A stretch of 64,000 nt of DNA from Rhodanobacter denitrificans (GTDB lineage: Bacteria > Pseudomonadota > Gammaproteobacteria > Xanthomonadales > Rhodanobacteraceae), in assembly GCA_017848855.1 (NCBI GenBank), contig JAFIHF010000004.1:1-64000 (forward strand), read 5' to 3'. The notes below the pieces were generated by a model. The model was not told where the DNA came from. It ran no database searches and was given only the letters and a program-made list of their open reading frames with translations. The stretch's first letter is position 1; every line of letters begins with the position of its first letter. Shown here in pieces: positions 1 to 64,000 of the stretch. Made by a program: the position numbers and the translations under genes.

Positions 1-118
1 CCCTCTCCCTCCGGGAGAGGGTGCCGGCAGGCGGGTGAGGGTTCGGGCAAAGCGAAATGCTGCGGCAAGTCCGAACCCTCACCCCCGGCCCCTCTCCCGG
101 AGGGAGAGGGGAGAAGAT
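1..118. repeat. Palindromic intergenic repeat cut by the window edge
   Basis: Two arms face each other. The first (1-46) runs from a CCCTCTCCC/GGGAGAGGG hairpin to GGGTGAGGGTTCGG; the second (71-111) mirrors it with CCGAACCCTCACCC and CCTCTCCCGGAGGGAGAGG. Each arm also forms its own small hairpin. The sequence type resembles dispersed intergenic palindromes of Xanthomonadales. It lies downstream of the lipoprotein gene on the minus strand and could act as a transcript end, but no U-tract is seen. The left edge may continue outside the window. Confidence 0.7.
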
Positions 119-229
119 CGCCTGCGAGATATTCCGGACACCAGTGCGCTTGACCAGCCTTCGGCTGTTGAAAAGCGCCTCGCAGGAATGACGATCCGGT
201 TGTTCTGGATGATTGATCGCGATTTCGTA

Positions 230-763
230 TCAGTAGCGGTTGACGCCCTGCACGTGGCACTTCGCCACCCACTTCTGCGCGGTGGCGGCGCCGGCGTCGT
301 CGGCGGCTTCCTGGCGCAGCTGGGCGAGGGTTTCCCAGTTGCGCGCGCACAGCGGGCCGAGCTTGGGGCCCAGCGTCCACGACTGCTGGGCCAGCTTCTG
401 CGCCAGCGCGTAGTCGCGCTGGTACACCGCCACCTCGGCGCGATCCTGCAGCAGCTCGGGCGAATCGGGGCTGCGCTTGAGCGCCTGGTCGAGCAGGGCC
501 GCCGCCGCGTCGTAGCGGCCGGCATCGGTGTCGGCGCGGGCGGCCTGCTTCCATGCGGCGATGCCGGGGTCGGCCAGCGGCTGCACCGCGATCACCGACT
601 GCTCGCGCTCGCCGGCGGCGCGGATCGCCGCGACCATGCTCGCGGGCGACGGCGCGGCGCGGCCGGGGGCGGTCGCGACCGGCGCCGGCGTGGTGCAGGC
701 CGTCAGCAGGGCGGCCGCCAACGGCAGGGGCCAGGCGCGCAGGGATAGGCGAACGAGGGACAT
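230..763 (-). CDS. TPR-like lipoprotein of unknown function
   Basis: A 177-residue protein. The chosen ATG at 763 gives an N-terminus MSLVRLSLRAWPLPLAAALL followed by the lipobox LTAC, so it should be lipidated at that Cys and exported. An upstream in-frame start exists but would place the signal peptide internally. The body has an A/R-rich helical stretch with a tetratricopeptide-like pattern (WKQAARADTDAGRYDAAAAL and the next helix pair). The start follows the mrcB stop by a single base (TGA-C-ATG), so it is the second gene of an mrcB operon and translation is probably coupled. Such a lipoprotein next to a class A penicillin-binding protein could be an activator in the manner of LpoB, but there is no sequence evidence for that role here. 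Confidence 0.8.
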   Translation of the reverse strand: MSLVRLSLRAWPLPLAAALLTACTTPAPVATAPGRAAPSPASMVAAIRAAGEREQSVIAVQPLADPGIAAWKQAARADTDAGRYDAAAALLDQALKRSPDSPELLQDRAEVAVYQRDYALAQKLAQQSWTLGPKLGPLCARNWETLAQLRQEAADDAGAATAQKWVAKCHVQGVNRY

Positions 764-764
764 G

Positions 765-3122
765 TCAGTTTCCGCTGATTGGAGATGGGGCGGCCGCCGG
801 GACCGTGCCGGGATCGACCGGGGCGGCGCTGGACGCCGCGGGCGCGGGGTTGCCGCCACCGAACAGGCTCTGCCAGAAGCCGCAGCCTTCGACCTCGCCG
901 GACAGTGAACCGCTCACCACCGGCACCTGCTTCGCGCCGGTGCACTGCGGCTCGGTGGGCTTGTTGTCGGCGGGGTTGATCCAGGCCAGCTGCAGGCCCT
1001 CGCCGGGCGCGGCGGACAGCGGCCGGGTGGGCAGCTTGGCGAACAGGTTGCGCCACGCGCGCAGCGCGCCGGTGGCGCCGAACAGGTGGGCCGGCTTGTT
1101 GTCGTCGCGGCCCATCCAGAACACGCCGAGGCGATCGCCGGTGAAGCCGGCGAACCAGCTGTCGCGCAGGTCGTTGCTGGTGCCGGTCTTGCCGGCGGCG
1201 TGCAGCGAAGCCAGCGACGAGTTGCCGAGCGAGCTCGCGGTGCCGTAGGTGGCAACCTGCTGCATCGCCCAAGTCACCAGGCGCACCGCCTCCTGGTATT
1301 CGCCCTTGCCGCTCTGCACCTCGTAGCGCTTGATGGTGCGGCCGTTGCCGTCCACCACGCCGCGCACCGCCAGCAGCGGCAGCGCATGGCCGTCGGAGGC
1401 GATGTACTCGTACAGCTGCGCCACCTGCAGCGGCGACAGATCCAGCGCGCCGATCAGCAGCGAGGGGCCGGCGTTGACGCCGCCGAGCCCGAAGGACTGC
1501 AGGAACGCGCGGATCCGCGGCAGCCCCACCGCGAGGCCGAGGCGGATGCTGGCGAGGTTCCACGACTTCGCCAGCGCATCCACCATCGGCACCATGCCGT
1601 GGCTCTCGTTGTCGTCGTTGTGCGGCTCCCACAGCGTGCCGTTGGGCATGCGCATGCTGATCGGGCCGTCGTCCAGCGCGGTGGCGAGGTTCCAGCGCGC
1701 GGGGTCGGTCAGCGCCACCAGGTAGACGAAGGGCTTGATGGTGGAGCCGATCGGCCGCTGCGAATCCAGCGCGCGGTTGAAGCCCTGGTCGCCGGGGATC
1801 TTGCTGCCCACCACCGCCAGCACGCTGCCGTCGTGCGCGTCGGTGACCACACCGGCCGCCTGCAGCGGGTCGGCGCGCTTGCCCAGTTCCTTCATCGTGG
1901 TGTCGATGGCCTGCTCGGCGTAGAGCTGCGCGGCCGGGTCCAGCGTGGTGAAGATCGACAGGTTGCCTGCGCGCAGCGTGTCCTCGTCGAAATCGCTGGT
2001 GATCTGCTGGCGCACCAGCTGCATGAACGCGGGGAAGCGATTGTGCGGCAGCTGGCCGTTCCTGATCACGTCCAGCGGCGCGGCCTGCGCGGCCTTGGCC
2101 TGTCCGGGCGAAAGCAGGCCGGTGTCCACGAACTCCTGCAGCACCAGGTTGCGCCGCGCCAACGCGCGGTCCGGGTAGCGACGCGGGTCGTAATAGCTCG
2201 GCCCCTTCACCAGACCCACCAGCATCGCGATCTCCTGCGGGCGCAGGTCGCGCAGCGGGCGGCCGTAGTAGAACTCCGCGGCGGCGGCGAAGCCGTGCAC
2301 CGCCTGGTCGCCCTGCTGGCCGAGGAACACCTCGTTGACATAGGCCTCGAGGATGCGGTCCTTGCTGTAGTGCAGCTCCAGCAGCAGCGACATCAACGCT
2401 TCGTTGATCTTGCGCGTGAAGGTCTGCTGGCGACCGAGATACAGGTTGCGCACCAGCTGCTGGGTCAGCGTGGAGGCACCCTGCACGGTGCGGCCGGCGC
2501 GCAGGTTGGCGAACGCGGCGCGCAGGATGCCGCCGAAGTCGATGCCGATGTTGTGCTTGAAGGTGCGGTCTTCCACCGCCTGCAGCCCGCTGACCAGCAG
2601 CGGCGGCACATCGGCCAGGCGCACGATGCGCCGATCCACCTGCTGCGCGCCGTACACGGTGGCGATGCGCGCGGGGTCGAGGTGGGTGAGCTCGATCGGC
2701 TTGCCGGTGGCGAGGTCGCGCACCGAAGCGACCGCGCCCTTGCCCAGGCTCACCTCGATGCGCTTGGGCAGCTCGCCGCCCTCCGGCCCGGCGTAGCCGC
2801 GCGAGGAGATCGTGTAGCGCGCGCCCTGCTTCGCCCAGCTGCCCGGCACCTGGCCGTGGCCATCCTCGCTGTAGCCGGCAAAGGTGAGTTCCAGCTGCAG
2901 CGCCGCCGGCGTCATCGGCTCGCCCACCGCCAGCGGCAGCGGCCGCGCGAACACGCGCGTGGGCACCGCGAACACCAGGTCGTTGAAGCGCTCCTGCACG
3001 CGCTTGTTCAGCACCAGCGTGTACGGCAGCACGAAACCGACCAGCAGGCCCAGGCCGATCCAGAACGGAATGCGCAGCCACGGCCACGCGGCGCGCAGGA
3101 ACGAGCGGGTTCGGGTCAGCAA
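765..3122 (-). CDS. mrcB: Penicillin-binding protein 1B, bifunctional glycosyltransferase/transpeptidase
   Basis: A 785-residue class A PBP that polymerises lipid II and crosslinks peptidoglycan in the periplasm. One N-terminal membrane segment lies at about residues 15-37. The UB2H-like region follows, then the GT51 domain with the catalytic Glu184 in EDRTFKHN and the GASTLTQQLVRN motif. The transpeptidase domain carries the SxxK motif STIK with nucleophile Ser460, then SWN (in AKSWNLASIR) and KTGTSN near residue 675. The C-terminus is Ala/Pro-rich. Length and motif order match MrcB rather than PBP1A. It is the first gene of a two-gene operon with the downstream lipoprotein gene. The start at 3122 gives a short basic cytoplasmic tail. 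Confidence 0.96.
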   Translation of the reverse strand: MLTRTRSFLRAAWPWLRIPFWIGLGLLVGFVLPYTLVLNKRVQERFNDLVFAVPTRVFARPLPLAVGEPMTPAALQLELTFAGYSEDGHGQVPGSWAKQGARYTISSRGYAGPEGGELPKRIEVSLGKGAVASVRDLATGKPIELTHLDPARIATVYGAQQVDRRIVRLADVPPLLVSGLQAVEDRTFKHNIGIDFGGILRAAFANLRAGRTVQGASTLTQQLVRNLYLGRQQTFTRKINEALMSLLLELHYSKDRILEAYVNEVFLGQQGDQAVHGFAAAAEFYYGRPLRDLRPQEIAMLVGLVKGPSYYDPRRYPDRALARRNLVLQEFVDTGLLSPGQAKAAQAAPLDVIRNGQLPHNRFPAFMQLVRQQITSDFDEDTLRAGNLSIFTTLDPAAQLYAEQAIDTTMKELGKRADPLQAAGVVTDAHDGSVLAVVGSKIPGDQGFNRALDSQRPIGSTIKPFVYLVALTDPARWNLATALDDGPISMRMPNGTLWEPHNDDNESHGMVPMVDALAKSWNLASIRLGLAVGLPRIRAFLQSFGLGGVNAGPSLLIGALDLSPLQVAQLYEYIASDGHALPLLAVRGVVDGNGRTIKRYEVQSGKGEYQEAVRLVTWAMQQVATYGTASSLGNSSLASLHAAGKTGTSNDLRDSWFAGFTGDRLGVFWMGRDDNKPAHLFGATGALRAWRNLFAKLPTRPLSAAPGEGLQLAWINPADNKPTEPQCTGAKQVPVVSGSLSGEVEGCGFWQSLFGGGNPAPAASSAAPVDPGTVPAAAPSPISGN

Positions 3123-3845
3123 GGCGGGGGAATCCTGAACATACAGGCGCCGATGATAGGGCCTGCTACCCGGCGCGCATCTGAACGGAAGGGGCGTTTT
3201 CGGGGGCTGCGGTGGCTAAGAAAGGGTGGGCAGAGGGCGCTGTGGATGCACGATGCCCGAATTTGGCGACGCGAAGTCGCGTCGCGCGGTGAACGCCCGC
3301 TGGATTGGATCGTTCGCCGTCAAAGCTTTCTTTTCGATAGTTGCGATGCTTCTGCACTTTGCTTCTGCACTTTGCTTCTGCGCGCAGGAGCGCGCTGCTT
3401 TACCCGGGGCCCCTGTGACACGGCGGGCGGGCGGAGGAAAGTCCGCAGGATGGCCCGCGGGATGCGGGCCAGTTTTCGCCGGCCACGGAGGTGCCGTCGA
3501 AAAACCCCGTAAACCGCCCGCGCACCCGCAGGGCAGAGCCTGTCCCGGACTTGATCCGGGAATGCCCGGAGGGCGCGCCATCGGGGTACCGTCTCTCTTT
3601 GGCTACTTTCTCTTGACTCCGGGCATCCTGCCCTTCGCCCTTCGGGCCGGCTGCGCCGTTCGCCACCGCTCCCGGCGGTGGCGTGGGCACGCAAAGAGAA
3701 AGTAGCTCGGGCCGCGGCAGCGGCTCGAAACCGCTTTGTTCCTCGCGAAAGAGCCAGAGCAAAAGCCCCTCCCGGAGAGAGTCGGCAAACGTGCCGGGCG
3801 GGTTCGCCCACACGCAAGCACACGCGACCTTCCGCGTCGACGGAC
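3123..3845. other. Intergenic repeat cluster, no gene seen
   Basis: This 723-base gap between mrcB and nadE holds no credible gene on either strand. It contains a 13-base tandem repeat (unit GCTTCTGCACTTT, about 2.6 copies, 3348-3381). There is a CCCGGACTTGATCCGGG palindrome at 3535-3565 shared with three other places in the window. A wide inverted repeat pairs CTACTTTCTCTT (3603-3614) with AAGAGAAAGTAG (3694-3705), enclosing a CGCCACCG/CGGTGGCG hairpin (3661-3683). From memory, similar compound sequences are widespread between genes in Xanthomonadales. Open frames through it are low-complexity translations of repeats. Confidence 0.65.
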
Positions 3846-5576
3846 TTACCGCCAGCCGGAAGTGATGGGGTAGCGGCGTTCGCGACCGAAGGCGCGGGTG
3901 GTGACGCGCGGACCCGGCGCCGACTGGCGGCGCTTGAACTCGTTGGCCAGCACCAGGCGCACCACGCGGTGCACCACGTCGGCGGCGAAACCGGCCTCGA
4001 CGATCTCGGCCTGCGCCTGCTCGCCCTCGATGAAGCGCGCGAGGATCGCGTCCAGCACCTCGTAGGGCGGCAGCGAGTCCTGGTCGGTCTGGTTGTCGCG
4101 CAGTTCGGCCGAGGGCGGGCGGTCGATGACTTCTGGTGGAATGACGGGACTCGGGACTCGGGACTCGGCAGAGCGGATCGAGGCGAGCCCGGGCTTTGCG
4201 CCGTTGCTTTCCCCGAGTCCCGAGTCCCGAGTCCCGAGTCCCGGCAGTCGAGTCCCGGGTTCCGAGCCCCGGCCGTTGCGCCAGCGCGCCAACCGATACA
4301 CCACCGTCTTGTACACGTCCTTCAGCGGCGCGTAGGCGCCGCACATGTCGCCGTACAGCGTGCAGTAGCCCACCGCCATCTCGCTCTTGTTGCCGGTGGC
4401 GAGCAGCAGGCGACCGTGCTTGTTGGACAGCGCCATCAGCATCGTGCCGCGGGTGCGCGATTGCAGGTTTTCCTCGGTGGTGTCGGCGCCCTTGCCGGCG
4501 AAGGCGGGCGTGAGCGCGGCGATGAAGGAATCCACCGTGGGCTCCACGTCGATCACGTGGTAGTCCACGCCCAGCCGCTCGGCCTGCGCGCGGGCGCCGT
4601 CCAGCGACAGTTGCGAGGTGTAGCGGGTGGGCATCATCACCGCGGTGACGCGCCCGGCGCCCAGCGCGTCCACCGCCAGCGCCAGGGTCAGCGCGGAGTC
4701 GATGCCGCCGGACAGGCCCAGCAGCACGCCGGGGAAACCGTTCTTGTCGATGTAGTCGCGGATGCCGCGCACCAGCGCGGCGTACAGCACGGCCTCGGCC
4801 GAGTCGTCGCCCGGCGCCGGCCAGCCTTCGGCATGCAGCGTGCGCGTGGCCGGGTCGAACTCGGCCCACAGCAGCGCGTCGACGAAGGCCGGCGCGCGCG
4901 CCGCGACCGAACCGTCGCCGTTCACCAGCAGCGTGCCGCCGTCGTAGACCACTTCGTCCTGGCCGCCAACCAGGTTGAGGTAGACGAAGGCGCAGCCGGT
5001 TTCCTGCGCGCGCGCCGCCAGCACCGCCTCGCGTTCGGCCTGCTTGGCGTCGTCCCAGGGCGAGGCGTTGATCGCCACGATCAGCTCGGCGCCGGCACGC
5101 GCCGCGGCGGCAGCCGGCTCGGGCCGCCACACGTCCTCGCAGATCAGCAGGCCGATGCGCACGCCGGCCAGCGTGGTCAACGCGCTGGCGTGGCCGGGGC
5201 GGAAATAGCGCTTGTCGTCGAACACGCCGTAGTTCGGCAGCGCCTGCTTGTGCGCGATCTGCGCGATGCGCCCGTCGCGCAGCAGCGCGGCGGCGTTGAA
5301 CACCTCGCCCTCGCTGTGCGGGAAGCCGACCAGCGCGGCCAGTCCGTCCGTGCCGGCGGCCAGCGCCTCCAGCTCCTGCTGGCAGGCGGCGAGGAAGCTG
5401 GGGCGCAGCAACAGGTCTTCCGGCGGGTAGCCGGACAGGGTCAGCTCGGGGAACACCACCAGCTCGGCGCCGCCGCTGCGGGCCTGCGCCATCAGGTCGC
5501 CCACCTTCGCGGCATTCGCCGCGACCGCGCCGACCGGGAAATCGTGCTGGGCCAGCGCCAGACGCAGTCTTGCCAT
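3846..5576 (-). CDS. nadE: Glutamine-dependent NAD synthetase with an in-frame repeat insertion
   Basis: A 576-residue enzyme that amidates nicotinic acid adenine dinucleotide to NAD using glutamine. The N-terminal nitrilase-type glutaminase domain has the triad Glu44 (FPELTLSGYPPEDLL), Lys110 (HKQALPNYG) and Cys146 (ICEDVW). The synthetase domain has the ATP pyrophosphatase loop SGGIDS (289-294) and the usual TGNKSEMAVGY and RPPSAELR motifs. Between RWRN (about 434) and VIPPEV (478) are roughly 43 extra residues rich in G, S, R, P and E, encoded by a palindromic GGGACTC heptamer array at 4146-4274. Flanking motifs stay in frame, so the gene is probably functional with an extended surface loop. 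Without the insert the length is about 533, close to the family norm. Confidence 0.95.
   Translation of the reverse strand: MARLRLALAQHDFPVGAVAANAAKVGDLMAQARSGGAELVVFPELTLSGYPPEDLLLRPSFLAACQQELEALAAGTDGLAALVGFPHSEGEVFNAAALLRDGRIAQIAHKQALPNYGVFDDKRYFRPGHASALTTLAGVRIGLLICEDVWRPEPAAAAARAGAELIVAINASPWDDAKQAEREAVLAARAQETGCAFVYLNLVGGQDEVVYDGGTLLVNGDGSVAARAPAFVDALLWAEFDPATRTLHAEGWPAPGDDSAEAVLYAALVRGIRDYIDKNGFPGVLLGLSGGIDSALTLALAVDALGAGRVTAVMMPTRYTSQLSLDGARAQAERLGVDYHVIDVEPTVDSFIAALTPAFAGKGADTTEENLQSRTRGTMLMALSNKHGRLLLATGNKSEMAVGYCTLYGDMCGAYAPLKDVYKTVVYRLARWRNGRGSEPGTRLPGLGTRDSGLGESNGAKPGLASIRSAESRVPSPVIPPEVIDRPPSAELRDNQTDQDSLPPYEVLDAILARFIEGEQAQAEIVEAGFAADVVHRVVRLVLANEFKRRQSAPGPRVTTRAFGRERRYPITSGWR
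4146..4274. repeat. Palindromic GGGACTC heptamer element inside nadE
   Basis: Three direct GGGACTC units (4146-4166) face four GAGTCCC units (4215-4242) and one more (4250-4256), giving a long stem with a loop of about 48 bases. The whole insert is close to 129 bases, a multiple of three, and has no stop in the nadE frame. Another GGGACTC array occurs outside genes at 62970-62997, which marks this as a dispersed repeat and not native coding sequence. Confidence 0.85.
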
Positions 5577-5650
5577 GAAATTCCGCTCCAGAAACGACGA
5601 AGGCCGCGACGAGTCGCGGCCTTCGCATTCTACCGCTGCAGCTGCAGCGC

Positions 5651-6526
5651 TTACTTCTTCATCAGCTTGGCGAGCGTCTTGCCGAGGTCGGCCGGGGACT
5701 TCACCGTGGTGACGCCGGCCTTCTCCAGCGCGGCGAACTTCGCCGCCGCGGTGCCCTTGCCGCCGGAGATGATCGCGCCGGCGTGGCCCATGCGCTTGCC
5801 CGCCGGGGCCGAGGCGCCGGCGATGAAGGACACCACCGGCTTCTTGACGTATTCGCCGATGAACTCGGCGGCGTCTTCCTCGGCGCTGCCGCCGATCTCG
5901 CCGACCATGATGATGCCTTCGGTCTGCGGGTCGTCCTGGAACAGCTTGAGGCAGTCGATGAAGTTCAGGCCGTTGATCGGGTCGCCGCCGATGCCGATGC
6001 AGGTGGACTGGCCCAGGCCTTCGTTGGTGGTCTGGAACACGGCTTCATAGGTCAGCGTGCCGGAGCGCGACACGATGCCGACCTTGCCTGGCTGGTGGAT
6101 GTGGCCCGGCATGATGCCGATCTTGCACTCGCCCGGGGTGATGACGCCGGGGCAGTTCGGCCCGATCAGCACGGTTTCCGGGTGCTGCGCCAGCACGTTC
6201 TTGACGCGCAGCATGTCGAGCACCGGGATGCCTTCGGTGATCGCCACGATCACGCGGATGCCGGCATCGACCGCTTCCAGGATCGAATCGGCCGCGAACG
6301 GCGGCGGCACGAAGATGACGGACGCGTCGGCGCCGGTTTCGTCGACCGCTTCGGCCACGGAATTGAAGACCGGCAGGCCGATGTGCTCGCTGCCGCCCTT
6401 GCCCGGGGTGACGCCGCCCACGACCTTGGTGCCGTAGTCGATCGCCTGCTGCGCATGGAAGGTGCCCTGCTGGCCGGTGAAGCCCTGCACCAGCACCTTG
6501 GTGTTCTTGTTGACGAGAACGCTCAT
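5651..6526 (-). CDS. sucD: Succinyl-CoA synthetase, alpha subunit
   Basis: A 291-residue subunit of the TCA-cycle enzyme that interconverts succinyl-CoA and succinate with substrate-level phosphorylation. The CoA-binding Rossmann region shows [16 protein letters not shown] near the N-terminus and [20 protein letters not shown] in the middle. The phosphorylated His lies in [14 protein letters not shown] near residue 247. The ATG at 6526 ([11 protein letters not shown]) with an AGGACA ribosome site is preferred to an upstream in-frame start, because the extra twelve residues fall in the intergenic repeat. It is downstream of sucC; the 101-base gap between them holds a REP hairpin. Confidence 0.97.
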
Positions 6527-6550
6527 TGGAATGTCCTGTTTGCTGTTCCT

Positions 6551-6621
6551 GCAGGAGCGCACTCTGCGCGCGATTGTGGCCTTTCGCGAAAAGCTTCATC
6601 GCGCACAGGGTGCGCTCCTGC
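6551..6621. repeat. REP-type hairpin between sucC and sucD
   Basis: GCAGGAGCGCAC at 6551-6562 and GTGCGCTCCTGC at 6610-6621 form the outer stem; CTGCGCGCGAT and ATCGCGCACAG extend it. The element belongs to the same family as those at 27606-27705 and 60496-60694 (core GTAGGAGCGCAC..TGTGCGCGAA). It sits in the untranslated spacer of the sucCD transcript. Confidence 0.85.
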
Positions 6622-6627
6622 GGAAAA

Positions 6628-7788
6628 TTATTGGGCGGCGGCCACGGCCTTCTGGGCCGCGTCGTTGAGATCGTCGGCCGGCGTGATCGCCAGGCCGGAG
6701 TTGGCCAGCAGCTCGCGGCCCTTCTCCACGTTGGTGCCCTGCAGGCGCACCACCACCGGAATCTTCAGGCCCACTTCCTTCACCGCGGCGATGATGCCCT
6801 CGGCGATCATGTCGCAACGGACGATGCCGCCGAAGATGTTGACCAGGATGGCCTTGACCTTGTCGGAGGAGGTGATCAGCTTGAACGCCTCGGTGACGCG
6901 TTCCTTGGTGGCGCCGCCGCCCACGTCGAGGAAGTTGGCCGGCTCGCCGCCCGCCAGCTTGATCACGTCCATGGTGGCCATGGCCAGGCCCGCGCCGTTG
7001 ACCATGCAGCCGATGGTGCCGTCCATCGTCACGTAGTTGAGGTTGTTCTGCACCGCGGCCGCCTCGGCGGCGTCTTCCTGGGTGAGGTCGCGCATCGCGG
7101 CGAGCTCGGGGTGGCGGAACTCGGCGTTGTCGTCGGAGTTCACCTTGCCGTCCAGCGCGGCGAGGTTGCCGTCGACCAGGATCGCCAGCGGGTTCAGCTC
7201 GACCAGCGACAGGTCCTTCTCGTTGAACAGCTTGTACAGGCCCAGCATGATCTTGGTCAGCTGGCCGACCTGCTTCGCGTTGAGGTCCATCGCGAAGCCG
7301 AGCTGGCGGCACTGGTAGGGCTGCAGGCCTTCGACGAAGTCCACCACGATGGTGTGGATGTCCTCGGGCGTGTCCTTGGCCACCTGCTCGATGTCCACGC
7401 CGCCGTGCTTGGAGGCGATGAAGGAGACGGCCTTGGAGTCGCGGTCGACCAGCACCGACAGGTACAGCTCCTTGGCGATGTCGGTGGCGTCGGTGACCAG
7501 CACCAGGTTCACCGGCAGCGCGCGGCCGGCCGACTGGTAGGTGGCCATCTTGGTGCCCAGCATGCTCTTGGCGGCGGCGTGCACGTCGTCCAGGCTGCGG
7601 CAGAACTTCACGCCACCGGCCTTGCCGCGGCCACCGGCGTGGATCTGCGCCTTGACCATCCATTGGGAACCGCCCAGCGCCTTGGCAGCGTCGACGGCGG
7701 CATCGGGGGAGTTGGCGACCTTGCCCGGCGGTACGTTGATGCCGTACTGCGCGAACAGTTCTTTGGCCTGGTATTCGTGGAAATTCAT
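6628..7788 (-). CDS. sucC: Succinyl-CoA synthetase, beta subunit
   Basis: A 386-residue ATP-grasp subunit that binds nucleotide and pairs with SucD. It opens [17 protein letters not shown], the family signature, and contains [24 protein letters not shown] and [13 protein letters not shown]. The ATG at 7788 matches the usual length of about 388; a longer open frame upstream is non-coding by composition and by lack of homology-like motifs. It is transcribed ahead of sucD. The 300-base region upstream separates it from the divergent pilS gene. Confidence 0.97.
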
Positions 7789-8088
7789 TCGATAGCCTCG
7801 AGCGAACGGGGAAAACGGCCTCGCGCGGAGGAAAACGCGGCGCGGGCTTGCGGGGGTCGGACGGCGCGGACGCTGCCGGCTTGCGATGCACGCGGGATGT
7901 CCCGACGGGGCGGGAACCGCGCGAAACGGCCGCCCATTTTCGCGGAAGCGGCCCCCGATGGAAAGGGGCGGCCCCGGAGCCGGCCCGGCAGGGGCTCTCC
8001 GCCCGGCCGCGGAAACCGGCCGGGCGGCTCGAAGTTTCCGGAACGGCAACCCTATACTTCGCCGGGACCGCTCCGGAGCGCCGTACAC
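7789..8088. promoter_or_regulatory. Divergent sucC/pilS intergenic region
   Basis: The 300 bases between the two start codons hold no gene. For pilS, a TATACT -10-like hexamer is visible at 8053-8058 and a GGAG ribosome site at 8074-8077 before the GTG start; the -35 is not clear. Around 7970-8030 there is a GC-rich inverted region (CCGCCCGGCCG facing CGGCCGGGCGG) that could form a stem upstream of that promoter. Confidence 0.45.
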
Positions 8089-9729
8089 GTGTCCAGCACC
8101 GTCTTGCCGCAGCTCAACGCCCAGCGCGCCGTTCCGGCGGCGATCCGCCACGAACTGCTGTTCCTCAACGTCTTCCGGCTGGTCCAGGCGCTGGTCTACA
8201 TCGGCCTGGCGTTCGCGCCGATGCAGATCGGCGGCGTGCCGCTCGCCTCGCCGCAGTTCGCCCTGCTGGTCACCCTGCCCTACCTGCTGTTCGCGATCGC
8301 GGCGCAGGCGCTGACCGGGCGCAGCGTGCCGTACGCGAAGGTGGTGGTGTCGATCTGGCTGGCGGTGGACATCGCCGCCGCGGTGCTGGCGCTCAGCGCG
8401 ATCGACTACGCGCGCATCGGCATCGCGATGATGCTGGCGGTGAACCTGAGCGTGGGCGCGCTGATCCTGCCCCTGCGGCTGTCCAGCTTCTTCGCCGCGC
8501 TGGCCACGCTGGGCCTGCTCGGCCATGCCCTGCTGGCCACTCCCGGCAGCGGCCATGGCGACCGCGACCTGCTGGAGTCGGCGCTGTTCGGCCTGGCCTA
8601 TTTCGCGATCACCACGCTGTGCCACGTGCTGGGCCGGCAGCTGCGCGCCAGCGAGGCGCTGGCCGAGCAGCGCAGCACCGACCTCGCCAACCTCTCGCAG
8701 GTCAACGAGCTGATCATCCGCCGCATGAAGACCGGCGTGCTGCTGGTGGACGACGCCAACCGCATCCACCAGATCAACGAATCGGCCTGGATGCTGCTGG
8801 GCAACCCCAGCGCGGACCAGCGCGACCTGGGCCGGCTAGCGCCGGAGCTGTCGCGCCGGCTGTACCACTGGATGACCTCGGGCAAGCTGGACGAGACCGC
8901 CACCCAGCTCGCCGACGGCGTGCCCGAGGTGGTGCCGCGCTTCTCCCGCCTCGCGCCGAACGACGATTCGCTGGTGCTGATCTTCCTCGACGACACCTCA
9001 CTGGTGTCGCGCCGCGCCGAAGAGCTCACGCTCAGTTCGCTGGGCCGGCTGTCCGCCTCGATCGCGCACGAGATCCGCAACCCGCTGGCGGCGATCCGCT
9101 ACTCGGCGCAACTGCTGGCCGAGTCGGAAAAGATGGACGCCGCCGACCAGCGCATGGTGGAGATCATCAACAACCACTGCGTGCGGCTCAACGAGATCAT
9201 CGAGAACATCCTGCAGCTGTCGCGGCGCGAACGCTCGCGGCCGGAGACGCTGGACCTGGGCCGCTGGGCGCAGGGCTTCGTGGACGAATACAAGCTCGGC
9301 AACGACCTCGGCAACGACACCCTGCAGGCCGTGGTCAGCGGTACGCCGCCGGTGGCGCTGGCCGACCCGCAGCAGCTGCAGCAGGTGGTGTGGAACCTGG
9401 TGCAGAATGCGCTGCGCTACGGCCGCCTGCCCGGCGAACCGGCCCGCGTGATGGTGCTGGCGCGCAGCGGCGAGCACGGCGTGCCGATCCTCGAAGTGGT
9501 GGACCGCGGCCCCGGCATCGCGCCGAAGGTGGCCGCGCAGATCTTCGAGCCGTTCTACACCACCCACGAATACGGCACCGGGCTGGGCCTGTACCTGGCG
9601 CGGCAGATGGCCGAGGCGAACCAGGCCTCGCTGGAATACGTGCGCGTGGCCGGCGGCGGCAGCTGCTTCCGCCTGCTGCTCACGCCCTCGCAGATGATCC
9701 GCGGCAGCGGCGAGATGGCCAGCGCCTGA
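8089..9729 (+). CDS. pilS: Type IV pilus sensor histidine kinase PilS
   Basis: A 546-residue membrane kinase that activates PilR to transcribe pilin. Around six hydrophobic segments occupy residues 20-190 without a large periplasmic loop, typical of PilS. A PAS-like region ([18 protein letters not shown]) precedes the dimerisation box [15 protein letters not shown] with phospho-acceptor His327. The ATPase domain has the N-box [19 protein letters not shown] and [10 protein letters not shown]. The GTG at 8089 has a GGAG site and gives a sensible cytoplasmic tail; the long upstream extension is not coding. Its partner pilR is not next to it but 15 kb downstream (24909-26306), the two being separated by the sugar locus. 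Confidence 0.93.
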
Positions 9730-9744
9730 GTCCGAACCGGCGGC

Positions 9745-10755
9745 TCAGGTCGCCCGCACGATCAAACTCGTCGGCAGCATCTGCGAGCTCACCGGCTGAC
9801 CGTCGATCAGCGCCAGCACCTTGCGCGCCAGCAGCACGCCGCCCTCCTGCCAGTTCTGCCGCACGGTGGACAGCGGCGGCAGGAAGCTGGCGCCGTGCGG
9901 GGTGTCGTCGTAACCCACCACCGAGACGTCGTTCGGCACCGACAGGCCCTGCTCCACCAGCGCGCGGATCGCGCCCATCGCCAAGAGATCGCTGCAGGCG
10001 AAGATCGCGTCGAAATGCACCTTGCGGCGGGTCAGCGAGCGCACCGCGTCGACGCCCGACTCCAGCGTCCAATCCACCCGCTGCAGCAGCAGCGGCTTGA
10101 TGCCGTGGCCGGCCAGCTCGTCGACGAAGCCGTGCAGGCGCTGGGCCATTTCCGGGTGGTCGGAGTTGCCGATGAACACCGGGTGGCGCCGCCCGATCGA
10201 GAGGAAGCGCTCGGCCACGCTCACCCCGCTGTGGCGGTTGTCGCTGCCCACCACGATATGGTGGTCGTGCGCCGACTCGGCGCCCCATACCACCATCGGC
10301 AGGCCCATGCGGTCGTACAGCTTCACCGCGTCCTGGTGCACGCCCTGGCCCAGCAGGATCAGGCCGTCGGCGGCCTGCACCGCGGCGTTCGGCGCGTCGT
10401 GGCGGGTGGTCAGCAGCACGCTGTAGCCGGCCGAGGTCAGCTCCTGCGAAATGCCGCCCAGCAGCGACAGCGGGTACGGGTCCCACATGGTGCGGCCGGC
10501 CGAGGGCTTCATCTCCACGATCACCGCCACCGTGTGGCTGCGCCGCAGCCGCAGGTTGCGCGCGCTGATGTTGAGCTTGTAGCCGTGCTTGCGCGCCAGC
10601 GCCTGGATGCGCTCGCGGGTTTCCGGCGTCACCAGCGGGCTCTCGGCCAACGCCCGCGACACGGTGATCTTGGACACCCCGGCCAGCTTCGCCAGATCCG
10701 CCATGGTCAGGCCGGGCTGCGCCGCGGCGGGCGCCTTCTTCTTGGCGGAACTCAC
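9745..10755 (-). CDS. LacI/GalR-family transcriptional repressor of the sugar locus
   Basis: A 336-residue regulator. The DNA-binding helix-turn-helix is at about residues 16-37 (LTMADLAKLAGVSKITVSRA) followed by the hinge helix region NISARNLRLRRSHTVAV. The rest is a periplasmic-binding-protein-like effector domain ending in PPLSTVRQNWQEGG. It is convergent with pilS (only 15 bases between the ends) and divergent from the GH65 phosphorylase gene. The shared upstream region has a 32-base palindrome at 10880-10911 that is the probable operator. The inducer is presumably an alpha-glucobiose or its breakdown product. I would not assign a specific named regulator. Confidence 0.93.
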   Translation of the reverse strand: MSSAKKKAPAAAQPGLTMADLAKLAGVSKITVSRALAESPLVTPETRERIQALARKHGYKLNISARNLRLRRSHTVAVIVEMKPSAGRTMWDPYPLSLLGGISQELTSAGYSVLLTTRHDAPNAAVQAADGLILLGQGVHQDAVKLYDRMGLPMVVWGAESAHDHHIVVGSDNRHSGVSVAERFLSIGRRHPVFIGNSDHPEMAQRLHGFVDELAGHGIKPLLLQRVDWTLESGVDAVRSLTRRKVHFDAIFACSDLLAMGAIRALVEQGLSVPNDVSVVGYDDTPHGASFLPPLSTVRQNWQEGGVLLARKVLALIDGQPVSSQMLPTSLIVRAT

Positions 10756-10879
10756 GGTCGGCTGGTCCTCCGGCCGGCGCCGCGCGCCGGCCTTGCGCGG
10801 CTAGTGTCGCCTGCGACGGCGTCCGCGTTCAATGCCCGCCGGATCGCCCGCAAACCGCGCCACAACGGTCCCGAGATGA

Positions 10880-10911
10880 AATGTTATCGATATCTTGATA
10901 TCGATAACATT
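10880..10911. promoter_or_regulatory. Double CG-centred palindromic operator
   Basis: Arms AATGTTATCGATATC and GATATCGATAACATT flank a central TT, giving 15 of 15 paired positions per arm. Each arm itself contains a TATCGATA core centred on CG, the usual layout of LacI-family operators, so two adjacent repressor sites are possible. It lies 124 bases from the lacI start and 70 bases from the phosphorylase start, suited to control of both divergent promoters. Confidence 0.8.
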
Positions 10912-10981
10912 GACACGTATGCTGCGCCCGAAGACGCGCCAGCGCCGACGCGGCGCCCGCTCCACGCAAGGGGAACATCAC

Positions 10982-13900
10982 GTGCAGATCCACGATGCGG
11001 CTCCGCCTGTCCTCCCCGCCAATGCGGGCGCGGCGCCGCATGCCGCCGGCGCGGTCGATCCCTGGCAGCTCGTGCGCCGCGGCCACGACCGCACCGGCTT
11101 CGCCCAGGACGAAAGCCTGTTCGCCCTCGCCAACGGCTCGCTGGGCGTGCGCGGCGGGCTGGAGGAAGACCACAGCCCCAGCCAGGCCTGCTTCCTCGCC
11201 GGCGTGTGGGAGCGCTCGCCGATCGCCTACCACGAGCGCTTCACCGGCTTTGCCCGCAGCACCGACACCCGCGTGCCGGTGGCCGACGCCAGCCGCATCC
11301 GGTTGCGGCTGGGCGACGCGCCGGTGCAGCTGGACGCGGGCGAATGGCTGGCGCTGGAGCGCCGGCTCGACCTGCGCACCGGCAGCTACCGGCGCACGCT
11401 GCGCTGGCGCGCGCCGGGCGGCGGCACGCTGGAGATCGTCGCGGAACGGCTGGTGCCGCTGGACCGGCCCGGCGTGCTGGCGATCCGCTACACGCTGCGC
11501 TCGCTCGACTACCGCGGCCCGGTCGCGCTGGAATCGGCGATCGACACCGCCCGCGCCGCGCTCGGCCAGGGCGACGATCCGCGCATCGGCGCGCACCTCC
11601 ACGGCGGCTTGCACCTGCACGCCGCCCAGGCCGAGGCGGAACTCGCCTGGGTGGCCCAGAACACCACGCACAGCGGCATCCGGCTGGTCTGCGCGCAGAC
11701 GCATCGCCTGCCCGGCGACACGCTGCGCTTCCAGGGCGCCACGCGCACGCGGCACGGCGCGGCGCAGACCTTCGCCGGCCAGCTCGCCCCCGGCAGCGAG
11801 CTGGTGCTGGAGAAATACGCCGCCTGGGCCTGGTCGCAACCCGCAGCCGCCAGCGCCGTCGACCCCGTCCTGCTGGCCAGCGCCAGGGAAGCGCTGGCCT
11901 TGGCCGGCCACGCAGGCTTCTCCTCCCTGCTGGCCGGCCAGGCGGGACGACTCGACGCGCTGTGGCGCGCCGCCGACCTCGCCATCGACGGCGCGCCGGA
12001 GGTGGAGCAGGCGCTGCGCTTCAACCTGTTCCAGCTGTTCCAGTCCGGCAGCCGCGACGACCGCGGCAGCGTGGCCGCCAAGGGCCTCACCGGCGAAGGC
12101 TACGAAGGCCACTGCTTCTGGGACACCGAGGCCTTCATGCTGCCGGTGCTGGCCACCACCGCGCCGGAACTGGCGCGGCACCTGCTGGCCTGGCGCCACG
12201 CCACGCTGGAGCGCGCCCGCGCCCACGCGCGCGAGCTGGGCCACGCCCGCGGCGCGCTGTACCCGTGGCGCACCATCGCCGGCGACGAGTGCTCGGCCTA
12301 CTTCCCCGGCGGCTCGGCGCAATACCACATCAACGCGGACATCGCCTGGGCGATCCGGCTGTACGTGGACGCCAGCGGCGACGAGGATTTCCTGCGCGCG
12401 ATGGGCGCCGAGATGCTGTGCGAGACCGCGCGCATCTGGCTGCAGGTCGGCCACTACAACCCGCGCCGCGGCGGCGCGTTCTGCATCCACGAGGTGACCG
12501 GACCGGACGAATACTCCGCCCTGGTCGACAACAACCACTACACCAACCGCATGGCGCAGCGGCACCTGCGCGACGCCGCCGCCACGCTCGCGTGGCTGGC
12601 CGCGCGGCATCCCGTCGACTACGCCGCGCTGGTCGAGCGCATCGACCTGGGCGCAAGCGAAGCCGCGCAATGGCAGCGCGCCGCCGACGCGATGCACCTG
12701 CCGGTGGATGCGGAGCTGGGCATCTTCCCGCAGGACGACGGCTTCCTCGACAAGCCGCGGCTGTCGCCCGCGCAGATGCGCGATCCGGCGCTGCGCCCGC
12801 TGCTGCTGCACTGGCATCCGCTGACGATCTACCGCCACCAGGTGTGCAAGCAGGCCGACACCGTGCTCGCGCTGGTGCTGGCCGGCGAGGACGTGGAGCT
12901 CGACGCGAAGCGGCGCAACTTCGACTACTACGAAGGCGTCACCGTGCACGACTCCACGCTGTCCGCCTCCACCTTCGCGGTGCTCGCCGCGGAAGTCGGC
13001 CGCGACGAGCAGGCCTATCGCTACTTCCTCGACACCTTGCGGGTGGACCTGGACGACTCGCACGGCAACGCCGCACACGGCCTGCACCTGGCGGCGATGG
13101 CCGGCAGCTGGCTGGCGCTGACCTGGGGCTTCGGCGGCCTGCGCGTGCGCGGCGGCCAGCCGGCGCTGGCGCCGCAGCTGCCCGCGGCCTGGCGCGGCTA
13201 CCGCTTCGGCCTGCGCTGGCGCGACGCGCAGCTGCGCGTGGAGGTGGACGCCGCCGGCGTGCGCTACACCCTGCTCGAAGGCGAAACGCTGGAGTTCCTG
13301 CATCGCGGCCAGCCGCAGCGGCTGCGCCGGGGCGAATCGCTGCGCCTGCCGCACCCGGCCCCGCGCGCGCTGAAAGCGGTGATCTTCGATCTCGACGGCG
13401 TGCTCGCCGACACCGCCGTACTGCATCGCGCGGCCTGGCAGCAGCTCGCCGCCGAGATCGGCGCGCCATTCGACGAGGCCACCGCCGAGCGCATGAAGGG
13501 CGTGGACCGCATGGGCTCGCTGGAGATCCTGCTGGAGCGCGCGCCGCGCCGCTACAGCGACGCGGAGAAGGCCGCGCTGGCCGCGCGCAAGAACGCCCGC
13601 TACGTCGAGCTGATCAGCACGCTGGAACCGCGCGACCTGCTGCCCGGCGCGCGCGCCGCGGTGGAGTCGGTGCGCGCGGCCGGGCTGAAGACCGCGCTGG
13701 CCTCGGCCAGCCGCAACGCGCCGCTGCTGATCGAACGGCTGGGCATCGCCGGGTTGTTCGACCACGTGGTCGACGCCGGCCGCATCGCGCGCTCCAAGCC
13801 GGACCCGGAAATCTTCCTCGCCGCCGCCGCCGGGCTGGGCCTGGCGCCGGCGGACTGCCTCGGCGTGGAGGACGCCGCGGCAGGCATCGCCAGCCTTCAC

Positions 13901-14053
13901 GCCGCGGGGATGGCGGCGGTGGGCATCGGCCGGGCGGACGCCCTGGCCGAGGCGGACGTGCTGCTGTCGGACATCGCCGCGTTCGACATCGGCCGAATCA
14001 GAACGACACGCGGCCCATCGGCACGGCCCACGGCCGCCGCCACACCACTTTAG
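10982..14053 (+). CDS. GH65 disaccharide phosphorylase fused to beta-phosphoglucomutase
   Basis: A 1023-residue cytoplasmic fusion. Residues about 25-790 are a GH65 phosphorylase: the super-sandwich N-domain, the (alpha/alpha)6 barrel with HEVTGPDEYSALVDNNHYTN and catalytic Glu510, and the phosphate-binding HDSTLSAS motif. From residue 798 (KAVIFDLDGVLADT) a HAD-type beta-phosphoglucomutase follows, with nucleophile Asp803 and acid/base Asp805 and the loop RSKPDPEIF. The likely reaction is phosphorolysis of an alpha-glucobiose (maltose, kojibiose, nigerose or trehalose; not decidable here) to beta-glucose-1-phosphate, then isomerisation to glucose-6-phosphate in one polypeptide. GTG at 10982 is chosen for the AAGGGGA ribosome site; an earlier ATG would overlap the operator region. 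No signal peptide. Confidence 0.92.
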   Translation: MQIHDAAPPVLPANAGAAPHAAGAVDPWQLVRRGHDRTGFAQDESLFALANGSLGVRGGLEEDHSPSQACFLAGVWERSPIAYHERFTGFARSTDTRVPVADASRIRLRLGDAPVQLDAGEWLALERRLDLRTGSYRRTLRWRAPGGGTLEIVAERLVPLDRPGVLAIRYTLRSLDYRGPVALESAIDTARAALGQGDDPRIGAHLHGGLHLHAAQAEAELAWVAQNTTHSGIRLVCAQTHRLPGDTLRFQGATRTRHGAAQTFAGQLAPGSELVLEKYAAWAWSQPAAASAVDPVLLASAREALALAGHAGFSSLLAGQAGRLDALWRAADLAIDGAPEVEQALRFNLFQLFQSGSRDDRGSVAAKGLTGEGYEGHCFWDTEAFMLPVLATTAPELARHLLAWRHATLERARAHARELGHARGALYPWRTIAGDECSAYFPGGSAQYHINADIAWAIRLYVDASGDEDFLRAMGAEMLCETARIWLQVGHYNPRRGGAFCIHEVTGPDEYSALVDNNHYTNRMAQRHLRDAAATLAWLAARHPVDYAALVERIDLGASEAAQWQRAADAMHLPVDAELGIFPQDDGFLDKPRLSPAQMRDPALRPLLLHWHPLTIYRHQVCKQADTVLALVLAGEDVELDAKRRNFDYYEGVTVHDSTLSASTFAVLAAEVGRDEQAYRYFLDTLRVDLDDSHGNAAHGLHLAAMAGSWLALTWGFGGLRVRGGQPALAPQLPAAWRGYRFGLRWRDAQLRVEVDAAGVRYTLLEGETLEFLHRGQPQRLRRGESLRLPHPAPRALKAVIFDLDGVLADTAVLHRAAWQQLAAEIGAPFDEATAERMKGVDRMGSLEILLERAPRRYSDAEKAALAARKNARYVELISTLEPRDLLPGARAAVESVRAAGLKTALASASRNAPLLIERLGIAGLFDHVVDAGRIARSKPDPEIFLAAAAGLGLAPADCLGVEDAAAGIASLHAAGMAAVGIGRADALAEADVLLSDIAAFDIGRIRTTRGPSARPTAAATPL

Positions 14054-14080
14054 CCAGGCACACTGATGGGGAGTCAGACC

Positions 14081-16651
14081 ATGAGCACTCGCATACTCAA
14101 GAACTTGACGTTGTCGGCGGCGATCTCGGCCGCCCTGCTGTCCGCCGCCGCCATGGCCCAGGACACGCCCCCGACCGGCACCGCCCAGACCGGCACCGCC
14201 GCGCCCGCCACGACCAACAAGAAGGAGGCCAACAGCTACGACAACAAGAAGGTGCAGGCGCTGCAGCAGGTGGTGGTGACCGGCTCGGCCAGCGCCACGG
14301 GCGTGCGCAAGATCGACGCCAGCTACTCGATCACCACCGCCTCCAACGCGCAGATCCAGCAGGACAACCCGCGCAGCGCGGCCGACCTGCTGAAGATCTC
14401 GCCCGGCGTGTGGCCCGAATCCACCGGCGGCCAGACCGGCGCCAACATCGAGGTGGCCGGCTTCCCCGGCGGCGGCGACGCGCCGTTCTACACCAACCAG
14501 ATCATGGGCACGCCGCTGTACGGCATGCCCTCGCTGTCGTTCTTCGAGCAGAGCTCGATGTTCCGCCTCGACGACACCATCGACCACGTGGAAATCCTGC
14601 AGGGCGGCCCCTCGGTGGTGTTCGCCGACGGCCAGATCGGCCTCACCTCCAACTACATCTTGAAGCAGGGCACCGACACGCCGTCGGGCGACGTCGGCGT
14701 CACCTACGGCACCGGCGCGTTGCGCCGCATCGACGGCTACTACGGCTTCCCGCTCGGCCAGAACAGCGGCTGGTACGGCAGCGTGGGCGGCTTCTGGCGC
14801 GATTCCAACGGCGTGCGCAAGCCGCGCTTCCCCGCCGACAAGGGCGGCCAGCTCACCGCCACCTTGACCAAGGACTGGGACAACGGCTCGCTGATGTTCT
14901 GGGCGCGCGGGCTGGACGACAAGAACCAGTTCATCACGCCGATCCCGCTGCTGCAGACCGGCCAGGGCCGGTTCGCCCCCTACCCGGGCTTCGATCCGCT
15001 GAAGAGCACCTACTACAGCCCGGCGATGCAGCACGTGTACCTGGAGAGCTATCCGGGCGGCGGCACCAGCGCGGACCTCGCCGACGGCCGCGGCGCCCAG
15101 CTCGGCTTCTTCGGCGCGAACTTCGACTGGGACTTCGGCAACGGCTGGACCGTGAGCGACAAGTTCCTGGTCGACGGCGGCAACATGGACACCAATGCGC
15201 TGTTCTCCGGCGCCAACCCGCAGACGCTGGCCAGCTGGGAAACCACCGGCGGCAACTATCCGGACGGCAACGTCCCCGCCGACGCCGTGTACACCGCCAG
15301 CTACACCAACGGCAGCGGCATCGTCACCGATCCCAACACCGACGTGATCGGCCAAGGCTGGTGGCACATCCACAAGAACATCAAGTCCGCGATCAACGAT
15401 TTCCGCGTCAGCCGCGAGCTGTTCGAGGGCAACACGCTGACCGCCGGCCTGTACCTGGCGCACTACACCGACAGCGACCGCTGGTCGCTCGGCAACCCGA
15501 TGCTGATGACCAACACGCCGAACGCCACGCCGATCGCGGTGAGCTACGTGCAGGGCGGCCAGACCTACCAAGTCACCAACGCGCAGGGCCTGATCTACAA
15601 CGGCGGCTACAACATCACCGAGAACGGCACCGCCACCAACAAGGCGTTCTACCTGTCCGATTCGTGGAAGCTGGACCAGTGGCTGTTCGACGCTTCGGCC
15701 CGGCTGGAGAACGAGAACGCGCGCAACAGCGTGTGCAACCTGTCCAACGTCGACATCGACGGCAACCCGAACACGCTGTACGACAACGCCGTGGCGATGT
15801 GCAACGGCACCTACGCGGTCACCAGCTACAACAAGACGCATACCTCGTGGACGGTCGGCGCCACCTACAAGATCCAGGACAACATGTCGGTCTATGCCCG
15901 CGCGAACCGCGGCGCGCACTTCAACAGCTTCGACGACATGCGCGGCAACACCACCGGCAACACGCCGCCGCTGCTGAAGATCCAGAACTATGAAGTGGGC
16001 TTCAAGTACCAGATCCCCACCTTCAACGTGGACCTGTCGTTCTACCACCGCAACTTCGACGGCCTGATCTACCAGCCCTCGATCAACGGCGTGCCGCAGG
16101 GCGGCCAGTCGATCTACGGATCGAGCACCAAGGGCGCCAACCTGATCATGCGCGCCGGCACCGCCGACCAGTTCTTCACCGTGACCCTGGTGGGCGACTG
16201 GATGGACGGCCACTACACCAACTTCAAGGGCAACGTGGCGTTCTACGGCCTGCCCACGCCGGACAACCCCAGCGGCAAGTTCTACACCAACATCAACGGC
16301 CAGCAGCTGCAGCGCCAGCCGAAGGTGCAGTACCGCCTGACGCCGGCCTTCCTGATCCCGATCGAGGGCGGCAGCCTGCGGCTGTGGGCCACCTGGGAAC
16401 ACGTGGGCCCGCACACCCAGGACCAGACCGGCCTGCAGCAGCTGGGCAGCTACCACGACCTGCAGCTGGGCGCGCAGTTCACCCACGGCCCGTGGATGCT
16501 CACGGCGCTGGCATCCAACGTCACCAACGAGCTGGGCCTGACCGAATCCAACTCGCGCATCGCGGGCAATGCCGCCGGCGCGACCGGCGTGATCCTGGCC
16601 CGCCCGCTGGAGGGCCGCAACGTGACCTTGCAGCTGAAGTACAACTTCTGA
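14081..16651 (+). CDS. TonB-dependent outer-membrane receptor, probable oligosaccharide importer
   Basis: An 856-residue receptor. The ATG at 14081 (MSTRILKNLTLSAAISAALL) has a GGGGAG ribosome site 7 bases upstream; an ATG five codons earlier is less well placed. A signal peptide ends near AAAMAQ. The plug domain contains LQQVVVTGSAS, ADLLKISPGVWPES and DHVEILQGGPSVVFADG. The barrel follows and ends with the terminal aromatic NVTLQLKYNF. It lies 27 bases behind the phosphorylase gene and ahead of an MFS permease and exported glucosidases, so the substrate is inferred to be a glucose-containing oligosaccharide and not a siderophore. The family alone does not show the substrate. Confidence 0.93.
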   Translation: MSTRILKNLTLSAAISAALLSAAAMAQDTPPTGTAQTGTAAPATTNKKEANSYDNKKVQALQQVVVTGSASATGVRKIDASYSITTASNAQIQQDNPRSAADLLKISPGVWPESTGGQTGANIEVAGFPGGGDAPFYTNQIMGTPLYGMPSLSFFEQSSMFRLDDTIDHVEILQGGPSVVFADGQIGLTSNYILKQGTDTPSGDVGVTYGTGALRRIDGYYGFPLGQNSGWYGSVGGFWRDSNGVRKPRFPADKGGQLTATLTKDWDNGSLMFWARGLDDKNQFITPIPLLQTGQGRFAPYPGFDPLKSTYYSPAMQHVYLESYPGGGTSADLADGRGAQLGFFGANFDWDFGNGWTVSDKFLVDGGNMDTNALFSGANPQTLASWETTGGNYPDGNVPADAVYTASYTNGSGIVTDPNTDVIGQGWWHIHKNIKSAINDFRVSRELFEGNTLTAGLYLAHYTDSDRWSLGNPMLMTNTPNATPIAVSYVQGGQTYQVTNAQGLIYNGGYNITENGTATNKAFYLSDSWKLDQWLFDASARLENENARNSVCNLSNVDIDGNPNTLYDNAVAMCNGTYAVTSYNKTHTSWTVGATYKIQDNMSVYARANRGAHFNSFDDMRGNTTGNTPPLLKIQNYEVGFKYQIPTFNVDLSFYHRNFDGLIYQPSINGVPQGGQSIYGSSTKGANLIMRAGTADQFFTVTLVGDWMDGHYTNFKGNVAFYGLPTPDNPSGKFYTNINGQQLQRQPKVQYRLTPAFLIPIEGGSLRLWATWEHVGPHTQDQTGLQQLGSYHDLQLGAQFTHGPWMLTALASNVTNELGLTESNSRIAGNAAGATGVILARPLEGRNVTLQLKYNF

Positions 16652-16741
16652 TGTCCTGACGCTTGCCCCGCATGGCGGTCCGGGCCAACCCCCTCCCGGC
16701 CCGGATCGCTCTTTTTCCGCGGACACCTTGCCGAGGTGCGC

Positions 16742-18010
16742 ATGAACCGGTTCCGCATGATCGCCGCGCTGACGCTGATCTACATGGTCTTCGCGATCCT
16801 GCTCAACAGCGTGGGCACGGTGATCCTGCAGTCGATCGCCAGCTTCGGCGTCGACAAGCCGCAGGCCAGCCTGCTGGAGCTGTTCAAGGACCTGCCGATC
16901 GCGCTCACCTCGTTCCTGGTCGCCTCCTTCCTGCCGCTGCTCGGCTACCGGCGCGCGATGATGATCGCGCTGGCGATCGTCGCCGCCGCCTGCGTGCTGA
17001 TGCCGCTGTTCCCCGGCTTCCACACCGCCGAACTGCTGTTCACCTGCGTGGGCGTGTCGTTCGCGCTCACCAAGGTCGCGGTGTACTCGTCGATCGGCCT
17101 GCTCACCGGCGACCAGGCCGAGCACGGCCGCCTCACCAACACCATCGAGGGCCTGTTCATGGTCGGCGTGCTGATCGCCGGCTGGCTGTTCAGCGCCTTC
17201 GTCGACCACGGCCATCCCGCCAACCCGTCCTGGCTCAACGTGTACTGGCTGCTGGCCACGCTGTGCGTGCTGGTGATCGCGCTGCTCGCCGGCTCGCGCA
17301 TGGACGAATCGGCCGCGCGCAGCGCCGAGGGCAAGTCGATGCGCGGCTCGCTGCTGGAGATGCTGCACCTGTTCGTGCGGCCGCTGGTGTACGTGTTCCT
17401 CGCCTCGGCCTTCCTCTACGTGCTGATCGAGCAGAGCTTCGGCACCTGGCTGCCCACCTTCAACAACGAGGTGCTGAAGCTGCCCAACGCGATGAGCATC
17501 CAGCTCGCCAGCATCCTCGCCGCCGCCACCGCGGCGGGCCGCATCGCGGCCGGCCAGGTGCTGCGGCGGGTGCCCTGGTACACCCTGCTGAACCTGTGCG
17601 TGCTGGGCATGGGCGTGCTGGTGCTGCTGGTGCTGCCGCTGGCGCGCGGCATCGTCGCGCGCCCGGGCGTGGGCTGGTTCAACGCGCCGGCGGCGGCCTA
17701 CCTGATCCCGCTGATCGGTCTGCTGATGGCGCCGATCTATCCCGTCATCAACTCGGTGGCGCTGAGCTCGCTGCCCAAGCCCGCGCACGCCGCGATGACC
17801 GGGCTGATCGTGATCTTCTCCGCGCTGGGCGGCACGCTGGGTTCGCGCATCACCGCGGTCGTGTTCGCGCACAGCAACGGCATCGACGCGTTCTACTTCT
17901 CGCTGGTGCCGATGAGCCTGATCCTGGTCACGCTGTTCTTCTTCAAGCGCGAGACCGATCGCCACGGCCTGGCCACGGCGGCGCCGGGCCTGCGCCTCGC
18001 GGCGAAATAG
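16742..18010 (+). CDS. MFS permease, probable sugar transporter
   Basis: A 422-residue inner-membrane protein with about twelve hydrophobic segments and a basic cytoplasmic loop between segments six and seven (SRMDESAARSAEGKSMRGS). The ATG at 16742 follows GAGG by 5 bases; a GTG two codons earlier is possible. It sits between the TonB receptor and the exported glycosidase genes, which suggests uptake of a disaccharide or monosaccharide across the inner membrane. It has no obvious sugar-porter family signature, so the substrate is inferred from context only. Confidence 0.85.
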   Translation: MNRFRMIAALTLIYMVFAILLNSVGTVILQSIASFGVDKPQASLLELFKDLPIALTSFLVASFLPLLGYRRAMMIALAIVAAACVLMPLFPGFHTAELLFTCVGVSFALTKVAVYSSIGLLTGDQAEHGRLTNTIEGLFMVGVLIAGWLFSAFVDHGHPANPSWLNVYWLLATLCVLVIALLAGSRMDESAARSAEGKSMRGSLLEMLHLFVRPLVYVFLASAFLYVLIEQSFGTWLPTFNNEVLKLPNAMSIQLASILAAATAAGRIAAGQVLRRVPWYTLLNLCVLGMGVLVLLVLPLARGIVARPGVGWFNAPAAAYLIPLIGLLMAPIYPVINSVALSSLPKPAHAAMTGLIVIFSALGGTLGSRITAVVFAHSNGIDAFYFSLVPMSLILVTLFFFKRETDRHGLATAAPGLRLAAK

Positions 18011-18025
18011 CGGCGGCGACGCGCC

Positions 18026-19843
18026 ATGTCCACGCCCGCCGCCATGCCGCTCGATGCCCTGCGCCAGGTCGGCGCGCTGCTGCAGGCCGGCGCGCTGCGC
18101 GAGGCGCATGGGCGCCTGCAGGCCATCGTCGCGGAACACCCCGACTGCGCGGAGGCGCTGCGTCTGCTCGGCGGCCTGCGCCTGGGTTTCGGCGACGCCC
18201 AGGCGGCGGAAGCGCTGCTGCGCCGCGCGCTGGCGCTGGACCCGGGCTGGGCGCCCACGCTCGCCACGCTGGGCGAGCTGCTGCTGGGCAGCGGCCGCGA
18301 CGATGAGGCCGAAGCGCTGCTGCGCCGCGCCGCCAGCAAGCTGCCGCAGGCCGCCCTGCGGCTGGCGCGCCATTGCAACGAGCGCCAGCGTCCGGCCGAG
18401 GCACTGGCCCTGCTCGCGCCACTGTGCACCGGCCAGGTCGACGCCGAAGTGGCCGCGCAGCACGTGGCGGCGCTGGCTGCGCTGGGCCGCGCCGACGAAG
18501 CCGTCGCGCTCTATCGACATGCGGCGGAAGCCGCGCCCGACGATGCGGCCGCCGCGCAGGCACTGGCGATCGCGCTCGCCGCCGCCGGCCGCCACGCCGA
18601 GGCCGAACGCACGGCGAGCCGCGCGCTGGCCGCCGGCCGCGCGGACGCCGCTGCGCATTTCATCCGCGCGCGCAGCCGGCTCGCACTGGGCGAGTTCGCG
18701 CGCGCCGAGGCCGACCTGCGCGACGGCCTGCGGCTGGAGCCGCGCCACGCCGAGGCGCACGACCATCTCGCGCGGCTGGTGTGGATGCGCAGCGGCGATC
18801 TCGCCGAAAGCACCGCCGCGCTCGACGACGCGCTGCGCCGCTTTCCCGGCGACGAGACCCTGCTCGCCGCCAAGGCCGCGATCCTGCAGGGCGCGGGTGA
18901 TGCGCGCGGCGCCTGGACCTGCCTCGCCGCGCCCGCGGCCCGTGCGCAGGCCGCGCCAGCGCTGCTGGTGCGCGCGGGGCTCAGCGCGCTGGAATTCGAT
19001 CCCGCCGGCGCACGCGCGCTGGCCGAACGCGCGCTGCGGCAGGCGCCCGGCCTCGCCGCCGCGCGCAGCCTGCGCGCCGCCGCCCTGCTCGGCTGCGGCG
19101 ACGCGCGGCGCGCGCTCGAACAGTGCGAGGTGCTGCTCGCCGGTACGCCCGACGACCAGTACCTGATCGCGCTGCAAACCACCGCCTGGCGCCTGCTCGG
19201 CGACCCGCGCCACGAGGCCTACTGCGACTACGCGAAGCTGGTGCAGCCGTATCGCCTGCAAGCGCCCGCCGGCTGGAGCAGCCTCGCCGGCTTCCTTGCC
19301 GACCTCAAGCGCAGCCTCGAACGCCTGCACGATCCGCTGGGCCATCCGCTGCTGTTCCAGTCGCTGCGCCACGGCACCGAGACCACCGAAGACCTGGCCC
19401 GCCACGCCGATCCGGTGATCCAGGCGCTGTTCCGCGCGTTCGACGCGCCGATCCGCGACTACATGGCCTACCTCGGCCACGGCGACGACGCGCTGCGCCG
19501 GCGCAACCGGGGCGGCTACCGCTACAACGGCAGTTGGTCGGTGCGGCTGCGCAGCAGCGGCTTCCACGCCAACCACGTGCATCCGCGCGGCTGGATCTCC
19601 TCGGCCTGCTACATCGACCTGCCCGACGACATGGACGGCAACGGCAAGGCGGACGGCTGCCTCGCGTTCGGCGAGCCCGGCATCCTCACCGCGCCGCCGC
19701 TGCACGCGCAGCACGTGGTGCGCCCCGAGCCCGGCCTGCTGGTGCTGTTCCCCTCCTACGCCTGGCACGGCACCGTGCCGTTCACCAGCGCACAAACGCG
19801 GCTCACCGTGGCGTTCGACGCGGTGCCGGAGGCCTCCGCATGA
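18026..19843 (+). CDS. TPR protein with C-terminal 2OG-Fe(II) oxygenase-like domain
   Basis: A 605-residue protein without a signal peptide. Residues about 10-400 are degenerate tetratricopeptide repeats, very rich in Ala, Leu and Arg (for example AEALLRRALALDPGWAPTLA). The C-terminal 200 residues match the putative 2OG-Fe(II) oxygenase type: GYRYNGSWSVRLRSSGFHAN, HVHPRGWISSACYIDLPDD, then a distal PEPGLLVLFPSYAWHGTVPF with a His. A jelly-roll fold with the His pair as iron ligands is inferred. Genes of this type accompany TonB-receptor sugar loci in related bacteria, where the role is not established. It starts 15 bases after the MFS gene and overlaps the next start by four bases (ATGA), so it belongs to the operon. 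Confidence 0.8.
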   Translation: MSTPAAMPLDALRQVGALLQAGALREAHGRLQAIVAEHPDCAEALRLLGGLRLGFGDAQAAEALLRRALALDPGWAPTLATLGELLLGSGRDDEAEALLRRAASKLPQAALRLARHCNERQRPAEALALLAPLCTGQVDAEVAAQHVAALAALGRADEAVALYRHAAEAAPDDAAAAQALAIALAAAGRHAEAERTASRALAAGRADAAAHFIRARSRLALGEFARAEADLRDGLRLEPRHAEAHDHLARLVWMRSGDLAESTAALDDALRRFPGDETLLAAKAAILQGAGDARGAWTCLAAPAARAQAAPALLVRAGLSALEFDPAGARALAERALRQAPGLAAARSLRAAALLGCGDARRALEQCEVLLAGTPDDQYLIALQTTAWRLLGDPRHEAYCDYAKLVQPYRLQAPAGWSSLAGFLADLKRSLERLHDPLGHPLLFQSLRHGTETTEDLARHADPVIQALFRAFDAPIRDYMAYLGHGDDALRRRNRGGYRYNGSWSVRLRSSGFHANHVHPRGWISSACYIDLPDDMDGNGKADGCLAFGEPGILTAPPLHAQHVVRPEPGLLVLFPSYAWHGTVPFTSAQTRLTVAFDAVPEASA

Positions 19844-22095
19844 AACGCATCGCCTTCGCCTTGTTCGCGCTGGTGATGGCGCACGCGTCTGCCGCCACTG
19901 ACGCCAGCTTCGTGCTGCAGGCCAGCGCCGCGGACTGGTCCCGTTATTTCCCCGGCCAGCTGGGCAACGGCTACGCCTCCACGCTGACCGCGCCGCGCGG
20001 CACCGAGGCCGCGCCGGCCTATCTCGTCGCCTTGATGGATCGCACGCCCGGCGACATGGCGCGTCCGGCCGTAGTGCCCGCGTGGAGTGGCATCGACTAC
20101 CGCGCCGCGGGCGGCGGCTGGCTCAACGCCGCGCCGCTGGACGCCGCGCATTTCCAGGACTACGCGCAGACGCTGGACATGCACGACGGCACGCTGGCCA
20201 CGCGCTATGTGTACCGCGACGGCGAACGCGCCGCCGATATCGAAGTCCTCTCGCTGGTGAGCCAGGCCTCGCCGCACCTCGCCGGCAGCCGGCTCACGCT
20301 CACGCCGCATTTCGACGGCCGCATCGAGCTGTCGTTCGCGCTGGATGCCTGGGCGCCGCACCAGCCGCGCTTCGCGCTGGCCCGCATCGACGATGCGGAA
20401 ATGCATCGGGAGCTGGACAAATACCGCCTGAAACTGGAACCGGTCGCGCCCGCCACGCCGGACCGCGCCGCGCTGTGGTACCCCGGCACCACCGAAGCGC
20501 TGGCCCGCAACGGCGATGCCGCGCAACTCACCCTGCGGCTGAGCGGCCGGGCCGCGAACGGCGCCACGATGGCGGAGGCGGTGGCCGTGGCGCTGCCGCA
20601 AGGCGTGCAGCCGGTTTCGACCAGGGTGGTGCGCGAGGGCCTGCACCTCGCACTGGTCGTGACGATGGACGTGCGGAAGCACCAGCGCTACGCCTTCGCC
20701 AAGTTCGTCGCCGTCTCGCGCGCGGGCTGGGGCGGCGACGCGCAGGCCGATCTCGCGCTGGCCGTGCAGGCGCGTGCACAGGGCTTCGACGCGCTGCTGC
20801 ACGCGCAGCGGGAGGCCTGGGACGCGCTGTGGAAGTCCGACGTGGTGATCGACGGCGACCCCGCCGCGCAGCGCATCGTGCACGCCGACCTCTACTACCT
20901 GCTGTCCAACGTGACACCGGACACCGCGTGGGGCGCCGGCGCCTGCGGCCTGACGCCGGGTTACGCCGGGCACGTGTTCTGGGACAGCGACACCTGGGTG
21001 TTCCCCGCCCTGCTCCTGTTGCATCCGGAACGCGCGAAGTCGCTGGTGGCGTTCCGCGCCCGCACGCTGCCGGCGGCCGAGGCGCGCGCCCGCACACGCG
21101 GCCTGCGCGGCGCGATGTATCCGTGGGAGGCCGATCCCGACGACGGCAGCTCGCAGACGCCGCATTCGGCCCGGGCGCTGGACGAGCGCGAGATCCACGT
21201 CAACGGCGACGTCGCGATCGCGCAGTGGCAGTACTGGCTCGCCAGCGGCGACAAGGATTGGTTGAAGCAATCCGGCTGGCCGGTGATCCGCGCCGTCGCC
21301 GACTTCTGGGTCAGCCGCGCCACCTGGGTGGCGGCGAAGCGGCGCTACGAGATCGCGCACGTCACCTCGGTGGACGAGGACTACAGCGACGTGCCGAACG
21401 ACACCTACACCAACGCCGTGGCGCGCAAGTCGCTGCAGATCGCCGACGCCGCGGCCGCCGTGCTCGGCGTGCGGCCCGACCCGCGCTGGGCCGCGGTGGC
21501 GCACGAGCTGTACCTGCCGTTCGCCGACGGCCACCACCTCGACTTCGACCCGTCCGTGCCGCACAACCGCGATACCTGGGGCGGCAGCTCGCTGCCGATG
21601 CTCGCGCTGCCCTCGCTCGACCTGCCCATGGACACGGCGGTGCGTCGGCGCGACTACGCCTACGCGCTGGGTCCGATCGAGCATTCGAGCCGCGACCCGA
21701 ACAGCATGGGCCTCGCCCCGCTGTCGATCGCCGCGGCCACCGCCGGCGACGGCGCGGACGCCGCGAAGTGGTTCGAGCGCAACCTCGAGGCGCACGTGGT
21801 GCAGCCGCCGTTCGACGTGCGCACCGAGACCGCGCACAACAACACCGGCTACTTCCTCACCGCCGGCGCCGGCATGCTGCAGAACATCGCCTACGGCTTC
21901 ACCGGGCTGCGCATCGAACCGAAGGGGCTGGTGCCGGCCTACCCGCCGTTGCTGCCCGCGCGCTGGAACGCGTTGACGCTGCGCAACCTTGTCTTCCGTG
22001 GCCGGCTCTATGACATCAGCGTGCGACGCGGCACCGACGGCAAGCCCGTGCTGTCGATGACCGCCACGCCATCCACCGGGAGTCCCCGCCCATGA
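19840..22095 (+). CDS. Exported GH65-type alpha-glucoside hydrolase, kojibiose hydrolase-like
   Basis: A 751-residue periplasmic protein with signal peptide MKRIAFALFALVMAHASA. The (alpha/alpha)6 barrel has GHVFWDSDTWVFPALLLLHP, AMYPWEAD and EIHVNGDVAIAQWQYW. Glu513 in HVTSVDEDYSDVPNDTYTN is at the general-acid position. The phosphate-binding HxSxLS motif of GH65 phosphorylases is absent; instead GPIEHSSRDPNSMG places Glu614 where a hydrolase needs a catalytic base, as in the characterised bacterial GH65 kojibiose hydrolase. Hydrolysis, not phosphorolysis, is therefore expected, in line with a periplasmic location. The start overlaps the preceding stop (ATGA), as does its own stop with the next gene. 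The exact linkage cleaved cannot be read from sequence. Confidence 0.85.
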   Translation: MKRIAFALFALVMAHASAATDASFVLQASAADWSRYFPGQLGNGYASTLTAPRGTEAAPAYLVALMDRTPGDMARPAVVPAWSGIDYRAAGGGWLNAAPLDAAHFQDYAQTLDMHDGTLATRYVYRDGERAADIEVLSLVSQASPHLAGSRLTLTPHFDGRIELSFALDAWAPHQPRFALARIDDAEMHRELDKYRLKLEPVAPATPDRAALWYPGTTEALARNGDAAQLTLRLSGRAANGATMAEAVAVALPQGVQPVSTRVVREGLHLALVVTMDVRKHQRYAFAKFVAVSRAGWGGDAQADLALAVQARAQGFDALLHAQREAWDALWKSDVVIDGDPAAQRIVHADLYYLLSNVTPDTAWGAGACGLTPGYAGHVFWDSDTWVFPALLLLHPERAKSLVAFRARTLPAAEARARTRGLRGAMYPWEADPDDGSSQTPHSARALDEREIHVNGDVAIAQWQYWLASGDKDWLKQSGWPVIRAVADFWVSRATWVAAKRRYEIAHVTSVDEDYSDVPNDTYTNAVARKSLQIADAAAAVLGVRPDPRWAAVAHELYLPFADGHHLDFDPSVPHNRDTWGGSSLPMLALPSLDLPMDTAVRRRDYAYALGPIEHSSRDPNSMGLAPLSIAAATAGDGADAAKWFERNLEAHVVQPPFDVRTETAHNNTGYFLTAGAGMLQNIAYGFTGLRIEPKGLVPAYPPLLPARWNALTLRNLVFRGRLYDISVRRGTDGKPVLSMTATPSTGSPRP

Positions 22096-23732
22096 AACTC
22101 CGCACCCGCCTAGCCACCATCCTGCTCGCGTTGCTGTCCGCGCCCGTCGCCTCCGCCGCCACGCCCGACGCCGCGAAGACGCTGGACTACATCCACCACG
22201 CCTGGCCCACGCTCACGCGGCGGATGGACGACTGCTCCGCGTTCGGCAAGGGGCCGGGCGATACGCAGCTGGCGCTCTATCTGCCGCACGCGCTGGCGAT
22301 GCCCGCCGGCCTGCCCGCGATCGCCGCGCGCTGCCGGGTGGAGCTGCGTCGCCTGCCGCAAACGATCCGCGAGCTCGGCGACGTGGATGCGGCCAGGCTG
22401 CCCGTGCAAGGCCTGCTCTACCTGCCGCATCCCTACGTGGTGCCCGGCGGCTTCTTCAACGAGATGTACGGCTGGGACAGCTACTTCATCGAACTGGGCC
22501 TGCTCGCCGACCAGCACGCGGCGCTGGCGCGCGACATGGTGGACAACGCGCTGTTCGAAGTGCAGCACTACGGTGGCGTGCTCAACGCGAACCGCAGCTA
22601 CTACCTCAGCCGCTCGCAGCCGCCGTTCCTCGCCGCGATGATCGCCGCGCTGCTCGCCAACCCCGCCGCCTTCCGCGACGACGCGGACAAGCGCGCGTGG
22701 CTGGCGCAGGCCTATCCGCTGGCGGTGCGCAACCACGATCTCTGGCTGCGCCCCGGGCACCGCGCCGGCAACACCGGCCTGGCGCGCTACTTCGACTACG
22801 GCCACGGCCCTGTGCTGGAGGCGCACGACGCCGGCTACTACCAGGGCGTGATCCGCTGGCTGCTGGCGCACCGCGCCGAGGATCCCGGCTATCTCGTCAA
22901 GTCCGCTCGGCATCCCGATGCCACCGAAGCCGCGCGGCTGAAGACCGCAAGCTGCGACGTCGCGGCATCGCCGGTCTGCGCCGAGGCTTGGGTGGACGGC
23001 TACCGCCTCAGCGCCGACTACTACCTCGGCGACCGCGCGATGCGCGAGTCCGGCTTCGACGTGAACTTCCACTTCGGCCCCTATGCCGGCCTCACCCACC
23101 ACTACGCGCCGGTGGACTTGAACAGCCTGCTCTACCGCTACGAACGCGACCTGCGCGACTTCGCCGCGGCGCTGGGCAAGCGCGCCGACGCCGAGCGCTG
23201 GGCGCAGGCCGCCAAGGCGCGCAAGGCGGCGATGGACAAGTACCTGTGGCAGCCCACGCAAGGCCTGTACCTGGACTACGACTTCGTGGCCGGCAAGCCC
23301 GCGACCGATCCCTACCTCAGCACGTTCTATCCGCTGTGGGCGGGCGCGGCATCGCCGGCGCAGGCGCAGGCGCTGCACGACAAGCTGGCGCTGTTCGAGC
23401 AGCGCGGCGGCCTGGCGATGAGCACGCGCAACACCGGTGCGCAGTGGGATGCGCCCTACGGCTGGGCACCCACCAACTGGCTGGCGATCGAGGGGCTGGA
23501 CGACTACGGCTTCCACGCCGACGCACGCCGCCTCGCCGGCGAGTTCATGGCCACGGTGGACCGCGGCTACGCCGACGACGGCACCATCCGCGAGAAATAC
23601 AACATGGCGCAGGGCAACGCCGCCGTGCAGATCACCGCCGGCTACACCCAGAACGTGGTCGGCTTCGGCTGGACCAACGGCGTGTACCTCAAGCTGCGCC
23701 AGCTGACCGACGGCAAGACCGCCACGCCCTGA
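22092..23732 (+). CDS. treA: Periplasmic trehalase, GH37
   Basis: A 546-residue enzyme that hydrolyses alpha,alpha-trehalose to two glucose. Signal peptide MKLRTRLATILLALLSAPVASA. Both trehalase signatures are present: PGGFFNEMYGWDSYF from residue 118, and QWDAPYGWAP from residue 451. The GYRLSADYYLGDRAMRESGF region carries a likely catalytic Asp and the C-terminal REKYNM a Glu. The start codon overlaps the stop of the GH65 gene by four bases. Together with that hydrolase it would deliver free glucose in the periplasm. Length and motifs fit periplasmic TreA rather than the cytosolic TreF. Confidence 0.93.
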   Translation: MKLRTRLATILLALLSAPVASAATPDAAKTLDYIHHAWPTLTRRMDDCSAFGKGPGDTQLALYLPHALAMPAGLPAIAARCRVELRRLPQTIRELGDVDAARLPVQGLLYLPHPYVVPGGFFNEMYGWDSYFIELGLLADQHAALARDMVDNALFEVQHYGGVLNANRSYYLSRSQPPFLAAMIAALLANPAAFRDDADKRAWLAQAYPLAVRNHDLWLRPGHRAGNTGLARYFDYGHGPVLEAHDAGYYQGVIRWLLAHRAEDPGYLVKSARHPDATEAARLKTASCDVAASPVCAEAWVDGYRLSADYYLGDRAMRESGFDVNFHFGPYAGLTHHYAPVDLNSLLYRYERDLRDFAAALGKRADAERWAQAAKARKAAMDKYLWQPTQGLYLDYDFVAGKPATDPYLSTFYPLWAGAASPAQAQALHDKLALFEQRGGLAMSTRNTGAQWDAPYGWAPTNWLAIEGLDDYGFHADARRLAGEFMATVDRGYADDGTIREKYNMAQGNAAVQITAGYTQNVVGFGWTNGVYLKLRQLTDGKTATP

Positions 23733-23758
23733 CCGCCAAGCTTGCCCAGGGGACTCCC

Positions 23759-24831
23759 ATGCACCTGACCCGACTCGCCCGACTGCTCCCGCCGCTGTGC
23801 TGCGCCGGCCTGCTCGCCACCGGTGCCCTCGCACAGGACGCCAAGCCCGGCGTGCAGGCCGACGGCACCGTCACCGCGCCGGCCGCCAGCGTTCCCTATT
23901 CCATGTTCGCCTCGCCGCAGGCACGGGCGTTCTTTCCGCAGATGCTGGCCGAGGAGGCCAAGGCGCCGCCGATCAGCGCGCCGATCGACGCAAGCCGCGC
24001 GTTCTACGACCGCATGAACAGTGCGCGCGTGGCGCGCATGCAGAAGCTCTACCCGGTGCGGACCCGCCGCGGCACGATCGCCGGCGTCGGCGTCGACGTG
24101 GTGCTGCCCGCGCAGGGCGTGGCGCCGGCGAACCGTCGGCGCGTGCTGCTCAACCTGCACGGCGGCGCCTTCCTGTGGGGCGCGCACAGCGGTGCCCTGG
24201 TCGAGTCCATCCCGATCGCCAGCCTCGGCCGCATCGAGGTGATCGCGGTGGACTACCGCATGGGCCCCGAGCACGTGTTCCCGGCCGCCAGCGAAGACGT
24301 GGAAAAGGTCTACCGCGCACTGCTGAAGACCCACCGACCGGAACAGATCGGCATCTACGGCTGCTCGCCGGCGGCGCACTCACCGGCGAGGCGGTGGCGC
24401 GCTTCATCACCGACCGGCTGCCGGTGCCCGGCGCCATCGGCATCTTCTGCGGCGGCCTCACCGAGCTTGGCGGCGACTCGGCCTACGTGGCGCCGCTGCT
24501 CAACGGCGAAGGCGTGCCGGCGCATCCGCTGCGCCTGGCCAACATTCCCTACTTCCGCGGCGCCGACCCGCGCGACCCGCTGGTGATGCCGGCCAACGCG
24601 CCCGCGCTGCTAGCGAAATTCCCGCCCACGCTGCTGGTCTCCGGCAGCCGCGACATGGCGCTGAGCTCGGCGGTGCACAGCAACGAACTGCTGCGCCAGG
24701 CCGGGGTGCCCACCGAACTGCGGGTGTGGGAGGGCATGTGGCACTCCTTCTTCTCCGATCCGGAGCTGCCCGAATCGCGGCAGGCCTACGCCGCCATCGT
24801 CGCGTTCTTCGACCGGCGGCTGGCGCACTGA
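23759..24831 (+). pseudogene. Exported alpha/beta-hydrolase (HSL-type esterase) broken by a one-base frameshift
   Basis: The gene opens with an AGGGGA ribosome site and a signal peptide ending ATGALAQ. The first frame carries the oxyanion motif LNLHGGAFLWG and the DYRMGPEHVFPAA block of hormone-sensitive-lipase-type esterases, then reads IGIYGCS and derails. The next frame resumes AGGALTGEAVARFITDRL and continues with SGSRDMALSS (Asp) and GMWHSFF (His) to the stop at 24831. The break is after 24367, exactly at the nucleophile elbow GCSAGG; one G appears to be missing. This could be a genuine inactivating mutation or a sequencing error. The role in the sugar locus is perhaps deacetylation of substrate. 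It is the last gene of the plus-strand run. Confidence 0.85.
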
Positions 24832-24908
24832 GCGCCGGCGCTGCCGCGCTTTGCCCGCCGCGGACGCGGCGGGTATCCTCAGCGGAACGCCACCACTCCC
24901 CGCCAGCC

Positions 24909-26306
<1,398 letters not shown>

Positions 26307-26376
26307 TGCCGCGGTAGCCGGCCCTCCCCCTCAACGATGAAGCTGCCGGGGGAGTGCGAGAGCGCCAAGGCAACGG

Positions 26377-26934
26377 CTACAGCATCCCCGTTTCCAGCTT
26401 CGCCAGCTCCGACATCATCGTGTGGTTCCACGGCGGGTCGAACACCAGGTCGATGTCGGCCTCGGCGATGGTGGGGATCATCTCCAGCTTGGTGCGGGCG
26501 TCGTCCACCAGGATGTCGCCCATGCCGCAGCCGGGCGCGGTGAGCGTGAGCTTGACGTAGACCCGGCGCTGGCCGTCCTCGCGCTGCTCCAGGCTCAGGT
26601 CGTAGACCAGGCCCAGCTCGACCACGTTCACCGGGATCTCCGGGTCGAACACGGTGCGCAGCTGGTCCCAGCACAGCTTCTCCACGTCGGCGTCGGTGGC
26701 GTCGGCGGGCACCTCGATCGGCGCGGGTTTCTCCTTGCCCAGCGCGTCGGCGTCGTCGCCGGCGATGCGGAACAGGTTGCCCTCCACGTAGACGGTGAAG
26801 CTGCCGCCCAGCGCCTGGGTGATGTAGCCGATCTGGCCGGCGGGCAGGGTCACCGTTTCGCCCTGCGGCACCATCACCGCCTCGCAGTCGCGCATCAGGG
26901 TGAAGGGTTCGCTGCTCAGACTGAAACCGCTCAT
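26377..26934 (-). CDS. sufT: SufT-like Fe-S cluster assembly factor
   Basis: A 185-residue protein. The N-terminal 90 residues form the small domain typical of SufT-like proteins (VPQGETVTLPAGQIGYITQA), and the C-terminal part is a DUF59/MIP18 domain with DPEIPVNVVELGLVYDL and TLTAPGCGMGDILVDDA, including the conserved Cys. The family acts in iron-sulfur cluster maturation or carriage. The ATG at 26934 (MSGFSLSSEP) gives family length; a longer open frame upstream lacks conserved character. It is convergent with pilR and monocistronic. No suf operon is visible in this window. Confidence 0.88.
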   Translation of the reverse strand: MSGFSLSSEPFTLMRDCEAVMVPQGETVTLPAGQIGYITQALGGSFTVYVEGNLFRIAGDDADALGKEKPAPIEVPADATDADVEKLCWDQLRTVFDPEIPVNVVELGLVYDLSLEQREDGQRRVYVKLTLTAPGCGMGDILVDDARTKLEMIPTIAEADIDLVFDPPWNHTMMSELAKLETGML

Positions 26935-27158
26935 GCCGCTCGCCAATAGGTCGTGGGGAAAGTGGGCGCGCGCGGCGCGCCGACCACATATTATGCCGCG
27001 CCGCAACGCGAACCACCTGTTCCAGATCAGGGCCGCCCGGCCGGACACTCGTTGCAGCGCCCCCGCAAAACGGCAGCGAACGGCGGCAAACCGCTATGAT
27101 CGGCGCTTTGCCTGCCGGACCGACGCATGCTCCGCCTCCCCGCCTTCCCGCCCCTGCC

Positions 27159-27590
27159 ATGAAGCCGCGCGACGTACCGCTGTATCTGTTCGCGCTGTTC
27201 TGCGCCGCGATGATGGGCCTGGCGATCGGCGCCGCATGGATGGTGGCGGCGATGTACCTGCACCAGTCCGCGCCCTGGCTGGCGCTGCCGGCGGGCGCGC
27301 TGCTGGCTTGGGCGATCCGCCACTGGATCCGCCGCCCCGGCAGCGGCGCGGCGCTGCTGGCGGCCTTCGCCACCCTGCTGGCGGCGTGCTACTTCAATGT
27401 GCTGATGGCTGCGATCCTGCTCGCCGGCAACTTCGGCATGAGCCTCACCGAAGCGATGCGCACGGCCGGCACCGGCATGCTGCTGGCGCTGGCGCGACTG
27501 GGCCTGCGCCCGGTCGACTGGGTCTGGTACGCGCTGGGCGCGTTGCTGGCGGCGTGGCTGGCCTGGCGGCATGCCACCCCGCGCCGCTGA
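27159..27590 (+). CDS. Four-helix membrane protein of unknown function
   Basis: A 143-residue hydrophobic protein with segments at about residues 8-30, 37-52, 60-85 and 100-130. A short basic loop (RHWIRRPGSG) lies between the second and third. I do not recognise a family. The ATG at 27159 (MKPRDVPLYLFALF) places a typical N-terminal charge before the first segment; an ATG 21 codons upstream is Pro-rich and less likely. The gene is divergent from sufT across 224 bases and is followed by a REP element, so it is probably expressed alone. Confidence 0.7.
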   Translation: MKPRDVPLYLFALFCAAMMGLAIGAAWMVAAMYLHQSAPWLALPAGALLAWAIRHWIRRPGSGAALLAAFATLLAACYFNVLMAAILLAGNFGMSLTEAMRTAGTGMLLALARLGLRPVDWVWYALGALLAAWLAWRHATPRR

Positions 27591-27605
27591 GGCTGGGCGC
27601 TACCG

Positions 27606-27705
27606 GTAGGCGCACCCTGTGCGCGAATGCCCTTGGCTTCGATCGAGCGTCGAGGCATTCGCGCACAGAGCCTGCCCCGGACTTGATCCGGGGGTGCGCT
27701 CCTAC
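27606..27705. repeat. Composite REP hairpin with an embedded palindrome
   Basis: GTAGGCGCACCCTGTGCGCG (27606-27625), continuing AATGCC, faces GGCATTCGCGCACAG (27654-27668) and GGTGCGCTCCTAC (27693-27705). One arm carries the extra block AGCCTGCCCCGGACTTGATC with its palindrome CCCCGGACTTGATCCGGGG, which the other arm lacks. It lies downstream of a plus-strand gene and of minus-strand pntB, so between converging transcripts. Confidence 0.85.
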
Positions 27706-27727
27706 AACGGCGCGCTATTGCAACGCC

Positions 27728-29197
27728 TCAACCGTCCAACGACTTGAGCTCGCTCACCAGTTGCCCCGCGGCGGCCTGGCCGTCGCCGTACAGCATGCGC
27801 GTGTTGTCGGCGTAGAACAGCGCGTTCTCGATGCCGGCGAAGCCGGTGCCCTTGCCGCGCTTGACCACGATCACGTGCTTCGCCGCGGCCACGTCGAGGA
27901 TCGGCATGCCGTAGATCGGCGAGGAGGGGTCGGTCTTCGCCATCGGGTTCACCACGTCGTTCGCGCCGATCACCAGCACCACGTCGGTATTCGGGAACTC
28001 GGGGTTGATGTCGTCCATGTCCTCGATCAGGTCGTAGGGCACGCCGGCCTCGGCGAGCAGCACGTTCATGTGGCCGGGCATGCGGCCGGCCACCGGATGG
28101 ATCGCGAACTTCACCTTCACCCCGCGCTCGATCAGCAGCTTGGCGAACTCCCACACCTTGTGCTGCGCCTGCGCCACCGCCATGCCGTAGCCGGGCACGA
28201 TCGCCACGCGCTCGGCGTAGGCCATCATCACCGCCGCGTCGGCGGCCTCGATCGGCTTCTGGCTGCCGCTGATCTCCTGCGCCGCGCCGCCGGCCGCGGC
28301 GCCGAAGCTGCCGAACAGCACGTTGCCGAGCGAGCGGTTCATCGCCTTCGCCATCAGCTGGGTCAGCAGGGTACCGGCCGCGCCCACCACCATGCCGGCG
28401 ATGATCATCGCCTCGTTGCCCAGCACGTAGCCTTCGAACGCCACCGCGAGGCCGGTGAACGCGTTGTACAGCGAGATCACCACCGGCATGTCGGCGCCGC
28501 CGATCGGCAGCGTCATCAGCAGGCCGAACAGCAGCGCGAACACGAAGAAGGCCACGATCGCCGGCAGCGTGAGGTGTCCGGTCGCCAGCATCGCGCCGAA
28601 CGCCAGCGCCAGCAGCAGCACCAAGAGGTTCACGATGCGCTGGCCGGGGAACACGAAGCGCTTGTCCAGCCAGCCCTGCAGCTTGGCGAACGCGATCAGC
28701 GAACCGGAGAAGCTCACCGCGCCGATCAGCGCGCCCAGCACGCCCAGCCCCAGCGCGACCGCCGACAGCGGCGCCGCCGCGGGCACCTGGTGCAGCACGT
28801 CCAGCGCCCAGGCTTCCGGGCGCAGCGGCGAGGTGTCCGGCACCCCGGGCAGCGCGTGGCGCACATGCGCCACCAGCTCCACCGCGCCGATGCCGGCCGC
28901 GGCGCCGCCGCCCATGCCGTTGTACAACGCAACCATCTGCGGCATCGCGGTCATCGCCACGCGGCGGCCGCTCCACCACGCCGCCGCCACGCCGATCAGC
29001 ACCGCGGCGAGGATCAGCCCGCGATGCTGCATGTCCGGCAGCGCGAACGTGGCCAGCACCGCCAGCAGCATGCCCACGCCCGCCCACACGATGCCGCCGC
29101 GCGCGGTGCGCGGCGAGCTCATGCGTTTCAGACCGAGGATGAACAGCAGCGCGGCAAGGAAATAGCAGGCCTTGACCAGGGTGGGCAGCCAGCTCAT
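27728..29197 (-). CDS. pntB: NAD(P) transhydrogenase, beta subunit
   Basis: A 489-residue subunit with nine or so membrane helices in the N-terminal 300 residues and the NADP-binding domain III at the C-terminus (AIVPGYGMAVAQAQ, HPVAGRMPGHMNVLLAEAGV, GANDVVNP, KRGKGTGFAG). It couples proton entry to NADPH formation at the inner membrane. The ATG at 29197 (MSWLPTLVKACYF) overlaps the pntAb stop by four bases. Its partner pntAa is 2 kb upstream beyond an opposite-strand sigma factor module, so the three genes cannot be one simple transcript. Confidence 0.95.
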   Translation of the reverse strand: MSWLPTLVKACYFLAALLFILGLKRMSSPRTARGGIVWAGVGMLLAVLATFALPDMQHRGLILAAVLIGVAAAWWSGRRVAMTAMPQMVALYNGMGGGAAAGIGAVELVAHVRHALPGVPDTSPLRPEAWALDVLHQVPAAAPLSAVALGLGVLGALIGAVSFSGSLIAFAKLQGWLDKRFVFPGQRIVNLLVLLLALAFGAMLATGHLTLPAIVAFFVFALLFGLLMTLPIGGADMPVVISLYNAFTGLAVAFEGYVLGNEAMIIAGMVVGAAGTLLTQLMAKAMNRSLGNVLFGSFGAAAGGAAQEISGSQKPIEAADAAVMMAYAERVAIVPGYGMAVAQAQHKVWEFAKLLIERGVKVKFAIHPVAGRMPGHMNVLLAEAGVPYDLIEDMDDINPEFPNTDVVLVIGANDVVNPMAKTDPSSPIYGMPILDVAAAKHVIVVKRGKGTGFAGIENALFYADNTRMLYGDGQAAAGQLVSELKSLDG

Positions 29198-29496
29198 GCC
29201 TTGTCCCCCGACGGCTTGCCGCTGGGCTTGAACATCTCCAGCATGCGCTCGGTGACCACGTAGCCGCCGGCGGCGTTGCCCGCGCCCATCAGCACGGCGA
29301 GGAAGCCCAGCCCGGTCTCGAACGGGGTGCTGGCGTGGCCCAGCGCTATCATGGCGCCCACCAGCACGATGCCGTGAACGAAGTTGGAACCGGACATCAG
29401 CGGCGTGTGCAGGATCACCGGCACCCGCGCGATGATTTCGTGGCCGGTGAACGCGGCCAGCATGAAGATGTACAGCGCCAGGAACCCGTCGAGCAT
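29194..29496 (-). CDS. pntAb: NAD(P) transhydrogenase, alpha subunit membrane part
   Basis: A 100-residue membrane protein with about three helices, including the family motif HTPLMSGSNFVHGIVLVGAM and GFLAVLMGAGNAAGGYVVTERML. It is the membrane half of a split alpha subunit (PntAb); the soluble half is pntAa at 31221-32321. Translation of pntB is coupled through the ATGA overlap. The start at 29496 is the only good one and the length fits the family. Confidence 0.94.
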   Translation of the reverse strand: MLDGFLALYIFMLAAFTGHEIIARVPVILHTPLMSGSNFVHGIVLVGAMIALGHASTPFETGLGFLAVLMGAGNAAGGYVVTERMLEMFKPSGKPSGDKA

Positions 29497-29694
29497 GTGC
29501 CTTCCCCACCTCGCAGCCGTGTCCGCAGCATCATACGGTACAAGGGCTGCCGTGGTTCATCCCGGCGCGGGCAGCGTCGCCGCGAGCGGCCGGGGCCGTC
29601 CATGGTCAACCCGCGCGGGCCTCCCGCGTTGAGCACGGGTGTCGAACCGATGGAGCCCAGGCATGCATCTGCCGACGACACGGACGAGGCGCCC

Positions 29695-30282
29695 ATGAAC
29701 AGCCTCGCCGGCCTGCTCGATGCCGAACTGCTGGCCGAAACCGCGCAGGAGATCCCGGCCACCCTCGACGCCTTCCTGGCGCAGGTGGAGCGGCGTGCCT
29801 TCCGCGTGGCCGAGCTCAACCTGCGCCAGCGCGAGGACGCCATGGACGCGGTGCAGGACGCCATGCTGCGGCTGGTCAAGCACTACCGCGACAAGCCGGC
29901 CGGCGAATGGGCGCCGCTGTTCTGGGGCATCCTGCGCCGGCGCATCGTCGACCTGCAGCGCCGCCGCAAAGTGCGCTCGATCGTGGTGGGCTGGCTGGGC
30001 GGCGGCCGCGACGACGAGGGCGACGAGCTGCCGAGCTGGGATCCGGCCGACCAGGGCCCCGGCCCGCTGGACCGGCTGCAGGACGCGCAGTCCTGGAGCG
30101 ACCTCAGCGCCGCGCTGCGCGAGCTGCCCCGGCGCCAGCGCGAGGCCTTCATGCTGCGCACGCTGGAAGGCCTGGACGTGGCCGAGACCGCACAGGCCAT
30201 GGGCTGCTCGGAGGGCAGCGTGAAAACGCATCTGTCGCGCGCCATGCAGAAGCTGCGCGAACAACTGGAGGACTGGCGATGA
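29695..30282 (+). CDS. ECF-type RNA polymerase sigma factor
   Basis: A 195-residue sigma-70 family protein. Region 2 is in AFRVAELNLRQREDAMDAVQDAMLRLVKHY and WGILRRRIVDLQRRRK; region 4 is in LRELPRRQREAFMLRTLEGL, followed by the helix-turn-helix MGCSEGSVKTHLSRAMQKLR. The ATG at 29695 has GAGG 5 bases upstream; an in-frame ATG at 29650 is an alternative. The next gene starts inside its stop (ATGA), so it is co-translated with a small membrane protein that may be its anti-sigma. The whole module lies between pntAb and pntAa on the opposite strand. Confidence 0.9.
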   Translation: MNSLAGLLDAELLAETAQEIPATLDAFLAQVERRAFRVAELNLRQREDAMDAVQDAMLRLVKHYRDKPAGEWAPLFWGILRRRIVDLQRRRKVRSIVVGWLGGGRDDEGDELPSWDPADQGPGPLDRLQDAQSWSDLSAALRELPRRQREAFMLRTLEGLDVAETAQAMGCSEGSVKTHLSRAMQKLREQLEDWR

Positions 30283-30674
30283 ACACGCCCGATACAAACC
30301 GGCCCGACAACCGTTTCGAACAACGCGCCCGCGCGCTCTACCTCGAGTCGGTGCGCCGCATCGACCCCGCCACCGCCGGCCGCCTGCGCGCCGCGCGCCG
30401 CGAGGCGCTGGCCGCCCCGCAGCACGCGCCGCACCACCTCGCGCGCTGGCTGATCCCGTCCGGCGCCTGCGCGGCGATCGCGCTGGCCGCGCTGCTGGCG
30501 TGGCCGTCCGCGCCGCACCCGGGTGCCACGGTGCCCGCCACCGCCGCCGCGACCGTCGGCGAAGCCGACAACACGCTGCCGCCCGACCCCGAGCAGGCCG
30601 ATCCCAACCTGTACCAGAACCTCGACTTCTACGGCTGGCTGGCCGCCAACGGCAGCCAACCCGCCACCCACTGA
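30279..30674 (+). CDS. Small single-pass membrane protein, possible anti-sigma
   Basis: A 131-residue protein with a charged N-terminal 60 residues (FEQRARALYLESVRRIDPAT), one membrane helix at about 60-80 (SGACAAIALAALLAWPS), and a short acidic periplasmic tail ending QNLDFYGWLAANG. A GGAGGA ribosome site inside the sigma gene and an ATGA overlap show tight coupling to it. Position and topology suggest an anti-sigma factor, but no known anti-sigma domain is recognisable. Length and tail resemble small proteins found with sigma factors in Xanthomonadales. Confidence 0.75.
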   Translation: MNTPDTNRPDNRFEQRARALYLESVRRIDPATAGRLRAARREALAAPQHAPHHLARWLIPSGACAAIALAALLAWPSAPHPGATVPATAAATVGEADNTLPPDPEQADPNLYQNLDFYGWLAANGSQPATH

Positions 30675-30677
30675 ACC

Positions 30678-31199
30678 ATGACCGCCCGCCCGCTGCTGCC
30701 GCTCATCCTCGCCGCCCTGCTCGGCGGCTTCGCCGCGCCCGCCCTGCACGCGCAGCAGGCGCCGCCGGCGCCGGTCGCCTGGGACAGCCTCACGCCGGCC
30801 CAGCGCGACGTGCTGGCGCCGCTGCAGCAGGAATGGAACAGCATGCCGCCGCGCCGGCAGCAGCACATGCTGGAGAAGAGCGAGCAATGGGTGAACCTGC
30901 CGCCCGACAAGCGCGAGCAGATCCGCGAGCGCATCGCGCACTGGCAGCAGATGACCCCGGCCGAACGCCAGCAGGCGCGCGAGAACCAGCGCCTGTTCCG
31001 CGAGCTGCCGCCCGAGCAGCGCCAGCAGCTGCACGCGGCCTACCAGCGCTTCCAGCAGTTGCCGCCGGAGCGGCGCGCCCAGCTGATGCGGGAATGGCAC
31101 GCGATGCCGCCGGCGCAACGGCTGCAATGGCTGCACCGCGGCCCGGAACCCGGCTTCCGGGCGCCGCCGGCCCCGCACGCGCCGCGGCCCCATCGCTGA
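30678..31199 (+). CDS. Exported DUF3106-type protein
   Basis: A 173-residue protein with a signal peptide ending PALHAQQ. The mature part repeats a motif on the pattern W..L.P.QR..L.PL...W..M (LTPAQRDVLAPLQQEWNSM, then LPPDKREQIRERIAHWQQM and LPPEQRQQLHAAYQRFQQL), rich in Gln and Arg, which is the hallmark of DUF3106. The C-terminus is Pro/His-rich. It follows the membrane protein by 3 bases and completes a sigma, membrane protein, exported protein operon. Function unknown; a periplasmic sensor or the regulated output of the module are both possible. Confidence 0.88.
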   Translation: MTARPLLPLILAALLGGFAAPALHAQQAPPAPVAWDSLTPAQRDVLAPLQQEWNSMPPRRQQHMLEKSEQWVNLPPDKREQIRERIAHWQQMTPAERQQARENQRLFRELPPEQRQQLHAAYQRFQQLPPERRAQLMREWHAMPPAQRLQWLHRGPEPGFRAPPAPHAPRPHR

Positions 31200-31220
31200 C
31201 GGTGCAGCGACGCGGTTCGC

Positions 31221-32321
31221 TCAACCGCTGAACAGCGTCTCGCCGGCGCGCACGAGGCAGCTCTTCGCCACCAGCTCGTCGTCGAAGTCCGGCGCCAGCG
31301 CGCCGTCCTTCAGCAGCAGCTCGACGAAGTTCACCACGTTGCGCGCGTACATCTCCGAGGCGTGCAGCGGCGCGCCGGCGGGCAGGTTGAGCGGGCCCAG
31401 GATGGTCACGCCGCCGTGCTCCACCCGCTCGCCCGGCCGGGTCAGCTCGCAGTTGCCGCCGCTCTCGGCGGCGAGGTCCACGATCAGCGCGCCGGGTTTC
31501 ATGCCGGCCACCATCGCGGCGGTGAGGATCTTCGGCGCGGGCCGGCCCGGCACGGCGGCGGTGCTCACCACCACGTCGAAGCCGGCGAGGCGTTCGGCCA
31601 GCGCCTGCTGCTGCGCCGCGCGCTCCTCGGCCGACAGCTCGCGCGCATAGCCGCCGCTACCGGCGGCGCTGACGCCGAGGTCGAGGAACTTCGCGCCCAG
31701 CGATTCCACCTGCTCGCGCGTTTCGGGGCGCACATCGTAGCCCTCGGTCTGCGCGCCCAGCCGGCGCGCGGTGGCGATCGCCTGCAGGCCGGCCACGCCG
31801 GCGCCGATCACCAGCACCTTGGAGGGGCGGATGGTGCCCGCCGCGGTGGTGAGCATCGGGAAGAACTTCGGGCAGGCCTCGGCGGCGATCAGCATCGCGC
31901 GGTAGCCGGACACCGCCGCCTGCGAACTGAGCACGTCCATCGCCTGCGCGCGGGTGGTGCGCGGCAGCAGCTCCAGCGCGAACGCGGTGAGCTTGCGCGC
32001 GGCCAGTGCCGCGAGGCGCGCCGTGGCGCCGTAGGGGCGCAGCTGGCCGACCACCAGCGCACCTTCGCGCAGTTGCGCGAACACCGCGTCGTCGGGCGGC
32101 AGCACGCAAGCCAGCAGGTCGGCCTGCGCCAGCACGCCCGCGGCGTCGGCAAACTCCGCGTCGGCGTAGGCCGCATCCGGGAAGCCCGCCGCGGTGCCGG
32201 CGCCGCGCTCCAGCAGCACGCGCAGGCCCTTGCCCTTGAGCTTCTTCGCCATCTCGGGCGTGATCGCCACGCGGCGTTCGCCGGCGGCGGTTTCGCGCAG
32301 GGCGGCTACGGTGTTCGGCAT
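31221..32321 (-). CDS. pntAa: NAD(P) transhydrogenase, alpha subunit soluble part
   Basis: A 366-residue NAD-binding domain I protein. It has GERRVAITPEMAKKLKGKGL near the N-terminus, the Rossmann loop VLVIGAGVAGLQAIATARRLGA, and the family block MKPGALIVDLAAESGGNCEL. The ATG at 32321 (MPNTVAALRE) with an AGGGG ribosome site is preferred over an ATG ten codons upstream. In bacteria with split alpha subunits it is usually followed directly by pntAb and pntB; here 1.7 kb containing an opposite-strand sigma module lies between. It is convergent with the DUF3106 gene (21 bases apart) and divergent from cdd. Confidence 0.94.
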   Translation of the reverse strand: MPNTVAALRETAAGERRVAITPEMAKKLKGKGLRVLLERGAGTAAGFPDAAYADAEFADAAGVLAQADLLACVLPPDDAVFAQLREGALVVGQLRPYGATARLAALAARKLTAFALELLPRTTRAQAMDVLSSQAAVSGYRAMLIAAEACPKFFPMLTTAAGTIRPSKVLVIGAGVAGLQAIATARRLGAQTEGYDVRPETREQVESLGAKFLDLGVSAAGSGGYARELSAEERAAQQQALAERLAGFDVVVSTAAVPGRPAPKILTAAMVAGMKPGALIVDLAAESGGNCELTRPGERVEHGGVTILGPLNLPAGAPLHASEMYARNVVNFVELLLKDGALAPDFDDELVAKSCLVRAGETLFSG

Positions 32322-32393
32322 GACGCATCCCCTCATGGAAGCTCGTTGCATCTTGCCATGTTTGCGCGTGCCTGGACGCGCCGGCTAACCTGA

Positions 32394-32825
<432 letters not shown>

Positions 32826-32876
32826 TGCCCGGTGGCGCGCGGGTTACCATGCGGTTTTTCGCGCCGCGACCCCGCC

Positions 32877-33446
32877 ATGCCCGCCCCGCTCGAACTGCTG
32901 CTGCAACGCCACTCCGTCCCCTCGCGCCAGCTCGGCGCGCCCGCGCCCGACGAGGCCACGCTGCACGCCCTGCTCGCCGCCGCGATCCGCGTGCCCGACC
33001 ACGGCAAGCTGGTGCCGTTCCGGCTGATCCGCCTCGACGGCGAGGCCAAGCTGCGCTTCGGCGAGCGCCTCGCGGACATCGCGATCCGCAAGCAGCCGGA
33101 GCTGTCCGAATCCAAGCGGGAGAAGGAGCGCCTGCGCTACACCTTCGCGCCGCTGGTGATCGCGGTGATCGCGCGGCTCGACGCCTCCAGCAAGGTGCCC
33201 GAGATCGAGCAGCGCCTGTGCGCCGGCAACGTGGCCTACAACCTGCTGCTCGGCGCGTACGCGCTGGGCTACGGCGCGCAATGGCTCACCGGCTGGGCCG
33301 CCTACGATCCCGACGTGGCCGCCATCCTCGGCCTCGCCGCGAACGAGCACGTGGTCGCGTTCGTGCACCTGGGCACGCCGCAGATCGAGGTGCCCGACCG
33401 CGAGCGTCCCGCGCTGGACGATCTGCTGAGCACGTGGTCTCCGTGA
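32877..33446 (+). CDS. YdjA-type nitroreductase
   Basis: A 189-residue flavoprotein of the minimal nitroreductase type. It has the N-terminal RHSVPSRQLGAPAP motif, PDHGKLVPFR for FMN phosphate contact, and GYGAQWLTGWAAYD plus VAFVHLGTP at the C-terminal end. It probably reduces quinones or nitro compounds with NAD(P)H; the physiological substrate is unknown. The ATG at 32877 removes an unconserved extension. The following nuclease gene begins at a GTG that overlaps its stop. Confidence 0.9.
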   Translation: MPAPLELLLQRHSVPSRQLGAPAPDEATLHALLAAAIRVPDHGKLVPFRLIRLDGEAKLRFGERLADIAIRKQPELSESKREKERLRYTFAPLVIAVIARLDASSKVPEIEQRLCAGNVAYNLLLGAYALGYGAQWLTGWAAYDPDVAAILGLAANEHVVAFVHLGTPQIEVPDRERPALDDLLSTWSP

Positions 33447-34342
33447 GCGCGCCGCGCCGCAACGCCGCCCACCTGGTCGACGGCAGCCTGTACGTGTTCC
33501 GCGCCTGGCACTCGATGCCGGACGAATTCCACGACGCCGACGGCCATCCCGCCAACGCCGTGCACGGTTACACCCGCTTTCTGTGCGAGCTGCTGGAAAA
33601 AGCGCGGCCGGAACGCCTCGCCGTGGCCTTCGACGCCTCGCTCACCAGCTCGTTCCGCAACGCGATCTACCCGCCCTACAAGGCCAACCGCGAGCTGCCG
33701 CCGCCCGACCTCGAACGCCAGTTCGTGCAATGCCGCGCAGTCACCGCGGCGCTCGGCATCCCGGTGCTGATCGACCACAGCTACGAGGCCGACGACCTGA
33801 TCGGCAGCGCGCTGTGGAACCTGCGCGCGCATGGCGTGCCCGGCGTGATCGTCTCCGCCGACAAGGACTTCGGCCAGCTGCTGGGCGAGCACGACGAGCA
33901 ATGGGACTACGCCCGCAACCTGCGCTGGGGTCCCGCCGGCGTGCACGAGAAGCTGGGCGTGCACCCGCACCAGGTCGCCGACTACCTCGCCCTGTGCGGC
34001 GACACCGTGGACAACATCCCCGGCGTGCCCGGCATCGGCGCCAAGACCGCCGCCGCCCTGCTCAGCCACTTCGGCAACCTCGAAACGCTGCTCGACCGCG
34101 TCGACGAAATCCCCTTCCTGCGCATCCGCGGCGCCGCCAGCTGCGCCGCGAAACTGCGCGAGCACGGCGAACAGGCGAAGCTCTACCGCCGGCTCACGCG
34201 CATCGCGCTGGATGCGCCGGTGCCCGACGGCGCCGACTCGCTGCGACGTACGGCAGGCGACGCCGCTGCGCTCGATGCGCTGTGCGAGCGGCTGCGCTTC
34301 GGGCCGCTGACGCGGACGCGGATGAGGGCGCTGCTGGGCTGA
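33443..34342 (+). CDS. 5'-3' exonuclease / flap endonuclease, Xni- or ExoIX-like
   Basis: A 299-residue FEN-type nuclease. The N-terminal metal-binding part reads LVDGSLYVFRAWHSMPDEF and YPPYKANRELPPPDLERQF. YEADDLIGSALW and VSADKDFGQLL supply acidic ligands, and the helix-hairpin-helix GDTVDNIPGVPGIGAKTAAALL is complete. It lacks a polymerase domain, so it is the free-standing paralogue of the PolI 5' nuclease. The GTG at 33443 overlaps the preceding TGA (GTGA), and a GTG three codons earlier is an alternative. Probable role: removal of RNA or DNA flaps during replication and repair. Confidence 0.9.
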   Translation: MSAPRRNAAHLVDGSLYVFRAWHSMPDEFHDADGHPANAVHGYTRFLCELLEKARPERLAVAFDASLTSSFRNAIYPPYKANRELPPPDLERQFVQCRAVTAALGIPVLIDHSYEADDLIGSALWNLRAHGVPGVIVSADKDFGQLLGEHDEQWDYARNLRWGPAGVHEKLGVHPHQVADYLALCGDTVDNIPGVPGIGAKTAAALLSHFGNLETLLDRVDEIPFLRIRGAASCAAKLREHGEQAKLYRRLTRIALDAPVPDGADSLRRTAGDAAALDALCERLRFGPLTRTRMRALLG

Positions 34343-34753
34343 AGCGCCTGCATACGCGGCATTTTCCGCAAGGCTGATTGCCTGCCAGAAACCGCTCTGT
34401 CGCTTGCGGCAGGCACCCGAAGGCCCACCGCAAGCGAGCCAGGCTGCGGAACCGCAAGCTTGCCGCGAACATCCGCCCTCTCCGCGAACGCAGAGAAGGC
34501 GCACGCGTTCAGTCCGCATCCTCCGTCGACTGCTTGTCGCCGCTCACCCCCAGCGTGCGTACCGCCAGGTGCTTGCCATCGGGCGTCAACTCGGACACCT
34601 GCAGATTGCCGCCCTGCTCGCCGCCCTTTGCCATCACCACCGGCACGACCCGGGCATCCAGCCAGATCCGGCGGCAACGCCCCCTGTCGAAAACCCGCCG
34701 CGCCATTCGTCGCTGCAGCGAAACACCACACTCCACACACCCGGGGAACCCCC
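34343..34753. other. Intergenic region, mostly featureless
   Basis: The 411 bases between the nuclease and GST genes contain one short minus-strand open frame (34509-34634, listed separately) and a partial inverted repeat around 34380-34460 (CGCTTGCGG facing CCGCAAGCG). No clear terminator or promoter hexamers are seen. Confidence 0.4.
34509..34634 (-). CDS. Possible 41-residue ORF or gene remnant
   Basis: A minus-strand frame starting ATG at 34634 reads MAKGGEQGGNLQVSELTPDG and ends GDKQSTEDAD. Its composition (balanced residues, GC-rich third positions) looks more like real protein than the arginine-rich shadows around it. The same frame stays open upstream with LDARVVPVV, so it may be the C-terminal remnant of a longer exported protein whose beginning is lost. 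No ribosome site is clear. I do not recognise the family. Confidence 0.3.
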   Translation of the reverse strand: MAKGGEQGGNLQVSELTPDGKHLAVRTLGVSGDKQSTEDAD

Positions 34754-35398
34754 ATGAGCCTGCTGCTCTACATGCACCCGTTGTCCTCGTTCTGCCACAA
34801 GGTGCTGATCGCGCTGTACGAGAACGACACACCGTTCGAGCCGCGTGTGGTGCGGCTGGACGAGGAAGCCTCGCGCGAGGCGTTCCGCAAGGTCTGGCCG
34901 ATCCTGCGCTTCCCGGTGCTGCGCGACGAGGCACGCGGCCGCACCGTGCCGGAGTCCAGCATCATCATCGAATACCTGGCGCTGCATTACCCGGGACGCA
35001 CCGCGCTGCTGCCCGCCGATCCGCAGGCCGCGCTGGACGTGCGCGAACGCGACCGCTTCTTCGACCTGTACCTGCACGTGCCCACGCAGAAGATCATCAC
35101 CGACCGGCTGCGCCCCGATGGCAGCCACGACGAATTCGGCGTGGCACAGGCGCGCGAGCAGCTGCGCACCGCCTACGCGCTGCTCGAACAGGAGATGGAC
35201 GGGCGCAACTGGGCGATGGGCGATACGTTCACCATGGCCGACTGCGCGGCGGCGCCGCCGCTGTTCTATTCCGACTGGGCGGAGCCGCTGGACGACTTCC
35301 CGCGGCTCGCCGCCTACCGGCAGCGACTGATGGCGCGGCCGTCCTTCGCCCGCGCGCTGCGCGAGGCGGAGCCGTACTTGCAGTTCGTGCCGAAATGA
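34754..35398 (+). CDS. Glutathione S-transferase family protein
   Basis: A 214-residue cytosolic protein with an N-terminal thioredoxin-like domain (YMHPLSSFCHKVLIALYEND; cis-Pro and glutathione contact in RFPVLRDEARGRTVPESSII) and an all-alpha C-terminal domain (MGDTFTMADCAAAPPLFYSD). A Ser and Cys near residues 11-14 could serve as the thiol-contacting position. The substrate is unknown. The ATG at 34754 has GGGGAA upstream. It stands alone before a repeat-rich gap. Confidence 0.9.
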   Translation: MSLLLYMHPLSSFCHKVLIALYENDTPFEPRVVRLDEEASREAFRKVWPILRFPVLRDEARGRTVPESSIIIEYLALHYPGRTALLPADPQAALDVRERDRFFDLYLHVPTQKIITDRLRPDGSHDEFGVAQAREQLRTAYALLEQEMDGRNWAMGDTFTMADCAAAPPLFYSDWAEPLDDFPRLAAYRQRLMARPSFARALREAEPYLQFVPK

Positions 35399-35406
35399 AT
35401 TGCTTC

Positions 35407-35664
35407 GACGTCATGCCCGCGCAAGCGGGCATCCATTTCGGACCTTATTAGCGACATGGCTCAGCCAGCACCTCCACCGTTCACCCTGAGCGTAGGCCCG
35501 CAGGGCCGAAGTCGAAGGGGGATTGCTGCCGGGCGCTTCGACTTCGCTTGCTATCGCAAGCTACGCTCAGCGTGAACGGAATCTCTGGCTGAGCGTCGTC
35601 GCCAATCGGGTTTTCGGATACACCAAGAACCGACATGGATGCCCGCGTACGCGGGCATGACGTC
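35407..35664. repeat. Triple-nested palindromic repeat element
   Basis: Three inverted pairs lie inside one another. Outermost: GACGTCATGCCCGCG..GCGGGCATCCAT at 35407-35436 facing its complement at 35635-35664. Middle: GGCTCAGCCAG (about 35458) facing CTGGCTGAGC (about 35585). Innermost: CCGTTCACC-CTGAGCGTAG (about 35478) facing CTACGCTCAGCGTGAACGG (about 35560), which also contains GAAGTCGAAG and CTTCGACTTC. The outer right arm overlaps two bases of the hom stop codon, so the element sits between the converging GST and hom genes. Confidence 0.85.
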
Positions 35665-36748
35665 AAAGGCCCAGCGCCAGCACGTCGCCCAGCAAGGCCT
35701 GCGCGGTGACCTCCGGTCCCGCGCCCGGTCCCTGGATCACCAGCGGTTGGGTGTGGTAGCGGGTGGTGGTGAGGGCGAACTGGTTGTCGGTGCCGTAGAG
35801 GCGCGCGGCGGGGTGGTTCGCGGGCACCTCGACCAGGCCCACGCGGGCGTGGCCACGCTGGTTGAGTCGGGCGAGGAAGCGCAGCACGTGGCCGCGCGCC
35901 TTGGCCTCGGCGTGGCGGGCGGCGAGCGGTGCGTCGAGTTCTTCGAGGCGCGTGAGGAAGGTTTCCGTGTCCAGCGCGCGCAGCGGTTCGGGCACCAGGC
36001 CTTCCACCTGCACCTCGTCGCAGCCCAGCGCGAAGCCGGCGTTGCGGGCGAGGATCAGGAGCTTGCGCGCCACGTCGTCGCCGGAGAGGTCGGCGCGCGG
36101 GTCCGGCTCGGTGTAGCCCAGCTCGCGCGCTTCGCGCAGCAGCGCGGAGAACGGACGGCTGCCGTCGTAGTTGTTGAAGAGATAGCTGAGCGAGCCGGAG
36201 AACACGCCTTCCAGCGTGAGCAGCGCGTCGCCGCAGTGGCGCAGCCGGCGCAGCGTGGCGAGCACCGGCAAGCCGGCGCCCACGGTGGCGGAATCGCCGT
36301 AGCGCGCGCCGTGCGCCTGCGCGGCCTGCAGCGCACGCCAGCCCGGCAGCTCGCCGCCGGCCAGCGCCTTGTTCGCGGTGACCACGTGGTAGCCGCGGGC
36401 CAGCCAGTCGGCGTGGCGCGTGGCGAGCGCAGCGTTGGCGGTGGCGTCCACGATCACCTTCACCGCCGCGCCGCTGGCGTCGAGCGCGGCAAGCAGGGCC
36501 GCGTCGTCGCGCGGCGCGCCGGTGGCCTTCAGCTGCTCGCGCAGGTTGCGCTCGGCGAGCTTCGCGGGATCGGTCTGCTGGCGGCGCGAGTTCGCCGCGC
36601 CCACCAGGCGCAGCGCGGCGGCGGCGGGCGTGTTCAGCAGCTTGAGGAAGGCGCCGCCGACCACGCCGGTGCCCAGCAGGGTCACGGCGATGGCAGGCGC
36701 CGCCGCGGGTTTTGCCGCGGGCGCGGCCTCGGCCAGCACCGCGCTCAT
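35663..36748 (-). CDS. hom: Homoserine dehydrogenase
   Basis: A 361-residue enzyme reducing aspartate semialdehyde to homoserine. After an Ala/Pro-rich start, the dinucleotide loop is VTLLGTGVVGGAFLKLL; then VIVDATANAALATRH, TANKALAG, and the catalytic-domain block GVFSGSLSYLFNNYDG with YTEPDPRADLSGDDVARK. No ACT domain and no aspartokinase part are present, so it is the short monofunctional form. The start overlaps the metB stop (ATGA), making it the third gene of metX-metB-hom. Supplying homoserine for the MetX step fits this position. Confidence 0.95.
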   Translation of the reverse strand: MSAVLAEAAPAAKPAAAPAIAVTLLGTGVVGGAFLKLLNTPAAAALRLVGAANSRRQQTDPAKLAERNLREQLKATGAPRDDAALLAALDASGAAVKVIVDATANAALATRHADWLARGYHVVTANKALAGGELPGWRALQAAQAHGARYGDSATVGAGLPVLATLRRLRHCGDALLTLEGVFSGSLSYLFNNYDGSRPFSALLREARELGYTEPDPRADLSGDDVARKLLILARNAGFALGCDEVQVEGLVPEPLRALDTETFLTRLEELDAPLAARHAEAKARGHVLRFLARLNQRGHARVGLVEVPANHPAARLYGTDNQFALTTTRYHTQPLVIQGPGAGPEVTAQALLGDVLALGL

Positions 36749-37935
36749 GCGCCCACCGCGCGTTTGGCGTTGCCCGCGATCGCGGCGCGCGCCAGCGCGG
36801 CGTCGAGGTCGCGCAGCAGGTCGTCGCCGTCCTCGATGCCCACCGACACGCGCAGCAAGGTGTCGGCGATGCCCGCCTTGCGGCGCGCCTCCGGCGCCAT
36901 CGCGGCGTGGGTCATGCTGGCCGGGTGCGCGACCAGGCTTTCCACGCCGCCCAGCGATTCGGCCAGCGAGAAATATTCCAGGCCGTCGACGAAGGCGGCG
37001 ATCTGCGCCTCCTCGCCTTCCAGCTCGAAGCTGAGCATCGCGCCGAAGCCCTGCTGCTGGCGCGCGGCCAGCGCGTGGTACGGGTTCGCGGCGAGGCCGG
37101 GGTAGTACACCTTGCGCACGGCGGCGTGGGCGTCCAGGTGCGCGGCGATGCGCGCGGCGTTCTCCTGGTGCTGGCGCAGGCGCACGTTCAAGGTGCGCAG
37201 GCCGCGCAGGGTGAGGAAGCTGTCGAACGGCGCACCGGTGAGGCCGTTGCAATTGCCCCACCACTTGATCTGCTCGGCCACCGCCGCGTCGCGCGCCACC
37301 ACCGCGCCGCCCACCACGTCGCTGTGGCCGTTGATGTACTTGGTGGTGGAATGCACCACCACGTCGGCGCCCAGCGCCAGCGGCTGCTGCAGCGCGGGCG
37401 AGAGGAAGGTGTTGTCCACCACCACCAGCGCGCCCACCGCGTGCGCGGCCTGTGCCACGTGGCGGATGTCGGTGATGCGCAGGAGCGGGTTGCTCGGCGT
37501 CTCCACCCACACCAGCGCGGGCTTCGCGGCGAGGCCGGCGGCCAGCGCGGCGGGATCGGTGAGGTCGGCGAACTGCACCGCGAAGCGGCCCTTCTTCGCC
37601 CAGGCGTCGAGCAGGCGCCAGGTGCCGCCGTAGCAGTCGTGCGCGGCGAGCACGGTGGCGCCCGCGGGCACCAGCTCCAGCGCCAGCGCCACCGCGGCCA
37701 TGCCGCTGGCGGTCACCACCGCACCCACGCCCTGCTCCAGCTCGGCCAGCGCGTTCGCCAGCAGGTCGCGCGTGGGATTGCCGCTGCGCGAGTAGTCGTA
37801 GGGGCGCTTGCGGCCGTAGCCCTCGAAGCTGTAGTTGGTCGACAGGTGCAGCGGCGGCACTACCGCGCCGTGCTGGGTGTCGCTCTCGATGCCGGCGCGC
37901 ACCGCGCGGGTGCTGGGGGACGTGGTCTGGCTCAT
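36745..37935 (-). CDS. metB: Cystathionine gamma-synthase
   Basis: A 396-residue PLP enzyme of the trans-sulfuration type. The cofactor Lys199 is in HSTTKYINGHSDVVGG. Other marks are YSRSGNPTRDLLANALAELE, VWVETPSNPLLRITDI and SLGGVESLVAHPASMTH. It condenses activated homoserine with cysteine to cystathionine. MetB is assigned over O-acylhomoserine sulfhydrylase from length and the neighbouring metX and hom. The start ATG at 37935 lies 40 bases after the metX stop. Confidence 0.92.
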   Translation of the reverse strand: MSQTTSPSTRAVRAGIESDTQHGAVVPPLHLSTNYSFEGYGRKRPYDYSRSGNPTRDLLANALAELEQGVGAVVTASGMAAVALALELVPAGATVLAAHDCYGGTWRLLDAWAKKGRFAVQFADLTDPAALAAGLAAKPALVWVETPSNPLLRITDIRHVAQAAHAVGALVVVDNTFLSPALQQPLALGADVVVHSTTKYINGHSDVVGGAVVARDAAVAEQIKWWGNCNGLTGAPFDSFLTLRGLRTLNVRLRQHQENAARIAAHLDAHAAVRKVYYPGLAANPYHALAARQQQGFGAMLSFELEGEEAQIAAFVDGLEYFSLAESLGGVESLVAHPASMTHAAMAPEARRKAGIADTLLRVSVGIEDGDDLLRDLDAALARAAIAGNAKRAVGA

Positions 37936-37975
37936 GGGGTACTCCCGAAATCCTGATGTGTGTTCTTGTGATGGC

Positions 37976-38998
37976 TCAGCGCAGGGCTTCGCGCAGCAGC
38001 GGCGCGAGCTGCTCCGGTTCCTTGAGGAAGGCGTCGTGGCCGTAAGGCGACTCCACCACTTCCAGCGTGGCCGGGCCGCGCAGCCGGCGCTGCAGCTCGC
38101 AGAGATCGGCCAGCGGCACCAGGCGGTCGGAGGGGAAGCCGATCAGGGTGGCCGGCAGCGCCACCTGCTCGGGCGCCACGACGTGCAGGTCGATGGACTC
38201 GGACAGCGCGAGGAAGCGATCGGCGTCGAAGCGCGCCACGAAGCGGCGGCCCTGGTGTTCGAGGTAATCCTCGACCGGGAAGTGGAAGCGGTCGCCGCGC
38301 CACTCCGGCTCGCCGGCGAAGCGGCGGCCGAATTCCGCGCTGCCGCGGTAGGTGGTCATCGCCAGCTGGCGCGCCAGCGCCAGCGCCTCGTCCAGCTGGC
38401 CGCTCTGCTGGCCCAGCCGCACGATGCCGCGCTGCACGCTGCGCTGCGCGGTGGCGAGCGGATGCGCGCGGTGCGCGCCGGCCAGCAGCACCAGCCGCTC
38501 CGCCCGCTGCGGATGCCGCGCGGCGAAGGCCAGCGCCACCATCGCGCCGTAGGACGAACCCACGAAGGCGTGCGCCCGGGCGATGCCCAGCGCATCCAGC
38601 AGCGCGGCCAGCGCGTCGGCCTGGTCCTCGCTGGAGATGGTGGCGGTGCCCAGCTCCGCGGGAGTGAGCCAATCGATTGCCAGCACGCGGTAACGGGTCA
38701 GATCGATCGCCGCGCCTTCGCCTACCAGCGCCTGCCACCAGCCCGGCGCTTCGCCGTCCGGTGCGGTGACGTCGCGGTCGGCGGAGATGCCGCCCTGCAC
38801 GATCACGGTGGGCGCGTCCGGCGCGCCGCACCACAGGTAGCGCACGTCGACCTCGCGCGGGCCGCTGCCGTACTTCGGGCTGAGCGCGAGCCGCCGCGCG
38901 CTGCGCTGCACGCCGAGCCCGCCGCGCGCACGCGGCGCGGCCGGGAAATCGATCACGTCGGCGCTACAGAGGGGGCGGGTTTCGGGCAGCTGGCTCAT
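37976..38998 (-). CDS. metX: Homoserine O-acyltransferase, MetX type
   Basis: A 340-residue alpha/beta-hydrolase-fold enzyme that activates homoserine for methionine synthesis. Nucleophile Ser149 sits in VGSSYGAMVAL, with GFPSDRLVPLADL (Asp) and the final GHDAFLKE (His). MetX folds include both O-acetyl and O-succinyl transferases, and in Xanthomonadales the succinyl form is expected; the acyl donor cannot be fixed here. The ATG at 38998 follows GGAGAG by 5 bases, and that site lies within a hairpin of the leader. The first gene of the operon, behind the SAM-I riboswitch. Confidence 0.92.
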   Translation of the reverse strand: MSQLPETRPLCSADVIDFPAAPRARGGLGVQRSARRLALSPKYGSGPREVDVRYLWCGAPDAPTVIVQGGISADRDVTAPDGEAPGWWQALVGEGAAIDLTRYRVLAIDWLTPAELGTATISSEDQADALAALLDALGIARAHAFVGSSYGAMVALAFAARHPQRAERLVLLAGAHRAHPLATAQRSVQRGIVRLGQQSGQLDEALALARQLAMTTYRGSAEFGRRFAGEPEWRGDRFHFPVEDYLEHQGRRFVARFDADRFLALSESIDLHVVAPEQVALPATLIGFPSDRLVPLADLCELQRRLRGPATLEVVESPYGHDAFLKEPEQLAPLLREALR

Positions 38999-39002
38999 GC
39001 GT

Positions 39003-39037
39003 CTCTCCGGTCGGCATCGCCTGCGGATGCCGGAGAG
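39003..39037 (-). promoter_or_regulatory. Hairpin covering the metX ribosome binding site
   Basis: CTCTCCGGCATC pairs with GATGCC..GGAGAG, with a four-base bulge and a seven-base loop. The 3' side contains the metX Shine-Dalgarno sequence GGAGAG, five bases from the ATG. It could be the expression platform of the upstream SAM-I aptamer, blocking translation when it forms. Confidence 0.65.
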
Positions 39038-39099
39038 GAGCCCCGCGCGTACGGCACGAACGCCGCCTGCGCAAGCCGCCCATCTGCCGGGGCGCCAAG

Positions 39100-39191
39100 G
39101 CGCCACCGCAGGAGTTGGCACCGTCGCGGAACATTCCGCAGGTTGCCCCGGCTTCAAAGGGCCTGTCCCTCAGCCGGTCTCGATGAGTGGG
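39100..39191 (-). promoter_or_regulatory. SAM-I (S-box) riboswitch aptamer
   Basis: Read on the minus strand, the leader shows the conserved S-box blocks in order: CTCATCGAGA, then GAGGGACAGGCCC, TGAAGCCGGGGCAACC, a variable hairpin (GCGGAATGTTCCGC), and GGTGCCAACTCCTGC. The closing stem uses CCAC and GTGG. These are the S-adenosylmethionine-binding core of the SAM-I class. A GGCGCCAAGGCGCC palindrome (39091-39104) abuts the 3' side. Binding of SAM should reduce metX-metB-hom expression. Confidence 0.9.
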
Positions 39192-39195
39192 AGGC

Positions 39196-39224
39196 ATCTT
39201 GCCGGCGACACGATGGACTGTCAA
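39196..39224 (-). promoter_or_regulatory. Promoter of metX-metB-hom
   Basis: On the minus strand a perfect -35 TTGACA (39219-39224) is followed by a 17-base spacer and a weak -10 CAAGAT (39196-39201). The predicted transcript start near 39189 falls at the first stem of the riboswitch, which supports the call. Confidence 0.75.
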
Positions 39225-39225
39225 T

Positions 39226-39241
39226 AGACGTCTAAACGTCT
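39226..39241. promoter_or_regulatory. Two tandem met-box-like octamers
   Basis: AGACGTCT (39226-39233) is followed at once by AAACGTCT (39234-39241). The first is identical to the MetJ operator consensus of enteric bacteria and the second differs by one base; MetJ operators are tandem octamers. The pair ends two bases upstream of the metX -35 and also lies upstream of the divergent gene at 39438. Which protein binds here is unknown. Confidence 0.6.
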
Positions 39242-39350
39242 AGGAGTCCAGATGCGCGGCATATGCATATTCGTGATAACCATTTCCGCGACCGCGTGGC
39301 GCAGTCCCAGACTGACCTGCCCGCCGGCGCGGGCGCTCGCGCACTGTCGC

Positions 39351-39401
39351 AGGTCGGGCTTCAGCCCGACAACTCCTGCATGTCGGGCTGAAGCCCGACC
39401 T
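39351..39401. repeat. Paired REP palindrome
   Basis: AGGTCGGGCTTCAGCCCGAC (39351-39370) and GTCGGGCTGAAGCCCGACCT (39382-39401) are inverted copies separated by 11 bases, and each is also internally palindromic. It lies in the leader of the cysteine-synthase-like gene, 36 bases before its start. Confidence 0.8.
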
Positions 39402-39437
39402 ACGAGCCGCACAACGAAACAGCATGAAGCCCTCGCC

Positions 39438-40511
39438 ATGAGCATCCAGCCCGACCTCTCCGCCAGCGTGGGCCACACCCCGCTGATCCGCCTGCGCCAC
39501 GCCAGCGAGCTCACCGGCTGCGAGGTGCTGGCCAAGGCGGAGTTCCTGAATCCCGGCGGCTCGATCAAGGACCGCACCGCGCTGGGCCTGGTGCTGGACG
39601 CGGAGCGACGCGGCGAACTCAAGCCCGGGGGCACCATCGTGGAAGGCACGGCGGGCAATACCGGCATCGGCTTGGCCCTGATCGGCGCCAGCCGCGGCTA
39701 CCGCACGGTGATCTTCATGCCCGACACGCAGAGCGCGGAGAAGATCGCCGCGCTGCGCATCACCGGCGCCGAGGTACGGCTGGTGCCCGCGGTGCCGTAC
39801 AAGGACCCGAACCACTACGCCCACCACGCGCGCCGCCACGCCGAGGCATTGAACGCCGCGCACCCCGGCAGCGCCTGGTTCGCGAACCAGTTCGACAACA
39901 CCGCGAACCGCGACTGGCATGCCGCCACCACCGGCGTGGAGATCTGGCGACAGACCGACGGCTACGTGGACGGCTTCGTCTGCGCCGCCGGCACCGGCGG
40001 CACGCTGGCCGGCGTGGGCCACGCGCTGAAGGCGCGCCGGCCGCAGGTGCGCATCGCGCTGGCCGACCCGGCCGGCTCCGCGCTGGCCAGCTACGTGCGC
40101 ACCGGCGAGCTGGTCGCCAGCGGCAGCTCGATCAGCGAGGGCATCGGTTCCAGCCGCGTCACCGCGAACTTCGACGGCGCGTCGATCGACCTTGCCTGGT
40201 CGATTCCCGACGACGAATCCGTGCCGCTGGCGCACCGCCTGCTGCACGAGGAAGGCTGGTGCGTGGGCGGCTCCAGCGGGGTCAACCTCGCCGGCGCGAT
40301 CCGCCTCGCCCGCGCGCTGGGCCCCGGCCACACCATCGTCACCGTGCTCGCGGATGCCGGTACGCGCTACCAGGCCAAGCTGTTCAACCCCGCCTTCCTG
40401 CGCGGCAAGGGCATCCCGGTGCCGGCGTGGCTGGAGCAGGCGTTTCCGGCTGAGGCCCCGGCGCGGCCGCCGGTGGAAATCGTGCATCGCGCGTTCGCCA
40501 AGGCGCTCTGA
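39438..40511 (+). CDS. PLP-dependent cysteine synthase / cystathionine beta-synthase-like enzyme
   Basis: A 357-residue fold-type II PLP enzyme. The cofactor Lys44 is in EFLNPGGSIKDRTALG, the phosphate-binding loop is EGTAGNTGIGLAL, and CAAGTGGTLAGVG and VGGSSGVNLAGA follow. It should make or use cysteine from an activated serine, but it is longer than CysK, and the ADPAGSALASYVRTGELV insertion resembles cystathionine beta-synthase-type and related specialised enzymes. The start at 39438 gives SIQPDLSASVGHTPLIRL. Its neighbour is a 2OG-Fe amino-acid hydroxylase-like gene 65 bases downstream, and the met operon is divergent, so a sulfur amino-acid role is likely. Confidence 0.88.
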   Translation: MSIQPDLSASVGHTPLIRLRHASELTGCEVLAKAEFLNPGGSIKDRTALGLVLDAERRGELKPGGTIVEGTAGNTGIGLALIGASRGYRTVIFMPDTQSAEKIAALRITGAEVRLVPAVPYKDPNHYAHHARRHAEALNAAHPGSAWFANQFDNTANRDWHAATTGVEIWRQTDGYVDGFVCAAGTGGTLAGVGHALKARRPQVRIALADPAGSALASYVRTGELVASGSSISEGIGSSRVTANFDGASIDLAWSIPDDESVPLAHRLLHEEGWCVGGSSGVNLAGAIRLARALGPGHTIVTVLADAGTRYQAKLFNPAFLRGKGIPVPAWLEQAFPAEAPARPPVEIVHRAFAKAL

Positions 40512-40576
40512 AGCGACATCCGTATCCGGCCACACAGGCCAGTGCCGCTTCAGCAAGTTCCTGTTAGCGTGCGCGC

Positions 40577-41296
40577 ATGAACGCCCCCACGCCCCCCGAT
40601 CTGCGCGTCGCCCTGCGCCGCGACGGTTTCGCCTTCGTCACCGCCGAGGTGATGCGTGGCCTGCTCGATGCGGCCACGCTCGCCGACTGGCCCGCGTTCG
40701 CCGCAAGCTGGAACGATCTCGGCGACGACACCTACCTCGCCGCGCGCGGCCGCCATCGTCGTCGCCGCCACGCGGTGTTCGTCGTCGATGCCGGCGGCGC
40801 GATCCGCCGCGAGCCACACCAGCCGCATTACCAGAGCCTCGCCTACAACCCGCTGCAGGGCGACATCGAGCGCTGGTTCGAGCCAGTCGTGCCGGCCATC
40901 GCGGATGGCGCGAGCCTGCAACGCATCCTCGCGTTCTGCCGCGACGGCTTCGGCGCGCTGGCGCCGGAGGTGCGGCAATGGCACGTCGAGGTGCATCAGT
41001 TCCGCATCGAGGCGCGCGCCGACGAAGCCGGCGAACCCACGCCCGAGGGCGTGCACCGCGACGGCGTGGACTACGTGCTGGTGCTGCTGATCGACCGCGA
41101 GAACATCGAGCGCGGCACCACCACCATCCACGCGCCCGACGGCCGCGAGCTGGGTCACTTCACCCTCGCCCATGCCTTCGACGCCGCCCTGGTCGACGAT
41201 CACCGCGTGTTCCACGGCGTCACCCCGGTGGTGCCGAAGGACCCCGCACGGCCTGCGCATCGCGACGTGCTGGTGGTGACGTTCAAGGCGGCATGA
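40577..41296 (+). CDS. 2OG-Fe dioxygenase, L-isoleucine hydroxylase (IDO) family
   Basis: A 239-residue protein with the facial triad visible as His160-x-Asp162 (EGVHRDGVDYV) and His213 (FHGVTPVVP), plus EVHQFRIEA and the 2-oxoglutarate-contacting RDVLVVTFK at the end. The family hydroxylates free amino acids (isoleucine, methionine and others) in the cytoplasm. The substrate here is unknown; the location next to a cysteine-synthase-like enzyme hints at an amino acid. Its stop overlaps a possible start of the next gene. An ATG at 40577 is the only reasonable start. Confidence 0.82.
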   Translation: MNAPTPPDLRVALRRDGFAFVTAEVMRGLLDAATLADWPAFAASWNDLGDDTYLAARGRHRRRRHAVFVVDAGGAIRREPHQPHYQSLAYNPLQGDIERWFEPVVPAIADGASLQRILAFCRDGFGALAPEVRQWHVEVHQFRIEARADEAGEPTPEGVHRDGVDYVLVLLIDRENIERGTTTIHAPDGRELGHFTLAHAFDAALVDDHRVFHGVTPVVPKDPARPAHRDVLVVTFKAA

Positions 41297-41322
41297 TCCG
41301 CCCCATCCACGTAAGGAACCCC

Positions 41323-42141
41323 ATGTCCCCACGCTTCCCGATACGCGCCTTCACCTTCGCGGCGATGTTGTTCGTCGCGCAAGTCGCATTCGCGCAGACA
41401 CCCGCCACCGTGCAGTTGCAGGACCTCACGTGGACCGAAATCCGCGATGCCGTCCACGCCGGCAAGACCACGGTGATCGTCCCGATCGGCGGCACCGAGC
41501 AGAGCGGCCCGTACATCGCGGTGGGCAAGCACAACCGGCGCGCCACGGTGCTGGCCGAGCGCATTGCGCAGCAGCTCGGCAACGCGCTGGTGGCGCCCAC
41601 CGTCGCCTACGTGCCCGAAGGCGGCTACGCGCCGCCGAGTTCGCACATGCGTTTTCCCGGCACCATCACGATCCCGGACGGCACGTTCGAGCAGCTGCTG
41701 GCCGCGGCCGCGAACAGCTTCGCCGTGCACGGCTTCCGCAACGTGGTGTTCCTCGGCGACCACGGCGGCTACCAGAAGGACCTGCGGCAAGTCGTCGCAC
41801 AGCTCAACAAGCAGTGGGCCGGCACCAGGGCGCGCGCGTTCGCGCCGGCCGAATACTACGAGGCGAGTTCCACGGGCTACGCGCAGATCCTGCGCCAGCA
41901 CGGCATCCGCGACGACGAGATCGGCACCCACGCGGGGCTGGCCGACACCTCGCTGCAGCTGGCGGTGGCGCCGCAGATGGTGCGGCTGGAGCGCCTGCGC
42001 CACGCGCCCGCGCCCGGCGCGGCGGACGGCGTCTACGGCGGCGATCCGCGCCGCTCCAGCGCGGCGCTGGGCCAGCTCGGCGTCGATGCGATCGTGGCGC
42101 GCACGGTCGAGGCGATCCGCCGCGACACGGCTGGGCGATAA
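41323..42141 (+). CDS. Exported creatininase-family protein with altered metal ligands
   Basis: A 272-residue protein with a signal peptide ending AQVAFAQ. The creatininase fold is indicated by IVPIGGTEQSGPYIAVGKHN and NVVFLGDHGGYQKDLRQVV, and by EIGTHAGLADTSLQLAV. In characterised members the first motif reads EQHGPHLPLGTD; here the His is Ser and the final Asp region is KHN, so two metal ligands differ. It may therefore be a divergent hydrolase or use another metal set. The ATG at 41323 has AAGGAA upstream; an ATG ten codons earlier is less well supported. Periplasmic location is unusual for the family. Confidence 0.8.
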   Translation: MSPRFPIRAFTFAAMLFVAQVAFAQTPATVQLQDLTWTEIRDAVHAGKTTVIVPIGGTEQSGPYIAVGKHNRRATVLAERIAQQLGNALVAPTVAYVPEGGYAPPSSHMRFPGTITIPDGTFEQLLAAAANSFAVHGFRNVVFLGDHGGYQKDLRQVVAQLNKQWAGTRARAFAPAEYYEASSTGYAQILRQHGIRDDEIGTHAGLADTSLQLAVAPQMVRLERLRHAPAPGAADGVYGGDPRRSSAALGQLGVDAIVARTVEAIRRDTAGR

Positions 42142-42188
42142 TGCGCCACGCGCTTCCCGCACACTTCCCTTTCTTCCAGCGAGCCGTC

Positions 42189-43361
42189 ATGTTCCCAGCA
42201 CACCTTCGTCTTCCGCGCCTCGCCCTGCTGGCCGGCGCCGCCTTGGCCGGCCTGGCCGCCGCCCCGCTGGCCGCCGCCGCGTCCGCGGTCCGCACCGTGC
42301 CCGGCATGCCGCCGGTGACCAACCCCGCCAACCTGTACAGCGAGGCCGGCGCCGGTCACCTGAGCCCCGTCGTGGCCGGCGACCCCGCGCGCATCTACGT
42401 GCCGAACCTGCGCGGCAACAGCGTCACCGTGATCGACCCGGCCAGCTACAAGGTGGTCGGCACGTTCAAGGTCGGGGCGAGCCCGCAGCACGTGGTGCCC
42501 TCGTGGGACCTGAAGACGCTGTGGGTCACCAACAACGCCGAAGGCCACAACGACGGCAGCCTCACCCCGATCGACGCGCGCACCGGCAAGCCGGGCACCG
42601 CGATCGCGGTGGACGATCCGTACAACATGTACTTCACCCCCGACGGCAAGCAGGCCATCGTGGTGGCCGAGGCGCACGCGCGGCTGGACTTCCGCAACCC
42701 GCACACGATGGCGCTGGAATCCAGCCTCGAAGTGCCCGGCTGCAAGGGCATCAACCACGCCGATTACTCGATCGACGGCCGCTACGCGATCTTCACCTGC
42801 GAGTTCGGCGGCCGGCTGGCGAAGATCGACATGGTGAACCGCAAGGTGGTCGGCTACCTCGACCTCGCCAAACACGGCATGCCGCAGGACATCCGCGTTT
42901 CGCCCGACGGCAAGCTGTTCTACGTGGCCGACATGATGGCCGACGGCGTGTTCCTGATCGACGGCGACAGCTTCACCAAGGTCGGCTTCATCAAGACCGG
43001 CGTCGGCACCCACGGCCTGTACCCGAGCCGCGACGGCAGCAAGCTCTACGTCGCCAACCGCGGCACCAACAAGATCCACGGGGCGCGCCACGGCAAGGGC
43101 AGCGTGTCGGTGATCGACTTCGCCACGCGCAAGGTGGTGGCGAACTGGCCGATCCCCGGCGGCGGCAGCCCGGACATGGGCAACGTCAGCGCCGACGGCA
43201 AGACGCTGTGGCTGTCCGGCCGCTTCGACGACGTGGTCTACGCGTTCGACACCGCCACCGGCGCGGTACGCAAGATCAAGGTCGGCGCCGAACCGCACGG
43301 CCTCGCGGTATGGCCGCAGCCCGGCCGCTACTCGCTGGGACATACCGGCATCATGCGCTGA
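42189..43361 (+). CDS. Exported YVTN-type beta-propeller protein
   Basis: A 390-residue protein with a signal peptide to about AAAPLAAAASA. It has repeated propeller blades on the pattern RIYVPNLRGNSVTVIDPASY, KTLWVTNNAEGHNDGSLTPI, KLFYVADMMADGVFLIDGDS and TLWLSGRFDDVVYAFDTATG, six or seven in all. No catalytic residues can be assigned; such proteins bind ligands, electron donors or partners in the periplasm. It starts 48 bases after the creatininase-like gene and is likely co-transcribed. Confidence 0.85.
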   Translation: MFPAHLRLPRLALLAGAALAGLAAAPLAAAASAVRTVPGMPPVTNPANLYSEAGAGHLSPVVAGDPARIYVPNLRGNSVTVIDPASYKVVGTFKVGASPQHVVPSWDLKTLWVTNNAEGHNDGSLTPIDARTGKPGTAIAVDDPYNMYFTPDGKQAIVVAEAHARLDFRNPHTMALESSLEVPGCKGINHADYSIDGRYAIFTCEFGGRLAKIDMVNRKVVGYLDLAKHGMPQDIRVSPDGKLFYVADMMADGVFLIDGDSFTKVGFIKTGVGTHGLYPSRDGSKLYVANRGTNKIHGARHGKGSVSVIDFATRKVVANWPIPGGGSPDMGNVSADGKTLWLSGRFDDVVYAFDTATGAVRKIKVGAEPHGLAVWPQPGRYSLGHTGIMR

Positions 43362-43473
43362 GCAAACACGCCGGCCCGCAACCGCGGGCCGGCGCCGCGG
43401 CGTGCGCAGCATGGGCGCGCCGCGCATACTCTCCGCATCGGCGCCATCACGCGCATCACGGGGAGATCGCCGG

Positions 43474-44871
43474 ATGAAGGCAACACCGCTGCGGCCGCTG
43501 GCCGCCCTGCTCGCCCTAGGCCTCGTCGCCATCACCGCGCAGGCCGGCAGCGCGCCGCCCGCGCAGGAGCTGACCGAGACCATGGCCATGCTGCGCCACG
43601 CGATCGGCGTGCCCACCGTGCAGGGCCAGCACCAGGTGCCAGCGCTTGCCAACTATCTCGCCGAGCGGCTCAAGGCCGGCGGCTTCGCCGCGAACGACGT
43701 CGAGATCATCCCGGTGGGCGAAACCGCGGCCCTGGTGGCGCGCTACCGTGGCACCGGCAAGGGCAAGCCGATCTACCTGTCCGGGCACATGGACGTGGTG
43801 GCGGCGAAGCGCGCGGACTGGACGCGCGATCCGTTCACCCTGGTCGAGGAGAACGGCTACCTCTACGGCCGCGGCAGCGCCGACATGAAGGCCGCCGTGG
43901 TGGTGATGGTGGAAACCCTGATCCGGCTCAAGCGCGAAGGCTTCAAGCCCAGCCGCGACATCGTCCTCTTGCTGTCGGGCGACGAGGAAACCGACATGGC
44001 AAGCACGCGCGAGCTGGCCCGCCGCTACCACGACGCGGCATTCCTGCTCAACGCCGACGCCGGCGGCGGCACGCTGGACGCGGCCACCGGCAAGCCCGTG
44101 GTGTACCAGATCCAGGCCGCGGAAAAGACCTACGCCGACTTCCGCGTCGCGTTCGCCTCGCCCGGCGGCCACTCCAGCGAACCCACGCCCGACAACGCGA
44201 TCTACCGGCTCGCGCGCGCCATCGACAAACTGGCGGCCTACCAGTTTCCGCCGATGAGCAACGCGATCACGCTGGCCTCGCTGCGCGCCACCGGCGCGCA
44301 CACGCCCGGCCCGCTGGGCGCGGCGATGACGCGCTACGCCGCGCACCCCGACGACGCGCAAGCCGCCGCCACGATCTCGGCCGACCCCGCCTACGTGGGC
44401 CAGATCCGCACCACCTGCGTGGCCACCACGCTGCAAGGCGGCCACGCCTTGAACGCCTTGCCGCAAGGCGCCAGCGTCAGCGTGAACTGCCGCATCTTCC
44501 CCGGCACCTCGGTGGCCAGCGTGCGCGCCACCCTCGCCAAGGTGATAGCCGACCCCACGGCCACCATCACGGTGCTCGATCCGCCGCCGGTGGAAAGCCC
44601 CGCCTCGCCACTGCGCCCGGACGTGATCGCGGCGGTGACCGCAGCCGTGCACGCGCGCTTCCCCGGTGTGGAAATCGTGCCCGGTATGTCCGCCGGCGCC
44701 TCGGACAGCATGTATTTTCGCAACGCCGGCGTGCCCTGCTACGGCGTCGATGCCGCCTTCACCAAACCCGACGACACCTACGCCCATGGCCTCAACGAAA
44801 AGCTGTCCGCCACCGAAGTGGCCGCGGGGCTCACGTTCTGGCACAGCCTGTTGACCACGCTGGCGAAGTGA
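43474..44871 (+). CDS. Exported M20 family metallopeptidase
   Basis: A 465-residue di-zinc peptidase with a signal peptide ending ITAQAGS. Ligand motifs: SGHMDVV (His and Asp), GRGSADMKAAVV (Asp), LSGDEETDMAST (Glu pair), NADAGG, and a C-terminal MSAGASDSMYFRN. The dimerisation lid is residues about 220-340. M20 enzymes cleave dipeptides, acyl-amino acids or related amides; the substrate is unknown. The ATG at 43474 has GGGGAG upstream. It closes the plus-strand run of five genes beginning at 39438. Confidence 0.9.
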   Translation: MKATPLRPLAALLALGLVAITAQAGSAPPAQELTETMAMLRHAIGVPTVQGQHQVPALANYLAERLKAGGFAANDVEIIPVGETAALVARYRGTGKGKPIYLSGHMDVVAAKRADWTRDPFTLVEENGYLYGRGSADMKAAVVVMVETLIRLKREGFKPSRDIVLLLSGDEETDMASTRELARRYHDAAFLLNADAGGGTLDAATGKPVVYQIQAAEKTYADFRVAFASPGGHSSEPTPDNAIYRLARAIDKLAAYQFPPMSNAITLASLRATGAHTPGPLGAAMTRYAAHPDDAQAAATISADPAYVGQIRTTCVATTLQGGHALNALPQGASVSVNCRIFPGTSVASVRATLAKVIADPTATITVLDPPPVESPASPLRPDVIAAVTAAVHARFPGVEIVPGMSAGASDSMYFRNAGVPCYGVDAAFTKPDDTYAHGLNEKLSATEVAAGLTFWHSLLTTLAK

Positions 44872-44916
44872 GGCGGATGGGCGATAGGCAACCTGCCGCA
44901 GCGTTGCCGTCGCCGT

Positions 44917-45333
44917 TCAGATCGCCAGCCGCAACGGCACGAAACGTGCCGCATGCACGAAGTCGTTGTCGGTCGTGAGCAGGTCGAGGTCGTGCTCGAT
45001 GCAGAGTTGCGCGATCAGCGCATCGATGGTGCCGAGCTGCACGCCGCGGCGCCGGCAGGTGTTGCGCAACCGGGCGGCATGGATATGGGTGTCGCGGCTT
45101 GGCTCAAGCAGGGGCAAGGCCTGCATGCGCTCGATGATGCGCGCCTGATCCTTCGGGCCGTGGAAACCTTGCAGGAGCTCCTGCAGCACGATGCCGGTAA
45201 TGACGATGGTTTCGCCATCGAGCAGCGCCCGGCGCAGCGCGTCGACCGCCGCCTGGTCGGGCGGCGTATCGCGGCGCAGCGCCAGCGACCAGACGCTGGT
45301 ATCGACCAGCACGCCTGTTCGAATCGGACTCAC
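44917..45333 (-). CDS. vapC: VapC-type PIN-domain toxin
   Basis: A 138-residue PIN ribonuclease. The acidic residues are Asp11 (VLVDTSVWSLAL), Glu in IVLQELLQGF, Asp in GTIDALIAQL and Asp in LTTDNDFVHAA. It should cleave RNA and be neutralised by VapB. The GTG start at 45333 overlaps the antitoxin stop (GTGA), the usual coupled arrangement. It is convergent with the M20 gene. Confidence 0.9.
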   Translation of the reverse strand: MSPIRTGVLVDTSVWSLALRRDTPPDQAAVDALRRALLDGETIVITGIVLQELLQGFHGPKDQARIIERMQALPLLEPSRDTHIHAARLRNTCRRRGVQLGTIDALIAQLCIEHDLDLLTTDNDFVHAARFVPLRLAI

Positions 45334-45530
45334 CTGCGGCTGCGCTCGGCCTTGGGATCGAAAGCTTCGTCCCATTCGAGCTTGCCGAGCAGTTCCGCGA
45401 TGCGCCGTTGTTCGCGGCGGGCGATGAACTCCTTGAGTGCCAGGGTGACGGCGGCCTTCTTCGACGGCTCGCCGCTGACGGCGACGGCGCGGTCGATCAG
45501 GTCGGGGTCGAGCGCTAGATTCGTGGCCAC
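45330..45530 (-). CDS. vapB: VapB-type antitoxin
   Basis: A 66-residue protein of the VapB (DUF2191) kind, with N-terminal [20 protein letters not shown] resembling a ribbon-helix-helix-like region, [20 protein letters not shown], and a C-terminal toxin-binding tail [16 protein letters not shown]. The GTG at 45530 has a GGAGG ribosome site seven bases upstream, better than an ATG five codons earlier. It probably represses its own promoter. Confidence 0.88.
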
Positions 45531-45746
45531 GGCACACCTCCACACATTTGTTTACACACTCATGCTACGTCCGCGTGCCAAGGCGTGCAACGAGCGGGGT
45601 TCTGCACGGCGGGGCGGAAGCTGCAGGCACGCGAAAGCGCTTGCCTGCCGCCTCGATCCGCAGGCCGGTGGCCGAGCCGCCCAGCCCAGGCCCCGCCCCG
45701 ATCCACGATACAATTGCCGGTTCGCGCTCAAGCCGACCTGCCTTCC

Positions 45747-47348
<1,602 letters not shown>

Positions 47349-47432
47349 CCAGTGGCAGGGCATGACCGGCGGCACGGTGCCGCCGACCATGCCGCCTGTG
47401 AGACTGCGGCCTTCGTCCATCACGGAGGCCGC

Positions 47433-48338
47433 ATGAGCGCCGCCAGTTCCACGATTGCCTTTGTCACCCCCGCCACCGCGCCCGGCTGGAAACGCTGGCT
47501 GGTCTACTCGCCGCTGGTGCGGCTGCTGGTCTTCATTGCGCTGTTCATGCCCGCGGTGAAGTTCGCCGAGTGGGGGCTGCACGCCATCGGCTGGGGCAAG
47601 CACGCGCCGGCGCTGCAGCAAGGCATGGCCGAATTCCTCGGCCGCTCGATGCCGGCGCTGTTCGCCTACCTCGTGCTGGTGAAGCTCGTGGAGCGCCGCC
47701 CGCTCAATGAACTCGCGCCGCGCAAGCTGCTGTCGCACGGACTGCTGGGGCTGGCCGTCGGCACGCTGTTGTTCAGCGCCGTCGTCGGCGTGTTGTGGCT
47801 GGCCGGCAGCTACCACGTCGTCGGCTTCAACCCGCACGTCGACTGGCTGCCCGCCCTGCTGATGGTGGGCCTGGGCGCCGGCATCGGCGAGGAAATCATG
47901 TTCCGCGGCGCGCTGTTCCGCATCGTGGAAGAAGGCCTGGGCAGCTGGGCGGCGCTGGCGATCTCGGCGCTGTTCTTCGGGCTCGCCCACGCCGGCAACC
48001 CGGGCGCCACGCCGTGGAGCTCGGCGGCCATCGCGATCGAGGCCGGCCTGCTGTTCGGCCTGCTCTACATCGTCACCCGCTCGCTGCCGGTCTGCATGGG
48101 CCTGCACGCGGCCTGGAACTTCTGCCAGGGCACGGTCTACGGCATCCCGGTGTCGGGGCTGAAGGCCGATGGCTGGCTGGTCTCCACGCGCACGGGGCCG
48201 GACTGGCTCTCGGGCGGCGTGTTCGGCGCCGAGGCTTCGGTGGTGGCGCTGGCGCTGTGCCTGCTGTGCTCGGCAGCGCTGCTGGTGGTCGCGCTCCGGC
48301 GCGGCTCGCTGGTGGCGCCCAGCTGGAAGCGGCGCTGA
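47433..48338 (+). CDS. CPBP-family intramembrane protease
   Basis: A 301-residue membrane protein with about eight helices. The protease signature is complete: GEEIMFRGALFR (Glu153, Glu154, Arg158), FFGLAHAGNPG (His) and LPVCMGLHAAWNF (His). The family includes eukaryotic-like CAAX proteases and bacterial proteins of mostly unknown substrates. The ATG at 47433 follows GGAGG; the longer open frame is not conserved. It ends at a strong bidirectional terminator shared with fadE. Confidence 0.88.
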   Translation: MSAASSTIAFVTPATAPGWKRWLVYSPLVRLLVFIALFMPAVKFAEWGLHAIGWGKHAPALQQGMAEFLGRSMPALFAYLVLVKLVERRPLNELAPRKLLSHGLLGLAVGTLLFSAVVGVLWLAGSYHVVGFNPHVDWLPALLMVGLGAGIGEEIMFRGALFRIVEEGLGSWAALAISALFFGLAHAGNPGATPWSSAAIAIEAGLLFGLLYIVTRSLPVCMGLHAAWNFCQGTVYGIPVSGLKADGWLVSTRTGPDWLSGGVFGAEASVVALALCLLCSAALLVVALRRGSLVAPSWKRR

Positions 48339-48343
48339 GACGA

Positions 48344-48377
48344 AAACGAACGGGGCGCCGCGGCGCCCCGTTCGTTT
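48344..48377. terminator. Bidirectional terminator between the CPBP gene and fadE
   Basis: AAACGAACGGGGCGCCG and CGGCGCCCCGTTCGTTT form a perfect 34-base palindrome between two converging genes. The A-rich and T-rich ends let it act in both directions. Confidence 0.85.
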
Positions 48378-48395
48378 CGTGCGTGGGGTGCTCGT

Positions 48396-50870
48396 CTAGG
48401 CCGCGTCGGCGAGCTTGCGCTTGCGCTCATCCGCGCGGGTCACCGCCGCGCGCATCTCGTCGGTGTCGAAGTCGTCCACCGAGATGAACTCGAACACGCC
48501 CTCGCGTACGCGCTTGAGCAGTTCGGCCTCGGCCGCGCTCACCACGCCGGCGGCCTGCGCCTCGGCGAGCTGGCCGTCCCAGTCGTACGCCTTGAACTCG
48601 CCGGCCTTGATCGCCTTGAGCAGCTTGCGCTCCACCGGCTCGGCGGCGATCACGTCGGGCAGAAGAGCATTCATGCGGCCCACCGTGTTGTTCGGCGTGG
48701 GCGTGGTGTAGGCCCACTCGACCAGGCGCTCACGCGCCTCGTTCGGCGCGGTGAGCAGCGCGGCCACACGGCGGCCGAGGCGATCCGACGGCGGCACCTC
48801 GCGGCGGCCCAGCGGGAACACCAGCGCGCGCAGCAGCCACGCCACCGGGCGCACCGGGAAGTTGCGGATCGCGCCGTCCAGCGCGTTCTGGATCAGCCAC
48901 ATGCACTCGTGGAAGCCCCAGGCGAGGAAGGGCCGATCCACTTCCGGCCGGCCGGTGTCCTCGTAGCGCTTGAGCATGCTGCTGGCGATGTAGAGGTAGC
49001 TGAGCACGTCGCCGAGGCGCGCGGAGAGTTTCTCCTTGAACTTCAGCTTGCCGCCGAGCACGCCCATGAACACGTCGGCGCACAGCGCCAGCGCGGCGGA
49101 GTAGCGGTTGAGCTTCTTGTAGTAGCGGCGCGTGTAGTCGTCGCCCGCGGCCTCGCCCATGCGCCCGCCGGAGAGGCCCATCGTGAAGCTGCGCACCGCG
49201 TTGGAGAGGCCGAAGCCAACGTGGCCGAACAGCGCGGCGTCGAACGCGCGCAGCTTGTCGCCGTAGTCGGCGATGGACAGCGCCTGCATCTCCTTCAGCA
49301 CGTAGGGATGGCAGCGGATCGCGCCTTGGCCGAAGATCATCAGGCTGCGCGTCATGATGTTCGCGCCTTCCACGGTGATCGCGATCGGCACCGCCATCCA
49401 GCCGCGGCCGGCGTAGTTCTTCGGGCCGAGCTGCACGGCCTTGCCGCCGTGCACGTCCAGCGTGTCCATCGCGATGCGCCGCGCCCATTCGGTGGCGTGG
49501 TACTTGGCGATCGCCGAAGGCACCGCGGGCCGCTCGCCGCGATCCACCGCGGCGGCGGTGGCGCGCGACAGCGCGGCGGTGGCGTAGGTGAGGCCGCCGA
49601 GGCGCGCCAGCGCCTCTTCCACGCCCTCGAAGCGGGCCACCGCGAGGCCGAACTGCTTGCGCATGCGCGCATAGCTGCCGGTGGCCAGCGCCGACATGCG
49701 CATGCCGCCGGTGGCGTTGGACGGCAGCGAGATCGCGCGGCCCACCGAGAGGCATTCCACCAGCATGCGCCAGCCGTGGCCGGCCATCTCCGGCCCGCCG
49801 ATCAAGACCGACAGCGGCGCGAACACGTCCTTGCCGCGCACCGGGCCGTTCTGGAACGGCACGTTGAGCGGGAAGTGGCGGCGGCCGATCTCCAGCCCCC
49901 TGGTGTCGCGCGGCAGCAGCGCCAGCGTGATGCCCAAGTCCTCCTTGTCGCCCAGGATGTGCTCGGGGTCGAGCATGCGGAAGGCCAGGCCCACCACGGT
50001 GGCGACCGGCGCCAGCGTGATGTAGCGCTTGTCGAACGTGAGGCGCACGCCCACGGTTTCCACGCCGTCGACCATCTGCTTGCAGACCACGCCGAGGTCG
50101 GGGATCGAGGTGGCGTCCGAGCCCGCGTAGGGGCCGGTGAGCGCGAAGCAGGGGATCTCCTCGCCCACCGCGAGGCGCGGCAGGTAGTGGTTCTTCTGCT
50201 CCTCGGTGCCGTAGTGCAGCAGCAGCTCCGCCGGGCCCAGCGAGTTCGGCACGGCCACGGTGGAGGCCACCGTGGCCGACATCGAGTTGATCTTCTGCAG
50301 CACCGCCGAATGCGCCAGCGCGGAGAACTGCAGGCCGCCGTACTGCTTCGGGATGATCATGCCGAAGAAGCGGTGCTGCTTGATGAAGGCCCAGATCTCC
50401 GGCGGCAGGTCGGCCAGCTCGTGGGTGATCTGCCAGTCGTCGATCATCGCGCAGAGTTGTTCCACCGGGCCGTCGAGGAAGGCCTGTTCTTCCACGGAGA
50501 GTTCGGGCTTCGGCTGCTTCAGCAGTTCGTGCCAGTCCGGCTTGCCGGAGAACAGCTCGCCCTCGAAGCCCACGGTGCCCGCTTCCAGCGCGGTCTGCTC
50601 GGTCTCCGACAGCGTGGGCGTGACCTTGGCGAACAGCTTCAGCAGCGGCGCGGTGATCTGCCGGCGGCGGAACGTGTCCATCAGCAGCGGCACGGCGATG
50701 CCCAGCTCGACGATCAGCAGGATCGCCGTGGTCCACGGCGCGCCGGCGACGAGGCCCGTGACCAGGGTGGCCACGGGCGCCGCGACCGCGAACGTGCGCA
50801 GGCTGCTGCGGTGGTAGGCGCAGGCGCCGCTCGCGATGAGCGCCGCCAGCAGGGTCAGTATCACGGCCAT
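48396..50870 (-). CDS. fadE: Acyl-CoA dehydrogenase, FadE type
   Basis: An 824-residue enzyme of fatty acid beta-oxidation. It has N-terminal hydrophobic segments (residues 1-65), the acyl-CoA dehydrogenase core with CFALTGPYAGSDATSIPDLG and IAKYHATEWARRIAMDTLDV, GRGWMAVPIAITVEGANIMT, and the long C-terminal DUF1974 part. Length and layout match FadE rather than short-form dehydrogenases. It follows the alpha/beta hydrolase gene by 19 bases, so they are an operon, opposite a TetR gene that may control them. Confidence 0.94.
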   Translation of the reverse strand: MAVILTLLAALIASGACAYHRSSLRTFAVAAPVATLVTGLVAGAPWTTAILLIVELGIAVPLLMDTFRRRQITAPLLKLFAKVTPTLSETEQTALEAGTVGFEGELFSGKPDWHELLKQPKPELSVEEQAFLDGPVEQLCAMIDDWQITHELADLPPEIWAFIKQHRFFGMIIPKQYGGLQFSALAHSAVLQKINSMSATVASTVAVPNSLGPAELLLHYGTEEQKNHYLPRLAVGEEIPCFALTGPYAGSDATSIPDLGVVCKQMVDGVETVGVRLTFDKRYITLAPVATVVGLAFRMLDPEHILGDKEDLGITLALLPRDTRGLEIGRRHFPLNVPFQNGPVRGKDVFAPLSVLIGGPEMAGHGWRMLVECLSVGRAISLPSNATGGMRMSALATGSYARMRKQFGLAVARFEGVEEALARLGGLTYATAALSRATAAAVDRGERPAVPSAIAKYHATEWARRIAMDTLDVHGGKAVQLGPKNYAGRGWMAVPIAITVEGANIMTRSLMIFGQGAIRCHPYVLKEMQALSIADYGDKLRAFDAALFGHVGFGLSNAVRSFTMGLSGGRMGEAAGDDYTRRYYKKLNRYSAALALCADVFMGVLGGKLKFKEKLSARLGDVLSYLYIASSMLKRYEDTGRPEVDRPFLAWGFHECMWLIQNALDGAIRNFPVRPVAWLLRALVFPLGRREVPPSDRLGRRVAALLTAPNEARERLVEWAYTTPTPNNTVGRMNALLPDVIAAEPVERKLLKAIKAGEFKAYDWDGQLAEAQAAGVVSAAEAELLKRVREGVFEFISVDDFDTDEMRAAVTRADERKRKLADAA

Positions 50871-50889
50871 CTCGACATCCTCGTTGCGG

Positions 50890-51792
50890 TTACAGGGCGC
50901 GGGCGCCCGGCCGGGCGTCCGCGTCGTTCAGGGCACTGATGAAACTTGCGATCTCGCGGGTGAACGCGTCGTTGGCGTCGCCGGCCACCATGTGCGTGGC
51001 GCCGGCCACCGCCACGTGCCGCGCGTGCGGCACCAGCTCCAGGAACTCGGCGACGGTGGCGTGCGAGACCACGTCGCTGCGCTCGCCCGAGAGCAGCAGC
51101 ACCGGCACCTCCACCTGCGCGGCGGCGGCGAACAGGCGCGGCTGGTAGCGCTCGCTCTCGGCGACCAGGTCGCCAGCCAGGAGGGCAGGATCCCAGTGCC
51201 AACGCAGGCGGCCGTCGGCGCCTTCGCGCAGCAGCGGACGCAGCTGTTCCTCGCTCTTGCGGCCGGCGCGATGCGGCAGGTAGGCGGCGATCTGCTCGGC
51301 GGCCTCGGCGTAGCCGGCGAAGCCGTCCGGATGCGCCTGCATGAAGGCGAGGATGCGCTCCACCCCGCGCGTCTCCCAGCGCGGCGTGATGTCCACCAGC
51401 ACCAGCGCGCGGAACGGCGCAGGCCGCGTCTCGCCCGCCGTCACCAGGCCGAGCAGGCCGCCCAGCGAGGCACCCACCAGGATCGGCGGCGCGGGTTGCG
51501 CGCGGGCCAGCCCCAGCAGGTCGTCGGCGAACTGCTGCATGTGGTAGCTGCCGCCCGGCACACGCCCGCTCTCGCCGTGGCCGCGCGCGTCGTAGCTGAC
51601 ACAGCGGCAACCCTGCGCCGCCAGCGCGGCCACCGTGCCGCCCCAGGCGCCGCGGGTCTGGCCAAAGCCGTGGGCGAACAGCAGGGTCGGCGCGTCGGCC
51701 GCCGCGCGCGTCTCCACGGCCAGGCGCAGGCCGTCGCCGGTGGCGACGAACTCGGTGCGGCTGGCGGGCGTCGATGCGGCGAAGTTGTCCAT
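50890..51792 (-). CDS. Alpha/beta hydrolase
   Basis: A 300-residue protein with oxyanion HGFGQTRGAW, nucleophile Ser109 in VGASLGGLLGL, Asp in LLSGERSDVVS, and His in GATHMVAGD. The fold resembles haloperoxidase/esterase-type hydrolases that act on esters or thioesters. With fadE directly downstream, a thioesterase or lipid ester role is possible but not shown. Its start codon overlaps a CCATAC-N6-GTATGG palindrome. Confidence 0.88.
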   Translation of the reverse strand: MDNFAASTPASRTEFVATGDGLRLAVETRAAADAPTLLFAHGFGQTRGAWGGTVAALAAQGCRCVSYDARGHGESGRVPGGSYHMQQFADDLLGLARAQPAPPILVGASLGGLLGLVTAGETRPAPFRALVLVDITPRWETRGVERILAFMQAHPDGFAGYAEAAEQIAAYLPHRAGRKSEEQLRPLLREGADGRLRWHWDPALLAGDLVAESERYQPRLFAAAAQVEVPVLLLSGERSDVVSHATVAEFLELVPHARHVAVAGATHMVAGDANDAFTREIASFISALNDADARPGARAL

Positions 51793-51888
51793 ACGGATGA
51801 GTATGGATTGCCCGATCCGGCCCCGTCAACCCGGCGACGCCAGCGCCGCCGTGGATTACAAGGCCGGGCGCAACCGCTACCATACGGT
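51789..51888. promoter_or_regulatory. Divergent promoter region with two CCATACGG sites
   Basis: CCATAC-GGATGA-GTATGG (51789-51806) is a palindrome over the hydrolase start codon, and ACCATACGGT (51879-51888) ends one base before the TetR gene. Both contain CCATACGG. The layout suggests autoregulation by the TetR-type protein and control of the hydrolase-fadE operon. Confidence 0.5.
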
Positions 51889-51889
51889 C

Positions 51890-52468
51890 ATGAATTCCAG
51901 CCAAAAACCGGAACGCACCCGCCTCACCGCGGAAGACTGGGAACTTGCCGCCCTGCAGCTGATCGCCGAACAGGGCGTGGGCGCACTGGCCGTCGAGGCC
52001 CTGGCCCGCCAGCTGGGCGTCACCAAAGGCAGCTTCTACTGGCACTTCCGCACCCGCGAGGCGCTGCTGCAGGCCGCGCTGGAGCGCTGGGAGCAGTACG
52101 GCGAACGCGACGTGCTGGGCCAGATCGAGCAGATCGCCGACCCGCGCCAGCGCCTGCCCGAACTGTTCCGCCGCGTGGCGCACGAGCTGCAGCCGCACCG
52201 CGTCTACGCCGCCCTGCTGAAGGCGCTGGACCACCCGCTGGTGGTGCCGGTGATGGCGCGCGTGTCGCAGCGGCGCATGGAGTTCCTCGACACCGCCTAC
52301 CGCGAGGCCGGCCTGCCGCCGCGCGAGGCGCTGAACCGCGCGCGGCTCACCTACGCCGCCTACGTCGGTTTCCTGCAGCTCAACTTCACCCTGGGCCTGC
52401 CGCGCATCAACCACGAGGAGTTCGACGCCTACGTGGAACACATGATCGCCACCCTGATCCCGGCCTGA
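51890..52468 (+). CDS. TetR-family regulator
   Basis: A 192-residue regulator with helix-turn-helix IAEQGVGALAVEALARQLGV plus TKGSFYWHFRTREALLQAAL. The effector domain is alpha-helical and not recognisable. It is divergent from the hydrolase-fadE operon and likely controls it, consistent with acyl-CoA-responsive regulators of this fold. The ATG at 51890 is preferred; the upstream open frame overlaps the divergent promoter. Confidence 0.9.
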   Translation: MNSSQKPERTRLTAEDWELAALQLIAEQGVGALAVEALARQLGVTKGSFYWHFRTREALLQAALERWEQYGERDVLGQIEQIADPRQRLPELFRRVAHELQPHRVYAALLKALDHPLVVPVMARVSQRRMEFLDTAYREAGLPPREALNRARLTYAAYVGFLQLNFTLGLPRINHEEFDAYVEHMIATLIPA

Positions 52469-52500
52469 TCCCGGCCCGGTTCCACGCGGCACCCCACGCA

Positions 52501-52520
52501 ACGGCGCCTTCGGGCGCCGT
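52501..52520 (+). terminator. Hairpin terminator after the TetR gene
   Basis: ACGGCGCC-TTCG-GGCGCCGT forms a stable stem with a UUCG tetraloop, followed by TCCTGTTG; the T-run is short. Confidence 0.65.
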
Positions 52521-52603
52521 TCCTGTTGCGGGCCACCTTGCAATGCCAGTATGCGCAAACTACGGTTCCTCCACTTTTTTTCCTGAAGACCAGTGAGGAC
52601 ACG

Positions 52604-54385
52604 ATGGCAAGCACGTTGGAAGCGCTCGAACGCTGGGTCGGCGAGGTGGCGGCACGGACCCGCCCCGCGAAGATCCACTGGTGCGACGGCTCGGAGGCCG
52701 AATACCGTGCCCTGGTGCAGCAGATGCTGGCCGACGACACCCTGATCGAGCTGAACCAGACGACCCACCCGGGCTGCTACCTGCACCGCTCGAACCCGTC
52801 CGACGTGGCGCGCGTGGAGCACCTCACCCTGGTCTGCCATCCGAACAAGGAAGATTCCGGCCCGAACAACCACTGGATGGACCCGGCCGAAGCGCACGCG
52901 AAGATGGACGCGCTGTTCGACGGCTGCATGGCCGGCCGCACCATGTACGTGATCCCGTACTGCATGGGCCCGCTCGATTCGCCGCTGGCGCGCTGCGGCG
53001 TGGAGATCACCGACAGCCCCTACGTGGTCGCCAACATGAAGATCATGACCCGCATGGGCACGGCGGCACAGGCGCGCATCGAGCGCGAGGGTGCGTTCGT
53101 CAAGGGCCTGCACTCGATCGGCGAGCTCGACCCCGAGCGCCGCTGGATCGTGCACTTCCCCGCCGAGCTGTCGATCCAGAGCTACGGCTCCGGCTACGGC
53201 GGCAACGCGCTGCTGGGCAAGAAATGCCACGCGCTGCGCATCGCCAGCAACCAGGCCCGCGACGAGGGCTGGCTGGCCGAGCACATGCTGATCGTGGGCA
53301 TCGAGAACCCCGCGGGCGAGACGCACTACATCGCCGCCGCGTTCCCGTCTGCCTGCGGCAAGACCAACCTCTCGATGCTGATCCCGCCGGAGGGCTACCG
53401 CCGCGACGGCTGGAAGGTGTGGACGGTGGGCGACGACATCTGCTGGATGCGCCCCGGCGCGGACGGCCGCCTGTACGCGATCAACCCCGAGGCCGGCTTC
53501 TTCGGCGTGGCGCCGGGCACCAGCGAGAGCAGCAACCCGAACGCGCTGAAGTGCATCGCGCACGACACCATCTTCACCAACGTCGCGGTCACCGCCGACA
53601 ACCAGCCATGGTGGGAAGGCCTGCCCGGCACGCCGGTCACCGACTGGCAAGGGCGCCCCTACGATCCCGCCAACGGCCCCGCCGCGCATCCGAACTCGCG
53701 CTTCACGGTGAGCGCGAAGCAGTGCCCCTCGTGGTCGGAGAAGGCGGAAGACCCGCAAGGCGTGCCGATCAGCGCGATCGTGTTCGGCGGCCGCCGCCCC
53801 TCGCTGCTGCCGCTGGTGATGGAGGCGCGCGACTGGACCCACGGCGTGCTGATGGGCGCGGCGATGGGCTCGGAAACCACCGCCGCCGCCACCGGCGCGG
53901 TCGGCGTGCTGCGCCGCGACTCGATGGCGATGAAGCCGTTCTGCGGCTACCACTACGGCGACTATTTCGCGCACTGGCTGAGCTTCGACAAGCCGGGCGC
54001 GAAGCTGCCGAAGGTCTTCCACGTCAACTGGTTCCGCAAGGGCGCGGACGGCAAGTTCCTGTGGCCGGGCTACGGCGACAACCTGCGCGTGCTGGAGTGG
54101 ATGATCGCGCGCGTGCAAGGCAAGGCGCAGGGCACGCGAACGCCGATCGGCATCCTGCCCGCCGCCGGCGAACTCAAGCTCGACGGCCTCGCCCTCGACC
54201 CGGCCACGCTGGCCGAACTGCTCGCGCTGGACCGCGCCGGCTGGCAGGCCGAACTCGCCGCCATCGGCGAGTACCTCGAAGGCTTCGCCCCGCGCCTGCC
54301 CGCGGCCCTGCGCGCGGAACGCCAGCGCGTGGCCGACACGCTGGATGCCGACGACGCGATGCCGCGCAAGGCGGCCACCGCGTAA
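52604..54385 (+). CDS. pckG: Phosphoenolpyruvate carboxykinase (GTP)
   Basis: A 593-residue gluconeogenic enzyme converting oxaloacetate and GTP to PEP. The kinase loop FPSACGKTNLSML carries the reactive Cys typical of the GTP class. Also seen: HWCDGSEAEY, SYGSGYGGNALLGKKCHALR and KVFHVNWFRKGADGKF. The ATG at 52604 (MASTLEALERW) has GAGGA upstream; a frame 26 codons longer is not conserved. Transcribed alone, in keeping with growth on fatty acids and amino acids near fadE. Confidence 0.96.
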   Translation: MASTLEALERWVGEVAARTRPAKIHWCDGSEAEYRALVQQMLADDTLIELNQTTHPGCYLHRSNPSDVARVEHLTLVCHPNKEDSGPNNHWMDPAEAHAKMDALFDGCMAGRTMYVIPYCMGPLDSPLARCGVEITDSPYVVANMKIMTRMGTAAQARIEREGAFVKGLHSIGELDPERRWIVHFPAELSIQSYGSGYGGNALLGKKCHALRIASNQARDEGWLAEHMLIVGIENPAGETHYIAAAFPSACGKTNLSMLIPPEGYRRDGWKVWTVGDDICWMRPGADGRLYAINPEAGFFGVAPGTSESSNPNALKCIAHDTIFTNVAVTADNQPWWEGLPGTPVTDWQGRPYDPANGPAAHPNSRFTVSAKQCPSWSEKAEDPQGVPISAIVFGGRRPSLLPLVMEARDWTHGVLMGAAMGSETTAAATGAVGVLRRDSMAMKPFCGYHYGDYFAHWLSFDKPGAKLPKVFHVNWFRKGADGKFLWPGYGDNLRVLEWMIARVQGKAQGTRTPIGILPAAGELKLDGLALDPATLAELLALDRAGWQAELAAIGEYLEGFAPRLPAALRAERQRVADTLDADDAMPRKAATA

Positions 54386-54463
54386 CGCGGCCGCATCGTC
54401 GCGGATCGAGGCATCCGCGACGATGCAAACCCTGGCGTCCGCGGCGGCATCCAAGCTGGCAAG

Positions 54464-55045
54464 ATGATCGCCGCCTGCCCCGCCACCGACCGCTCGATGC
54501 CGCCCGCCCCCGCTGCCGCCGATCACGACACCGACGACGTGCGCGCGGCGGCGGCCGGCGACCGGCTGGCGTTCCAGCGGCTGTACCGCCAGCACGTCGA
54601 CCGCATCCACGGCGCCGTGTGCCGGCTGGCCGGCTACGACCACGCCCGCGCCGAGGACCTCACCCAGGAGGCCTTCGTGCGCGCGTGGCAGAAGCTGCCG
54701 GGCTTTCGCCACGAAAGCGCGTTCGGCACCTGGCTGTACCGGCTGGCGGTCAACGTGGCGCTGATGGAAATCCGCGCCCGCCGCGCCGACCCGGTCGGCT
54801 ACCTGGACGAGGAACAGCTACCCGACCACGGCGAAACCCCGTTCTGCGCCGCCGAGCGCGAGGAACTCGAGCGCGCCATCGGCAAGCTGCCGCCGCGCGC
54901 ACGCGCCGTGCTGGTGCTGCACGATGTCGAAGGCTGGCGGCACGAGGACATCGGCAGCGAACTGGACATGGCGGTCGGCACCTCGAAGGCGCAATTGCAC
55001 CGGGCGCGGCGATTGCTGCGCCAGGCGTTGGGAGAAAACTCATGA
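54464..55045 (+). CDS. ECF-type RNA polymerase sigma factor
   Basis: A 193-residue sigma factor. Region 2: DRLAFQRLYRQHVDRIHGAV, then DLTQEAFVRAWQKLPGFRHE and FGTWLYRLAVNVALMEIR. Region 4: LPPRARAVLVLHDVEGWRHE with MAVGTSKAQLHRARRLLRQA. It resembles the RpoE-like group. The start could be 54464 or the ATG at 54497; neither has a strong ribosome site. The next gene begins at an ATGA overlap, so a membrane protein is co-translated, as in the module at 29695-31199. Confidence 0.88.
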   Translation: MIAACPATDRSMPPAPAAADHDTDDVRAAAAGDRLAFQRLYRQHVDRIHGAVCRLAGYDHARAEDLTQEAFVRAWQKLPGFRHESAFGTWLYRLAVNVALMEIRARRADPVGYLDEEQLPDHGETPFCAAEREELERAIGKLPPRARAVLVLHDVEGWRHEDIGSELDMAVGTSKAQLHRARRLLRQALGENS

Positions 55046-55482
55046 ACGAATTCGAATGGCGGCAGCAGCTGCGCAAGCTGCATCAGCCGATCGCGCCAAG
55101 CCGCGACCTGTGGGGCGCGATCGACGCCGCGCTGGACGAACGCGGCAGCGGCGCGACACCCTTGCAAGCCGCACGGCGCGCCCCGCGGCGGACGTGGCTA
55201 CTCGCTGCGGCGATCGCCGGCGCGTTCCTGCTCGCCGGCGGCATCGGCCTGCGCCTGCAGCACCACGCCACCGTTGCGAACGACACGCCGGCGCTGGCGA
55301 ACGCGCACTGGAACCCGTCCGACCCGCGCCTCGGCGGCGCGGCGATCGAGCTGGACGCGGCCCGCCTCGAACTGCAGCAGGCCATGCAGCAAGCTCCCCA
55401 CTCGCCCTCGTTGCAGCGCCTGCTGGCGCGCACCGAGCAGCAACAGACGCAACTGCGCCACCTCGCTCACGAGGCCGGCTGA
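55042..55482 (+). CDS. Single-pass membrane protein, likely anti-sigma
   Basis: A 146-residue protein: cytoplasmic MNEFEWRQQLRKLHQPIAPS and RDLWGAIDAALDER, one helix at about 51-70 (TWLLAAAIAGAFLLAGGIGL), and a periplasmic Gln-rich coiled segment (ARLELQQAMQQAPHSPSLQR). The GGGAG site and ATGA overlap couple it to the sigma gene. Topology and position fit an anti-sigma factor; no ZAS-type zinc motif is present. Confidence 0.78.
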   Translation: MNEFEWRQQLRKLHQPIAPSRDLWGAIDAALDERGSGATPLQAARRAPRRTWLLAAAIAGAFLLAGGIGLRLQHHATVANDTPALANAHWNPSDPRLGGAAIELDAARLELQQAMQQAPHSPSLQRLLARTEQQQTQLRHLAHEAG

Positions 55483-55500
55483 CCGACGCCAGGAACGACC

Positions 55501-56403
55501 ATGAAGATCACCCGCTACGCTCCCCTGCTGCTGTGCCTGTGCATCGGCCAGGCCCTGGCCGACACGCCGATCAACCTGCAGCACGCCGCCACGCCCAGCG
55601 CGCGCATCAGCATCGGCAACGTCGCCGGCGAAGTGCGCGTCACCGCCTGGGACCGCCCGTCGGTGCAGGTGGATGGCCGTCTCGGCGAAGGCACCAAGCC
55701 GCTGGCGATCACCGGCAGCGACGACAGGCTCGCGATCGAGGTGCGGCCGCAGGGCGGCGGCGGCTGGTTCAACTGGGGCAGCGACCAGCACATGGGGCCG
55801 ACCCTGCTCGACCTGCACGTGCCACGCGGCGCCACGCTGGACGTGCGCGTGGTCAGCGCGCCGCTGGTCATCGACGGCATGGACGGCGGCGGCATCACCG
55901 TCAACACGGTCAGCGGCCGCGCGCGGATCAACGCGCGCACGCCCGCGCTCAGCGTCGACAGCGTCAGCGGCAACATCGAACTGGCCGGCCATGCCGCGCA
56001 GGCCAGCCTGCAGACGGTGAGCGGCGACATCCTCGCCCCCGTGCTGGGCGCGCAGGCGAAGCTGCAGACCATCTCCGGCCGCATCCAGGCCAGCGGCGGC
56101 CCGTGGCGCCAGCTCACGCTGAGCACGGTGTCGGGCGACGTGCAGCTCGCCGGCGGCCTCGCGCCGGACGGCAAGCTCGGCATCGACAGCATGAGCGGCA
56201 ACGTGCAGCTGCAACTGCCCGCCGGCACCTCCGCCACCGTGCACGCCAGCAGCTTCAGCGGCGACCTGCGCAGCGATTTCGGCAACGCGCAGAAATCCGC
56301 ACACGGCCCCGGCAGCAAGCTCGACGCCCGCCTCGGCAGCGGCAGCGGCTCGATCAACGTCGAGACCTTCAGCGGCGACCTGCGCATCCGTACATCAAAC
56401 TGA
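55501..56403 (+). CDS. Exported DUF4097-type beta-strand repeat protein
   Basis: A 300-residue protein with a signal peptide ending IGQALA. The mature part is a series of short beta repeats of the type VSGDILAP, TISGRIQA, TVSGDVQLAGG, SMSGNVQLQLP and SFSGDLRSDF, characteristic of the DUF4097 right-handed helix. Function unknown; such genes often follow sigma/anti-sigma pairs, consistent with a role as envelope sensor or output. It ends at a hairpin terminator. Confidence 0.88.
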   Translation: MKITRYAPLLLCLCIGQALADTPINLQHAATPSARISIGNVAGEVRVTAWDRPSVQVDGRLGEGTKPLAITGSDDRLAIEVRPQGGGGWFNWGSDQHMGPTLLDLHVPRGATLDVRVVSAPLVIDGMDGGGITVNTVSGRARINARTPALSVDSVSGNIELAGHAAQASLQTVSGDILAPVLGAQAKLQTISGRIQASGGPWRQLTLSTVSGDVQLAGGLAPDGKLGIDSMSGNVQLQLPAGTSATVHASSFSGDLRSDFGNAQKSAHGPGSKLDARLGSGSGSINVETFSGDLRIRTSN

Positions 56404-56412
56404 GTTGCCAAG

Positions 56413-56462
56413 CGCACAAACAAGAACGCCGTCGCTTGCGCGACGGCGTTTTCGTTTGTGTG
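56413..56462. terminator. Bidirectional terminator
   Basis: An inner stem AACGCCGTCGC-TTGC-GCGACGGCGTT (56425-56450) is extended by GCACAAAC and GTTTGTGTGC. It lies between the converging DUF4097 gene and the gene at 56473-57384, with a TTTTCGTTT tract on the plus side. Confidence 0.85.
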
Positions 56463-56472
56463 CGCTATCGGA

Positions 56473-57384
56473 TCAGAGATCCTGGTGGTATTGCACGTAC
56501 GGCGTGCGCGACTGGTCCGGCTCCGGCCCCGCCGGGGTGTTCGCCGGCGTGCCCGAGGACCACAGGTTCTGCGCGCCCACGCTCAGCGAGCCCTGCCACG
56601 GCAGGCGCCAAGTCACGCCGAGGTCGATGCTGTTCCAGCGGCGGTCGGGGGCGTAGCCGTTGCCCGGCACGCCGGCCAGCGGCGCCATGGTGCGGCCGAC
56701 GATGGTGCCGCTGATCGGGCCGTGGTCGACGCCGAAGCTGACCGCCTTCTGGTCCAGCGTGCTGATGCCCAGCAGGTTGCCCGGCAGCAGGTGGATGCGG
56801 CCGACGCTGGCGCCCAGGTCGATGCCGCTCTTGCTGCCCAGCGCCAAGCGGCCCTGCGCGTTGAGCTGGGAGCTGCTGTCGAAGCCGGACAGGCCGTCGA
56901 TGCTGGGCGCCACGCCCGGCAGCACGCGCGGCAGGCTGGGGCTGTTCGGCGTGCTGTTGGTGCCCACGCTCAGGCCGAGGCTGTAACGCCCGCCGAGGTA
57001 GGTGGCGCCGACCTCGCTGCCGACCACGCGCAGCGGGCTGTTGACCCAGGAGCGCTGGCTGACGTCGGCGTGCGCCTGCAGGTTCGGGGTCAGGCCGTAC
57101 TGCAGGCCGGCGCTGCTCACGCTGGCGGCGTCGACCGCATGCAGGGAGAGCGGCGTATCGCGCTGGGCCTGCGCGCCGTTGCGGTTGTCCGCCTTGAGCG
57201 CGAACAGGCGACCGTCCGCGCCGCGCCACAGCGGCACCACCAGCCCCGGCTGCACCTCGGCCATCTGCGCCGGCGGCTGCTTCAGCAGCTGCGCGGCCAG
57301 CTTGCCGTTGGCGTCGTCCACGCTCTGCCCGGCCGCCGCGAACGGCAGCAGGCACAGCAGCAGTGGAGCGAGCAGGCGACGCAT
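56473..57384 (-). CDS. Putative outer-membrane beta-barrel protein, unknown family
   Basis: A 303-residue protein with a signal peptide ending PFAAAGQ. Alternating hydrophobic strands (GLQYGLTPNLQAHADVSQRS, YSLGLSVGTN, AQGRLALGSKSGIDLGASVG, SIDLGVTWRLPWQGSLSVGA) suggest a small barrel. The C-terminus QYHQDL lacks the usual terminal Phe. No domain recognised. Upstream on the minus strand an AT-rich patch contains a TATACT -10 (57433-57438). Confidence 0.7.
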   Translation of the reverse strand: MRRLLAPLLLCLLPFAAAGQSVDDANGKLAAQLLKQPPAQMAEVQPGLVVPLWRGADGRLFALKADNRNGAQAQRDTPLSLHAVDAASVSSAGLQYGLTPNLQAHADVSQRSWVNSPLRVVGSEVGATYLGGRYSLGLSVGTNSTPNSPSLPRVLPGVAPSIDGLSGFDSSSQLNAQGRLALGSKSGIDLGASVGRIHLLPGNLLGISTLDQKAVSFGVDHGPISGTIVGRTMAPLAGVPGNGYAPDRRWNSIDLGVTWRLPWQGSLSVGAQNLWSSGTPANTPAGPEPDQSRTPYVQYHQDL

Positions 57385-57613
57385 GGGTGCAGGTCCGAAA
57401 CGGTGGATAGCGGTCGGTTACGATGGCGCTAGTATATCGCACTTTACATTTAACTAACACCGGCACAAGCCTTCGGTACAGCAATCGATGCCATGCTGTG
57501 ACCGGCTTCTCGATAGACCGGCTTGCGTTGCCCGGGGTTCACTGCTGGCGGTGGCACCGATCCGCAGGATATAAGGGGCGCCGTACGCCTCCCGATGGTC
57601 GGGTCAACCCTTG

Positions 57614-60499
57614 ATGAATGCAGCCCCCACCCCCCGCCCCGTGTCCACCCCGATAGACGATCTGGCGGGCGTGCCAGCAGCGATCGAGCAGCTGCTGAAG
57701 ACCCACGACAGTTCGAGCGTGCTGGAGATCTGCGAGCGCCTGCTGGAGGGCCTCGGGATCGCCGGCCGGCTGCACTGGCGCGCGCCGGACGCCGGCAACG
57801 CCGCCCCCGCCGGCTGGCATTTCGACCTGGCGGAAGACACCCAGCGCCAGCACGTGCTCACGCTGAGCCGCGACGAACCGCTGTCCGAACCCCTCCGCGG
57901 CAAGCTGGCCTGGCTGGGCCGGCTCGCCGACACCCGCCTGCACCAGCTCGCCGATTCCAGCCGCCTGTACGAGGCGATCTCGCGGCTGGCGCTGGCCGAG
58001 CGCCTGCAGCGCGCGCTCTACGCGATCGCCGAACAGGCCAGCGCCGAACACGACATGCCCGCGCTGATGCGCTCGCTGCATGCCATCGTCAGCAGCCTGA
58101 TGTACGCGGAGAACTTCTACATCGCGCTGTACGACCCCGCCAGCGACAGCGTGCGCTTTCCGTACTACGTCGACACGCTCGACACCGACCCGCCCGCGCC
58201 GCAGGACAACGTGCCGCTGCATGAGCTGCTGCACGGCATCACCTGGAACCTGCTGCGCCGCGGCCGCCCGCTGTTCGGCGCCACCGACGAGCTGGCGCAG
58301 GAACTCCCCGGGCAATTCCAGCTGCACGGCCCGCGCTGCGAGCACTGCATCGGCGTGCCGCTGTTCCGCGCCGGGCAGGTCGTCGGCTGCATCGTGGTGC
58401 AGAGCTACCGCGCCAGCGTGCACTACACCCGGCACGACCTCGACCTGCTGAGCTACGTGGCGCAACACGTGCAGACCGCGATCGAGCGCCGCAGCGCCCA
58501 CGTGGAGCTGGAGCGCCGGGTCGCCGACCGCACCACCGCGCTGCGCGAGGCGAACCGCGTGCTGCGCCAGCAGGTGCTGCAGCGCCAGCGCGGCGAGCGG
58601 CTGCAGGCGGCGCTGTTCCGCATCGCCGAGCTGGCCAGCACCACCGACAGCCTGGAGGATTTCTACCCCGCCGTGCACCGGGTGATCGGCGGCCTGCTGT
58701 ATGCGCACAACTTCTACATCGCGCTGATCGACGAAGAGCAGCAGCTGATCACCTTCCCCTACTCGGTGGACGAGGTGGACAACGAGCGCCCCGCGCGCCG
58801 CCACGGCAGCGGCGCCACCGAATACGTGCAGCGCACCGGCCGGCCGCTGCTGGCCGACGCGGCGACGATCGACCGCCTGTTCGCCAGCGGCGAGATCTCC
58901 CGCTTCGGCGCGCGCTCGGTGTGCTGGCTCGGCGTGCCGCTGGTCTGGGGCGACAAGGTGCGCGGCGTGCTCGCGGTGCAGAGCTACTCGCCCGAGCACA
59001 CCTACACCGAACGCGACCAGGAGCTGCTCACCTTCGTCAGCTACCACGTCGCCAACGCGATCCAGCGCAAGCATGCCGACGCCACGCTGCGGCAGGCCTA
59101 CGCCAGCCTGGAGCGCCGCGTGGTCGAACGCACCCGCGCGCTGGGCCTGGCCAACCGCGACCTGCGCGAGCAGATCGCCGAGCGCGAGCGCATCGAGCGC
59201 CGGCTGAAGTACGAGACCCTGCACGACTCGCTCACCGGCCTGCCCAACCGCACCCTGCTGCTGCAGCGGCTGGAGCAGGCGATGCAGCGCTACCAGGCCC
59301 ACCCGCACGAGCAGTTCGCCGTGCTGTTCATCGACCTCGACCGCTTCAAGGTGATCAACGACTCGGTCGGCCACCTGGTCGGCGACGACCTGCTGTTCCA
59401 GGTCGGCGGCCGCATCCGCGCCTGCCTGAAGACCCGCGACGTGGTGGCGCGCCTGGGCGGCGACGAATTCGCGGTGCTGCTGGAGCACGTGCCCGACGCG
59501 GCCGCGGCGCAGCGCATCGCCGAGCACGTGCTGAGCGAGCTGCAGGCGCCGTTCCGGCTGGGCGCGCGCGAGATCTTCACCTCCGCCTCGATCGGCATCG
59601 CGATGGCCGGCACGCACTACCGCCAGCCCGAGGAGCTGCTGCGCGACGCCGACTCGGCGATGTACCACGCCAAGGACGGCGGCCGCCACCGCGCCTCGCT
59701 GTTCGACGACCGCCTGCGCCGCGAGGCGCTGTCGCTGCTGCGCATGGAAAGCGACCTGCGCCACGCGCTGACGCGCCGCGAGTTCGTGCCGTTCTACCAG
59801 CCGATCGTCGCGCTGGCCGACGGCCGCGTCGCGGGCTACGAGGCGCTGCTGCGCTGGAACCACCCCGAGCGCGGCCTGCTGCTGCCGCAGGATTTCCTGC
59901 TGATCGCCGAGGACACCGGCTGCGCCGAGGCGATCGACTGGCTGATCTTCGAGCAGGCCTGCGCCCAGGCCACGCAGCTGGTCGGCGACTGGGGCACCAT
60001 CAGCATCAACATCTCCGGCCTGCACTTCCGCTACGCCGACTTCGACACCCGCCTGCTGGCGCTGCTGGAAAAGCATCGCGTGCCGCCGTCCAGCATCCGC
60101 ATCGAGGTGATCGAGCGCACCCTGCTGGACAACCCCACCCAGGTGAAGCAGATGCTGCAGAACCTGCGCCACCAGGGCGTGGGCATCGCGCTCGACGACT
60201 TCGGCACCGGCTACTCCTCGCTCTCCTACCTGCACCAGTACCCGTTCGACACGCTGAAGATCGACCGCTCCTTCGTCACCGAGCTCGGCGACGAGCGCAA
60301 GGACCAGGGCACGGCGGTGATCCGCGCGATCCAGGCGCTGGCCGACTCGCTGGGCATGCAGGTGATCGCCGAAGGCATCGAAGATGCCGCGCAACGCCAG
60401 GCCCTGCTCGACGTGGGCTGCCGCTACGGCCAGGGTTTCCTGTTCGCGCAGCCGCAGACCGCCGAGTACTGGCTGCGTCCGGAGCACCGGCTGTTGTAG
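57614..60499 (+). CDS. GAF-GAF-GGDEF-EAL signalling protein
   Basis: A 961-residue soluble c-di-GMP protein. Two GAF domains, about 140-295 (YAENFYIALYDPASDSVRFP) and 340-490 (YAHNFYIALIDEEQQLITFP), are each followed by a helical linker (ERRVADRTTALREANR, ERRVVERTRALGLANR). The GGDEF site is intact (RLGGDEFAVLL, 615-619), with no clear I-site seen, and the EAL domain is intact (YEALLRW, 743-745; DDFGTGYSSL). It could make or degrade c-di-GMP, with ligand control through the GAFs. ATG at 57614 is preferred to the preceding TTG. The TAG stop is supplied by the first bases of a REP element. Confidence 0.93.
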   Translation: MNAAPTPRPVSTPIDDLAGVPAAIEQLLKTHDSSSVLEICERLLEGLGIAGRLHWRAPDAGNAAPAGWHFDLAEDTQRQHVLTLSRDEPLSEPLRGKLAWLGRLADTRLHQLADSSRLYEAISRLALAERLQRALYAIAEQASAEHDMPALMRSLHAIVSSLMYAENFYIALYDPASDSVRFPYYVDTLDTDPPAPQDNVPLHELLHGITWNLLRRGRPLFGATDELAQELPGQFQLHGPRCEHCIGVPLFRAGQVVGCIVVQSYRASVHYTRHDLDLLSYVAQHVQTAIERRSAHVELERRVADRTTALREANRVLRQQVLQRQRGERLQAALFRIAELASTTDSLEDFYPAVHRVIGGLLYAHNFYIALIDEEQQLITFPYSVDEVDNERPARRHGSGATEYVQRTGRPLLADAATIDRLFASGEISRFGARSVCWLGVPLVWGDKVRGVLAVQSYSPEHTYTERDQELLTFVSYHVANAIQRKHADATLRQAYASLERRVVERTRALGLANRDLREQIAERERIERRLKYETLHDSLTGLPNRTLLLQRLEQAMQRYQAHPHEQFAVLFIDLDRFKVINDSVGHLVGDDLLFQVGGRIRACLKTRDVVARLGGDEFAVLLEHVPDAAAAQRIAEHVLSELQAPFRLGAREIFTSASIGIAMAGTHYRQPEELLRDADSAMYHAKDGGRHRASLFDDRLRREALSLLRMESDLRHALTRREFVPFYQPIVALADGRVAGYEALLRWNHPERGLLLPQDFLLIAEDTGCAEAIDWLIFEQACAQATQLVGDWGTISINISGLHFRYADFDTRLLALLEKHRVPPSSIRIEVIERTLLDNPTQVKQMLQNLRHQGVGIALDDFGTGYSSLSYLHQYPFDTLKIDRSFVTELGDERKDQGTAVIRAIQALADSLGMQVIAEGIEDAAQRQALLDVGCRYGQGFLFAQPQTAEYWLRPEHRLL

Positions 60500-60694
60500 G
60501 AGCGCACCCCCGGATCAAGTCCGGGGCAGGCTCTGTGCGCGAATGGAGCAGGAGTGAGTGGAGAGAAGTGAGAAGCGAGAGAGAGCGTACAGCTCGCACC
60601 TCCGGCTTTTCTCTCACCCCTCACTCCTCTTCACTCGCTTCTCGCTTTCGCGCACAGAGCCTGCCCCGGACTTGATCCGGGGGTGCGCTCCTAC
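60496..60694. repeat. Large nested REP element with terminal inverted repeats
   Basis: GTAGGAGCGCACCCCCGGAT (60496-60515) and its continuation AAGTCCGGGGCAGGCTCTGT face their complements ending CCTAC at 60694. Between them an imperfect purine-rich/pyrimidine-rich inverted repeat (GAGTGAGTGGAGAGAAGTGA facing TCACTCCTCTTCACTCGCTT) is nested. The outer family also occurs at 27606-27705 and 6551-6621. It separates two converging genes. Confidence 0.88.
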
Positions 60695-60701
60695 GGCGCG
60701 G

Positions 60702-61598
60702 TCACGCCGTGCCGGAAACGCCGGTCGCGCCCGCGTCGCGCAACAGGTGTTCCGCGTCCACGCGGTCGAACTGGTAGCGCTGCGCGCAGAACTCGCAGTG
60801 CACCTCGATCCGGCCGTCCTGCGCATCCAGCGTCGCTTCCACTTCCTCGCGGCCCAGCGAGCGCAGCATCGCCGCCACCCGCTCGCGGCTGCAGCTGCAG
60901 CCGAACGCCAGCGGGCGCGGCTCGAACAGGCGCACGGATTCCTCGTGGTACAGGCGGTACAACAGCTGCTCCGGCGCGGTGGCCAGCAGTTCCGCCGCGC
61001 CCAGCGTGGCGGTGAGGTGCATCACCCGCGTCCACGCGTCCGCGTCCGCCGCCGCGGCATGGCCGCCCTCGTCGGGCAGCTTCTGCAGCATCAGGCCCAC
61101 CGCGTGCTCGCCGTCGGCGGCCAGCACGAGACGGGCGGGCAACTGCTCGGACTGGGCGAAGTAGTTCTCCAGCACGCCGGCCAGATCCGCCGCACGCAGC
61201 TCCACCAGGCCCTGGTAGCGCCGGCCGCGCTCCACGTTGCCGATGGTGATCGCCATCACCGCCTGCGGCAGCGCGGCTAGCGACAGCGTCTGCGGCAGCG
61301 GCGGCTCCCAGCGCGCCAGGCCGCGCAGGCGGCCCTGGTCGGTGCATTCGGCGAACAGCAGGCGCAGCGCGCCGGTGCTCTTCAGCTGCACCGACAACTC
61401 GCCGTCGAGCTTGATGTTCGCGGTCAGCAGCGCGCTGGCCGCGAGCGACTCGCCGAGCAGGCTGCGCACGGCGGGAGGGTAGTCGGCGCGGCTGGCCACT
61501 TCGCGCCACGCCGGACCCAGCCGCACCAGCGCGCCGCGCACGCCGGCGCGTTCGAGCAGGAAGCGGTGCAGCACATCTTCGACCAGTACGGTTTCCAC
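60702..61598 (-). CDS. hslO: Redox-regulated chaperone Hsp33
   Basis: A 298-residue holdase activated by oxidation. The C-terminal zinc-binding cysteines are CxC in FGCSCSRERVAAML and CxxC in VHCEFCAQRYQFD. The N-terminal domain carries AASALLTANIKLDGELSVQL. The GTG at 61598 has GAGGTGA upstream, better than a TTG five codons before. It is divergent from mtgA across 98 bases. Confidence 0.95.
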   Translation of the reverse strand: METVLVEDVLHRFLLERAGVRGALVRLGPAWREVASRADYPPAVRSLLGESLAASALLTANIKLDGELSVQLKSTGALRLLFAECTDQGRLRGLARWEPPLPQTLSLAALPQAVMAITIGNVERGRRYQGLVELRAADLAGVLENYFAQSEQLPARLVLAADGEHAVGLMLQKLPDEGGHAAAADADAWTRVMHLTATLGAAELLATAPEQLLYRLYHEESVRLFEPRPLAFGCSCSRERVAAMLRSLGREEVEATLDAQDGRIEVHCEFCAQRYQFDRVDAEHLLRDAGATGVSGTA

Positions 61599-61696
61599 GC
61601 GATCACCTCGCAAGACTGTCGTCGCCAGATGGGGGCGAACGCCGCCCGTGCAATGGCCGCCTCTATACTGCCGCGGATTTCCGTCGACCGCCCGCC

Positions 61697-62407
61697 ATGT
61701 TCCGTCGCCTGACCTTACGTCGCCTGCTGCGCTGGATCGCGTTCGCCGCGCTGGCCTGGTTCGCGCTCACTTGGCTCGCGGTGCTGCTGCTGCGCTTCGT
61801 GCCGCCGCCCACCTCGGCGGTGATGCTGGAGCGCCAGCTCGGCGCCTGGCTGCACGGCGAACACGGTTTCCGCCTGCGCCAGCACTGGGTGCCGTGGTCG
61901 CAGGTGTCGCCGTGGGCGCCGCTGGCGATGGTGGCCGGCGAGGACCAGAAATTCCCGTACCACCACGGCTTCGACTTCGACTCCATCCACGACGCGATCG
62001 ACGCGGCCGACGACGGCGCGCGCCTGCGCGGCGCCAGCACGATCAGCCAGCAGACCGCGAAGAACCTGTTCCTGTGGAACGGCCGCAGCTTCGTGCGCAA
62101 GGGACTGGAGGCGTACTTCACCGTGCTGATCGAGCTGACCTGGCCGAAGCGGCGCATCCTCGAGGTGTACATGAACATCGCCGAGCTGGGCGATGGCATC
62201 TACGGCGTGGGCGCGGCCAGCGAGATCTACTTCCACGAACCGCCCGCGCGCCTCGGCCCGGCGCAGGCGGCGCGGCTGGCCGCGGTGCTGCCCAGTCCGC
62301 GGCGCCTGCACGCCGACCGCCCCAGCGCCTACGTGCTGCGTCGCGCGGAGTGGATCGAGCGGCAGATGCGGCAGCTTGGCGGGCCGGCGTACATCGGCGG
62401 GCGGTGA
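61697..62407 (+). CDS. mtgA: Monofunctional peptidoglycan glycosyltransferase
   Basis: A 236-residue inner-membrane GT51 enzyme polymerising lipid II. One helix (residues 14-34), then catalytic Glu in AGEDQKFPYHHGFD, GASTISQQTAKNLFLWNGRS, and RRILEVYMNIAELGDGIYGV with the second Glu. No transpeptidase domain. Length matches MtgA. It complements the bifunctional MrcB encoded at the other end of the window. Confidence 0.96.
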   Translation: MFRRLTLRRLLRWIAFAALAWFALTWLAVLLLRFVPPPTSAVMLERQLGAWLHGEHGFRLRQHWVPWSQVSPWAPLAMVAGEDQKFPYHHGFDFDSIHDAIDAADDGARLRGASTISQQTAKNLFLWNGRSFVRKGLEAYFTVLIELTWPKRRILEVYMNIAELGDGIYGVGAASEIYFHEPPARLGPAQAARLAAVLPSPRRLHADRPSAYVLRRAEWIERQMRQLGGPAYIGGR

Positions 62408-62535
62408 GCTTGCACCTTTGCGATCGTCCATGATCGCGAAGATCAAGGGCGCTTCACGATCCGGCTACACCCGGCGCCAGCACCGGCGCTAGACTGATTC
62501 GGCCCTTATCGGCGGGCTCAACGGGAGGTCCAGCC

Positions 62536-62964
62536 ATGCGTCAGGTCAGGCATCTGCTGGAAGGCAAGAGCGGCACGATCCAGACCATCGCGCCCGACGC
62601 ACCGGTGCTCGATGCGATCAAGCGGATGGCCGAATACCGCATCGGCGCCCTGCTGGTGATGCGCGGCGAACAGCTGGTGGGCGTGGTGTCCGAACGCGAC
62701 TACGCGCGCAAGGTGATCCTGCAGGGCCGCTCCTCGGCACAGACCGCGGTGGCCGAGATCATGCGCGCCGACCCGCTCACCGTGGGGCCGGAAACCGACG
62801 TGCTCGACTGCATGCGCCTGTGCACCGACAGCCGCGTGCGCCACCTGCCGGTGCTGCAGGGCGGCAAGGTGATCGGCATCATCTCGATCGGCGACCTGGT
62901 GAAGGCGGTGATCGACGCGCAGGCCGAGCAGATCGAGCATCTGGAGCGCTATATCACGGGGTGA
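62536..62964 (+). CDS. Tandem CBS-domain protein
   Basis: A 142-residue protein with two CBS motifs (LVMRGEQLVGVVSERDYARK and VLQGGKVIGIISIGDLVKAV) forming one Bateman module, the usual binding site for adenosine nucleotides. No effector domain. The ribosome site GGGAGG is 7 bases from the ATG. Regulatory target unknown. Confidence 0.92.
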   Translation: MRQVRHLLEGKSGTIQTIAPDAPVLDAIKRMAEYRIGALLVMRGEQLVGVVSERDYARKVILQGRSSAQTAVAEIMRADPLTVGPETDVLDCMRLCTDSRVRHLPVLQGGKVIGIISIGDLVKAVIDAQAEQIEHLERYITG

Positions 62965-62969
62965 AGCGC

Positions 62970-62997
62970 GGGACTCGGGACTCGGGACTCGGGACTC
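62970..62997. repeat. GGGACTC heptamer tandem array
   Basis: Four exact direct copies of GGGACTC followed by GGG, six bases after the CBS gene stop. Same unit as the element inside nadE (4146-4274), but here without an inverted partner array. Confidence 0.9.
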
Positions 62998-63014
62998 GGG
63001 AAGAGCGTAAAAGC

Positions 63015-64000
63015 TCACTGGGTGGCGTGCGGCTTTTCGGGTGCGAGGTCGGGCGACCAGCCGGCGCGGCGCGACACCCAGGTGGCCAGGGCGGCCACGC
63101 CGACGCCGGCCAGCGCGAGGCCGCCGACGCCCACGCCGAGCGCGCGCAGGCCGCTCACCGCGCTGGTCACCACGAGGTCGCCGAAGCGCCACACCGCGGT
63201 CTCCACGAAATTCTTGCCCTTGTAGCGCGTCTCGCGCGGCACCCGCGTGTACAGCGCATCCACCGCGGGCTTGGTCATGCCGTAGGCGAAGCCGCGCGTG
63301 GCCACCATCATCACCGCCAGCAGCGGCACCGCCGTGCCGAGCGCCGCCACGCTGCCGTGGCCGCCGATCATCACCATCACCAGCAGCGCCACGTTCACCA
63401 GCGACGGCAGCACCAGACCCCAGCCCGGGCCGAAGCGCACCAGCAGCCAGCGCGTGAGCGTGAGCTGCAGCAGCACGCCCAGCGTGTTGGTGGCCAGGTC
63501 GAGGTCGTTGTAGAACGCGGTGCGCGCCACGTTGCCGGCGAGATGCAGCTTCGCGTAATCGGCCACCAGCGCGTAGGCCAGCGTGCCGATGCCGTCGCCG
63601 AACAGCATCAGCAGCGCCATGTAGCGCAGGAACGGCCGCGACCACAGCTCGCGCACGCCGGCCCACAGCGAGCCGCCGATCGCCGCGCCGTCCTGCCCGT
63701 CCGGCCGCGCCAGCTCGTGCCGCGCGGACAGGTGCAGCAGCAGCGCCAGCGCGGCCGCCAGCGCCAGCGCCGACACCAGCAGCAGCGGCGCCACGCCCAG
63801 CCAGCGCACCAGCGCGCGCGTGAGCAGGGGACCGAAGATCGCGCCGGCCATGCCGCCCAGCGCGATCAGCGAGAACACCCGGCGCGCGCGGTCGCTGGTG
63901 AAGATGTCCGCCATCACGCTCCAGAACAGCGAGACCACGAACAGGTTGAACACGCTGACCCAGGTGAAGAACACCACGCCCAGTTCACGTGCGCCGATGC
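63015..64000 (-). CDS. MFS-like carrier, C-terminal part (cut by window edge)
   Basis: At least 328 residues of a hydrophobic carrier whose beginning lies beyond the right edge: the frame stays open to the last base (GARELGVVFFTWVSVFNLF). About nine membrane segments are visible, with FWSVMADIFTSDRARRVFSL between two and a Gly/Ala-rich end. It resembles MFS/NTT-type (ATP:ADP antiporter-like) proteins of bacteria, but the substrate is unknown. The C-terminal tail is charged (SRRAGWSPDLAPEKPHATQ). It is convergent with the CBS gene. Confidence 0.8.
   Translation of the reverse strand, partial: IGARELGVVFFTWVSVFNLFVVSLFWSVMADIFTSDRARRVFSLIALGGMAGAIFGPLLTRALVRWLGVAPLLLVSALALAAALALLLHLSARHELARPDGQDGAAIGGSLWAGVRELWSRPFLRYMALLMLFGDGIGTLAYALVADYAKLHLAGNVARTAFYNDLDLATNTLGVLLQLTLTRWLLVRFGPGWGLVLPSLVNVALLVMVMIGGHGSVAALGTAVPLLAVMMVATRGFAYGMTKPAVDALYTRVPRETRYKGKNFVETAVWRFGDLVVTSAVSGLRALGVGVGGLALAGVGVAALATWVSRRAGWSPDLAPEKPHATQ

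Follow-up and report, generated by a model that had tools for sequence, protein, structure and literature searches.

The nadE gene in the stretch of Rhodanobacter denitrificans DNA analysed here (64,000 nucleotides, the whole of which is called the window) carries a palindromic array of the heptamer GGGACTC inside its reading frame. It is very probable that this insert is one copy of a gene-less palindromic element which has become numerous in this lineage. Rickettsia is the best-known case of palindromic DNA remodelling housekeeping proteins in frame, and to it would be added the Rhodanobacteraceae, a family with many cultured environmental species. In dozens of species a single linker can be compared in its empty state and with different elements in it, which amounts to a natural experiment. 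The movement of such repeats in the absence of a recognised transposase, and the use of common landing sites inside genes by unlike palindromes, thereby become testable questions. The loops of NadE, UvrD and PolA, moreover, appear to accept tens of extra residues.

The nadE insert and its host protein

As contig C73, the window belongs to a draft genome of 3.49 Mb in 73 contigs that is 92.7% complete, and the nearest named NadE genes are those of Rhodanobacter, Dyella, Frateuria and Fulvimonas. The sequence-only reading of this DNA had described three GGGACTC units facing four GAGTCCC units and one more, placed in frame within NAD synthetase, and the description holds (Table 1). The exact outer unit is the GAGTCCC at 4250-4256, the reading frame stays open across the insert for all 576 codons, and the Pfam NAD_synthase match (residues 265-551), which is preceded by CN_hydrolase, spans it. 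An inner box is present on both arms. The addition had been put at about 43 codons, which is correct for the inserted length of 44 codons but not for the net gain: the distance from WRN to VI is 48 residues in the window NadE versus 12 in the nearest relatives, a net +36, and the insert occupies the place of about 8 native codons. The coding-strand RNA of the insert folds at -88.8 kcal/mol (z -5.7), and none of 200 shuffles was as stable.

Table 1. Positions of the nadE gene, the parts of its insert and the single-arm copy in the window
Feature	Coordinates	Strand	Remarks
nadE, glutamine-dependent NAD+ synthetase, 576 aa	3846..5576	-	NCBIfam NF010588, residues 2-576, 744 bits
In-frame 44-codon insert lying between WRN and IPPE	4143..4274	-	native linker of the two nearest relatives is shorter
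Arm A, three GGGACTC units	4146..4166	+	
Inner box GGCAGAGCG after arm A	4167..4175	+	same or similar boxes behind arms elsewhere in the genome
Loop of 48 nt, boxes included	4167..4214	.	related to the uvrD and polA loops of the same genome
Inner box GGGGAAAGC of arm B	4206..4214	-	read on the - strand
Arm B, four GGGACTC units on the nadE coding strand	4215..4242	-	
Outer partial array, one exact and two degenerate units	4250..4270	-	behind a 7-nt spacer
Single-arm copy, four units, between converging coding-like ORFs	62970..62997	+	
Inner box GGGAAGAGC of the single-arm copy	62998..63006	+	

nadE is an essential gene, and among the matches listed there was no second strong NadE match in this genome. 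Codons at which the window gene differs from both nearest relatives include 47 synonymous and 21 nonsynonymous changes, those from before and after the insertion being pooled, and on this count NadE appears to be under constraint. We infer that the insert-bearing protein is made and works, and the codon constraint is in support of this. Alignment with the best solved relative, 5kha, breaks at query residue 438 and restarts at 475, and in an AlphaFold2 model residues 438-480 form a coil flanked by helices, the block means being 30-54. The model is moderate overall (mean pLDDT 72), its best PDB matches being glutamine-dependent NAD synthetases superposed with a large rmsd of about 16 A. Low confidence does not single out the insert in this model, in which the conserved segments 395-419, 487-500 and 546-576 are under 50 as well. 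The insert would be compatible with a disordered loop, of which the model is no proof.

It could be argued that the array is an artefact of assembly or annotation, given a draft of 73 contigs of which one, C34, terminates inside a GGGACTC array (L141, 4577-4590), so that these repeats evidently can break assembly. Separately assembled species, however, carry arrays at the same sites, nadE included, which makes misassembly of the nadE array unlikely, and both frame and codon constraint are kept. We regard an artefact of either kind as barely conceivable.

The element and its in-frame copies in this genome

Membership of the nadE array in a dispersed family is apparent from the dimer GGGACTCGGGACTC, which occurs at 312 places genome-wide (169 + 143) against 0 for the reversed-sequence control. 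What stands out is the tandem arrangement; of the heptamer as such the window has no more than a mild excess, with 14 occurrences for 7.95 expected and a count of 14 reached by 4 of 100 shuffles. Together with the window, 34 further stretches around listed dimer places contain 269 of the 312 dimers, in 55 tract clusters comprising 90 tracts. Tract length ranges from 2 to 12 units, and 59 of the 90 tracts have four units when up to two mismatches are allowed in the flanking units.

A typical arm is mostly (GGGACTC)4 followed by a short box resembling GGGAAAGC, with two arms facing each other across a loop, and single-arm copies occur beside the facing pairs. The box GG[GCT]{0,2}[AG]{1,4}GC lies directly behind 58 of the 90 tracts, the background for it being 2.0% of sampled positions, or 21% of positions starting with GG, and the arms of the element are polar. 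In the stretches examined there are 26 neighbouring facing arm pairs, with loops of 34-100 nt, and the paired clusters span 90-198 bp with outer arrays included. The outer arrays of the uvrD and polA copies sit behind a 9-nt spacer, versus 7 nt in the nadE copy. In 26 of the 55 clusters, as a raw count, an edge follows the stop of a coding-like ORF by 30 nt or less. The single-arm copy at 62970, where the sequence-only reading had placed the same heptamer outside genes, belongs to this kind, since its four units start 5 bases after a TGA (62962-62964) ending an ORF with coding-type codon-position GC; compared with the stretches of relative G011 that were examined, it gave only a 94-base match, from which no target duplication was readable. 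At another place (L123, 2976-5689) four copies of the element, all with a loop of 75 nt, lie in a stretch of 2.7 kb, and two of them have a common left flank, as if duplicated together.

The loops provide a further means of recognising the family. The nadE loop scores 21.0 against the loop of uvrD copy 1, with 10.5 as the best of 200 shuffles compared with all loops, and on these scores the nadE, uvrD and polA loops of this genome are related. Local replication slippage of a heptamer-like native sequence, with no mobile element involved, would be favoured by the native GATTCCC found in an empty nadE gene (L020) and by the range of tract lengths, which indicates that arrays grow or shrink in place. 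Slippage nevertheless yields no inverted partner, no inner boxes and no loop that nadE has in common with uvrD and polA, and as an explanation of the nadE insert it is most improbable.

Codon-position GC on both sides of each cluster was used as the test for in-frame position. It flagged 11 of the 55 clusters as lying inside one coding frame; the other 44 did not pass. Nine of the flagged clusters lie in eight housekeeping genes with family matches, with hairpin copies in nadE, uvrD (two) and polA and single arms in valS, purL, metH, purM and argE, and the remaining two in one 461-aa ORF without a family match. The idea of a palindromic element tolerated in frame, as in Rickettsia, is thus supported, and it is strengthened by what the proposed search for GGGACTC arrays inside ORFs has brought up in uvrD, polA and the other genes. 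uvrD and polA have one match each at E 1e-60 in this genome, and the polA hairpin copy sits between the 5'-3' and 3'-5' exonuclease domains. Against solved structures the repeat peptides GTRDSGFGTRE of ValS and ESRVPSPES of PurL are extra residues, and GTRDSGRGTRD of MetH mostly replaces a stretch of similar length. The assignment of purM and argE is based on position in the ORF and on a family match that exceeds the model by 7-9 residues. The metH ORF (L150, 1112-4090) matches positions 339-1233 only of the 1234 positions of its model, and the homocysteine-binding half of MetH may be a separate gene.

The GGGACTC array is stop-free in all six frames; of the paired clusters, 26 in number, 7 have six open frames and 9 have five. 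Being stop-free permits insertion but does not indicate selection, because the same is true of 73% of heptamers when these are weighted for 66% GC, and of 90% when they begin with GGG. Within their genes the four hairpin copies have the same orientation and reading frame, although 4 to 6 frames are open. A rival explanation is that the element has been retained in coding genes for a function, either as a hairpin or G-quadruplex tuning expression or replication or as a useful protein loop. Besides the common frame, the very stable hairpin and the preference for four units, which fits the quadruplex idea put forward in Rehm 2015 (PMC4692102), speak for this explanation. The host genes are functionally unrelated, however, relatives lack the element or have other occupants in its place, Rehm et al. 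could not assign a regulatory role to the Xanthomonas repeats, and the four copies may have their frame in common by descent. A retained function seems to us improbable.

The nadE, uvrD and polA linkers in related genomes

Comparison of NadE from related genera, which had been recommended as a check, drew on 110 loci, of which 106 could be parsed; after 18 duplicates were dropped, 88 distinct genes were left. Four unparsed loci (L026, L033, L037, L086) are without an array and stand outside the 88. In 19 of the 88 genes, among them L040 and L044 of the cultured strains Rhodanobacter sp. PCA2 and DHB23, the interval from WRN to VI contains an array or a decayed form of one, and five different heptamers are involved: GGGACTC in 1, GGGATTC or GGGATTG in 7, GGGAATC in 4, GGGGAAC in 4 and GGGGACC in 1, with 2 decayed, the GGGGACC and decayed classes being assigned by eye. 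The two closest relatives of the window genome, G007 and G011, have an empty site of 12 residues, where a long unrelated loop would have counted against the first interpretation, and they have no GGGACTC dimers, so that the window insertion is probably recent. In a nadE tree built outside the insert the window is sister to these two (100/94), and the G007 gene is identical to nadE of Rhodanobacter sp. C06 (L039). By eye the empty linker resembles that of Dyella, and the empty state is for this reason probably ancestral.

Genome-wide dimer counts, which cover four heptamers in 28 of 61 genomes, associate the nadE fillings with the repeats of their own genomes. GGGACTC dimers number 312 in the window genome, 47 in G031, 34 in G015, 11 in G008 (one array) and 2 in G021, and there are 0 in the other 23 of the 28 genomes searched. 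Seven of the 28 genomes carry a nadE insert. Its heptamer is present as genome-wide dimers in all seven, and in six it is the most frequent of the four counted; the exception is G005, with GGGAATC in nadE and 14 dimers of it versus 51 of GGGATTC. Array-rich genomes with an empty nadE site are found as well, namely G016 (500 GGGGAAC dimers) and G031 (123 GGGAATC in addition to its GGGACTC). A scan for four G-triplets at heptamer spacing in eight same-genus genomes other than the window's own gave 0 to 20 matches, many of the GGGAGAGGGG type.

The linkers of uvrD and polA, whose classes were read by eye from the linker sequences, are also occupied in various ways. At the first uvrD site 12 of 16 genomes have a 4-residue link and 4 have an array, which is GGGACTC in the window genome, GGGATTC in G014 and GGGAATC-like in G005 and G023. 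At the second, a CCCTCTCCC/GGGAGAGGG palindrome is present in frame in several relatives (for example G007, G011, G006 and G010), G023 has a GGGATTC array and G016 a GGGGAAC array, and the site is short in G008, G003, G002 and G032. In polA, the linkers of the window genome and of G031 contain a GGGACTC element, G007 and G032 have a third palindrome there, GGAGCGCACCC...GGGTGCGCTCC, and other genomes have the CCCTCTCCC type. The second uvrD site and polA thus differ from nadE in that relatives do carry long loops of other palindromes there. The in-frame CCCTCTCCC/GGGAGAGGG and GGAGCGCACCC/GGGTGCGCTCC types are to be seen at loci L158 and L161-L166 (uvrD) and L178-L187 (polA) of relatives. The distance between the polA and uvrD frames is 11 kb in the window genome (G000, C51, 71333-82344) versus about 0.6 kb in G011 (C1, 1619673-1620269).

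Whether the nadE inserts arrived separately or were inherited can be approached through their loops. When trimmed, the window nadE loop reaches a score of 13.0 with the uvrD copy of its own genome, and its best score with a nadE loop of another species is 5.5; shuffles gave a mean of 1.8 and a maximum of 10.0. The nearest match of the G014 nadE insert, besides itself, is another G014 element (89%), followed by further elements of G001 and G014 (84-85%) and by the nadE inserts of G023 (82%) and G001 (76-77%). The likeness of loops within a genome, in the window and in G014, favours separate landings. An alternative that we consider possible though rather doubtful is one old ancestral insertion, often lost and passed between species by recombination of the nadE linker, with heptamers rewritten genome by genome through gene conversion. 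One insert length, 35 residues, does recur in 10 of the 106 parsed loci (duplicates included), and several nadE loops look alike by eye. The residue before VI (window 4131-4142) is E in 16 of 19 insert-bearing NadE sequences versus 4 of 69 without an insert, for which Fisher's test gives p 3e-11 with relatedness ignored and independent pairs give about 5:0 with 3 ties (median p 0.06); L026, outside this count, has the E without an insert. Against the old insertion, the window loop is not above shuffles in comparison with other nadE loops yet resembles the copies of its own genome, as does that of G014. The pattern of presence and absence requires 11 changes on the best nadE tree, 8 of them forced by well-supported branches. 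Right borders vary between heptamer types (by eye), and the Dyella-like linker points to an ancestral state that was empty.

Separate insertion alone, on the other hand, does not predict the E before VI. At the nadE, uvrD and polA sites compared linker bases differ or are replaced too, none being a clean insertion, and no clean target-site duplication was found between filled and shorter sites of these genes. Replacement of the linker means that recombination could have brought the segment in, and from the E and the changed bases it appears that local recombination may have carried some inserts between species. We lean slightly towards the view that in this family the flexible linkers of nadE, uvrD and polA are exchangeable docking sites, which every lineage fills in frame by whichever stop-free palindrome is expanding in the genome. 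At least three unrelated-looking palindrome families would take part. The heptamer would be homogenised within a genome, the repeats evolving in concert and at the same time remodelling essential proteins.

Possible movement and known repeat systems

The proposed explanation would start from a typical element with (GGGACTC)4 arms, GGGAAAGC-like boxes and a loop, or from a single arm. Because a heptamer array without a stop in six frames would, at a suitable landing, add a loop instead of destroying the gene, a stop-free copy of suitable length could be accommodated in a flexible linker. In nadE the element would have replaced part of the linker between WRN and IPP and would be read as protein, and in relatives the nadE, uvrD and polA linkers would have been filled repeatedly, apparently by the palindrome family common in the respective genome. 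Copying might proceed via a single-stranded-DNA hairpin, by template switching in replication, by gene conversion or by an enzyme acting in trans. Of these, template switching on single-stranded DNA is the route we prefer, in view of the very stable hairpin of the coding strand.

A search for Y1 transposases (PF01797, E 0.001) found no enzyme that could account for movement, and there was no match in G005, G021 and G032, all of which bear arrays. A RAYT origin was rejected, as Y1 transposases do not track the arrays. The G031 genome has 18 Y1 transposase matches, and the frame length is 152 aa in 16 of these. Like the REP/RAYT system as outlined in PMC3733652, the present element consists of many short hairpins, here often close behind genes; it differs in its tandem-heptamer arms and in having no link with Y1 transposase genes.

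The element seems to work in the manner of the Rickettsia palindromic elements (RPE), to which it is likened by description; membership is not claimed. According to the covered parts of PMC3767692 and PMC10969869, RPE are dispersed palindromes of about 100-150 bp, some of them in frame in unrelated genes at solvent-exposed places; different families are found near the same site, and hotspots are discussed for RPE-4, -6 and -7. The dispersed palindrome described here is of similar size and, as read from the sequence, likewise has in-frame copies in unrelated genes. It is unlike RPE in its arms of tandem heptamers, in its host family, in a unit that varies by lineage and in the existence of single-arm copies. 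The view that an element tolerated as protein is rare outside Rickettsia needs correcting, since in-frame palindromes or MITEs are in print for Wolbachia, for enterobacterial repeat units (PMC2759123) and for Coxiella (PMC5896051). The latter two, enterobacterial repeat units and Coxiella QMITEs, are described in the parts covered as small transposase-less palindromes that can add peptides to proteins; unlike them, the present element has heptamer arrays as arms, and no target duplication is readable here.

In its DNA the element resembles the G-rich heptamer repeats of Xanthomonas and Nostoc. The covered parts of Rehm 2015 (PMC4692102) report 186 and 183 GGGAATC repeats per Xanthomonas genome with a preference for four units, 70 and 75 convergent two-repeat cases per genome, a location close behind ORFs, and 89% and 93% of repeats in intergenic positions. 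The preference for four units, the convergent pairs and the location close behind ORFs are shared with the element described here. The unit is different: the rule for that search, as given there, was GGGAATC at least once, and there are 0 GGGAATC dimers in the window genome, although other Rhodanobacteraceae genomes have them. Those parts of the paper describe no in-frame insertion in essential genes, inner box or loop family. Among the titles and abstract openings returned by searches of the open-access literature there was nothing on in-frame heptamer elements in Rhodanobacteraceae. The kind of element is already known; not met within the literature so covered were the host group, a coding-gene heptamer specific to the lineage, and the repeated use of a site by unlike palindromes.

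Two further observations concern similar sequences elsewhere. An array pair of this type, with 76% identity over about 100 bp, is present at two places on a Gemmatirosa plasmid (NZ_CP007130.1, 252740-252843). Near the start of the window, at about 60-130, a CCCTCTCCC-type palindrome seems to underlie the ORF translations HPRPLSRRERGED (+) and SPLSLRERGRG (-).
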